Source of the DNA: a virus
Length of the DNA stretch: 32,482 nt
Strand: one strand, 5' to 3'
Virus record (IMG/VR): IMGVR_UViG_3300017989_000297
Coordinates: 1 to 32,482 of that record
Shown: positions 1 to 32,482 of the stretch, piece by piece
Position numbering within the stretch: the first letter of the stretch is position 1
Layout: every line of letters begins with the position of its first letter
The notes under the pieces: generated by a model
Database searches by the model: none
Told to the model about the DNA's origin: nothing
The model's input: the letters and a program-made list of their open reading frames with translations, nothing else
Program-made: the position numbers and the translations under genes

Positions 1-566
1 GGCCGGGTCGGCACCGGCTCGGGGCCGCCCACCGGCCCGAGGAGGTCGGCCGCCTCGGCGTCGTACTTGGCGCGCGCGGTGTCCGCGAACCCCATCGCCT
101 CGAGCGCGGCCGCGGCATCGTCGCGGATCTTCGCGAGGTCGGGCGGGCTGGAAATCGAAATCAGGTACGCGCCCCACCCGGCGGCGTCGATCGCCTCGCG
201 AGCGTTCAGGCGGTTCCGCGTCGCCTCGAGCTCGCGCTGGAGCTCGTCGATCCTCCCCTCGGCGGCCTCCGCGCGCTCGAGCGCCGCGCGCTCCTCGCGG
301 ATCCGTTCGAGGTTCTGGAGGAACCGGGGGTGGCTGTTCTCGGCGGCGGACCGCTCGAGGAGGTCGGCGGCCCACTCGAGGTCGGCGCGAGCCGGGGCGC
401 CGACGGTGAACCCGGCGACGCGCTCGCGGACGAGCTCGGCGGCCGCCTCGAGGTTCCCCCGGGTCGGCTCGGACGATCGCTGGACGGTCTCGGCGTAGCC
501 GGCGGCGGCGTCGGCGGTGTGGTCGTCGATGTTCGGCTTTCCGCCAGGCGTAACGTTCTCGGTCAC
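1..566 (-). CDS. Coiled-coil protein of unknown function, partial (runs off the left edge)
   Basis: A GTG start at 566 overlaps the stop of the upstream gene as GTGA, and the frame stays open to base 1, giving about 188 residues with no stop inside the window. The product is rich in Glu, Arg and Ala; roughly residues 65-125 form heptad-like stretches of Leu, Glu and Arg typical of a coiled coil (for example around LERIREERAALERAEAAEG). A more globular, Ala-rich part follows (around AGWGAYLISISSPPDLAKI). No catalytic motif is recognised and I cannot name a family. The translational overlap with the upstream winged-helix-like gene suggests the two products are made together. The GC-rich third-position pattern matches the neighbours. 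Confidence 0.6.
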   Translation of the reverse strand, partial: MTENVTPGGKPNIDDHTADAAAGYAETVQRSSEPTRGNLEAAAELVRERVAGFTVGAPARADLEWAADLLERSAAENSHPRFLQNLERIREERAALERAEAAEGRIDELQRELEATRNRLNAREAIDAAGWGAYLISISSPPDLAKIRDDAAAALEAMGFADTARAKYDAEAADLLGPVGGPEPVPTR

Positions 567-1645
567 GGTTCGCTCCTCCGCGTCGGGTTCTCGAGCTCCC
601 AGAGGAGCCCCTGCAGTCCGGCCCGGAACGTCCCGGGCTCGGTGGATCGTCGGGCCTCGAGCTCGAGCGTCGCGCGCTCGAGGACCGGGGAGACCGGCGG
701 GGCCGGCTCCGGGCGCCCGTGCTCGAGCATCGCGGCGCGGGCCGCGGCGGCGAGCTCGTCGCTCGAGGCGGACCGGAACGCGCGGAGGAGCCACCCCTCC
801 GGGTTCCGGACGCGGTCCCCGCGGTCGAGCGCGCGCCAGAGGAGCCCGGCGGCGCCGGCGAGGCGCGCGGGATCCCTGGCGAGCTCTAGCCGCTCCCGTG
901 CCCCGAGGCGGAGCCCGGCGGCCGCGAGACCCGAGAGGCTCGCGAGAGCTCCGCGGGCCGTGGAGGCGACGAGGACGGCCTGGACGCGCTCCGGAGCGTG
1001 CGCCACGGCCGGCGGGTCCTCCGGGAGCTCGAACGGGAGCTCGGGCGTCCTGGCGAGCTCACGCCACCGGGCGAAGAGGCGCTTCCACGCTCGAGGGTCG
1101 CGCCGGGCGTCGGGGTTCCGCTCGAGGAGAGCCTCCCCGGTGGTCGCCCACCAGGTCGCGTCGCGCTCGTCCTCGAGGACGTGGAGGGTGTCCGGGTGCC
1201 GCGGCCGGCGGCCTTCCTTGAGGTAGTCCCGGCGGACCGGGAGGAAGTCCCCGGGCTGGCGTTGGATCGCGCAGGCGCCCTCGAGCGCGCCGAGGTGGCC
1301 GCGGATCGTGCGCTCGGCGGGCGGGTCCTCGCCGAACCGTTCGCGCCACCGGTCCAAGATCCCCCGCCACCCGAGGCGAGCCACGGCGCCGGGGACGTAC
1401 CACCGGAGACGCGGGGAGCGTCCAAGCGGGCACCGGAGCTCGAGGAGGAGGAGCAGGACCCTCGCACGGGTCTCGCGGACATCGCGCCGCCTCGAGGTCG
1501 CGGAAACGACGGTCGCCAGCCGGTGCGACCTGGCGGCGAGCTCGTCGAGCGGGTCGGGCGCGACGGGCTCGGGTGTTGCCAGCCGTCGCGCGGTGTTCGA
1601 TAGTGCCATCCGTTGCGGGAGAGCCCCGTTCTGGCGCCGGCCCAT
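563..1645 (-). CDS. Winged-helix-like DNA-binding protein, function unknown
   Basis: This 360-residue protein is basic and helix-rich. Residues about 56-135 look like a winged helix: a leucine-rich helix (ARVLLLLLELRC), a second helical stretch (ILDRWRERFGEDPP), a likely recognition helix (AERTIRGHLGALEGA) and a short wing before PGDFLP. Phage and plasmid replication or regulatory proteins often start this way, but the remaining 220 residues show no motif I recognise, so a replication role is only a guess. The first ATG (1645) gives 360 residues; an ATG at 1609 (Met13) is an equally possible start, and neither has a strong ribosome binding site. Its stop overlaps the GTG of the coiled-coil gene. 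It is separated from the fibre/lysis operon by a 192-base gap, so it may begin a new transcription unit. Confidence 0.6.
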   Translation of the reverse strand: MGRRQNGALPQRMALSNTARRLATPEPVAPDPLDELAARSHRLATVVSATSRRRDVRETRARVLLLLLELRCPLGRSPRLRWYVPGAVARLGWRGILDRWRERFGEDPPAERTIRGHLGALEGACAIQRQPGDFLPVRRDYLKEGRRPRHPDTLHVLEDERDATWWATTGEALLERNPDARRDPRAWKRLFARWRELARTPELPFELPEDPPAVAHAPERVQAVLVASTARGALASLSGLAAAGLRLGARERLELARDPARLAGAAGLLWRALDRGDRVRNPEGWLLRAFRSASSDELAAAARAAMLEHGRPEPAPPVSPVLERATLELEARRSTEPGTFRAGLQGLLWELENPTRRSEP

Positions 1646-1837
1646 TCCGGCCGCCGGGGCGGGGCTCGACCTTTGTGCCCCCTCGGAGCTCGCGTGGCAA
1701 GGGCGCGCTCGTCCGAGAGCTCGGCCCCCGCCTCGAGCTCGGGAGCGCGCCGCGTCCCAGGCAGGGTTCTCTTTCGAGATTCTCCTTCTGCTTAGGGTGC
1801 GGCAAGTTTGGCGCCGGATCGGCTCACCGTCCCCGGT
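1646..1837 (-). other. Intergenic stretch with locally lower GC; possible control region
   Basis: No convincing coding frame is seen here. Bases about 1760-1810 are less GC-rich than the surroundings. On the minus strand they contain a purine-rich AGAAGGAGAA followed by a small hairpin with stem TCTC/GAGA and loop GAAA. No promoter hexamers of acceptable quality were found. It is the longest apparently non-coding stretch in the left third of the window and lies just before the winged-helix-like gene, so a leader or promoter is plausible but unproven. Confidence 0.3.
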
Positions 1838-1984
1838 CTATCCACACCGTCTCCACAGCCCCCCAACATCCCGATCTCGAGACCGGAACCGCGCCCGGTG
1901 CTCGAGCGGATCGAACCCGAGCGACGCCGCCCACCGGTCGAGCGCGCGACCGTACCCCCACCGCCAGACCTTGCAGAACAGCAT
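1838..1984 (-). CDS. Possible 48-residue basic protein
   Basis: An ATG at 1984 opens a 48-residue frame rich in Trp and Arg, starting MLFCKVWRWGYGRALDRWA and ending in an Arg-rich tail. A GTG two codons earlier (1990) is an alternative start; the upstream GGGG is only a weak binding site. The aromatic and amphipathic N-terminal half looks more like protein than the competing frames do, but length alone cannot prove it. It follows the three micro-membrane proteins after a 33-base gap and would be the last product of that operon. No family is recognised. Confidence 0.35.
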   Translation of the reverse strand: MLFCKVWRWGYGRALDRWAASLGFDPLEHRARFRSRDRDVGGLWRRCG

Positions 1985-2017
1985 GGGCACCCCATCGGCA
2001 CCCCGCCCCGCCTGGCC

Positions 2018-2110
2018 TTAGCCGTCCTCGAGGAACCCGAGGAGGACGAGGAACAGCACCCCGCCCACCACGACGCCGGCGAGGAACCCGAGGAGGAGGA
2101 CCCCAATCAA
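2018..2110 (-). CDS. Micro-membrane protein (30 residues)
   Basis: A TTG start at 2110 overlaps the TGA of the preceding gene (TTGA) and gives 30 residues ending in TAA. Almost the whole product is one hydrophobic Gly/Val/Leu segment (GVLLLGFLAGVVVGGVLF) with GxxxG-like spacing, closed by an acidic LEDG tail. It is the third of three consecutive tiny membrane proteins that share four-base stop/start overlaps. Such peptides are common in phage lysis or superinfection-exclusion regions, but no family can be assigned. The TTG start and small size lower confidence; the exact overlap pattern supports it. Confidence 0.45.
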   Translation of the reverse strand: MIGVLLLGFLAGVVVGGVLFLVLLGFLEDG

Positions 2111-2214
2111 CGGCGGAGCCACGGCCGGAACGCCGCGAACAGCACCCCGGCGGCGCCGGCCAAGAACCCGAGCACGAACCCCGCCGCGGCGGCCAGGATC
2201 GCGCCGAGGCTCAC
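2107..2214 (-). CDS. Micro-membrane protein with glycine-zipper helix (35 residues)
   Basis: A GTG at 2214 overlaps the TGA of the gene before it (GTGA). The 35-residue product starts MSLGAIL, carries a single Ala/Gly-rich transmembrane helix with repeated small residues (GFVLGFLAGAAG), and ends with a positively charged RPWLRR, which predicts a cytoplasmic C-terminus. Small-residue zippers favour helix packing or oligomerisation in the membrane. A longer frame up to 2313 exists, but its extra N-terminal part is an Arg/Pro-rich shadow of the 43-residue gene. Function is unknown; a holin-like or accessory lysis role is a guess from position. Confidence 0.5.
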   Translation of the reverse strand: MSLGAILAAAAGFVLGFLAGAAGVLFAAFRPWLRR

Positions 2215-2348
2215 CGCGGCCCCCCCTTGGGTCGGCGGGGGAACATGTCGAACCAGAGCTGGAGGAACGTCCCCAGCGCGCCGAACAGACCGACCGCGAC
2301 GCATAGCACCCACAGGATCAGGACGACGTCGCGGAGCGCCTCGTTCAC
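2211..2348 (-). CDS. Micro-membrane protein (43 residues)
   Basis: A GTG at 2348 overlaps the TGA of the Acb2-like gene (GTGA) and opens a 43-residue frame. The product begins MNEALRDV, has one transmembrane helix (about residues 8-29, VVLILWVLCVAVGLFGALG), continues with an amphipathic aromatic segment (FLQLWFDMF) and ends in a basic PRRPKGGPR tail. The charge distribution predicts an acidic N-terminus outside and a basic C-terminus inside. It is the first of three coupled tiny membrane proteins. No family is recognised; a membrane-disrupting or lysis-timing role is possible from context. Confidence 0.5.
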   Translation of the reverse strand: MNEALRDVVLILWVLCVAVGLFGALGTFLQLWFDMFPRRPKGGPR

Positions 2349-2629
2349 GAGCTCGAGCCCTCGAGCGTCGCTTGGTGCTCGAGGAGCTCGGCCCGGAGGT
2401 CCCCGACGTAGTCGGCGAGCTCGGCGCCCGACCTCGAGAGCATCGCGCGGACCGCGGCGTCCTTCGACTCGAGGAGCTTCCGGAGCGCGGCCGTCTTCTC
2501 GGGGCCGTCCTCGACGCGCTGGTCGATCGCGTGCGCGAGCTTCGCGAACACGCGCGAGAAGTCCTGCAGGTCGCTCGGGAGGTGAGCGTAGGCGAAGAAC
2601 TGGAGTAGGTGGGCGGCGCTCGGATGCAT
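2345..2629 (-). CDS. Acb2/Tad1-hairpin-like small helical protein (candidate anti-CBASS/Thoeris sponge)
   Basis: This is a 94-residue, all-helical, soluble protein with an ATG at 2629, five bases after the preceding stop. Residues 1-36 (starting MHPSAAHLLQFFAYAHLP) and the core 42-62 (GPEKTAALRKLLESKDAAVRA) form two predicted helices joined by a short turn. I recognise this pattern from small phage proteins that I believe are grouped with the Acb2/Tad1 hairpin domain. Acb2 itself has a comparable turn and helix (SREK-AL-LE-A-A-IAR). Acb2 and Tad1 are known to bind cyclic-oligonucleotide or cyclic ADP-ribose signals and so block CBASS and Thoeris immunity. Ligand-binding residues cannot be confirmed by eye, and the extra C-terminal helix (65-90) is unusual. 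An unrelated two-helix protein is the alternative. Confidence 0.5.
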   Translation of the reverse strand: MHPSAAHLLQFFAYAHLPSDLQDFSRVFAKLAHAIDQRVEDGPEKTAALRKLLESKDAAVRAMLSRSGAELADYVGDLRAELLEHQATLEGSSS

Positions 2630-2634
2630 GGCGG

Positions 2635-3741
2635 TCAGACTCCGACGGTCGTTTCGAGCCACGCCTTCACGTCGGCGTGGAGCGCGGTACCGGTGAGCGC
2701 GGGCGTCGTCGGGTTGTCGGCGATGCTGCCCCACGTGACCTTCGACGTCGGCGCCATGTTCGCGGCGATCGCGATCTCCATCGCGTTCCCGACGAAGTCG
2801 TGCGCCGGGTCGCGGTACGCCTTGTTCCCCGCGGTGTCGTTCTTGAGCTCGCCGGGGACGAAGTCGCCGGGCGCGAGGCTCGTCCCGTCCGGGTCGCTCG
2901 AGCTCGGCCAGACCCCGTAGACGGGCATGGTCCGGTTCTGCGTGAACCCCTGGACGATCCAGAAGTACGGGCTCGCCGCGAGCTTGTAGCGCCGCTCGAG
3001 CGTGGACCACAGCCGGTTCGTCCTCGTGCGGAGGAAGTGCGGGTGGAGGTCGTTCGCGTAGACCCCCGAGCCGGCCGCGTTCACGTCGAACTGCGTCCAG
3101 TCGGCGGTCGCGCCGATCGCGACCACGGCCGCGGGGCGGTGCGAGAACCGCGCGACGTACGGGTCGATCGTCGGCGCGATGTTGCCCGGGAGCGCGGGGA
3201 ACATCGTTGACGGGAGCGCCGAGAGCCAGAGCGCGGTCGTCGCGCCCGAGCCGAACCCGAGCACCGCGATCCGGTTCCGCCCGATGCTGTTCCCCGAGCC
3301 CCACAGGTCCACGGCTCGAGCGCCGAGCGAGATATCGTCCACCGCCGAGGCGTGCGCCTTGAGGTACGCGACGGCGTGCCCGATCTGCTTCTCGTGCTCG
3401 GGGAAGTACGCGAACGGCGTGACCTCGTCGAGCACGTTGCCGGTGTTCGCGGACGGCGGAGCGTCCACGGAGACCACCGCCCACCCGGCGGCGTTCAAGT
3501 CCTCGGCGATCTGCGCGACGTCGGCGTCGATCGTCTCCGGGCTCGTCTCGTCGTCCCCGTAGGTGACGTAGTCCCCGCCCTTGAGGATGACGAGGCACGG
3601 CGCGTTCGTGAACGACGCCGACGGCCGCCAGACGAGGAGGCGGCAGAGTCCGGACGGGTGCGCGGCGTAGTAGTGCTCGCCGGCGGTCGCGCCCGGCTCG
3701 TCGGTGGTCGCGCGCGTGAAGGTGACGTACGGGCCGGGCAT
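2635..3741 (-). CDS. Alpha/beta-hydrolase-like protein with degenerate nucleophile elbow
   Basis: This 368-residue protein has the skeleton of an esterase-type alpha/beta hydrolase: a strand and oxyanion-like turn at 50-58 (LVILKGGDY, where active esterases have HGG), a strand at 87-94 (WAVVSVDA), a helix at 117-130, and a strand leading to a tight turn at 157-168 (RIAVLGFGSGA). In active relatives this turn is G-x-S-x-G; here the nucleophile position is Gly (G162-F163-G164-S165-G166) with Ser one place later. It could therefore be an inactive, ligand-binding fold, or use shifted chemistry. D311 and H314 (DPAHDF) are possible remnants of the acid/His pair. The start directly abuts the stop of the second tail fibre, suggesting a virion or fibre-associated role in glycan or ester recognition. 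No signal peptide is seen. Confidence 0.6.
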   Translation of the reverse strand: MPGPYVTFTRATTDEPGATAGEHYYAAHPSGLCRLLVWRPSASFTNAPCLVILKGGDYVTYGDDETSPETIDADVAQIAEDLNAAGWAVVSVDAPPSANTGNVLDEVTPFAYFPEHEKQIGHAVAYLKAHASAVDDISLGARAVDLWGSGNSIGRNRIAVLGFGSGATTALWLSALPSTMFPALPGNIAPTIDPYVARFSHRPAAVVAIGATADWTQFDVNAAGSGVYANDLHPHFLRTRTNRLWSTLERRYKLAASPYFWIVQGFTQNRTMPVYGVWPSSSDPDGTSLAPGDFVPGELKNDTAGNKAYRDPAHDFVGNAMEIAIAANMAPTSKVTWGSIADNPTTPALTGTALHADVKAWLETTVGV

Positions 3742-4797
3742 CTAGTGTCCCCCGGGGTAGAGCGTGACGGAGTAGTGGCGAGCGGTGATCACCGACGCGG
3801 AGCCGTCCTGCGTCGAGCCGCTGCTGTTCCCCTCGTCGCCGAGGGTCGAGCCGAAGTCGTCGGTTTTGAACCGCACCGACCACAGCGTGTCCTCGAGCTC
3901 GAGGTCGGCCTTCGCGATCGGGATCCGGCGCTCGTACGTGCGCTGGTACTCGGTCGGGTTGCCGATCTCGGTGGTGCCGGTCCGGAACGTCGCGTCGGCC
4001 AGGACGATCCACTCGTTCGTGCCGTCGTCGAACCCGAGGACCGTCAACGCGGCGGTGAACCGGAACGCCTCCTCGCCCGACGGCGCGGCGATCGGGCCGC
4101 AATGGAACGGGAACGCCTCGGCGTTCGTGTACGCGCCGTCCGGGTCGTAGTCGGGCTCGAGGATCGCCTCGAACACGCGCGCGGCTTCGCTGCCCTCGAT
4201 CGTGCCCGAGAGCTCGACCTCGAGGCGCGCGCCGTTCACGAACAGCCCGGCGGGGAGGAGGAACCCGTGCCGGTAGAAGTTGACGTTCGTCCCGAGGCGC
4301 GCGGCCGGGAACGCGCCGGCGGTGTCGTGCGCCATGAGCGCGCTGGGAACCGTGAACGGCCACGCGTCGCCCGGGTACAGGCTCGTGTCGTACTCGTTCC
4401 CCTCGGTCGTGTTGTCGGCAGCACCGGGGCCGGAACCGCCCGAGCTCGTGCCCTGCGTCGGCGCCTCGGTCGTCACGCCGGCGGCCCAGACCCCCGACTG
4501 CGCGAGGAGAACGATCGGATGGCGCGAGTCCGGGAGCGGGTGCCCGCTCTCGAGCGGCGCCGCGGCCGTCGCCAGGAGAGCGTCGTCGGACGTCCCGAAC
4601 AGGGTCAGGAGCGCGGCGAGAACCTGGTTCGTCGCGGCCTGGTTCGGCGTCACGCCGGCGGCCTCGATGATCGAGAGGAGCTCCTCCTGCACGCCGTTGA
4701 GCCACGGGCTCGAGACGATCGTGGCCGGGACCCCCTGGAACGGGTTGCCCTCGGCGAACAGCCCGGAGACGTTGCCGGGTGCGGCGATACGGTCCAT
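3742..4797 (-). CDS. Tail fibre/appendage protein (second fibre)
   Basis: A 351-residue protein. Residues 1-65 (MDRIAAPGNVSGLF, then PWLNGVQEELLSIIEAAG) match the N-terminus of the fibre at 10009-11235 and resemble the attachment module at the start of many phage tail fibres. A short Gly/Ser-rich linker (about 118-128) follows, and then a beta-rich C-terminal domain (about 140-351) with no family I recognise. The repeated N-terminus suggests both products dock to the same virion site, giving two receptor-binding proteins. The ATG at 4797 lies nine bases after the previous stop. The stop abuts the hydrolase-like gene, so these two are probably translated together. Receptor specificity cannot be read from the sequence. 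Confidence 0.7.
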   Translation of the reverse strand: MDRIAAPGNVSGLFAEGNPFQGVPATIVSSPWLNGVQEELLSIIEAAGVTPNQAATNQVLAALLTLFGTSDDALLATAAAPLESGHPLPDSRHPIVLLAQSGVWAAGVTTEAPTQGTSSGGSGPGAADNTTEGNEYDTSLYPGDAWPFTVPSALMAHDTAGAFPAARLGTNVNFYRHGFLLPAGLFVNGARLEVELSGTIEGSEAARVFEAILEPDYDPDGAYTNAEAFPFHCGPIAAPSGEEAFRFTAALTVLGFDDGTNEWIVLADATFRTGTTEIGNPTEYQRTYERRIPIAKADLELEDTLWSVRFKTDDFGSTLGDEGNSSGSTQDGSASVITARHYSVTLYPGGH

Positions 4798-4806
4798 GCG
4801 GTGAGC

Positions 4807-5127
4807 CTACACGAGCGCCAGGAGGATCCCAGCCCCGGCGGTGAGCACGTCCCGCACCGCCTGGCCGACCGCGGCCGCCTGGACCACGGAGAGCGACGCG
4901 CGGAGGTTGCGGTAGCGCGCCTCGAGGATCTGGAGCTCACGGGCGGCGCTCGGTTCGCCCGTGAGGCTGGAGACGTGAGCGGACGCGAGCTGCTCGAGCA
5001 CATCCTCGAGCCGCTCCCGGATCTCGTCCTCGACGGACGGAGCGCCGGCGGCCTCGAGCTGGACGTCGATGGCCGAGAACAGCCGGCCGACGATCGCGCC
5101 GACGAGCTCCGCGCGCCAGGAGAGCAC
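4807..5127 (-). CDS. Small helical protein with hydrophobic C-terminus, unknown
   Basis: A GTG at 5127 directly follows the lipoprotein stop. The 106-residue product is mostly helical: an amphipathic N-terminus (LVGAIVGRLFSAIDVQLEAAG), a charged helix (EDEIRERLEDVLEQLAS), a second helix (ARELQILEARYRNLRASLSVV) and a hydrophobic end (VLTAGAGILLALV) that could insert in a membrane. It lies between a lipoprotein and a tail fibre. A role in lysis with the lipoprotein is conceivable, as is a fibre-associated role. I do not recognise a family. Confidence 0.55.
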   Translation of the reverse strand: MLSWRAELVGAIVGRLFSAIDVQLEAAGAPSVEDEIRERLEDVLEQLASAHVSSLTGEPSAARELQILEARYRNLRASLSVVQAAAVGQAVRDVLTAGAGILLALV

Positions 5128-5460
5128 CTAGGGTTCCGGGTCGGGCTCGGGCGCGGGCTCCGCCGGCGGTAGCGGCTGGGGCTTCGGGAACTCGAGCGGC
5201 TCGGGCTTCACGAGCTCCTCGAGGATCCCGACGAGCTCCTCGCCCACCGCGATCCGGAGGTTCCAATCCTGGAGGAGCTCGAGGCGCGCGGAGACCTGCA
5301 CCGGCGACAGCCCCGGGTCGGCCTGGACGTAGGCGGCGTACTCGAACGCGACGGCGTCGAACGTCGCCCGGTCGGCCTCGATCCACTCGCGAGGGATCTG
5401 GGTCGCGTTGCACGAGCTCGCGAGCGCGAGCACGAGGACGGCGGAGAGAGCGCGGAGCAT
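5128..5460 (-). CDS. Small proline-rich lipoprotein (possible outer-membrane spanin-like protein)
   Basis: The 110-residue product has a type II signal sequence: MLR, a hydrophobic stretch and a lipobox L13-A14-S15-S16-C17, with Cys17 the predicted lipidated residue. The mature part is helical and acidic (about 20-85) and ends in a Pro/Glu-rich tail (about 86-110, EPLEFPKPQPLPPAEP). A strong binding site (AGGAGG) eight bases before the ATG at 5460 overlaps the stop of the preceding gene. Small Pro-rich lipoproteins are typical of outer-membrane spanins, but those usually pair with an overlapping inner-membrane spanin, which is not obvious here, so this role is inference. The lipobox -3 position is Ala, slightly off the commonest pattern. 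Confidence 0.65.
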   Translation of the reverse strand: MLRALSAVLVLALASSCNATQIPREWIEADRATFDAVAFEYAAYVQADPGLSPVQVSARLELLQDWNLRIAVGEELVGILEELVKPEPLEFPKPQPLPPAEPAPEPDPEP

Positions 5461-5472
5461 TCGGGGGTCCTC

Positions 5473-5871
5473 CTAGCTGGCGGCGACGATCGGCGCGGCC
5501 GCGGTGGCGGCGCCGGTCTCGGGGTCGAAGTAGTGGAGCGGCTCGATCGGGAGCTCGACCGGGAAGGTGGTCTCCTCGGTGCGCCAGACCCCCGACGGGA
5601 ACCCGACGCGGACCTGGAGCTTCCACGTCCCCGCCTCCGAGAGGTCCCCGGGCGCCGCGACGTAGCGGCATTTCCCGTCGGTCCCCGGCGGCGTGGACAC
5701 GGTCCCGGTGCGGCGCTTCACGCGGAGCGACGGGAGCACGAACACGAACTCGATGACGGTCGCCGTGGAGAGGTCCACCACCACGGCGTCCCCGTTCTCG
5801 TCGCAGTCGGTGATCGTGACCTCGAACACCGTGCCCTCGTCGGCGACGTGGATCGAATTCGTGCAGGTCAT
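5473..5871 (-). CDS. BppU-N-like/Ig-like baseplate or fibre accessory protein
   Basis: A 132-residue beta-rich protein that starts at ATG 5871, overlapping the spike stop as ATGA. Residues about 10-110 follow the layout of small phage proteins related to the N-terminal domain of the lactococcal phage upper baseplate protein BppU: a strand with a polar input (TVFEVTITDCDENGDAVVVDLS), a hydrophobic strand (VIEFVFVLPS), a Gly/Pro turn with a Lys/Tyr strand (GKCRYVAAPGDL), and a final strand pair (GTWKLQVRVGFPSGVWRTEE). These domains commonly act as adaptors between baseplate and receptor-binding proteins. Placement next to the spike gene fits. The assignment rests on pattern only. Confidence 0.55.
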   Translation of the reverse strand: MTCTNSIHVADEGTVFEVTITDCDENGDAVVVDLSTATVIEFVFVLPSLRVKRRTGTVSTPPGTDGKCRYVAAPGDLSEAGTWKLQVRVGFPSGVWRTEETTFPVELPIEPLHYFDPETGAATAAAPIVAAS

Positions 5872-7418
5872 CGTATGCGGGAGCTCGAGAGGGTCCGGCG
5901 GATTGCGGCGCTCGAGAGCCGGCTGCGGCCGACCCGGAGCGCCTGGTCGAGAACGCGCTCGACCCTACCGGAACGGCCGACCCGGCGCGAGATGAGGAGC
6001 TCGAGCGCCTCGGTCCGGTTGATCCCGAGCTCGAAACAGACCACCGGCAGCGCCGCCGCGACGAGGAGCTCGACGAGCGGCGCGATCGCCACCGCCTCGC
6101 CGGCGTTGGGGTTCAACGTGAGCCCGAGCGAGACCGCCGGACCTAGCGCGATGGCCCCGCCCGGCGCCGGGTTCACTCCGGTCTGGATCCCGACAATCGA
6201 ACCGACGGCGGTGGCCAGCGCGCTTTCGGGGTTCGTCGCGATCAGGAGCGCCACGAGCGGGGAGGTCGCGACGGCCGCCGACGCGTCGGGCACGAGAGTC
6301 CTCAGGAGCTCGAGCGCCGGGCCGGTGGCGATCGAGCCCGCTGGGTCTGGCGACACCGACGTGTCGAAGTTGAAAGCGCCGATCTCCCACCCGAACCCGT
6401 CGAGGTTGTGCTGCTCCCCGGCCGCGTCGAACTCGCCCCCGCTTCCGAGCGGGATGAACAGGTAGCCGGCGTCCGTGCCGGTGTTGATGAGCTTCGAGAG
6501 CCCGGCGCCGGACGGCTGGAAGGCGCCGACGGCCGGACGCTCCCATGTGTTCGCGGCGGTCTGGCCGGTGAAGCTGTTCGCACCGGTCGCGCTCGAGTCC
6601 CCGGACACGCAATGCCGGAACTCAGCGATCGCGCCGACGTTGAAGTCCTGATTGCCGGCGACCGCGTAGCCGTTCTCGATCGCGCTGCAATTGATTACGC
6701 GCGCGTTCGTGTTGCCCGTCGCCTCGAACCCGGTGCCGAACGAGCTGGTAGACGGGAACCCGATCAGTGCCTGCCGTATCTGGTAGGCGTTGCAATTGAC
6801 GAACCGGGCCTCTCCCGAGCCGAAGGTCGTAAGGTCGCGGAAGCCGTAGCGCGGACCCACCCGACCGGTGCTCGTCGTGTTGTTAGAACCGATCGCGGTG
6901 CAATTGGTGAACGTCGCCGCTCCAGTCACGCCGACCGAAGCCTGGAACACGTTGTTCGCGGCGTTGCTCCCCCCGTTGTGCTCGGCGTGGATCGAGTCCA
7001 CCCAGATTCCCCGGTCCACTCGCACACACCGGAGGATCGCGGTCGAGCTCGAGCTCGGCATCAGGACGCCGAGCAGCCCGCTCCCGTAGCCGCAATGTCC
7101 GAACCGGAGGTGGTCCTCCTGAATCCGAACTACGCTGTTCGTGCGCTGGAGAGCGGCTCCCGTTCCCGCGGAAGGGTTGTAGCCGTTGCCCATCGCGGGT
7201 CGGATCCACCGGAAGCGCGTCGCGTCCGACACTCCCCCGTAGAACGTGTTGCGCAGGAACAGGAGCGAGCCAAGGACCAGCGGCGTCGGCTGGATGATCT
7301 CGGCGATACGAACCTCGTCGAGCGCCGGGAGGTCGAGCGTCCTCGTCGCCGTATCCCAAGCGGCGAGGGTCGTGTAGGTCCCCCCGCTCCCGACAGTCTC
7401 GACGACCTCGGTGGGCAC
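5868..7418 (-). CDS. Beta-helix-like tail spike/surface protein with C-terminal 20-residue repeats
   Basis: A 516-residue protein from GTG 7418, three bases after the sulfatase stop position. Residues about 1-350 look like a right-handed parallel beta-helix: regularly spaced short strands with Asn/Cys rungs (NCTAIG at 172, NCNAYQI at 208, NCSAIENG at 243, RHCVSGDSS at 268) as in pectate-lyase-like and tail-spike proteins. No catalytic residues can be assigned. Residues 357-456 are five tandem repeats of exactly 20 residues, each beginning with Pro. The final 60 residues are helical and very Arg-rich (LISRRVGRSGRVERVLDQALR). The protein is probably a virion spike that binds or cleaves surface glycan; the repeats may form an extended stalk or trimer interface. 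The stop overlaps the BppU-like gene (ATGA). Confidence 0.6.
   Translation of the reverse strand: MPTEVVETVGSGGTYTTLAAWDTATRTLDLPALDEVRIAEIIQPTPLVLGSLLFLRNTFYGGVSDATRFRWIRPAMGNGYNPSAGTGAALQRTNSVVRIQEDHLRFGHCGYGSGLLGVLMPSSSSTAILRCVRVDRGIWVDSIHAEHNGGSNAANNVFQASVGVTGAATFTNCTAIGSNNTTSTGRVGPRYGFRDLTTFGSGEARFVNCNAYQIRQALIGFPSTSSFGTGFEATGNTNARVINCSAIENGYAVAGNQDFNVGAIAEFRHCVSGDSSATGANSFTGQTAANTWERPAVGAFQPSGAGLSKLINTGTDAGYLFIPLGSGGEFDAAGEQHNLDGFGWEIGAFNFDTSVSPDPAGSIATGPALELLRTLVPDASAAVATSPLVALLIATNPESALATAVGSIVGIQTGVNPAPGGAIALGPAVSLGLTLNPNAGEAVAIAPLVELLVAAALPVVCFELGINRTEALELLISRRVGRSGRVERVLDQALRVGRSRLSSAAIRRTLSSSRIR
6051..6350 (-). repeat. Five tandem 60-base units coding for 20-residue repeats
   Basis: Residues 357-456 of the spike divide into five 20-residue units with no gaps. 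They begin PDPAGSIATG, PDASAAVATS, PESALATAVG, PAPGGAIALG and PNAGEAVAIA. The shared pattern is Pro, a turn with Gly/Ala, a small-hydrophobic alternation, a second Pro or Ser at position 11, an aliphatic run and usually Asn or Val at position 20. DNA identity between units is low, so the repeat is conserved at protein level and is old or selected. Confidence 0.75.
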
Positions 7419-7421
7419 GGC

Positions 7422-8756
7422 CTACGGGAACAGGTCGAGGAGCGCCTGGAGCTCGAGCTCGAGCGCCGGGTCGTCCACGGGCGCGAGCTCGAGCGGGTCG
7501 CTCGGGAGGTGGAACAGCCCGCGGAACGCCTCGGCCCCGCCCGTCTCATCCACGCGGAGCTTCCACCCGTCGGCGCGGACGATCGCGCGCTCGCGCGCGT
7601 TGAACCCCGCCGGCCCGGGCTCGCCGAGCTCGGGCGCGTAGTTCGGGAAGAACCGCTCCGCAAACAGCCACTCCCGCGGCGGCGCCGAGCTCCACGGCAC
7701 GAGCGCGCCGGCGAACGAGACCCCGTCGGTCGGGGCCGGGATCGGGAGCCCGAGGAGCTCCTCGAGCGTCGCCCAAAGGTCGAGGACGGAGACGAGCTGG
7801 CGACGAGCTCCCGGACGGATGCCGGGGCCGCGGACGTAGAGCGGGGTCTCGATCGCGAGCTCGGTGACTCCCGGGGCGCCGGCCTTCGCGAACACGGGCA
7901 CCGGCGGCGGCGGCGGCATGGCCGAGCCGTTGTCGCACGAGACGACCACGAGCGTCGTGCACGGATCGAGAACCTCGAGCACGGTGCCGAGCCGGTCGTC
8001 GAGCGCCTCGATCATGCTCTCGAACTCGAGGCGCCCGTCCCCGGCCGTCGGCGGCCCGGTGTAGTACGGGGCCGGCGCCTCGTGGAACGGCGCGTGGGCG
8101 GCGGTGAACGAGAGCCACAGGAACCGCGGCTCGCCCTCGTGCTCGAGCCACCACTCCCGAGCCGCTCGAGCTTGGGCGGCGGTCGCGTACTCGGTCGTCA
8201 CGGTCTCGACCCCGTCGTCGATCCGGCCCCACGAGAAGTAGGTACCGGCGCCGGCGGTGGCCCCGAGGTTGTGCGACGCGACCGCGCGCGCGAACTCGAA
8301 CCCGAGGAGCTCGGGCGCGTCCTCGAGCGGGTACTCGACGCCGGCCGAGAGGTGCCATTTCCCGACCTTGCAGGTCCGGTAGCCGGCGCGCGTGAACGCG
8401 TCCGCGAGCGTCGGCGCGTCCTGCTCGACGTCGTTCGGGTCGCCCTTCTTGATGATCCTCCCGATCCCCTGGCGCCTCGAGTAGACCCCGAGGAGAGCCG
8501 AGACCCGAGACGCGCTGCAGACCGGTCCGGTCGTGTACGCGCGCGCGAACCGCGCCGAGCTCGCCCGGAATGCGTCGAGGTTCGGCGTCGCGACCGTCGG
8601 GTCGTCCTCGAGGTCGAACGTCCCGACGTCGTCGAGGTCCACCAGGACGACGTCGAGCGGGCGGAGCGGGAGCGCGGGGCCGGGCTCGAACTGGAACGCC
8701 TCGAGAGCCACGGCCCCGCACACCGACAGGAGGAGCGCGGGGACCGGGCTTCTCAT
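7422..8756 (-). CDS. Arylsulfatase family (S1-type) enzyme with signal peptide
   Basis: A 444-residue sulfatase predicted to hydrolyse sulfate esters. Residues 1-21 form an N-terminal hydrophobic signal-like segment. Recognisable family blocks, in order, are: metal-binding D42-D43 (VLVDLDDVG); TPNLDAF at 57; the formylglycine site C80-S-A-S-R84 followed by LLG; GKWHL with K133 and H135; H221 (FTAAHAPF); D275-N276 (SCDNGS); and K399 (DGWKL). The site has Ala where aerobic enzymes usually have Pro (C-x-A-x-R), a variant known to be accepted by maturases. Length is near the family's small end. Start ATG 8756 overlaps the preceding gene's stop (ATGA). No maturase gene is visible, so host maturation is inferred. 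It sits among fibre and spike genes, so a role in stripping host sulfated polysaccharide is likely, though substrate is unknown. Confidence 0.88.
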   Translation of the reverse strand: MRSPVPALLLSVCGAVALEAFQFEPGPALPLRPLDVVLVDLDDVGTFDLEDDPTVATPNLDAFRASSARFARAYTTGPVCSASRVSALLGVYSRRQGIGRIIKKGDPNDVEQDAPTLADAFTRAGYRTCKVGKWHLSAGVEYPLEDAPELLGFEFARAVASHNLGATAGAGTYFSWGRIDDGVETVTTEYATAAQARAAREWWLEHEGEPRFLWLSFTAAHAPFHEAPAPYYTGPPTAGDGRLEFESMIEALDDRLGTVLEVLDPCTTLVVVSCDNGSAMPPPPPVPVFAKAGAPGVTELAIETPLYVRGPGIRPGARRQLVSVLDLWATLEELLGLPIPAPTDGVSFAGALVPWSSAPPREWLFAERFFPNYAPELGEPGPAGFNARERAIVRADGWKLRVDETGGAEAFRGLFHLPSDPLELAPVDDPALELELQALLDLFP

Positions 8757-9202
8757 CAGGTGCCGCTCCGGATCTGGACGGCGCCCTCGGCGTTCCAGTT
8801 GATCGTCAGGTCGGCGCCGCTCGGCGAGAACGGGAACCCGCCCGAATCGAAGTAGACGAGGAGCGGGCTGTCCCCGTCCACGGTCACGAACTTGTAGAGG
8901 AGCGCGGCCTGCACGTCGCGCGTCCCGACGCCGAGGCTCGAGAACACGGTCGCGGCGGCCGGGAGCTCGACGCGGCTGTTCGGGGCGTCGATCGCGGGCG
9001 GCGACTGCACGAGGGTCTGGCGCGCGTACGGCGTGCCGTCGTGCTCGTCGAGCGTGCCGACGTCGCCGACGAACTTGGCCGTCGTGTCGGTGTCGGCCGT
9101 CGTGTTCGTCATCACGAGGAGCACGCGGAGGGTGTCGTTCTCCAGGTCGATCTCGCCCTTGAACAGCGCGAGGAGCCCCTCGAGGTACCAGAAGTTAGCC
9201 AT
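8756..9202 (-). CDS. Small virion-structural-type protein
   Basis: A 148-residue, beta-rich acidic protein beginning MANFWYLEGLLALFKGEID, then LENDTLRVLLVMTNTTADTDT. This opening (a short helix, then a statement of a few strands with an aliphatic RVLLV core) is common in small phage proteins annotated as structural and placed next to tail fibre genes. The C-terminal half (SRVELPAAATVFSSLGVGTRDVQAALLYKFV and LLVYFDSGGFPFSPSG) is also typical. It probably decorates the tail or fibre, but the exact role is not known. Its stop overlaps the sulfatase start, so the two are co-translated. Upstream is a 112-base gap with no clear gene. Confidence 0.6.
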   Translation of the reverse strand: MANFWYLEGLLALFKGEIDLENDTLRVLLVMTNTTADTDTTAKFVGDVGTLDEHDGTPYARQTLVQSPPAIDAPNSRVELPAAATVFSSLGVGTRDVQAALLYKFVTVDGDSPLLVYFDSGGFPFSPSGADLTINWNAEGAVQIRSGT

Positions 9203-9314
9203 CGGATTCGTCCGGGGGTTGAGCGGTGGAAGGTGCCCCCGATCGAACTGCGCGGGCTTTTTGTCCCGGGGACGATGCGGGGGCGTGGAGGAGCGATCTC
9301 CGGAGGCGAGCCTA

Positions 9315-9425
9315 TCAGCGTCCCGCCACGACCGACAGGAGCCACAGGAGCACGAGCGCCGCGAAAATCAGACACGCCGGACCGGGGTCCGGGTCATCCC
9401 CCCCGGCCGGCTCGGATCTCCTCAC
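9315..9425 (-). CDS. Possible 36-residue single-span membrane peptide
   Basis: A GTG at 9425, inside the end of the preceding gene, opens a 36-residue frame. It starts MRRSEPAGGDDPDPGPA and continues with a clear membrane span (CLIFAALVLLWLLSVVAG), ending in Arg. The charge layout (basic N-terminus, acidic linker, hydrophobic C-terminal half) is sensible for a small tail-anchored peptide. It is the fourth small membrane protein in this cluster. The start is uncertain, because the nearest purine-rich motif (AAGGA) is about 13 bases upstream. The frame could be chance. Confidence 0.35.
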   Translation of the reverse strand: MRRSEPAGGDDPDPGPACLIFAALVLLWLLSVVAGR

Positions 9426-9696
9426 GGACGTCCGCGAGTCCTTGCGCCAGGACGTCGTCGCGCTCCTTGAGGTAGACCCGGAACTGCTCCTGCGCCTGGT
9501 TGCACCGTCGAGCCTCTTCCTCCATTGCCCCAACGAACGCCACATGGGTCTTGACGAGGCTCTCGGCGAGCGGGAACAGCCGGCGAGCTCCCCACAACGT
9601 CGCGGCGACGAAAAGGAGGAGCAGGAAGGTCGGCAGCCCGAAGTCGCGGACGAACGAGGTCCAGACGTCAGGAGAGATCGCGGTCTCGGGGGTCAT
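9394..9696 (-). CDS. Small membrane protein with C-terminal coiled coil, holin-like candidate
   Basis: A 100-residue protein with ATG 9696. A short soluble N-terminus is followed by one transmembrane helix (about 20-37, LPTFLLLLFVAATLWGAR). A long charged helix then follows (about 42-95, MEEEARRCNQAQEQFRVYL and ERDDVLAQGLADVREEIRA), likely a cytoplasmic coiled coil. This layout, one span plus charged helix, is like small holin or antiholin proteins of the BhlA/UviB type, but the residues do not allow a firm call. It overlaps the preceding membrane-protein gene by 29 bases, which implies tight co-expression. No endolysin lies next to it. Confidence 0.55.
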   Translation of the reverse strand: MTPETAISPDVWTSFVRDFGLPTFLLLLFVAATLWGARRLFPLAESLVKTHVAFVGAMEEEARRCNQAQEQFRVYLKERDDVLAQGLADVREEIRAGRGG

Positions 9697-10009
9697 CGGC
9701 GGCGAGCGAGGGGAATCGGAGGATGCCGAGGTCGTGGAGGTGGACCACGACCGCGGCGAGGATGAGGATCGGAGCGAGCGCGCCGAGCCACGCCTCGAGT
9801 AACCCGAGGTCGGAGCCGTGCGGCGCGTGGAGTCGCGCGGCGTGATGGATCTCGTCGGCGACGAGCGACAAGAACCCGAGCACGAACAGGACCACCGCTA
9901 CGCGGCTCATGCGTCCGCGGAGACACACCACGAACACGAGGAGCAGGATGCTCGAGACCGTGCCGACGATCGGCGCGAGCTCGCCGAGGAATCCGGGGCC
10001 GGGAAGCAT
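9668..10009 (-). CDS. Three-span membrane protein, unknown (lysis-region candidate)
   Basis: ATG 10009 overlaps the stop of the first tail fibre (ATGA), giving 113 residues. Three hydrophobic spans are visible: about 9-28 (LAPIVGTVSSILLLVFVVCL), 35-51 (VAVVLFVLGFLSLVADE) and 72-92 (WLGALAPILILAAVVVHL). Between spans two and three lies a His-rich loop (EIHHAARLHAPHG). Class I holins have three spans and similar length, so this could be a holin, but phage membrane proteins of unknown role are also common. Position after a fibre gene is compatible with a lysis module. Confidence 0.55.
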   Translation of the reverse strand: MLPGPGFLGELAPIVGTVSSILLLVFVVCLRGRMSRVAVVLFVLGFLSLVADEIHHAARLHAPHGSDLGLLEAWLGALAPILILAAVVVHLHDLGILRFPSLAADDPRDRDLS

Positions 10010-11235
10010 CAGAGCTCCGCGTCGGCCTCCCAATTGCATTCGTACTCGTCGAGAGACGCGGGAGCCGTGGTGCATTCCGGCGAGCCCGTCGCGTACGCGC
10101 TCCGCGAGCTCGCCTCGGTGCCGGCGACCGTTCGCACGACGCCGCCCCACAGGATCCGGTCGGGCGTCGAGGCGCCCACCCCGCCCGTGTACCAGGTCAT
10201 CGTCGGCTCGTCGCGCTTCACGACCTTGAAGGGTCGGTTCGCGCCTTTGTTGACGAGCCCCGACGCGGGGACGTAGGCGCCGTTCACGGTCGAGACGACC
10301 TCGGACACCGACGGCGCGTGGTCCCCGTTCGTGCTCTTTTCGTAGTACCGGAGACACGAGAGGAGCTCGTCGGCTTCGCGCACCGCCTCGAACTCGGACG
10401 CGAGCACGCCGCGCTCGAGCTGGACGTGCGAGACGTCCACGTCGAACGTCGCGGATTGATCGAACTCGAGGAGCGCCTCGAGGTAGTGGTCGGGCGCACC
10501 GGTGAACAGCCCGACCGTCTTGCCGGCGAGGCTTCCGAGCGTGAACGACGCGGTGTACCGGTTCCACGAGCTCGTCAGCGTGATCGGCGAGCGGGTGAGC
10601 GTGACGGGCGACGAGCCGGTGCTCCCGAAGTCCTGAATCAGCTTGGGGACGACCTGCGTGCTGCCCGCGTTGATCCGCGCGTAGAACGAGAGCGCGACCT
10701 TCAGCCCCGCGAACGTACGGACGTCCTCGATCCGTTGGGACATCGTCGGCGGCTCGTTCGCGAATCCGGCGACGGCGTTGAGGTTGAGGAAGAACTGCGG
10801 CGCGACGAGGTTCTGCGGGAGCGTCTCCGCGGTCACGTCGAGCGGGTGCTCGTCTTGGAGCACGCGGAGGTCGCCGGCGCCGGTCGGGATCTGAAACCTC
10901 CACCGGTCCACGTAGTACGGCTCGGTCGTCGCCGACGTGTACGCGACGCCGACGGTCACGACCGCGGTGGGGAACCGCTGGTTCACGGAGAACGCCGCGT
11001 TGATCAGCGCGTTCTTGCGGAACACGCCGGGCGCCACGCGCGCGTCGATCGCCTGGAGCAGTTGCGTGTTGTCGGCCTTGTCGAGCACGAGCCCGGAACC
11101 CTCGATCGTCGAGACGATCTCCTCCTGCACCGCGTTCAGCCAGTCGCCGGAGACCTCGGTGGGCGCGAGTCCGAGGACCGGGTCCTTCTCGACGAACAGG
11201 GAATTGACGGCGGTGGCGGTGTCGATCCGATGCAT
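10009..11235 (-). CDS. Tail fibre protein with carbohydrate-binding-type middle domain
   Basis: A 408-residue fibre. Residues 1-65 (MHRIDTATAVNSLF, then DWLNAVQEEIVSTIEGSG) form the same attachment module as in the fibre at 3742-4797. Residues about 78-300 match the widespread fibre domain that opens with AAFSVNQRF, contains YVDRWRFQI, SQRIEDVRTFAGLK, SFYARINAG, SSWNRYTASF and FDVDVSHVQLERG, and ends with the hallmark ELLSCLRYYEK. Proteins with this domain bind host surface glycan or lipopolysaccharide. The last 100 residues are a variable C-terminal part. It starts at ATG 11235, five bases after the gp48-like gene, as expected for a fibre at the end of the baseplate module. Confidence 0.85.
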   Translation of the reverse strand: MHRIDTATAVNSLFVEKDPVLGLAPTEVSGDWLNAVQEEIVSTIEGSGLVLDKADNTQLLQAIDARVAPGVFRKNALINAAFSVNQRFPTAVVTVGVAYTSATTEPYYVDRWRFQIPTGAGDLRVLQDEHPLDVTAETLPQNLVAPQFFLNLNAVAGFANEPPTMSQRIEDVRTFAGLKVALSFYARINAGSTQVVPKLIQDFGSTGSSPVTLTRSPITLTSSWNRYTASFTLGSLAGKTVGLFTGAPDHYLEALLEFDQSATFDVDVSHVQLERGVLASEFEAVREADELLSCLRYYEKSTNGDHAPSVSEVVSTVNGAYVPASGLVNKGANRPFKVVKRDEPTMTWYTGGVGASTPDRILWGGVVRTVAGTEASSRSAYATGSPECTTAPASLDEYECNWEADAEL

Positions 11236-11240
11236 GGCTG

Positions 11241-13718
11241 CTATAGCGGGGTGGCGAGAACGGACGGCGCGACCGCGACGGCGCCGGCGGCGGCCGGGCC
11301 GGTCGAGCTCCACGGAGCGTGCCCGGTGTAGTCGAGGTCGAAACGGAAGAACACGAGAGTGTGGGCGGGCTTGTGCTCCTCGAGCCCGCAAACGAGCGGC
11401 GTCGCGTCGTCGGCGACGAGCGGCTCGCCGGCGCCCGACTCGCCAGCGGAGAAGAAGACCGGGTTTATCTCGGGCGCGTGGACCTCCCAGACGAAGACCC
11501 ACAGCCCTTGGGTGATCGAGTCGCCGGCGACGCTTCCCGGCGTGAACGGTTCGTTCCCGTCCACCGTGACGGAGAACCCGAGCGACGCGGCGAGCTCGAC
11601 GAAGAACGCCTCCGATTGGCCGGCGCCGGACCCCTGGAACGAGAGCTTCGCGGCCGCCTCGAACCGGCGGAGGATCTCGGTCGCCGCGAGCGCGCTCGGG
11701 CACACGAGGTCGGGCAGGACCGGCCCGTAGTCGGGCTTGGTCGAGATCGCGGCCTCGGCGCCGAGCGTGAGGTCCCCGCCGGTGTAGGCGCCGACCGCGT
11801 CGGGTGTGACGCCGCCCTGCTCGAGGTCGAACTCCCACCCGTAGACGATCGCGTCCTCGTTCCCGTGGATCTCACGACCGGCCCCGTCGTTGTAGAGCAC
11901 CGCGAGCTCGTCGGGCGGGAGGACGCGCGCGTAGGCGCGGACCTGGTCCACGTCGCCGAGCCACGGGTCGAACGAGCCGTCCTGCGCGACCGTGATCCCC
12001 TCGTCGGCGTCGGGCTCGAGCATCCGGTCGCCCGGGGGGACCTCGAGGTCCGGCCCGATCTGCTGGCCGTTGACGAAGAACTGGAGCGCGCCGCTCGAGG
12101 CGCCGGCCGGGCCGTCCTTGCCGCGGTAGGTAACGGACACCATCGCCCACTCGCGCGCGATCGAGACGCCGTCCTCGTCGGTGGAGCCGAGCGCCTCGAC
12201 GATCGGGAAGGTCCCCGCCAGCGCGCCGACATCGTCGGCCGCGATCTGGAACGGGAGGAACCCGGTCGAGTCGCCGAGCTCGACGGTCACGGAGAGCGCC
12301 GGCGCCACGGCGCCGCCGGTCAGCGTGGTCGTGTTCCCGTGGTCGGCTTGGAACAGGATCCGGAGCCCCCGGTTCGTGCCCGAGGAGAAGCGCCGGAACA
12401 GGTGGTGCTGCGCGCTCGAGAACGCGCCGACCGCGTCGAGCCACCCGTTCGCCCCACCGGTCCGGCCCCATTTCACGCGGACCCACGCGGTCAGAGTGAA
12501 CTCGATCTCGGGGAAGTCCGACGCGTTCGGCCAGTCCGGCGAGCCCGCGAACGCGCGGACGTCGCCGCCCTCGTCGGTCGCGTCGAGGTAGAACCCGGGG
12601 AGCGGGTCGGGTCCGCCGGGGATCCCGAGCACGCGCTCCCAATCGGCGAGGAGCTCGACGGCCGAGCTCGGGAGCGACTCGCGCGCCAGGTCGCGGCCGC
12701 GGCAGTCCACGCGCGCGAACTCACGGACGAACGCCTCCATCACGGCGCGCAGGTTCGTGTCGCGGCGCTTGTTCCACAGGAGCCCTTGGGGGAGGAGGTC
12801 GAGCGCCTGGCCCCCGTAGCGGTCGGTCTTGCCGTCGAGGTCGGGCGCGCTGCTCTCAAGCTCGAGGAACGTCGGCACCGGCGCGAAGAACGGGAGCGGC
12901 GCCAGGTACTCGCCGAGGAGCTCGGCCGCGCGGTCCCCGAGCTCGAGCGGCGCGACGCCGATGTAGTCGGACGTGTTCTGGACACTCAGCCCGACCTCGA
13001 GCCCGTCGCCATCGACCGTGTGGACGTGCGGGTCGTTGGCGGCGATCTCGAGGAGCGCCTCGCGGACGACGTCCACGTTCGGCGCGGTCGTGTCGATATG
13101 GTCGCGCGGCGGGAGGATGAGAACCCACGGCACGGGAACCCACGCGGGCAGCCGACTCAGCCCGTTCGCGGCCGCCTGCTCGCGAACGTAGGCGATGTAC
13201 GCCTCGGTCTGCGCGCGCATCGTCGCGACTGTCACCGACCCGTCGGCGTTCTGAGACTCGAGTGCCCCGATCGAGAAGACCACGCCGCGCAGGTCGGTCG
13301 TCTCCCCGCGCGACTGGAGCGTGTCGAAGAACCCGCCCGACTCGACGAGCCCCGCCTTCACGTCCACAGCTTCGCGCAGGTCGTTCGTGTAGTTCTGAAT
13401 CGCCCAATCGTTGAACATCCCCGACAACGGGAACACCGACGATTGCTCGACCGCGGTCTTCTGCACCGTGACTGGCCGGCCGCCGTTCAAGTTGCGGATG
13501 GCGGTCCCGAACGAGAGCTCCGGGCCGAACCCGAAGAACCCGCTGGTGCTCTTGTTGTTCGCGAGGTAGGCGAGCTCGGCGTCGAGGTTCGACGTAATCA
13601 CGTTCCACGACCGGACGTTCGGGTGCGGCCCGACGTAGTCGGCGGGGAGACCGGCGCCCGGCGCGCGGCCTTCCATGTTGCGGTCCCCGAGCAGCAGGTA
13701 GTTGGGCGTCGGTTCCAT
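11241..13718 (-). CDS. Baseplate gp48-type protein fused to an inactive SASA-like esterase fold and carrying a nested LamG-like domain
   Basis: An 825-residue composite. (1) Residues 1-275 resemble SGNH/SASA-type acetylesterases: the first block reads NYLLLGDRNMEGR where active enzymes have GQSN, with RAPGAGLPADYVGPHPNV after it. The Ser is replaced by Arg13, the QGE block is IGALES (150-155), and the final D-x-x-H block reads SDYIG (250-254), so the catalytic residues are missing. (2) Residues about 299-372 are the first half of the Mu gp48/YmfQ (DUF2313) family (ALDLLPQGLLW, VELLADWERVLGIPG). (3) Residues about 375-655 form a LamG/concanavalin-like beta sandwich (FTLTAWVRV, GALQFFVNGQQIG, WLGDVDQVRAYARVL). 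(4) Residues about 665-790 resume gp48 (SEAFFVELAASLGFSVTV, VFVWEVHAPEINPVFF, EHKPAHTLVFFRFD). The end is Ala-rich. gp48 attaches fibres to the baseplate, so the extra modules are likely surface exposed. Confidence 0.8.
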   Translation of the reverse strand: MEPTPNYLLLGDRNMEGRAPGAGLPADYVGPHPNVRSWNVITSNLDAELAYLANNKSTSGFFGFGPELSFGTAIRNLNGGRPVTVQKTAVEQSSVFPLSGMFNDWAIQNYTNDLREAVDVKAGLVESGGFFDTLQSRGETTDLRGVVFSIGALESQNADGSVTVATMRAQTEAYIAYVREQAAANGLSRLPAWVPVPWVLILPPRDHIDTTAPNVDVVREALLEIAANDPHVHTVDGDGLEVGLSVQNTSDYIGVAPLELGDRAAELLGEYLAPLPFFAPVPTFLELESSAPDLDGKTDRYGGQALDLLPQGLLWNKRRDTNLRAVMEAFVREFARVDCRGRDLARESLPSSAVELLADWERVLGIPGGPDPLPGFYLDATDEGGDVRAFAGSPDWPNASDFPEIEFTLTAWVRVKWGRTGGANGWLDAVGAFSSAQHHLFRRFSSGTNRGLRILFQADHGNTTTLTGGAVAPALSVTVELGDSTGFLPFQIAADDVGALAGTFPIVEALGSTDEDGVSIAREWAMVSVTYRGKDGPAGASSGALQFFVNGQQIGPDLEVPPGDRMLEPDADEGITVAQDGSFDPWLGDVDQVRAYARVLPPDELAVLYNDGAGREIHGNEDAIVYGWEFDLEQGGVTPDAVGAYTGGDLTLGAEAAISTKPDYGPVLPDLVCPSALAATEILRRFEAAAKLSFQGSGAGQSEAFFVELAASLGFSVTVDGNEPFTPGSVAGDSITQGLWVFVWEVHAPEINPVFFSAGESGAGEPLVADDATPLVCGLEEHKPAHTLVFFRFDLDYTGHAPWSSTGPAAAGAVAVAPSVLATPL

Positions 13719-13725
13719 CGTGGAG

Positions 13726-14778
13726 CTAGACGAACGTGACGGTGCCGACCTGGTGGATCTGCGTCGCGGTGGTCGTGACGTCCGCGACCGGCGCGGTCAG
13801 GACGTGGTCCTCTTCCCCGGGCGCGTTGGAGATAGCTTCGCGGATCTTGGGGAGCGGCAGCGTCGTCTCGGGCGCCCCGAGCTCGAGCACGAGGTCGGCG
13901 AGCGCCTCCTCGATCGCGGCCCGGATGTCGGCGGTATCGGCGCCGACGAGCTGGATCGTCGGGGAGAGGTTCACCGCGGTCGGCGCGAACACCGTGACCG
14001 ACGCGGTCACGGGCTTCTCGAGGTCGATCGCGGCCTGGACCTCCGCGACCTTACCCGCCCCGGGGATCGGGCCGCCGGTAGCGTTGTCGGTCATGATTGC
14101 GACGCCGACCGTGCCGAGCCCGAACTGCGCGCCCTTCACGAAGACGCGCGTGACCTCCGCGACCTCGCGCGCCCAGATGACGTAGTCGGCCTCGCTCCCG
14201 CCCATCGGCGGTGTCTGGAGAACTTCGACGAGCCGCGAGAGGAGCGACGCGTCGCTCTCGGTCTCGACGCCGCCGGTCAGCCCCGTGTCCACGGTCGCGG
14301 TCGCGTTCGCGCCGGCGATCGGCGAGACGAGCGTGAGGCTCGTCGCCGCGGGCGCGTTGCCGGCGGTGCCGGCGAGCTCGGCCTGCACGTTGACGACCGC
14401 GGAGCCCCCGGAGATCGTCGCGTCGGCGGTGGTCGCGTAGTCGGCTCCATCCGACCGGCGGATGACCGTGCCCGTCGGGATCGCGGTCCCGTCGGTGCCC
14501 GTGAACGTGACGTCCCCGCTCGCCGGCGTCGCGTCGATCCGGATGACGCCGAACAGGTTGGCCCACCGGACGAGGAAGTCGCTGTCCGCGGTGTCGGGGA
14601 TGACCTGGCGCGCGAGGTACTCGAGGTGCCCGTGGAGCAGGTGGGTCTGGCCGGCGACGACCTCCGCGAACACGGCCAGGACGGAGTCGTCGAGGAGCGG
14701 CCCGACGCCGAGGCGGTTCTCGATGTCGGCACGAACACGGGCGCGGAGCTGCGCGAGGGTGGGAACAACGAACGGCAT
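13726..14778 (-). CDS. Baseplate wedge protein J/Mu gp47 family
   Basis: A 350-residue baseplate J-type protein. It starts MPFVVPTLAQLRARVRADIE and has the early family block with the LFGV segment (WANLFGVIRIDATPASG), then the beta domain with TDGTAIPTGTVIRRSDG, the SLLSRLVEVLQTPPMGGSEADY segment and the WAREVAEVTRVFV block, followed by a C-terminal domain (VTASVTVFAPTAVNLSPTIQ). The protein joins the hub to the tail fibres in the wedge and takes part in triggering contraction. It lies between gp46-like and gp48-like genes in exact Mu order. Length is in the usual range. The ATG at 14778 follows the gp46-like stop after ten bases. Confidence 0.93.
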   Translation of the reverse strand: MPFVVPTLAQLRARVRADIENRLGVGPLLDDSVLAVFAEVVAGQTHLLHGHLEYLARQVIPDTADSDFLVRWANLFGVIRIDATPASGDVTFTGTDGTAIPTGTVIRRSDGADYATTADATISGGSAVVNVQAELAGTAGNAPAATSLTLVSPIAGANATATVDTGLTGGVETESDASLLSRLVEVLQTPPMGGSEADYVIWAREVAEVTRVFVKGAQFGLGTVGVAIMTDNATGGPIPGAGKVAEVQAAIDLEKPVTASVTVFAPTAVNLSPTIQLVGADTADIRAAIEEALADLVLELGAPETTLPLPKIREAISNAPGEEDHVLTAPVADVTTTATQIHQVGTVTFV

Positions 14779-14788
14779 GGGGTCGAGC

Positions 14789-15277
14789 CTATCGGAACAG
14801 GAGAGCCACCCGGAGACCCTCGAGAGTCAGGTCGTAGTCCTCCACGCCGGCCCACAGCTGGCCGTAGCGGGTCGCGGTCCCGCGCGTGATCCGGACCTCG
14901 AGGTCAACGGTCGAGCTCGAGGAACCACCCCGCCGCGTCGCCGTGACCTCGACGAGCTCGGCGACCTGGTCCTCGGTGAGCCACGCGAGCGACGCCGCAG
15001 CGGCGGCGCGCATCCGCTCGAGTAGCTCGGTCGTGATCTTGCCCCGGCCCTCGACCCACAGGGTCGAGCCGATCCCGCGCTCGCGGTCGAGGTCCGCCCA
15101 CCACCCCCGCGGGTCGGTGTCCGGTCCGCCCGGGAGCTCGGCCCCCTCGGGAGCTCGAGCGTCAGAGAACAGCGAAATCAGGACGGCCGGCCGGAGCCCC
15201 TCGTCGCGCGCCAGGTCGTCGGCGACGATCTCGAGGTCCGCCCCCGCCTCACTCAGTCGGATCGCAATATCGGCCAT
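14789..15277 (-). CDS. Baseplate protein, Mu gp46 family
   Basis: A 162-residue protein with the gp46 family signature: DIAIRLSEAGADLEIV near the start, WWADLDRERGIGSTLWVEGRGK around residues 60-80, and a C-terminal strand pair with VDLEVRITRGT. gp46-like proteins form part of the baseplate wedge. It precedes the J/gp47-like gene. Its ATG at 15277 lies inside the end of the preceding small gene (29-base overlap), so the two are probably translationally coupled. Confidence 0.85.
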   Translation of the reverse strand: MADIAIRLSEAGADLEIVADDLARDEGLRPAVLISLFSDARAPEGAELPGGPDTDPRGWWADLDRERGIGSTLWVEGRGKITTELLERMRAAAAASLAWLTEDQVAELVEVTATRRGGSSSSTVDLEVRITRGTATRYGQLWAGVEDYDLTLEGLRVALLFR

Positions 15278-15479
15278 TCTGGAACCTCTCGCGGCCCTTC
15301 CGGGTCCTGCTCCGGGCGCGCTCGAGGCGCCGCGCCGCCCGGCGTAGCTTGTCGGCGACCTCGAGGGTCTCGGACGGAGAGAGCACGAGGCACTCGGGCG
15401 GCGCCCCCGCCCGGTCTCGGGTGAGAGCCACCAGCCCCTCCTCGGCCCAAACCTCGACCTCGACCGGGCGCCGGTTCAC
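15249..15479 (-). CDS. Small basic protein between spike and gp46 genes, unknown
   Basis: A 76-residue frame from GTG 15479, starting MNRRPVEVEVWAEEGLVAL. An N-terminal beta hairpin-like part is followed by a helix (SETLEVADKLRRAARRLERA) and an Arg-rich tail. It overlaps the gp46-like gene by 29 bases and follows the gp45 gene after 33 bases. The first half has the amino-acid make-up of a real protein. Small unconserved genes at this position are common in Mu-like phages. I do not recognise a family. Confidence 0.55.
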   Translation of the reverse strand: MNRRPVEVEVWAEEGLVALTRDRAGAPPECLVLSPSETLEVADKLRRAARRLERARSRTRKGRERFQNGRYCDPTE

Positions 15480-15512
15480 GCTCGCCAGCGTAGGCGCCTC
15501 GAGGCGCCCGTG

Positions 15513-16079
15513 CTAGGCGGTGGGGGTCGGGCCGCTGGTCGGGTTGCCCGGACCCGCCGAGACGTGCGTGTGGGCGTTGTACGCCGTCCGGAGCGCCGCC
15601 AGCGTGCCGGCGGTGTCGTCGATCTCCCCGGTCGCGGTGACGTTCCCGGCGACCTCCACGTCCCCGTCGAGGTCGATCGTCGGCGCGACGACCTGGACCC
15701 GCGTCGAGCTCGCGAGCTCGATCCGGTCGCGGTAGATCCGCACGACCTGGCCCTGGTCATCGTAGAGCCCGACCATGCCGGCGGTGCCATCGGTGGGACG
15801 GTGCCGGCGGTCGGTGACGACCGCGGCGATCGGGTGGTCGCGGCTGTTGCCGACGTGGAGCACGAGCGCCTCGGCGCCCTCGAGCGGCACGGCCTCGAAC
15901 CCGTACGGCTGGAAGTGTTCGACCCCGTCGCGTAGCTCGGCGCGGAGGAGCTCGAGCTGGAGGGTCTGGAGTCCTTCGCTGTTCCGCACGAGGTGGACGT
16001 AGCCGCGCGCGATCCCGGCGGCGATCCGGTCGAGGATCGGCTGCAGTAGTCGCCGGATGACGTTCTGCGGGTTGCTCAT
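15513..16079 (-). CDS. Baseplate spike protein, Mu gp45 family
   Basis: A 188-residue spike that forms the membrane-piercing needle at the tail tip. Residues 1-65 are helical (MSNPQNVIRRLLQPILDRI). Residues 65-130 form the OB-fold-like beta part (LHVGNSRDHPIAAVV, VGLYDDQGQVVRIYRDRIEL). Residues 131-165 are the triple-stranded beta-helix repeats (PTIDLDGDVEVAGNVTATGEID). An HxH motif (H170, H172 in YNAHTHV) lies near the end; in Mu gp45 and P2 gpV this motif holds an iron ion in the apex. Start ATG 16079 overlaps the gpP stop (ATGA). The post-motif tail of 16 residues is Gly/Pro-rich. Confidence 0.9.
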   Translation of the reverse strand: MSNPQNVIRRLLQPILDRIAAGIARGYVHLVRNSEGLQTLQLELLRAELRDGVEHFQPYGFEAVPLEGAEALVLHVGNSRDHPIAAVVTDRRHRPTDGTAGMVGLYDDQGQVVRIYRDRIELASSTRVQVVAPTIDLDGDVEVAGNVTATGEIDDTAGTLAALRTAYNAHTHVSAGPGNPTSGPTPTA

Positions 16080-17209
16080 CGCTCGGGGTCCACGGTCTCC
16101 CCGCCGAACAGCGCGGCGAGCGGATCCTCGCCCGGGTCGATCGCGGGCTTCGGATCGTACGCGTCGCGTCGGACGAGCTCGAGCGTCGTGCGCGTCCCGC
16201 TCCCGCGGCTCCTCGAGTACCGGACGCGATTGACGAGGAGCTGCGCGTCTACCTGGAGCGTCGGGATCCGGGTCCGGACGCGCTGGTTCACGCGCCAGAG
16301 CGGCGAGCCCGGGCGCGGCTCCTGGCGCACCCCTTGGACCTGGACCTCGACGCGCGCGGCTCGAGCGGCGCGGACGGTCGCCTCCCACCGCGCGAGCTCC
16401 TCGGCGCTCTCGATCGACACGGTCTGCGGCGCGACCACGAGAAGCGGCCGGTAGCGATCGACCTCGGGGTCGGTCGCGGTGCCCTCCACCGCCGAAGCGA
16501 CGAGCCCGAACGCGTCGGCGTTGCCGACGGCCTGGCCGCGGACGAGGTAGGTCTGGAACCGGTCCACGCTCGAGAACGCGAGCTTCGCCTCGAGGATGTT
16601 GCCCTTCTCCGGATCCTCCACGAGCGGCACGCCGGCGAGCCCGGCGATCCCCGGGGCCTCGAGCGCGAGCCGGCCGTCGCCGGTCGTGAAGATCAGGACC
16701 CCGCGGAGCCGGGCCGCGCGCTCGAGCGCCGCGAACGCCTTCTCGCCCGGGGTGATCCGGAACGTCGGGAACGGCTCGAGGATGTTGGTCGCGCGCGCCA
16801 CGACGTCGATCCCGAACGGATCGGCGAGGCGGGTGGCGAGCTCGAACAGGTTCACGCCGGCGAGCTCGAACGGCTCGAGTGCGGAGGAGTCCACGAGGTC
16901 GGCGGTAACGTCCCGCCCGGAGATAGTCGCGGTCCGCGAGCCCCTCGAGCTCGTCGCGTCGAGGGTGTCCACGTAGCCGGTCGCGACCAGGTCGTCCTCG
17001 AACGAGACCTCGACCCGCTGGTACGGGAGCACCGGGATCGGCCGCGCCAGGTCGGTCGGGAACTGGAGCCGGAACGAGCCGGTCGCGGCCTCGAGCGAGC
17101 GGTCGAGCTCGAGCTCGGTCCAGCCCGTGAAGGTCCGCCCGTCCACCCGGACGCGGAGCGCGTCGCGGAGGATCTCCTCGTCCTCGGGGGCGTTGGCGAG
17201 GGGAGCCAC
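16076..17209 (-). CDS. Baseplate hub protein, Mu gpP (gp44) family
   Basis: A 377-residue hub protein resembling Mu gpP and its P2 gpD / T4 gp27 relatives, which form the trimer that holds the spike. The N-terminal beta domain (about 15-120) contains VRVDGRTFTGWTELELDRSLEA and the typical DLVATGYVDTLDATSSRGSRTATISGRDVTADLVDSS block. A hub-type helical linker (ITPGEKAFAALERAARLRGVL) follows, and then a second beta domain with the repeated strand patterns. GTG 17209 lies six bases after the gpN stop. It sits between gpN-like and gp45-like genes as in Mu. Confidence 0.9.
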   Translation of the reverse strand: MAPLANAPEDEEILRDALRVRVDGRTFTGWTELELDRSLEAATGSFRLQFPTDLARPIPVLPYQRVEVSFEDDLVATGYVDTLDATSSRGSRTATISGRDVTADLVDSSALEPFELAGVNLFELATRLADPFGIDVVARATNILEPFPTFRITPGEKAFAALERAARLRGVLIFTTGDGRLALEAPGIAGLAGVPLVEDPEKGNILEAKLAFSSVDRFQTYLVRGQAVGNADAFGLVASAVEGTATDPEVDRYRPLLVVAPQTVSIESAEELARWEATVRAARAARVEVQVQGVRQEPRPGSPLWRVNQRVRTRIPTLQVDAQLLVNRVRYSRSRGSGTRTTLELVRRDAYDPKPAIDPGEDPLAALFGGETVDPER

Positions 17210-17215
17210 GCCGGT

Positions 17216-18430
17216 CTACTCCGAAAGTACCTGCAGGACCCGGCCGCCGGGCACGAACCCGGGCCGCTCGATCTGGTTCCGCTCGGCGAGCTCGGTGGCC
17301 CTCGAGGCGTCCCCGTACAGACGATGCGCGACCACGAGCGACGGCTCGGTGCGGCTCAGGCGGAGCTCGAGGAGCCGCGGGAGCGCCTGGCCGTCCGGCG
17401 GCACGAGCTCGACGAGGCGGGCCGAGAGCTCGAGGAGCTGGCCGTACGTCTCGTACGGGGCCGACAGCAGGACACGGTCGAGGAGCTCGGCGAGCGAGTC
17501 CCGGCGGTCGATCGCTTCCTCGAGGCTCTCGAACTCGACGCGCGCGATCGAGCGGAGCGCGCCGGCGGCGGCCGCCTCGAGCGTGAGCTGCGAAACGAGC
17601 CCGACGTTCGCGTTCGCGGTCGTGGACGTCGTGCCGGTGCCGCCCTCGAGGAGCCCCGACGAGTCGAGCCCGAGGAGCTCCTCGTACGCGAACAGGCTGT
17701 CCCCGAAGTTGCCCGCGGCGTCGAAGATCGAGTCCACCGCGTCGCGGACGGACGTGACGAGGTCCACCGGCGAGGTCGCGAGGACGGCCGCCTGCTGGAT
17801 CAGCCCGGCCACGCGGCTCTTGAACGCCTGGACCTCGAGCACGGCGCCGCGGATCGTCGAGAGCGAGTCGAGCGCCTGGCCGACGAGCTCGAGCGTCGCG
17901 GTCGTCGCGGCGCGGACGCGCTCGGCCACCCCGAGCCCGGTCGCGACGAGCCCCTCCTCGACCACCGGACCCGACACCGCGCCGAGCTCGGTGGCGGCGC
18001 CGTCGGCGACGGCCGCGGCGTTGACGGTCTCGCGCGGACCCTCGACCTCGTCGGTCTGGACGAACACCGCCACGAACGTCGCGATCCGCCCCTGGCGCCG
18101 CGTCTCGGTGATCCGGAGCGACTCGCAATGGACGGCCAGCACGCCGAAGTAGGGGTGTTGCAGGGTCTGGTCGGCCTTGAACGGCCAGCCCACCGGCCGG
18201 CGCTCGCACGCGGCGATGAGCCGGTCCTTCTGGTCGAGGTAGTCGTCGCCGATCAGGTAGCCGCGGACTCGCCACCGGCGCGGCTTCCGGCCGATGTCCT
18301 CCACGTACTGCGTGTCCCGTTGCGGGAACGCGTGGAGCGCGTGGTCCCGGCCGGTGGTGAACTCCGACGAATCGATGAAGAACCCGACGCCGCGGAACAC
18401 GGCGGGGACGAGTCGGTCAGTCCAAGACAC
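17216..18430 (-). CDS. Baseplate/tail protein with DNA-circularisation N-terminal domain (Mu gpN family)
   Basis: A 404-residue protein whose first about 100 residues match the N-terminal domain long called DNA circularisation protein: FRGVGFFIDSSEFTTGRD, HAFPQRDTQYVEDIGRKPRRWRVRGYLIG, DRLIAACERRPVGWPF, and the HPYFG segment. In Mu, gpN is a baseplate component needed for tail assembly, so the old name is misleading. The central part (about 130-300) is a long helical Ala/Glu-rich region, and the C-terminal part contains an LysM-like end (ATELAERNQIERPGFVPGGRVLQVL). GTG 18430 directly follows the tape measure stop. Confidence 0.88.
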   Translation of the reverse strand: MSWTDRLVPAVFRGVGFFIDSSEFTTGRDHALHAFPQRDTQYVEDIGRKPRRWRVRGYLIGDDYLDQKDRLIAACERRPVGWPFKADQTLQHPYFGVLAVHCESLRITETRRQGRIATFVAVFVQTDEVEGPRETVNAAAVADGAATELGAVSGPVVEEGLVATGLGVAERVRAATTATLELVGQALDSLSTIRGAVLEVQAFKSRVAGLIQQAAVLATSPVDLVTSVRDAVDSIFDAAGNFGDSLFAYEELLGLDSSGLLEGGTGTTSTTANANVGLVSQLTLEAAAAGALRSIARVEFESLEEAIDRRDSLAELLDRVLLSAPYETYGQLLELSARLVELVPPDGQALPRLLELRLSRTEPSLVVAHRLYGDASRATELAERNQIERPGFVPGGRVLQVLSE

Positions 18431-19927
18431 CTAGAACCCCCCGCCGAGCGAGAACCCCATCTGGGTCGAGAGGTCGAGCACGTCCGGCCCGTCGGTCTGG
18501 CGCACTCGCGCGCCGGCCGGGAGGTTGTCGAACGCGACCTCGACGCGCGCCGCCTCCTGGCGGCCCTGCTCCTCGGCGGCGAGGCGCGCGCCTCGAGTTA
18601 CGAGGAGCTCGTTCCGGAGCGGCGCGGCGAACGAGCCCTGCGACTCCTGGCGCTCCGCCAGCGCGATCAGACCGGCCGACGCGGGGCCGGTGAACCGCAG
18701 GACGTCCACCATCCAGTCGGGGAGAGAGTCGGTGACCTTCCGGACCTTTTCCGCGATGAAGTCGAGCGCGGACGCGACCGCGATCTTGATGATCATCCAT
18801 TGCTCCTTGAACGTGAACCCGGCCGCGAGCATCCGAGCCGACAGGAGCGCGAGACCGACCACGAGGAGCGACACCGCGACCGCGACGAGCCCGATCGGGT
18901 TGCTCGCCAAGGCGATCGTGAACTTGACGACCGCGGCCGTCGCGAGGACGAGCGCGGGGACGACGGTCGCGGCGAGCGCGGTACCGACGAGCATGAGCCC
19001 CGCGCGGAGCGGCCCCATCCGATCGGACAGCGCGCGGAACAAGTCGAACGCGGGCTGCAGAACGCGGAGGAGCTCCTCGAGGATCTGCTTCGATTCCTCG
19101 ACGGCCTCGGGGAGCCATTTCGCGAACCGCTCGACGAGCGCGTCGATCGCGCCGCGGTTGCCGACGAGGAACGTGGTGAACCGCTCGGTGAGTCGAGAGA
19201 CGACCGGGATCAGCGCGGCGCCGATCGTGTTCCGCACTCCGGAGAGCGCGGCCTTCATGTCGGTCTGGCGGTCGGTGAACTCCTCCGACGCGGCGGCGGC
19301 TTCGACGGACAGCACGAGCCCGAGCTCGCGCGCCTCGTCGCGGAGCGCGGCGATTCCGTCCGAGCCCTCGTCGAGGAGCTGGACCATCTTCACGCCTTCG
19401 GAGTCGAACAGCCGCATCGCCAGCGCGTTCCGCACGAGCGGGCTCTCGACCTTCGACAGCGAGTCGGCGACGTCGCCGAGGAGGTCGTCCGCCGACCTCA
19501 TCGTCCCGTCGGCGTTCGTGAGCTGGATCCCTAGCTGGCGGAGCGCGTCGCGCGCCTCGCCGGTCCCCATCGCGGCCTCGGCGGCGCGGCGGCCGAACCG
19601 CTGCATCGCCATGTCGAGCACGCTCGACTGGATCCCCGCCCGGTCCGCCGCGAACCGGAGCTCCTGTAGAGCCTCGACCGGGAGCCCCAGCCGCTTCGCG
19701 GTCTTCGCGGCCTCGTCCCCAGCGGCCGCGGTCGCGTTCGTGATCTTGAGGAGCGCGGCACCGGCGACCACGCCGGCGGTCGCGAGCCCCGCGGAGATTC
19801 CCGCGGTCGTCTTCGCGATCCTGCCGGCGACGCCGCCGACCTTGCTCCCGATCCGCTTGAGGAGCCCGGAGACGCCGTCCGTGCCCTTGAGGATGATCCG
19901 GACGGGGAACTTGGGGGTCGGTGCCAT
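18431..19927 (-). CDS. Tail tape measure protein
   Basis: A 498-residue tape measure. It starts KFPVRIILKGTDGVSGLLKRI (family entry), contains a small hydrophobic segment (about 40-62, AGISAGLATAGVVAGAALL) and the early tape-measure block with GLPVEALQELRFAADRAG, then coiled-coil segments to residue about 320. A strong hydrophobic region follows at 322-385 (MGPLRAGLMLVGTALAATVV, ASNPIGLVAVAVSLLVVGLA) that may pass into the host membrane at ejection. With about 0.15 nm per residue this length predicts a tail of roughly 75 nm. ATG 19927 lies three bases after the stop of the frameshifted chaperone, the usual location. Confidence 0.9.
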   Translation of the reverse strand: MAPTPKFPVRIILKGTDGVSGLLKRIGSKVGGVAGRIAKTTAGISAGLATAGVVAGAALLKITNATAAAGDEAAKTAKRLGLPVEALQELRFAADRAGIQSSVLDMAMQRFGRRAAEAAMGTGEARDALRQLGIQLTNADGTMRSADDLLGDVADSLSKVESPLVRNALAMRLFDSEGVKMVQLLDEGSDGIAALRDEARELGLVLSVEAAAASEEFTDRQTDMKAALSGVRNTIGAALIPVVSRLTERFTTFLVGNRGAIDALVERFAKWLPEAVEESKQILEELLRVLQPAFDLFRALSDRMGPLRAGLMLVGTALAATVVPALVLATAAVVKFTIALASNPIGLVAVAVSLLVVGLALLSARMLAAGFTFKEQWMIIKIAVASALDFIAEKVRKVTDSLPDWMVDVLRFTGPASAGLIALAERQESQGSFAAPLRNELLVTRGARLAAEEQGRQEAARVEVAFDNLPAGARVRQTDGPDVLDLSTQMGFSLGGGF

Positions 19928-19930
19928 CGG

Positions 19931-20107
19931 CTACTGCTGCGCCCGGCGCGTCGCCGCGTTGCGCGCCTTCAGGCTACGCTCGATCGTCCGGATCCAGAAG
20001 AGGGTCTCGGACGGGCGCGAGAGCTCGAGGAGCTCGGCCGGCCCCCAGCCGCACTCGAGCGCGAGGAACCCTAGGGCGTCGTCCCAATCGCTCCCGGATC
20101 CCCGGCG
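19931..20107 (-). CDS. Frameshift-encoded C-terminal extension of the tail assembly chaperone
   Basis: In the -1 frame after the slippery heptamer at 20107-20113, an open frame of 58 codons runs to a TAG at 19931-19933. It begins RRGSGSDWDDALGFLALECG, then WGPAELLELSRPSETLFWIRT, and ends IERSLKARNAATRRAQQ. The frame has no good start codon of its own and fills the gap between the gp41-like stop (20071) and the tape measure. Its WGPAELLxLS...IxxxLK pattern is characteristic of the T-type domain of G/GT chaperones. The full frameshift product would be about 182 residues (124 plus 58). Confidence 0.75.
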   Translation of the reverse strand, partial: RRGSGSDWDDALGFLALECGWGPAELLELSRPSETLFWIRTIERSLKARNAATRRAQQ

Positions 20108-20478
20108 AAAAAACCCGAGGCGACCTCCACGACGCGCATGACGTCGGCGCCGCCGAGCTCGTCGATCTGGCGGTCGGTCCGCCCGGTGATCTTGGCGGCG
20201 AACTGGAGTAGCTGGCCGATGTCGAGCTTCTCCATCTGGAGCGGGAACGCTCGGTAGTCCTTGCCGCGCGGCTCGCGGAACGTGAGCTCCTCGATCGTCT
20301 CCTGCTTCCCGAACGGGATCGGGTGCTCGAGGTGGAGCCGGAAGGTTCCGTTCGGCTGGAGCCCGTAGCCGTCGGGCTGGCCGACGAACGTCGGGAGCCC
20401 GTGCTCGTTCAGGGTGACGTTGGCGGCGGTCGGCTCGAGGACCGGCGGGCCGGCCTCGTCTTCTCGTTCTTCGGTCAT
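20071..20478 (-). CDS. Tail assembly chaperone, Mu gp41 family (short, unshifted form)
   Basis: 135 residues from ATG 20478, which has a strong binding site (GGGAGGAG, eight bases upstream). The N-terminus is an acidic leader. The core (about 50-115) has the gp41 signature: KQETIEELTFREPRGKDYRAF, MEKLDIGQLLQFAAKITGRT, DELGGADVMRVVEVASGFF. After FF the unshifted product ends AGDPGAIGTTP. As in lambda G/GT and its Mu and P2 equivalents, chaperones of this kind hold the tape measure while the tube polymerises. The -1 shifted product is described at 19931-20107. Confidence 0.88.
   Translation of the reverse strand: MTEEREDEAGPPVLEPTAANVTLNEHGLPTFVGQPDGYGLQPNGTFRLHLEHPIPFGKQETIEELTFREPRGKDYRAFPLQMEKLDIGQLLQFAAKITGRTDRQIDELGGADVMRVVEVASGFFAGDPGAIGTTP
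20107..20113 (-). promoter_or_regulatory. Programmed -1 ribosomal frameshift site (T TTT TTC)
   Basis: On the minus strand six T residues (20113-20108) are followed by C (20107). In the zero frame the heptamer reads T TTT TTC, a classical X XXY YYZ slippery sequence placed 34 bases before the zero-frame stop. After a one-base slip the next codon is CGC and an open frame continues to 19933. GC-rich sequence downstream could form a stimulatory structure, but I have not folded it. Confidence 0.75.
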
Positions 20479-20512
20479 GGGGATCGCTCCTCCCGGGTGG
20501 GGTTGTGGAATG

Positions 20513-20533
20513 CTCGAGCTCGTCGAGCTCGAG
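20513..20533 (-). terminator. Perfect inverted repeat just after the tail tube gene
   Basis: CTCGAGCTCG and its exact reverse complement CGAGCTCGAG are separated by one base, giving a nine-pair hairpin with a three-base loop. It lies three bases after the tail tube stop (20537) and before the gp41-like start. No T-run follows, so rather than a strong terminator it may stabilise the tube mRNA or attenuate transcription to lower chaperone output. Such CTCGAG-rich palindromes also arise often by codon bias here, so chance is possible. Confidence 0.4.
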
Positions 20534-20536
20534 GTG

Positions 20537-20899
20537 CTAGACCTCCTCGGCCGCGAGACCCTCGAACCGGACCGCGAGCTCGCCCTCCTCGGTGGTGCCG
20601 GAACCCTCGCCGGCGAACCACGCGTTCCGGAGTACGACCTGCTTCCCGTTGGCTTTCTCGAGGATGATCGTCGCGTCGGTCTTGCCGTACAGCGCCGCGC
20701 GGAGGTCGAGGTCCGCGCGGTCGGTGATCGCGCCTTCGATGAAGGGGACCTGCGGCATCTCCTTGTAGCCGTGGACGGAGTCCGGCCCGACGATCGCCTC
20801 GCGGACGGGCTCGCCAAGGTTGTAGGTGAAGTTGCCCTTCGCGTCGAGGCGATCGCCATCGACGAGAATCGCCATCTTGCCGCCGCGGATCTCGGCCAT
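20537..20899 (-). CDS. Tail tube protein (Mu gpM family)
   Basis: A 120-residue tail tube protein. The single beta-barrel fold is visible as GKMAILVDGDRLDAKGNFTY, then the family block GEPVREAIVGPDSVHGYKEMPQVPFIEG, AITDRADLDLRAAL and a C-terminal strand set (AWFAGEGSGTTEEGELAVRF). These proteins stack as hexamers inside the sheath to form the DNA channel. A GGAGA motif lies about ten bases upstream of ATG 20899. It follows the sheath gene after a 43-base gap, as in Mu. Confidence 0.92.
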   Translation of the reverse strand: MAEIRGGKMAILVDGDRLDAKGNFTYNLGEPVREAIVGPDSVHGYKEMPQVPFIEGAITDRADLDLRAALYGKTDATIILEKANGKQVVLRNAWFAGEGSGTTEEGELAVRFEGLAAEEV

Positions 20900-20942
20900 T
20901 GGTCTGTTCTCCGGTGGGGGTCGGGGTTGGTCGGGTGCGCCC

Positions 20943-22412
20943 TTACAGGAGGAACGCGATCTGCACCGCGGTCTGGCGGAGCTGGTTCACGAGGTCGGGC
21001 GGTGCGAGTACGTCGAGGCGGTTCGGGTCGGACGCGTTCCGCTCGACGATCAGGTCGCGCTTGAACTGGTCCGCCTCCTCCACGAGCCCGAGCGACTCCC
21101 ACTCGGAGAAGATACCGACGATGAACGCGCGGACCGTTCCCGGCGTGACGATCGCCTGGCCGGGAGCGACGAGCGTCCCGTCGTTCGCGAGCTTGTGCCG
21201 CGGGAACGAGAGCTGGATCCGGGTGCGGAGGTCGTACCGGAGGAAGTCCAGCGTGTACCAGGTGTTCAGGTCCAGGAACGCGGTGTCGGGAGCGCCGAGC
21301 GCGTTGACCTGGAAGGTCGAGATCGCGCGTTGGATGAGCACGTTCCCGCCGGCGTCCACCGCGAACGTCGCGACGCCGTCCTGCAGCAGCAGGTTCTGCT
21401 CGGAGAACGTGAAGAGGTCCGTCTCGAGCGGCGGCAGGACGCCGGGGAGCTCGAGGGTCTGGAACGGCCGCGCCGGGTCGATCTTCGCGTTCTTCGCGAC
21501 GGTCGCGGCGTAGCTCGCCGCCCACTCCCAGGTCGGAGTCGGCGACGCGTTCGCCCCGATGATCGAGACGTACTTGCTGTTCCGCCCGTTGCCGAGCGTG
21601 ACGAGGTTGCTGTGGGTGTCGCGCGCGCCGACGTACGCGATCCCGCCGATCTGCTTGGTCGGGCCGTCGCGGTCTTCGAGCTCGCCCTCGACGCTCGAGA
21701 GGTTCGACGCGTCGCGGAACGGGAAGACCACCGCGTTGTACTGGACGTCGCCGAGGACGGCCCAGACACCGGAGACGCTCGGGTCGGTCGCGCCCGAGAC
21801 GCCGGCGGCGATGACGAGCGTGACGCCGGCGGGGGTCTCCTCGCCGGCGAAGTAGTTCGTCCGGACGTCGATGTCGTTGCCGAGCGTGCCGGCGTTCCGC
21901 GCGGTGAGCGTGACGACGTTCGACGGCGCGGCCGCGGTCACGGGAACTGTGTCGTCGGTGCCGAGCGCGGTGACGATCGCGCTCGCGATGTCGTTCTGCG
22001 CGTCACCGTTCGCGACGCCGACCTCGAACCGCCGGCCGGCGACGTAGAGGAAGATCGTCCCCGCCTCGGTGGCGGTGCCGGTCACGGTGATCGTAAACGT
22101 CGCATCGGTTCCGCCGCCGGCGTCGTCGAGCGCGACGAAGTCCCACCCGATTGTCTGGTCGGCCTCGAACAGCCGCTGCGCCATGTTGTGGATGATCGAG
22201 CCGCGCCCGAAGAACTCGCCGACCTGGTCGGCGGAGGTCGCCGGGGTCTTGACGAGCTCGGCGACCGTGCCCGAGCTCAGGCGCTGTCCGATGACGAGCC
22301 CGCGGAACGGCTGGAGCGACGGACCCTGCTGGGCGTTGCTCGAGTCGATCTCGACGAACGTGAAGGGGACGCGGTTCCCGCTGGGGACGTCGTTGAAGGA
22401 TACGGGCGGCAT
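20943..22412 (-). CDS. Contractile tail sheath protein (Mu gpL family)
   Basis: A 489-residue sheath protein and the clearest proof of a contractile tail. It opens MPPVSFNDVPSGNRVPFTFV, as Mu-like sheaths do, with the early PFRGLVIGQRLSSGT block, a central beta-rich insertion (about 110-200) and the conserved C-terminal domain. That domain includes the core strand and helix blocks QRAISTFQVNALGAPDTAFLD and YDLRTRIQLSFPRHKLA, ending in LIVERNASDPNRLDVLAPPDLVNQL. A GAGGA motif seven bases upstream supports ATG 22412. It follows the DUF2635 gene by three bases. Confidence 0.95.
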   Translation of the reverse strand: MPPVSFNDVPSGNRVPFTFVEIDSSNAQQGPSLQPFRGLVIGQRLSSGTVAELVKTPATSADQVGEFFGRGSIIHNMAQRLFEADQTIGWDFVALDDAGGGTDATFTITVTGTATEAGTIFLYVAGRRFEVGVANGDAQNDIASAIVTALGTDDTVPVTAAAPSNVVTLTARNAGTLGNDIDVRTNYFAGEETPAGVTLVIAAGVSGATDPSVSGVWAVLGDVQYNAVVFPFRDASNLSSVEGELEDRDGPTKQIGGIAYVGARDTHSNLVTLGNGRNSKYVSIIGANASPTPTWEWAASYAATVAKNAKIDPARPFQTLELPGVLPPLETDLFTFSEQNLLLQDGVATFAVDAGGNVLIQRAISTFQVNALGAPDTAFLDLNTWYTLDFLRYDLRTRIQLSFPRHKLANDGTLVAPGQAIVTPGTVRAFIVGIFSEWESLGLVEEADQFKRDLIVERNASDPNRLDVLAPPDLVNQLRQTAVQIAFLL

Positions 22413-22415
22413 GGA

Positions 22416-22709
22416 TCAGTCCTCGGAGCGGTCGGCCTTGCGGCGGGTGCGCTTCGGCTTGTCGGCCGGAGCCTCGGTTTCGGATTCGGGGGCGGGGTCG
22501 ATGCGCTCGAGCTCGCCGCTCGCGGGCATGGTCGCCGTCGTGACGACGTCGCCGTCCTTGAGCCGGCGGAGCCAGTAGGAATCGAACGGGACGAGCGCGC
22601 CGTCGTCGGGGAGGTACTGGCCCGGGCGTCCGGGGATCGGGACCTTGAGCCCCTCGGTCGCGGGCTGGACCAGGATCCGTTGAACGCGCATCGGCTTGGG
22701 GGTGTCCAT
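22416..22709 (-). CDS. DUF2635-family small tail protein
   Basis: A 97-residue protein with a DUF2635-type core: residues about 10-55 (VQPATEGLKVPIPGRPGQYLPDDGALVPFDSYWLRRLKDGDVV). These proteins sit directly before the sheath gene in Mu-like phages. The C-terminal 40 residues are an acidic then Lys/Arg-rich tail (PESETEAPADKPKRTRRKADR) that is longer than the usual core. The function is unknown; a tail assembly role is inferred from gene order only. Confidence 0.8.
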   Translation of the reverse strand: MDTPKPMRVQRILVQPATEGLKVPIPGRPGQYLPDDGALVPFDSYWLRRLKDGDVVTTATMPASGELERIDPAPESETEAPADKPKRTRRKADRSED

Positions 22710-22720
22710 CGCTTCTCAGC

Positions 22721-23278
22721 CTAGGCGGTGACGGGAACGACGTCGATGGCCTCGAGGAGACCGTCGATCTCGGGGGCGAAGTCCCCCCGCGCGCGCACGT
22801 CGCGGAACGTGTCCGCGATCGTCTCGAGCGGCGGGGCCTTGGTGGTGTAGACGACCCGCCAGACGATCCCGCCGGCGGCGATGTAGGTTCGGGCCTGGCC
22901 CGAGCTCTCGAGCTCGACCTCCTCGAGCCCGGAGTCGTCGGGGATGACGGACACCGAATCGGGGAGGGTCGGGAGGTGGCGGTTCCGCTCGAGGATGAGC
23001 TCGACCTCCGCGAGCACATCGTCCACGAGGTCCTCGGCCTCGTCGCTCGAGGTCCGCGACGCGTGAGCCTCGACGACGAGCTCGAGCTCGCGGCGGTACT
23101 CGCGCGGGGCGTCGGTGTAGTTCGTGACGACCTCGCGCCGCGTCCACACGTAGAGCCCCGGCCCGTCCTCCTCCCACGCCTTCGCGGGCTTGTGGGGTTG
23201 GACGCGGTCGCCGGCAATCGTCGCGCCGGTGAGGAGCTCGGCGACGCCGCGGCGGATGAGCTTCCGCGAGAGGCTCAC
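22721..23278 (-). CDS. Tail terminator / minor tail protein
   Basis: A 185-residue alpha/beta protein with ATG 23278 overlapping the previous stop (ATGA). The layout is that of gpU-type tail terminators: a helical entry (SLSRKLIRRGVAELLTGAT), a strand pair (PGLYVWTRREVV, then YRRELELVVEAHASRTSS), a long helix (DEAEDLVDDVLAEVELILE), and final strands (EEVELESSGQARTYIAAGGIVWRVVY). Tail terminators cap the tube end and join head to tail, which fits a position between head-joining and tail genes. Confidence 0.7.
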   Translation of the reverse strand: MSLSRKLIRRGVAELLTGATIAGDRVQPHKPAKAWEEDGPGLYVWTRREVVTNYTDAPREYRRELELVVEAHASRTSSDEAEDLVDDVLAEVELILERNRHLPTLPDSVSVIPDDSGLEEVELESSGQARTYIAAGGIVWRVVYTTKAPPLETIADTFRDVRARGDFAPEIDGLLEAIDVVPVTA

Positions 23279-23598
23279 GACGTCTCGACGAGGTGGAGCT
23301 TGGACATCCCCTCGCCGTCCTCCTCGGAGTCGTCTACCTGGAACGTCCGAGCTCGGTCCGTGAGCTCGACGAGGTCGCCGCGTTGCGGAGTCGGGATGTC
23401 AGCGAGGCGCACGTCGAGCGTGTAGCGTTGCGACACCACCGCGCGCTCCATCCCGAGCTCCTCCTCGACAGCGGCCTCGCGGAAGATGCCGGACAGTCCG
23501 GTGACCTGCGCGCCCCCGACGGGCGTGTAGGCGTAAGGCTCCGGGAACGTGCGTACCCCGGAGCCCTGGACGTTCGCGACCTTCTCCCGCCAGCCCAC
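23275..23598 (-). CDS. Head-tail joining protein (gpFII-like)
   Basis: I place the start at GTG 23598 because GGAG lies eight bases upstream and the longer frame before it reads through the decoration gene. The 107-residue product is beta-rich: YTPVGGAQVTGLSGIFREAA, then VSQRYTLDVRLADIPTPQRGDLVELT, then FQVDDSEEDGEGMSKLHLVE. This is the pattern of lambda gpFII-type proteins that build the connector ring between portal and tail. The short leader is uncertain. Confidence 0.7.
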   Translation of the reverse strand: MGWREKVANVQGSGVRTFPEPYAYTPVGGAQVTGLSGIFREAAVEEELGMERAVVSQRYTLDVRLADIPTPQRGDLVELTDRARTFQVDDSEEDGEGMSKLHLVETS

Positions 23599-23612
23599 GC
23601 CGAGCTCTCCGA

Positions 23613-24011
23613 TCAGCCGGTCGCGCTGTTGACGCCGGCCGGGTCGCCCGTGAGTCGGACGAGGCACGTCGTCGCCGAGGCGGTGGCACCGCCCGGCGTG
23701 ACGCATTGCCCGATCAGGAACGAGTCGGCGGAGATGTTCGCCTCGTTGTGGACCTCGGCGTCGGCGATGTCCCAGTGGCACCCCTCGAGGAACGCCAGCG
23801 CCATCGCGCCGTCCTTGGGGAGCTCGACGATCAGGGGACCGACGAGGACCGTGCCGTCCTCGTTCGCGGCGACGTCGGCCGCGACGAGCGTGAACGTCCG
23901 CGCGGTCGCGGCGAGGGGAAGCAGGAGAGCGTCGCCGACGGACGCGCCACCGACGCCGAACTCGGCTTTCAGTGAGCGGTGATCGTTCTGGCGGATGAGC
24001 GATTGCGACAT
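23613..24011 (-). CDS. Capsid decoration/DUF2190-like protein
   Basis: A 132-residue protein downstream of the capsid gene. The middle and end follow the DUF2190 pattern: IVELPKDGAMAL, then GCHWDIADAEVHNE, then LIGQCVTPGG and TCLVRLTGD. These proteins decorate or cement phage capsids. The ATG at 24011 follows an 85-base spacer with a hairpin, and the placement immediately after the major capsid gene supports a head role. The assignment is by motif and position. Confidence 0.65.
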   Translation of the reverse strand: MSQSLIRQNDHRSLKAEFGVGGASVGDALLLPLAATARTFTLVAADVAANEDGTVLVGPLIVELPKDGAMALAFLEGCHWDIADAEVHNEANISADSFLIGQCVTPGGATASATTCLVRLTGDPAGVNSATG

Positions 24012-24060
24012 GGCGGTGTTCGGTGGTTCGTGGTTCGGGTGTCGGGGGAACGGGACCGGC

Positions 24061-24081
24061 GGAGGAGCTCGAGGCTCCCCC
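24061..24081 (-). terminator. GC-rich hairpin between capsid and decoration genes
   Basis: On the minus strand GGGGGAGC and GCTCCTCC flank a five-base loop, giving an eight-pair stem with one G-U pair, 15 bases after the capsid stop (24097). No T-run follows. It lies in one of the few spacers of the structural operon, so it may protect the capsid message or attenuate readthrough. The strength of evidence is moderate. Confidence 0.35.
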
Positions 24082-24096
24082 GCCCGTCGTGCGGTT

Positions 24097-26172
24097 CTAG
24101 TTGGCGGCGCGCTGCCAGCCGCGGTACTCGGGGATCATGGCGCCGAAGACGTGGCGCACCTTGACCTCCACACCATCGACGTCCCACCCGTTCCGGGTCT
24201 CGATCGACGGGCCGTCCATGCCGGCGAGGCGCGCGACCTCGAGGGTCTCGGTCTGCGTCGCGGCGGACGCCATGTACCAGCCGTCGAACGCCTGCAGGCG
24301 GTTCTCGACGATGACGTTCTGGAACGCCGACTGGAACGGGTTCACGTTGCCGCCGCTGTCCGGCGTGATCATGCTCGTGAACTGCTGCGCGAGGGTCTCG
24401 TCGCGCGGACCGACAACGAGGTTCGACGGGAACAGGTTGAGCCGCTCGCCGTCGATCCCGGTCTGGATCCGCATCTTCTCGCGGAGCGTGCCGAGCCCGG
24501 CGATCGCGATCGGCGTGGAGCCGGCCTCGTCGTTCGCGTGGTTCGCGTTGTTGAACAGCGCGACGCCGTCCCCCATGACCACGTTCCCGATGATGAGGTC
24601 GGTCCAGACGGCGTCGCTCTCGACGCGCGAGGCGTTGGCGCCCATCTGCGCGGGGACGCGGTCGAACGCCGACAGGTCGTCGTTCAGCATCGCCTCCCAC
24701 GAGTACCCCCAGATCCGACCGTACTTCTTGACCTGGTAGGTCTCACCACGCTCGCCGAGCGCGGTCATCGTGTAGGCGCCGAGCTCCTCGATCTCCGCGA
24801 GCGACGGACCGCCGCCGAACGCCGGGGAGCTCATCGTCTTGAAGTCCTGCGCGACGCGCGTGAACGAGACGAGCGGGAGGAACGTACGCGGCTCGTTCGC
24901 GAACCCCATCTGCAGGCGCTTCGCGCCGACGTTGGCGAGGAGGTTCGGGAAGTCCGAGGTCGACGCCCCGAGACCACGGAGCGCGAGCTTCGCGACCTCG
25001 TGGTCGGGCATCCGGTCCACGCGGTGCTGGCCGTGCGCGCGCATGACGTGCTTGGCCAGGTCGAGGACGCGGAGCGCGCTGAAGCTGCGCGCGGCGTCGT
25101 CGAGCTGCACCGGTTTGGTGTGGAAGCCGGTCTCGGGGTCGAGCTCGCGGTACGAACAGCGCGCCAGGAGCGCGCCCTCGATACCGGCGACGGTCTTCTC
25201 GCCCTCGTCGCGGCCGACCGTGACACGGTTCGCGCCGCGGGTCTCGAGCTCCTCGTCGGCCAGCGCGGCGCGCTGGAGCAGGCGAGCTCGAGCCCCCTGG
25301 TCGCCGTCGAGCGGCGTGCCCTCCTCGATCAGCCCGCGGACGAGCTGGTCGCCGGCGCCGATCCCGAGGCTCGCGGCCGTGCGGGTGATCGTCGCGACGC
25401 GGTCGCGCTCGGTGGTAGCGGCCTCGGCACGGACGGCGTCGAGGTCGACGTCGTCACGATGCGCGCTCGAGGTCGGCGCCGGCGTGGTCTCCCCGGTCGG
25501 CTCGACGGCCGGCGCCGGAGCCGGCCCCGCGCCGCGGGTCTCGGTCGGGGTGTCCCCGGTGTCCGGGGTCGTGGTCGTTTCTTCGGGGTCCATGTTGGCT
25601 TTCGTCGGGTGCGCCTCGAGCTCGACGAGGCAGGTGGGTACGTCCCCGGACCTCGAGCGCGCGCCGGCGTCGAAATCTGCGGGAACGGGAAGGAGGGTTA
25701 GCTCGTGAGGTTCCCAATCGACGGCCCGGAGGACGCGCCGCTCGTCGCCGCGTTCCGTGACGTCACGGAACCGGTAGACCTGGAACCCCACGGACACGTT
25801 GGAGAACACGCCGTCGCGGACGCCGGCGATCGTGCGCTCGTTCGACGGGTGGTCGAGGAGCCGAACGCGGGCGGTGCCGCGCGTGCCGTCCACTCGGGCC
25901 GAGCCCTCGACGACGACCCCGATCTGGTTCTCGAGCCCGAACTGGCGGTGCGAGTCGAGGAGCGGGGCGCCGGCGTTGAGGCGGTCGAGTCGGACCTCCT
26001 CGGGGGTGAGCCCGAGAACCTCGTCGAACGAGCCCTCGAATTCGTCCACGCGGAACACCGCGCGCTCGGTCGCCCATACGACCTCGAACGAGAGGTCGTC
26101 GGGGTTGAACGAGTCCGGCGCGACGAGCGCGCGGAACTGGAGCCGAGGCTGCTGGAGCTCGAGGGTTCTCAC
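24097..26172 (-). CDS. Prohead protease / major capsid protein fusion
   Basis: One 691-residue frame joins two normally separate genes. Residues 1-190 form an HK97-type (S78) prohead protease with catalytic His75 (LLDSHRQFG) and Ser127 (FSNVSVGFQ), plus the family block VDWEPHELTLLPVPAD. Residues about 194-390 are an acidic, Pro/Thr-rich then helical stretch suited to a scaffold. Residues about 390-691 are a Mu gpT-like major capsid protein (SMITPDSGGNVNPFQ, ALFNNANHAND, MRIQTGIDGERLNLFPSNLVVG). NCBI recognises such fusions, in which the protease is thought to free the capsid part. I chose GTG 26172, 32 bases after the portal stop, because earlier frame reads as a shadow of the portal. An internal ATG at 25593 could yield the capsid part alone. 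Confidence 0.85.
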   Translation of the reverse strand: MRTLELQQPRLQFRALVAPDSFNPDDLSFEVVWATERAVFRVDEFEGSFDEVLGLTPEEVRLDRLNAGAPLLDSHRQFGLENQIGVVVEGSARVDGTRGTARVRLLDHPSNERTIAGVRDGVFSNVSVGFQVYRFRDVTERGDERRVLRAVDWEPHELTLLPVPADFDAGARSRSGDVPTCLVELEAHPTKANMDPEETTTTPDTGDTPTETRGAGPAPAPAVEPTGETTPAPTSSAHRDDVDLDAVRAEAATTERDRVATITRTAASLGIGAGDQLVRGLIEEGTPLDGDQGARARLLQRAALADEELETRGANRVTVGRDEGEKTVAGIEGALLARCSYRELDPETGFHTKPVQLDDAARSFSALRVLDLAKHVMRAHGQHRVDRMPDHEVAKLALRGLGASTSDFPNLLANVGAKRLQMGFANEPRTFLPLVSFTRVAQDFKTMSSPAFGGGPSLAEIEELGAYTMTALGERGETYQVKKYGRIWGYSWEAMLNDDLSAFDRVPAQMGANASRVESDAVWTDLIIGNVVMGDGVALFNNANHANDEAGSTPIAIAGLGTLREKMRIQTGIDGERLNLFPSNLVVGPRDETLAQQFTSMITPDSGGNVNPFQSAFQNVIVENRLQAFDGWYMASAATQTETLEVARLAGMDGPSIETRNGWDVDGVEVKVRHVFGAMIPEYRGWQRAAN

Positions 26173-26204
26173 GGGCTCAAGACGAACGCCCGGGCGGCCT
26201 CGAG

Positions 26205-27860
26205 TCAAGCGGCCTCGGAATCCTCGTCGAGCTCGGGCTCCCCGTCGTCCTGCTCGGTGGACGGGTCGCGGGGGTCCGGCTCGCCGGCGGGATCGTCGTC
26301 GGGGTCGTCCTGGCCGCCCTCGAGCGAGCCGTCGGCCTGGCCCGAGCTCGAGCCCGAGAACACCGACAGTGCCAGCCCGAGCCGCTCGGCTTCCTCGCGG
26401 TCCTCGGCGAGCTCGCGGAGGATCTCGTCTCGGGTCCGCCCGGTCTGGCGGGCCGCCTCGGAGAGCGAGAGGAACCCGGCCTGGACCTGCGCGATCGCGG
26501 CGTTCGTCTCCCGCACCGGGTCGAGCATCTCCCGCCGCGGCGGGGTCCACGACGCCTGCACGGCCTGGCTCTCGCGGAACGCTCCCGAGGCGACGGCCGC
26601 CTCGACGAACCACGTCCAGACCGGGCGGCAGAACATCGGGATGACCATGCACCGGCGCCAGATCGCGACCTCGGCGTCGTTCTCGAGCCACCCCATCCGG
26701 CCGCTGGTGAAGTTGACCTTGGAGTAGTCGCCCGAGAGCCCCTCGTAGGTGAGCCCGTACCCGGCCGCGACCTCTCGGAGCGTGAGCGTCGCGTAGTCCT
26801 CGAGCGCGTCGAACGCTTCGGGCTTCCCGAAGGTGATCGACTCGCCGGCGTTGAGGCGTTGCCAGGTGCCCGGCTCGAACTGGTTGACCTCGTCGCCGTT
26901 CTGGTCGTCGAGGCGCCGCCCGAGCGGGCCGGCCTCGTCCGGAGCGACCGCGTCGTGGACGAACCCGACGAACGTCGCGGCGATCTCCTGCTTGAGCATC
27001 TCCGCATCGACGAACCCGTCGTAGTCCTTGAGGCGGAGGAACACCGGCGCGCCCCACGGGATCCCGCGCGCCTGGCCGACGCGGAGGACGTGGAATACGT
27101 GGGCGATGTCGCGCGCGGGGACGCGAACCGACTGCGCGAGCGGCGCGGTCGTGAGGATGTCGCCGGGGTGGTCGCGCCACAGGTGGTACGCGACGCGCTG
27201 GCCGCGGCCGTTGAACTCGACCCCCTGGACGACGCGAGCGCCGGCCTCGGGGTTGCGGAACAGGTCGCGCGACTCGTCGAGGTGGTCGGCCTCGAGGAGC
27301 TGGATCTGCATCGGGACCGCGAGCGGGTCATTCGGGCGGCGGCGACGCCGGCGCGCGAGAACCTCCCCGGCTCCGACTACGTTGCCCATTACGAGGTTCT
27401 GGAGCCCCGCGAAGTCGAGGAGCCCGTCGGCGTCGATCTGGCGGGGGTCCTCCGACCACTCGCGCCAGAGCTCGAGCCACGCGTTCCGGAGCCCCTCGTC
27501 GTCGGTGCGCGGCTTCGGCTGGAACCCGGCGCCGATCGTCCGGGCGGTCAGGATGCGCTCGGCCTTGCTCGCCCACGCGCTGTTCCGGCGGAGCTCGCGG
27601 GCGCGGTTCCGGATCGTCGCCAGGTGGCCCCGGGTTTCGGCGTTCGCGCTCGTGGACGGCGCGAGCCATCCGGAGGTCCGGCGGTCCTTGGTCGCGGCGT
27701 CGAACGCTCGAGCTCCCCGGCGGCCGCGGCCGGCCCGGGCCTCGATCCGAGCTCGGACGAGCTCGAGACCCTCGACGCGCGCGCGGGCGCGAGCTCGCGA
27801 CTCGGCCCACGCCGGCGCGACGGTCAGGATCGCGCGGTCGATCCGCTCGGCGAGCCCCAC
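26205..27860 (-). CDS. Phage portal protein (lambda gpB family)
   Basis: A 551-residue portal that forms the dodecameric ring for DNA entry. I start at GTG 27860, one base after the gpW stop; the upstream extension is a shadow of gpW. It has the family's entry (ERIDRAILTVAPAWAES), TRGHLATIRNRARELRRNSAWA, the IGAGFQPKPRTDDEG block, and the wing region with QLLEADHLDESRD. The typical stem also appears (GQRVAYHLWRDHPGD, HVFHVLRVGQARGIPWGAP) along with the LKDYDGFVDAEMLKQEIAATF block. The C-terminus is an acidic Asp/Glu/Pro-rich tail. Length equals lambda gpB (533) within a few percent. Confidence 0.93.
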   Translation of the reverse strand: MGLAERIDRAILTVAPAWAESRARARARVEGLELVRARIEARAGRGRRGARAFDAATKDRRTSGWLAPSTSANAETRGHLATIRNRARELRRNSAWASKAERILTARTIGAGFQPKPRTDDEGLRNAWLELWREWSEDPRQIDADGLLDFAGLQNLVMGNVVGAGEVLARRRRRRPNDPLAVPMQIQLLEADHLDESRDLFRNPEAGARVVQGVEFNGRGQRVAYHLWRDHPGDILTTAPLAQSVRVPARDIAHVFHVLRVGQARGIPWGAPVFLRLKDYDGFVDAEMLKQEIAATFVGFVHDAVAPDEAGPLGRRLDDQNGDEVNQFEPGTWQRLNAGESITFGKPEAFDALEDYATLTLREVAAGYGLTYEGLSGDYSKVNFTSGRMGWLENDAEVAIWRRCMVIPMFCRPVWTWFVEAAVASGAFRESQAVQASWTPPRREMLDPVRETNAAIAQVQAGFLSLSEAARQTGRTRDEILRELAEDREEAERLGLALSVFSGSSSGQADGSLEGGQDDPDDDPAGEPDPRDPSTEQDDGEPELDEDSEAA

Positions 27861-27861
27861 G

Positions 27862-28080
27862 CTAGTGGCCCCCGCTCGTGTGGCCGAACTTGGACGGGCT
27901 CGAGAGGATGCGCTTCGGCCCCGAGCTCGTGTGCCCGAGCGCCGCGCGGAGCTTCGCCCGGACGGCCTCCATCTGCTCGAGGCTCCGGTAGCGGACGCGC
28001 CGGTCCTCGTACTGGACCTCGAGCGCGCCCTCGGCGATCGCGGCCTCGAGGTCGTCGAGCTGCTGTTGGGTGTAGGCCAT
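27862..28080 (-). CDS. gpW-like head-tail joining protein
   Basis: A 72-residue protein that follows the terminase by six bases. It has the gpW family opening: MAYTQQQLDDLEAAIAEGAL, EVQYEDRRVRYRSLEQMEAV. In lambda, gpW stabilises the filled capsid and prepares it for tail joining. The gene lies between terminase and portal as in lambda. It ends in a Gly/His/Lys-rich tail. Its stop is one base from the portal start. Confidence 0.88.
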   Translation of the reverse strand: MAYTQQQLDDLEAAIAEGALEVQYEDRRVRYRSLEQMEAVRAKLRAALGHTSSGPKRILSSPSKFGHTSGGH

Positions 28081-28086
28081 CTCGTC

Positions 28087-30015
28087 TCACCGGCCGCGCT
28101 GGCGGCGTCGTCGGTCAAGGTAGCCGAGACGCTTCCCGGTGCCACGCTCTCGGCTCGAGCGGCCCCGCTTCGGGGTCTCGGGCTTCGGGGCGCCGGCGGC
28201 CGGCAGGTTGCTCTCGAGCTGGTCCCAATCGTCGTCGGTCATACGGTCGATCCCGATCGAGGCGGCGGCCGCTCGAGCGTAGACGCGGCAGTCGAGCGCC
28301 TCGTTCCTGTCCCGGGTCTTCTCCCAGACGTATCGACGGTAGCCGCGGACGATTCGGGGGACAAGCTGCTCGGCGGTGAGCTGCTGGAACCACTCCTGCT
28401 CGCGGTCGTTCGGGAAGTGCGCCCACCCCGTCGGCCATCCGTCCTCGTCGGGATCGGTCGGTTGCTCCTGGCGGAGCCACCCGTACAGCTGCCCCTTCGC
28501 TAGATCAGTACCGACGCGCCAGAGCTGGAGACCGCGCGCGACCTTGCGGCCGGCGTAGGTGACGTCCACCGCGCGCGGGATCGAGAGGAGCTGCGGCTTC
28601 CCCTCGTCGCCCTTGATCGCCATGACGAGGTCGGGCCGACGCATCCCGCGGACCCGGCGGTAGACCTCCTGGGTCTGGTCCCCGGAGTCGATCGCGGCGC
28701 GGAGGATCTGGAGCTCGACGCCGTCCTCGCGCGGGAACGTCCGCTGCAGGTATCGCTCGAGCTCGTCCCACGGTCCGTCGGTCGCGGTGTCGCCCGAGAA
28801 GATCGGAGCATCCACGCTCCACGTCTCGAACTCCCGGCCCCACGCGACGACCTCGCCCTGCAGGTAGTCGTGCTGGACATCGACCCCCATCGTCAGGAAC
28901 ACCGCGCGGTCGCTTGGGACCTCGCCGCTCCGCCACTCCTCGCGGCGGTTGTAGAGCTGCTCCCACGGCGGGGCCTCGCCCTTCTCCGCGAACGTCTCGC
29001 CCAGGACCGTGTTCACGAACACGCGGAGCTTGTCCTGGTTCTTGGCGGCGGCCTGGAACATGGCCGCGGCTTCCTTCCACGAGAACCACCCGACCGGCGA
29101 GTAGAGGCTCGAGAGGTGGTAGCCGCGCGCGACGTCCGAGAGCTCGGGGACCTCCGGGATCCACTCGCCGGCCTCGAGCATCTCGGTCTTCTTGAACTCC
29201 TCGATCGCGGCGCCGCAATGCTCGCACGCGTAGACCACGGAGCTCGGGTCGCCCTGGTCCCATCGGACGTTGCGCCAGACGAGAACCTGGAGCCCCCCAC
29301 ACTCCGGGCACGGAACGTGGAACCGCCGGCGGTCGCTCGCGTCGTAGGCGACCTCGATCCTCGAGCGGCCGGCGATCGTCGGCGTCGAGACCTTGAGGAT
29401 CTTGGCGCGGCCGCCGGCGGTCCGGATCGCGCGCTCGGCGATGAGCTCGGGGTCGCCCTCGCCGTCCACGTCACCCGGCCACGCGTCGAGCTCGTCGGCG
29501 AACACCTTCCGCGCTGGCATCGAGCGGAGACCCACCGCCGAATTCGCGCCGGTGAGCACGAGGATCCCGCCGGGAAACTCTTTCGAGAGGACCGTGTTCC
29601 CGGAGTCGCGCGACCGCTTATCCGAGACCTTGCGCGCGAGCGCCGGCGAGTCGGCGATCATCGGGTCGAGTCGCTGGCGGCTCCCCCGCTTCGCGAGCTC
29701 GACGGTCGGGAGAATCGCGAGCATCGGGCACGGGTCGTGGGCGATCGAGTACCCGATCCAGTTGTTGCCCATCTCGGTCGCGCCGATCTGCGCACCCTTC
29801 ATGAACACGACGGACCGGACGCGCGAGGTCGCCGAGAGAGCGTCCATCGGCTCGCGGAGGTACGGGGTCCGCGCGGTGCGCCACCGGCCCGGCTCGTTCG
29901 ACGACCGGCTCGAGAGCATCCGCTCGGCGTCGGCCCATTCCGAAACGGTCAGGACCGGGTCGGGCTCCATCGCGGCGAACGCGGCGTTCCGGTAGACCTC
30001 GCCTCCGTGGTCCAT
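28087..30015 (-). CDS. Terminase large subunit (lambda gpA family)
   Basis: A 642-residue packaging motor with ATPase and nuclease. The Walker-A-like block is at 74-81 (GAQIGATE), Walker B at 171-179 (VFADELDAW) and motif III around 209-213 (VSTPT). A gpA-type zinc ribbon lies at C236-x2-C239 and C264-x2-C267. The nuclease domain begins near residue 375 with LTMGVDVQHDYLQGEVV (D379 and D383 the likely metal ligands). The protein cuts and translocates DNA into proheads. ATG 30015 overlaps the terminase small subunit stop (ATGA). Length equals lambda gpA (641). Confidence 0.95.
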   Translation of the reverse strand: MDHGGEVYRNAAFAAMEPDPVLTVSEWADAERMLSSRSSNEPGRWRTARTPYLREPMDALSATSRVRSVVFMKGAQIGATEMGNNWIGYSIAHDPCPMLAILPTVELAKRGSRQRLDPMIADSPALARKVSDKRSRDSGNTVLSKEFPGGILVLTGANSAVGLRSMPARKVFADELDAWPGDVDGEGDPELIAERAIRTAGGRAKILKVSTPTIAGRSRIEVAYDASDRRRFHVPCPECGGLQVLVWRNVRWDQGDPSSVVYACEHCGAAIEEFKKTEMLEAGEWIPEVPELSDVARGYHLSSLYSPVGWFSWKEAAAMFQAAAKNQDKLRVFVNTVLGETFAEKGEAPPWEQLYNRREEWRSGEVPSDRAVFLTMGVDVQHDYLQGEVVAWGREFETWSVDAPIFSGDTATDGPWDELERYLQRTFPREDGVELQILRAAIDSGDQTQEVYRRVRGMRRPDLVMAIKGDEGKPQLLSIPRAVDVTYAGRKVARGLQLWRVGTDLAKGQLYGWLRQEQPTDPDEDGWPTGWAHFPNDREQEWFQQLTAEQLVPRIVRGYRRYVWEKTRDRNEALDCRVYARAAAASIGIDRMTDDDWDQLESNLPAAGAPKPETPKRGRSSRERGTGKRLGYLDRRRRQRGR

Positions 30016-30626
30016 CAGTCGCTCACCGCGACGCGGCGGAGCTCCTCGAGCGCGTCAACGATCTCGAGGCGGAGCCGCTCGTGCACGAGGCTCTCCTCGG
30101 TGGCGGCGGCGAGCTCGGCGGACAGCCGGTCCGGAATCCGGAGGAGCGCGTCGCGGAGCCCGCGGTAGAGCCGGAACGCCTCGAGCGTGACCTGGTCCTT
30201 CCGCACGAGCCGGCCGGCCTTCTCCTCGAACTCGAGCCGCGCGAGCTGCGCCTGGCACGCGAGCTTGATCGCTTGGGACCGTTGCATGTTCGGCCCGAGC
30301 GGGCCGTCGCCCTGGCCGGGCGCGAGCGGCGGCCCCTCGTCCTCGTCCTCGCCGAACAGCCCCGCCTGGCGGTGGCGGCGCGGCACGCTCGTCTCGGGCG
30401 GCCGTTGCTTCGCGGGGTTGCTGTTCGCGTCCCACTCGGCGTTCGCGCGCTCGACGTCGATCCGCCAGGTCCGCCCGACCTTCGACGCGCTCCGGATCCG
30501 CCCGGTCGCGATCGCCTTCGACACGGCCGTGGCGGAGACGCCGCGGCGGCGCGCGAACTCCCGGAGCCCGACGAGCTCGCGTCCGGCGTCTCGGTTCGCG
30601 GTCTTCTTCTTACGCTTCTTCGCCAT
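30015..30626 (-). CDS. Terminase small subunit (Nu1-like DNA-binding)
   Basis: A 203-residue protein. Residues about 18-55 are a MerR/Nu1-like winged helix (LVGLREFARRRGVSATAVSKA, GRIRSASKVGRTWRID). Residues about 80-203 are a helical part that mediates assembly and large-subunit contact (SQAIKLACQAQLARLEFEEK, VRKDQVTLEAFRLYRGLRDA). Such proteins recognise the packaging site (cos or pac). The stop overlaps the terminase large subunit. Start ATG 30626 lies 17 bases inside the upstream membrane-protein gene. Confidence 0.85.
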   Translation of the reverse strand: MAKKRKKKTANRDAGRELVGLREFARRRGVSATAVSKAIATGRIRSASKVGRTWRIDVERANAEWDANSNPAKQRPPETSVPRRHRQAGLFGEDEDEGPPLAPGQGDGPLGPNMQRSQAIKLACQAQLARLEFEEKAGRLVRKDQVTLEAFRLYRGLRDALLRIPDRLSAELAAATEESLVHERLRLEIVDALEELRRVAVSD

Positions 30627-30846
30627 CGGCGGAGCGGAGCGCGTCGCGTTCCTCCACGACCCACTCCACCGGACAGGACCGGATCCGCGCGACGAGCGCG
30701 CATTTCCGGAGCTCGGCGACGCGGTGGTCTTGCCAGACCGCGCGCTCGGCGTGAGACCGCTGCAGGTGGAACCCGGCGAGGAACGCGGCGGTGGAGCACA
30801 CCGCGACGACCGCGGCCGCGATCAGGATGGCGTCGGCGGGTTGCAT
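30610..30846 (-). CDS. Small membrane protein with charged helical tail
   Basis: A 78-residue protein starting at ATG 30846 (TGATG overlap with the preceding stop; a GTG at 30849 is an alternative). One transmembrane helix (about 5-26, AILIAAAVVAVCSTAAFLAG) is followed by a charged helix (HLQRSHAERAVWQDHRVAEL) and a segment with two cysteines (KCALVARIRSCPVEWVVEER). The layout resembles an inner-membrane spanin, but it is short and lies before terminase, so I only call it a membrane protein of unknown function. Confidence 0.6.
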   Translation of the reverse strand: MQPADAILIAAAVVAVCSTAAFLAGFHLQRSHAERAVWQDHRVAELRKCALVARIRSCPVEWVVEERDALRSADGEEA

Positions 30847-31037
30847 CACGCCTCCTCCGCGCGTTCGACGCGCTCGAGCGCGGAGTCGATCCGCTCGGCG
30901 ACGATCCCGGCCGCGTCCTCGGAGACCTCGCCGTTCAGGTACGCCTGGACGTGGACGAGGACGGCGTGGCAGTTGCGGTAGGCGGCGGCGAGCTCGGCGA
31001 GCTCGGTGGTCGTCTCGGCCTGTTCGTGGACGGTCAC
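30846..31037 (-). CDS. Small helical acidic protein, unknown
   Basis: A 63-residue frame from GTG 31037, which overlaps the methyltransferase stop as GTGA. It reads as an all-helical acidic product: ETTTELAELAAAYRNCHAVL, VQAYLNGEVSEDAAGIVAER, IDSALERVERAEEA. Compactness and coupled overlaps on both sides support it. No family is recognised. Confidence 0.6.
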   Translation of the reverse strand: MTVHEQAETTTELAELAAAYRNCHAVLVHVQAYLNGEVSEDAAGIVAERIDSALERVERAEEA

Positions 31038-32398
31038 TCCGCGTCCTCCTCGGCGTCGCTCTCCTCGAGCTCGGCGACGAGCTCGGCCTTCCGACCGGTG
31101 AGCCGCTCCCACCGCGCGATCGAGACGTCCACGCGGCGCGGCTCGATCTCGATCCCGACGCACCGGCGCTCCTCGAGCTCGGCGGCGATCAGCGTCGAGC
31201 CGCTCCCGAGGAACGGGTCGAACACGCGCTGGCCGTGGTCGCTCGAATTCCGGAGGAGCTCGCGGAGGAGGTCCACCGGTTTCTGCGCGTTGTGGAACCG
31301 CTCGCGGTCCTCGTGGTCCGCCTCGAACCCGGCGCCCTGTCCGGTGCGCCCGAACCGCAGCACGTTTGACGCGTGGACGGAGCGGATCCCCGTCGCGGTC
31401 TTCTTGAAGACGTGCTCCTTCGGCGGGATCCGGTGGAGGAACCCGGCGAGCTCGTACCCGTTCGCGTAGTTCGACCCGAGCCCGCTGTTCTTCTTGTCCC
31501 ACACCAGGACGTTCTTGACCTCGAGGGTCGCGACCGACCGGGAGCACTCGTGCCACGCCGGCCACGAGCGCCAATCGCAGAACACGTACGCGTGCCCGAA
31601 CCACTCGAGGACGCGGTCGGCGAGCTTGAGCACCTTCTTGAAGAACGGCCGCACCATCCGATCGTCGGCGACGTCGGCGCCCACTCCGGTCGAGCTCCCG
31701 TAGATCGCGTACGGCGGATCGGTCACAACGAGCGCGAGCCGCTTCCCGTCGATCGCTCCGCGGATCGTCGCGTCGTCGAGCGAGTCGCCGCACACCACGA
31801 CGTGGTCGCCGCACCGCCAAACGTCGCCGAGCTTCGCGGTCGCCTCGTCCGGTTCCTCGAGCGCGTCGAGGTCGTCGAGCCCACCGGCGCCACCGCCCCC
31901 ACCGCCTTCCTGTCCCGGAATGTCTACCGACAGGATCCGCTCGAGCTCGCCCTCGGAGAACCCGAGCCCCTCGAGCGCGTCGCCGCTCTCGGACCCGATC
32001 GCCTCGAGCTCGCGGAGCTCGGTCTCGAGCGCCTCCTCGTCCCACCCCGAGAGCTCGGCCAGCCGGTTGTCGGCGACGAGGTACGCGCGCGCCTCGGTCT
32101 CCGACAGGTGGTCGAGCTCGACGACCGGGAGCCCGTCGGGGAACGTCCCCGGGTTGTCGTCCTCGATCATGCGCGCGGCGGCGAGACGGCCGTGGCCGGC
32201 GCGGATCTTGCCGCCCGAGACGAGGATCGGGTTCACGAATCCGAACCGGAGGATGCTCGCGGCGAGCTGCTCGAGCTGGCGCTTCGGGTGCGTCCGCGGG
32301 TTGTTGTCGTACGGGACGAGCTCGTCGAGGGTCCGGAACTCGATGCGCTTCGCGAGCTTGACGGAGACGTCGGCCGCGGTGGTGTCGGGATCGCTCAT
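31034..32398 (-). CDS. ParB-like nuclease domain fused to a beta-class DNA methyltransferase
   Basis: 454 residues from ATG 32398; a GTG at 32455 would add 19 residues and is equally adjacent to an upstream TAG, so the start is uncertain. Residues about 19-120 form a ParB/Sulfiredoxin-like domain (LDELVPYDNNPRTHPKRQ, GHGRLAAARMIED, VADNRLAELSGWDEEAL). A Gly-rich linker (164-173) leads to a methyltransferase with DPPY at 227-230 and FDPFLGSGST at 393-402, the order of beta-class N4-cytosine/N6-adenine enzymes, plus the HNAQKPVDLL block. Such phage fusions modify DNA and may protect it from host restriction. The recognition site is unknown. Confidence 0.92.
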   Translation of the reverse strand: MSDPDTTAADVSVKLAKRIEFRTLDELVPYDNNPRTHPKRQLEQLAASILRFGFVNPILVSGGKIRAGHGRLAAARMIEDDNPGTFPDGLPVVELDHLSETEARAYLVADNRLAELSGWDEEALETELRELEAIGSESGDALEGLGFSEGELERILSVDIPGQEGGGGGGAGGLDDLDALEEPDEATAKLGDVWRCGDHVVVCGDSLDDATIRGAIDGKRLALVVTDPPYAIYGSSTGVGADVADDRMVRPFFKKVLKLADRVLEWFGHAYVFCDWRSWPAWHECSRSVATLEVKNVLVWDKKNSGLGSNYANGYELAGFLHRIPPKEHVFKKTATGIRSVHASNVLRFGRTGQGAGFEADHEDRERFHNAQKPVDLLRELLRNSSDHGQRVFDPFLGSGSTLIAAELEERRCVGIEIEPRRVDVSIARWERLTGRKAELVAELEESDAEEDAE

Positions 32399-32482
32399 GC
32401 CCTCGAGCGTGCCGCCGGCGGTCGGCCGTGTAAACCCAACGCACGGCCCTGGCACTAGCGAAACGCCGATCCTCGCGGCACC

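Follow-up and report, generated by a model that had tools for sequence, protein, structure and literature searches.

Why does a tailed phage carry a gene for an S1-type sulfatase among its tail genes, and would the encoded enzyme still work? The question is raised by an IMG/VR virus record of 32,482 bases with a GC content of about 71%, analysed here over its whole length and referred to as the window, in which a first-pass annotation, made from the letters alone, had described a complete and apparently active sulfatase inside a phage fibre region. The features that bear on the question are listed in Table 1.

Table 1. Position of the sulfatase gene, its active-site elements and the neighbouring tail genes in the window.
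Feature	Position	Strand	Basis
S1-type sulfatase gene	7422..8756	(-)	444 aa; PF00884, fold and ORF
Leader-like N-terminus, residues 1-30	8667..8756	(-)	Hydrophobic at about 6-19, judged by eye
Metal-binding D42-D43	8628..8633	(-)	Alignment; D43 column is D in 64/65, Cys in L131
Formylglycine motif C80-S-A-S-R84	8505..8519	(-)	C80 and R84 in 65/65
K133-W-H135	8352..8360	(-)	K and H in 65/65
H221	8094..8096	(-)	65/65
Metal-binding D275-N276	7929..7934	(-)	D in 65/65, N in 63/65
Eroded catalytic-lysine loop, residues 284-301	7854..7907	(-)	Alignment, model pLDDT
phrog_644-family upstream gene, function unknown	8756..9202	(-)	PHROGs, 2.9e-16; 82% identical in L131
Fibre-like 516-aa downstream protein	5868..7418	(-)	Place, and homologues in L131 and L148
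Baseplate protein: Mu Gp48-like region, LamG-like insertion, weak SASA-like N-terminus	11241..13718	(-)	Pfam; 51% identical in L131
Baseplate J protein	13726..14778	(-)	PF04865, 9.7e-67; used in the host-phylum search

The gene consists of one intact open reading frame, and its GC content at the three codon positions (0.73/0.52/0.95) fits, as expected, a coding gene at the GC of the window. The product matches PF00884 over residues 36-336 with an E-value of 1e-25, scoring 91.1 bits against a curated cut-off of 25; at E<=0.01 this is its sole Pfam match and phrog_19870 its sole PHROG (1.6e-23). The window contains the signature G-Y-x-T-x3-G-K-W-H a single time, and none of 100 shuffles contains it. 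The AlphaFold model reaches a mean pLDDT of 89.4, Foldseek matched it to the PDB entry 6prm at an E-value of 1.6e-26, and VIA comparison with 7stv gave a Z of 42.9 and an rmsd of 2.7 over 382 residues (model range 32-444). By sequence, the best solved relatives include PsS1_19B (6prm, 1.4e-21) and an S1_16 enzyme (9fo1, 7.6e-19), both carrageenan sulfatases, so that members of S1_19 and S1_16 are among the nearest solved structures, at low identity. The HMM search and the structure comparison had both been proposed with the first-pass annotation, and together with the full-length frame they uphold its claim of a complete sulfatase, the family match lying well above the curated cut-off and the S1 fold extending across nearly the whole chain. 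The signal-like N-terminus that it had pointed out was also found again, as a stretch that looks leader-like by eye and as a modelled helix at residues 8-20 with low pLDDT; from these we infer a signal peptide, with export itself a prediction that would follow from it.

Catalytic columns were read from an alignment of 65 sulfatases, namely the window protein and 64 others. The window protein carries a formylglycine-type nucleophile of the form [CS]-x-[PA]-x-R as C80-S-A-S-R84, a metal site complete in its D, D, D and N (D42, D43, D275 and N276), and the K and H of GKWH together with the distal H (K133, H135 and H221). D42, C80, R84, K133, H135, H221 and D275 are invariant in all 65 sequences, whereas the N276 column has two deviants, both cellular rows, and position 82 is Ala in 4 of the 65, which makes the window motif a CxAxR variant. 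The nine positions that had been assigned to the catalytic block within these motifs (D42, D43, C80, R84, K133, H135, H221, D275 and N276) thus all sit in catalytic columns, and C80, whose placement the first-pass annotation had singled out for checking, aligns with the formylglycine column, which is Cys throughout (65/65).

The same does not hold for K399, which had also been listed as catalytic: it is conserved (K in 60 of 65), yet it lies in the C-terminal part, off the catalytic-lysine column, and the alignment rules it out in that role. The true column, which precedes an E-G-G motif and which we take to correspond to K302 of human arylsulfatase A, is Lys in every one of the 64 homologues; the window has A294 there. 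The two glycines that follow the lysine (G in 58 and 64 of the 65 sequences) read L300-A301 in the window protein. K291 stands three residues from A294 in a poorly modelled loop, and a profile built from six phage relatives alone brings K291 onto the lysine column by way of a three-residue insertion, so that loss and displacement are both possible; as judged from the aligned sequences, the catalytic lysine of the window enzyme is lost or displaced. Residues 288-293 of the model have a pLDDT below 50 and the two blocks across 281-300 score 66 and 74, against 94 and 96 for the two blocks of the same loop in the model of a phage relative (L131), built from nearly the same 65 sequences. A frameshift within the loop was considered and rejected, since the other two reading frames give no better match.

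This relative, L131 (IMGVR_UViG_3300032212_000123), is a separate record with 62% GC and the nearest among the virus contigs retrieved with the signature pattern, its sulfatase (11365-12690) being 51% identical to that of the window over 413 residues. It keeps the catalytic lysine and has Cys in the D43 column, that of the second metal-binding Asp. The lysine and D43 columns deviate in only two of the 65 sequences, in the window (A294) and in L131 (Cys); both proteins retain the remaining catalytic residues and a full-length frame. The third member of the clade, L148, is 34.5% identical to the window protein, also has the motif C-S-A-S-R and shows no change at any of the ten catalytic positions. 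That each of two syntenic phages has one altered catalytic residue suggests a relaxed constraint on catalysis, or a changed role, in the lineage of the window and L131, and the pair of changes implies that catalysis in this lineage is probably reduced. With the lysine missing or displaced in one enzyme and the metal-binding Asp replaced in the other, the description "apparently active" is doubtful for both.

The identified phage genes of the window are all on the same strand and comprise, by Pfam, baseplate J, Gp46, Gp48-like, GpP-like, tail tube, sheath, portal and terminase genes. The sulfatase ATG overlaps the stop codon of the phrog_644-family gene (TGATG), and the gene for the fibre-like protein begins 3 bases past the sulfatase stop; the shared strand, the overlapping start and the short gap within a tail operon speak against a transcription unit of its own. 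The sulfatase is nonetheless a separate open reading frame, its single Pfam domain being fused to no structural or adaptor domain. The downstream 516-residue protein gave no match in Pfam, PHROGs or NCBIfam (E up to 0.01 in each) and is a putative structural protein on account of its position and of its homologues in L131 and L148. The earlier statement that the gene is coupled to structural genes on both sides is therefore upheld as regards the tail cassette, the overlap and the 3-base gap, and less so as regards the downstream neighbour, which is without a family match.

L131 has the same gene order, with the phrog_644 gene followed by the sulfatase and then by a fibre-like homologue (36% identical over its first 75 residues, at the contig end). 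Identities to the window along its cassette are 39% for the tape measure, 60% for circ, 50% for gpP, 65% for the spike, 60% for gp46, 66% for J, 51% for gp48, 82% for the phrog_644 gene and 51% for the sulfatase. In L148 the sulfatase directly precedes a fibre-like homologue (34% over 369 residues), in a region that includes a major head protein.

Several other genes of the cassette were also characterised. Genes resembling that at 8756-9202 recur in phage contigs (20 loci, including the near-copy of the window and L131), and the gene that follows them varies, being a sulfatase in some. The SASA-like part of the 11241-13718 protein reads GDRN, as it does in L131, at the position of the usual GQSN motif; by its sequence this N-terminus is perhaps a dead esterase used for binding. 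The 368-residue protein encoded after the tail-fibre gene (2635-3741) has the look of an alpha/beta-hydrolase by eye, a guess that was dropped for want of a match in Pfam, PHROGs, NCBIfam or the PDB (E<=1). A small protein at 5128-5460, with a lipobox-like start and a weak homologue in the related contig L300, is possibly a spanin, and a DNA methylase domain (PF01555) with an N-terminal part that is ParB-like by eye is encoded at 31034-32482, near the terminase genes.

In the IMG/VR collection (2.9 million contigs), the DNA pattern for G-Y-x-T-x3-G-K-W-H was found in 47 stretches, an undercount given that the same pattern is present in 5 of 20 planctomycete sulfatase loci. PF00884 was detected in 46 of the 47 records and exceeded its cut-off in 45. 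Against 50,697 phage records, the window protein had one match, in a 289,658-base Salmonella record annotated as arylsulfatase, and the sulfatase of another pattern contig, L139, had 29, of which 19 are named only "Bacteriophage"; among the L139 matches listed, 13 of 15 are without annotation. The terminase, used as a control, matched 800 records, and these figures agree with the earlier remark that sulfatases are uncommon in phage genomes. A structure search of predicted viral proteins (E<=0.001) returned six matches, none named as phage (Satyrvirus, Yasminevirus, Tetraselmis virus 1, Terrestrivirus, Hyperionvirus and a mimivirus). The passages on "sulfatase" in four articles (PMC10232697, PMC12724379, PMC13288928, PMC10132071), drawn from a search that left subscription journals and preprints largely outside, hold no description of a tail sulfatase. 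In one or other of these four, such passages mention the FGE maturase of Pseudoalteromonas phages, FGE-like domains in a tail-fibre target of retroelements and in a gliding protein of a host, and, in a phage T4 comparison, a gene named "iduronate sulfatase".

Five of nine virus genes of the window's kind lie beside structural genes or in the same stretch by homology or HMM (the window, L131, L148, L130 and L153), and for three of the nine no placement beside structural genes was found by these means. In L130 the sulfatase is flanked by a phrog_644 gene on one side and a minor tail protein on the other, and L153 has relatives of the window's TerS (37%), phrog_644 gene (43%) and 563-1645 gene (57%), together with a similar fibre N-terminus (45%). 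The L140 gene may adjoin structural genes, its neighbours giving weak matches or none. The sulfatase adjoins a terminase in L145, and an exonuclease and a DNA polymerase in L152, so that its linkage to fibres is not general; in L289 (34% identical, from a later scan) it lies upstream of genes read by eye as terminase and portal. Hydrophobic starts are seen by eye in seven of the nine proteins (the window, L131, L148, L140, L145, L152 and L289), are not seen in L130 and are unclear in L153.

Terminases related to that of the window were collected at 62 loci, one being the near-copy of the window, and PF00884 was found in none of the 50 records searched among the other 61, many of them short fragments, so that the sulfatase is not a common gene of the terminase group. 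L300, whose J and phrog_644 gene are 51% and 55% identical to those of the window, has a 644-residue open reading frame after the phrog_644 gene and gave no sulfatase match in the 20.4 kb examined, and the planctomycete prophage stretches examined held no sulfatase either. These three negative results count against the reading favoured below, and they mark the sulfatase as an accessory of the cassette.

A 94-row tree, built by a quick maximum-likelihood method, with SH-aLRT values rather than bootstraps and with several long-branched phage rows, grouped the window with L131 at 98 and both with L148 at 99 (both values starred), with end branches of 0.72 for the window and 0.43 for L131. The clade falls within a starred set of 33 rows, made up of 20 planctomycete, nine phage and three other cellular rows and the window; the closest cellular rows are about 35% identical to the window protein. 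Because the planctomycete rows were picked by similarity to that protein, the tree shows kinship and not the direction of transfer. From the 47 pattern contigs, 40 were used (G061, G078, G079, G082, G089, G090 and G096 were left out), and 12 of these were dropped from the tree, being incomplete (L137, L146, L154), fused (L136, L143, L150) or near-copies by length and motif (L138, L149, L158, L162, L165, L166). The tree also took the first 40 of at least 80 genome loci, 20 planctomycete loci (at most four candidates scored per genome) and five of six plasmid loci, and does not contain L289, which was found later.

Planctomycetes are known for their many sulfatases, and their phages have been little studied. 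Numerous sulfatase candidates were present in many of the planctomycete genomes, and the surroundings of related sulfatases, examined in seven planctomycete stretches, look chromosomal by eye. The best relative of the J protein (53%) is encoded in the planctomycete genome G310, beside a terminase (51%), portal (41%), sheath (48%) and tube (60%) related to those of the window. Relatives of J were found in 5 of 392 planctomycete genomes (best 53%). Three control phyla, each named here by a member genus, gave 18 of 398 genomes for Glaciecola (Pseudomonadota; best 45-46%), 1 of 337 for Pelagicoccus and 0 of 296 for Microbacterium; the Pseudomonadota count weakens J relatives as proof of the host and weighs against the favoured reading. 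No match was obtained for the terminase in five genomes holding related sulfatases, nor for J in three further genomes. Our best guess is a high-GC planctomycete host, because of the J relative at 53% identity, the kinship of the sulfatases and the GC content of about 71%. PF03781, the FGE-sulfatase family, which is wider than the maturases, was found in all five planctomycete genomes carrying a related baseplate gene and in none of five phage records examined, two of which are near-copies; this agrees with the first-pass expectation that the maturase would have to be supplied by the host.

In three further virus contigs, the sulfatase domain forms part of a large protein: L136 (11551-16827, 1759 aa), L143 (370-5415, 1682 aa) and L150 (7866-11930, 1355 aa). 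These fused domains carry the DD, C-x-P-x-R and GKWH motifs. Baseplate wedge families (gp25-like; phrog_219) were recognised among the neighbours of the L136 protein, along with a weak match to a hub family, and the protein itself resembles Gp10_D3 over a short stretch. The L150 protein and its neighbour both give a weak phrog_5417 match. The L136 and L150 proteins had no match among the 50,697 phage records. The three fused proteins are possibly sulfatases built into the virion.

We tentatively favour, with less than even confidence, the reading that this phage-borne S1-type enzyme is an accessory of the late tail and fibre cassette in a group of contractile-tailed phages, that it would be exported to act on sulfated glycans of a planctomycete host, and that its catalysis has been weakened or lost in the lineage of the window. 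The protein would be made late, alongside the tail proteins, matured by the formylglycine-generating enzyme of the host and exported by means of its leader, and would then act on sulfate esters of envelope or exopolymer glycans of the host; as a result, progeny might leave the debris, unproductive re-adsorption might be avoided, or the surface might be prepared for the fibres encoded by the adjacent gene. A decayed or repurposed enzyme, with catalysis lost and the protein retained to bind sulfated glycans or persisting as a fading remnant, is a rather doubtful but serious contender, as the lysine column reads Ala in the window against Lys everywhere else, D43 is replaced in L131, the two deviants are the syntenic relatives, the lysine loop is modelled with very low confidence and the end branch of the window is longer than that of L131. 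Decay sits less well with the retention, in both phages, of a full-length frame and of the remaining catalytic residues, with K291, which may stand in for the lysine, and with the intact third member of the clade, L148.

Packaging of the sulfatase on the tail, where it would desulfate the capsule at adsorption in the manner of a depolymerase or deacetylase tailspike, is unlikely for the window protein, which is a separate open reading frame with a leader-like start, shared by most relatives of its kind, and with no other Pfam domain; what speaks for it is the location of the gene within the tail cassettes of both the window and L131, and the sulfatase domains within the three large proteins, the first of them with wedge and hub neighbours. 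A role in lysogenic conversion or as an auxiliary metabolic gene, scavenging algal polysaccharides on the host's behalf for their sulfate or carbon, would suit the wealth of sulfatase candidates in planctomycete genomes, the seven chromosomal-looking stretches and the phage copies that lie outside the tail region, yet the window gene is embedded by its overlap in a tail operon and keeps this place in L131, and we regard such a role as decidedly improbable. One unusual gene within an environmental contig could also be host DNA joined to a phage by misassembly or contamination. This is very unlikely, close to negligible, since a second record, G001 (41,051 bases), covers 32,474 bases of the window with eight mismatches, none within the sulfatase gene, and is identical across the gene and both flanks, and since the divergent phage L131 has the same gene order.

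Beyond the favoured reading of the window gene, and put forward with some reserve as a possible generalisation, phages may have taken up S1 sulfatases for work at the host surface more than once: in an exported form encoded among tail genes in planctomycete phages (the window, L131, L148 and L153), one lineage of which perhaps acts as a binder of sulfated glycans, and in a virion-built form, fused into baseplate- or fibre-like proteins, in other tailed phages (L136, L143 and L150). If this were true, phage adsorption or release would draw not only on depolymerisation and deacetylation but also on desulfation, or on a sulfatase fold that recognises sulfated glycans, and this would add to the chemistry known from phage proteins acting on bacterial surfaces. 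That a sulfatase is kept among the tail genes of phages points to sulfated glycans of the host as an infection barrier or a receptor, and sulfated bacterial envelopes could then be sought from phage genomes alone.

The window protein can be set against several known systems. The family phrog_19870, which it shares with the fused proteins of L136 and L150, has no annotated function. The planctomycete sulfatases (e.g., L248, L250 and L256) belong to the same starred set of 33 rows and are about 35% identical to it, but they are encoded in stretches that look chromosomal by eye, whereas the window protein is encoded in a phage cassette. The solved S1 sulfatases, namely the exo-4S-kappa-carrageenan sulfatase PsS1_19B (6prm), the S1_16 kappa-carrageenan sulfatase (9fo1) and a Pedobacter sulfatase (7stv), have the fold and most of the catalytic residues in common with the window protein, which differs from them in an identity of about 20-28%, in A294 at the catalytic-lysine column and in being encoded within a phage tail cassette. 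The tail-associated carbohydrate enzymes of phages, such as depolymerases and deacetylases, are similar in that a carbohydrate-active protein is encoded among the tail genes, as in the window; unlike these, the window protein has a sulfatase fold and is a separate, exported-looking open reading frame rather than a domain of a spike.
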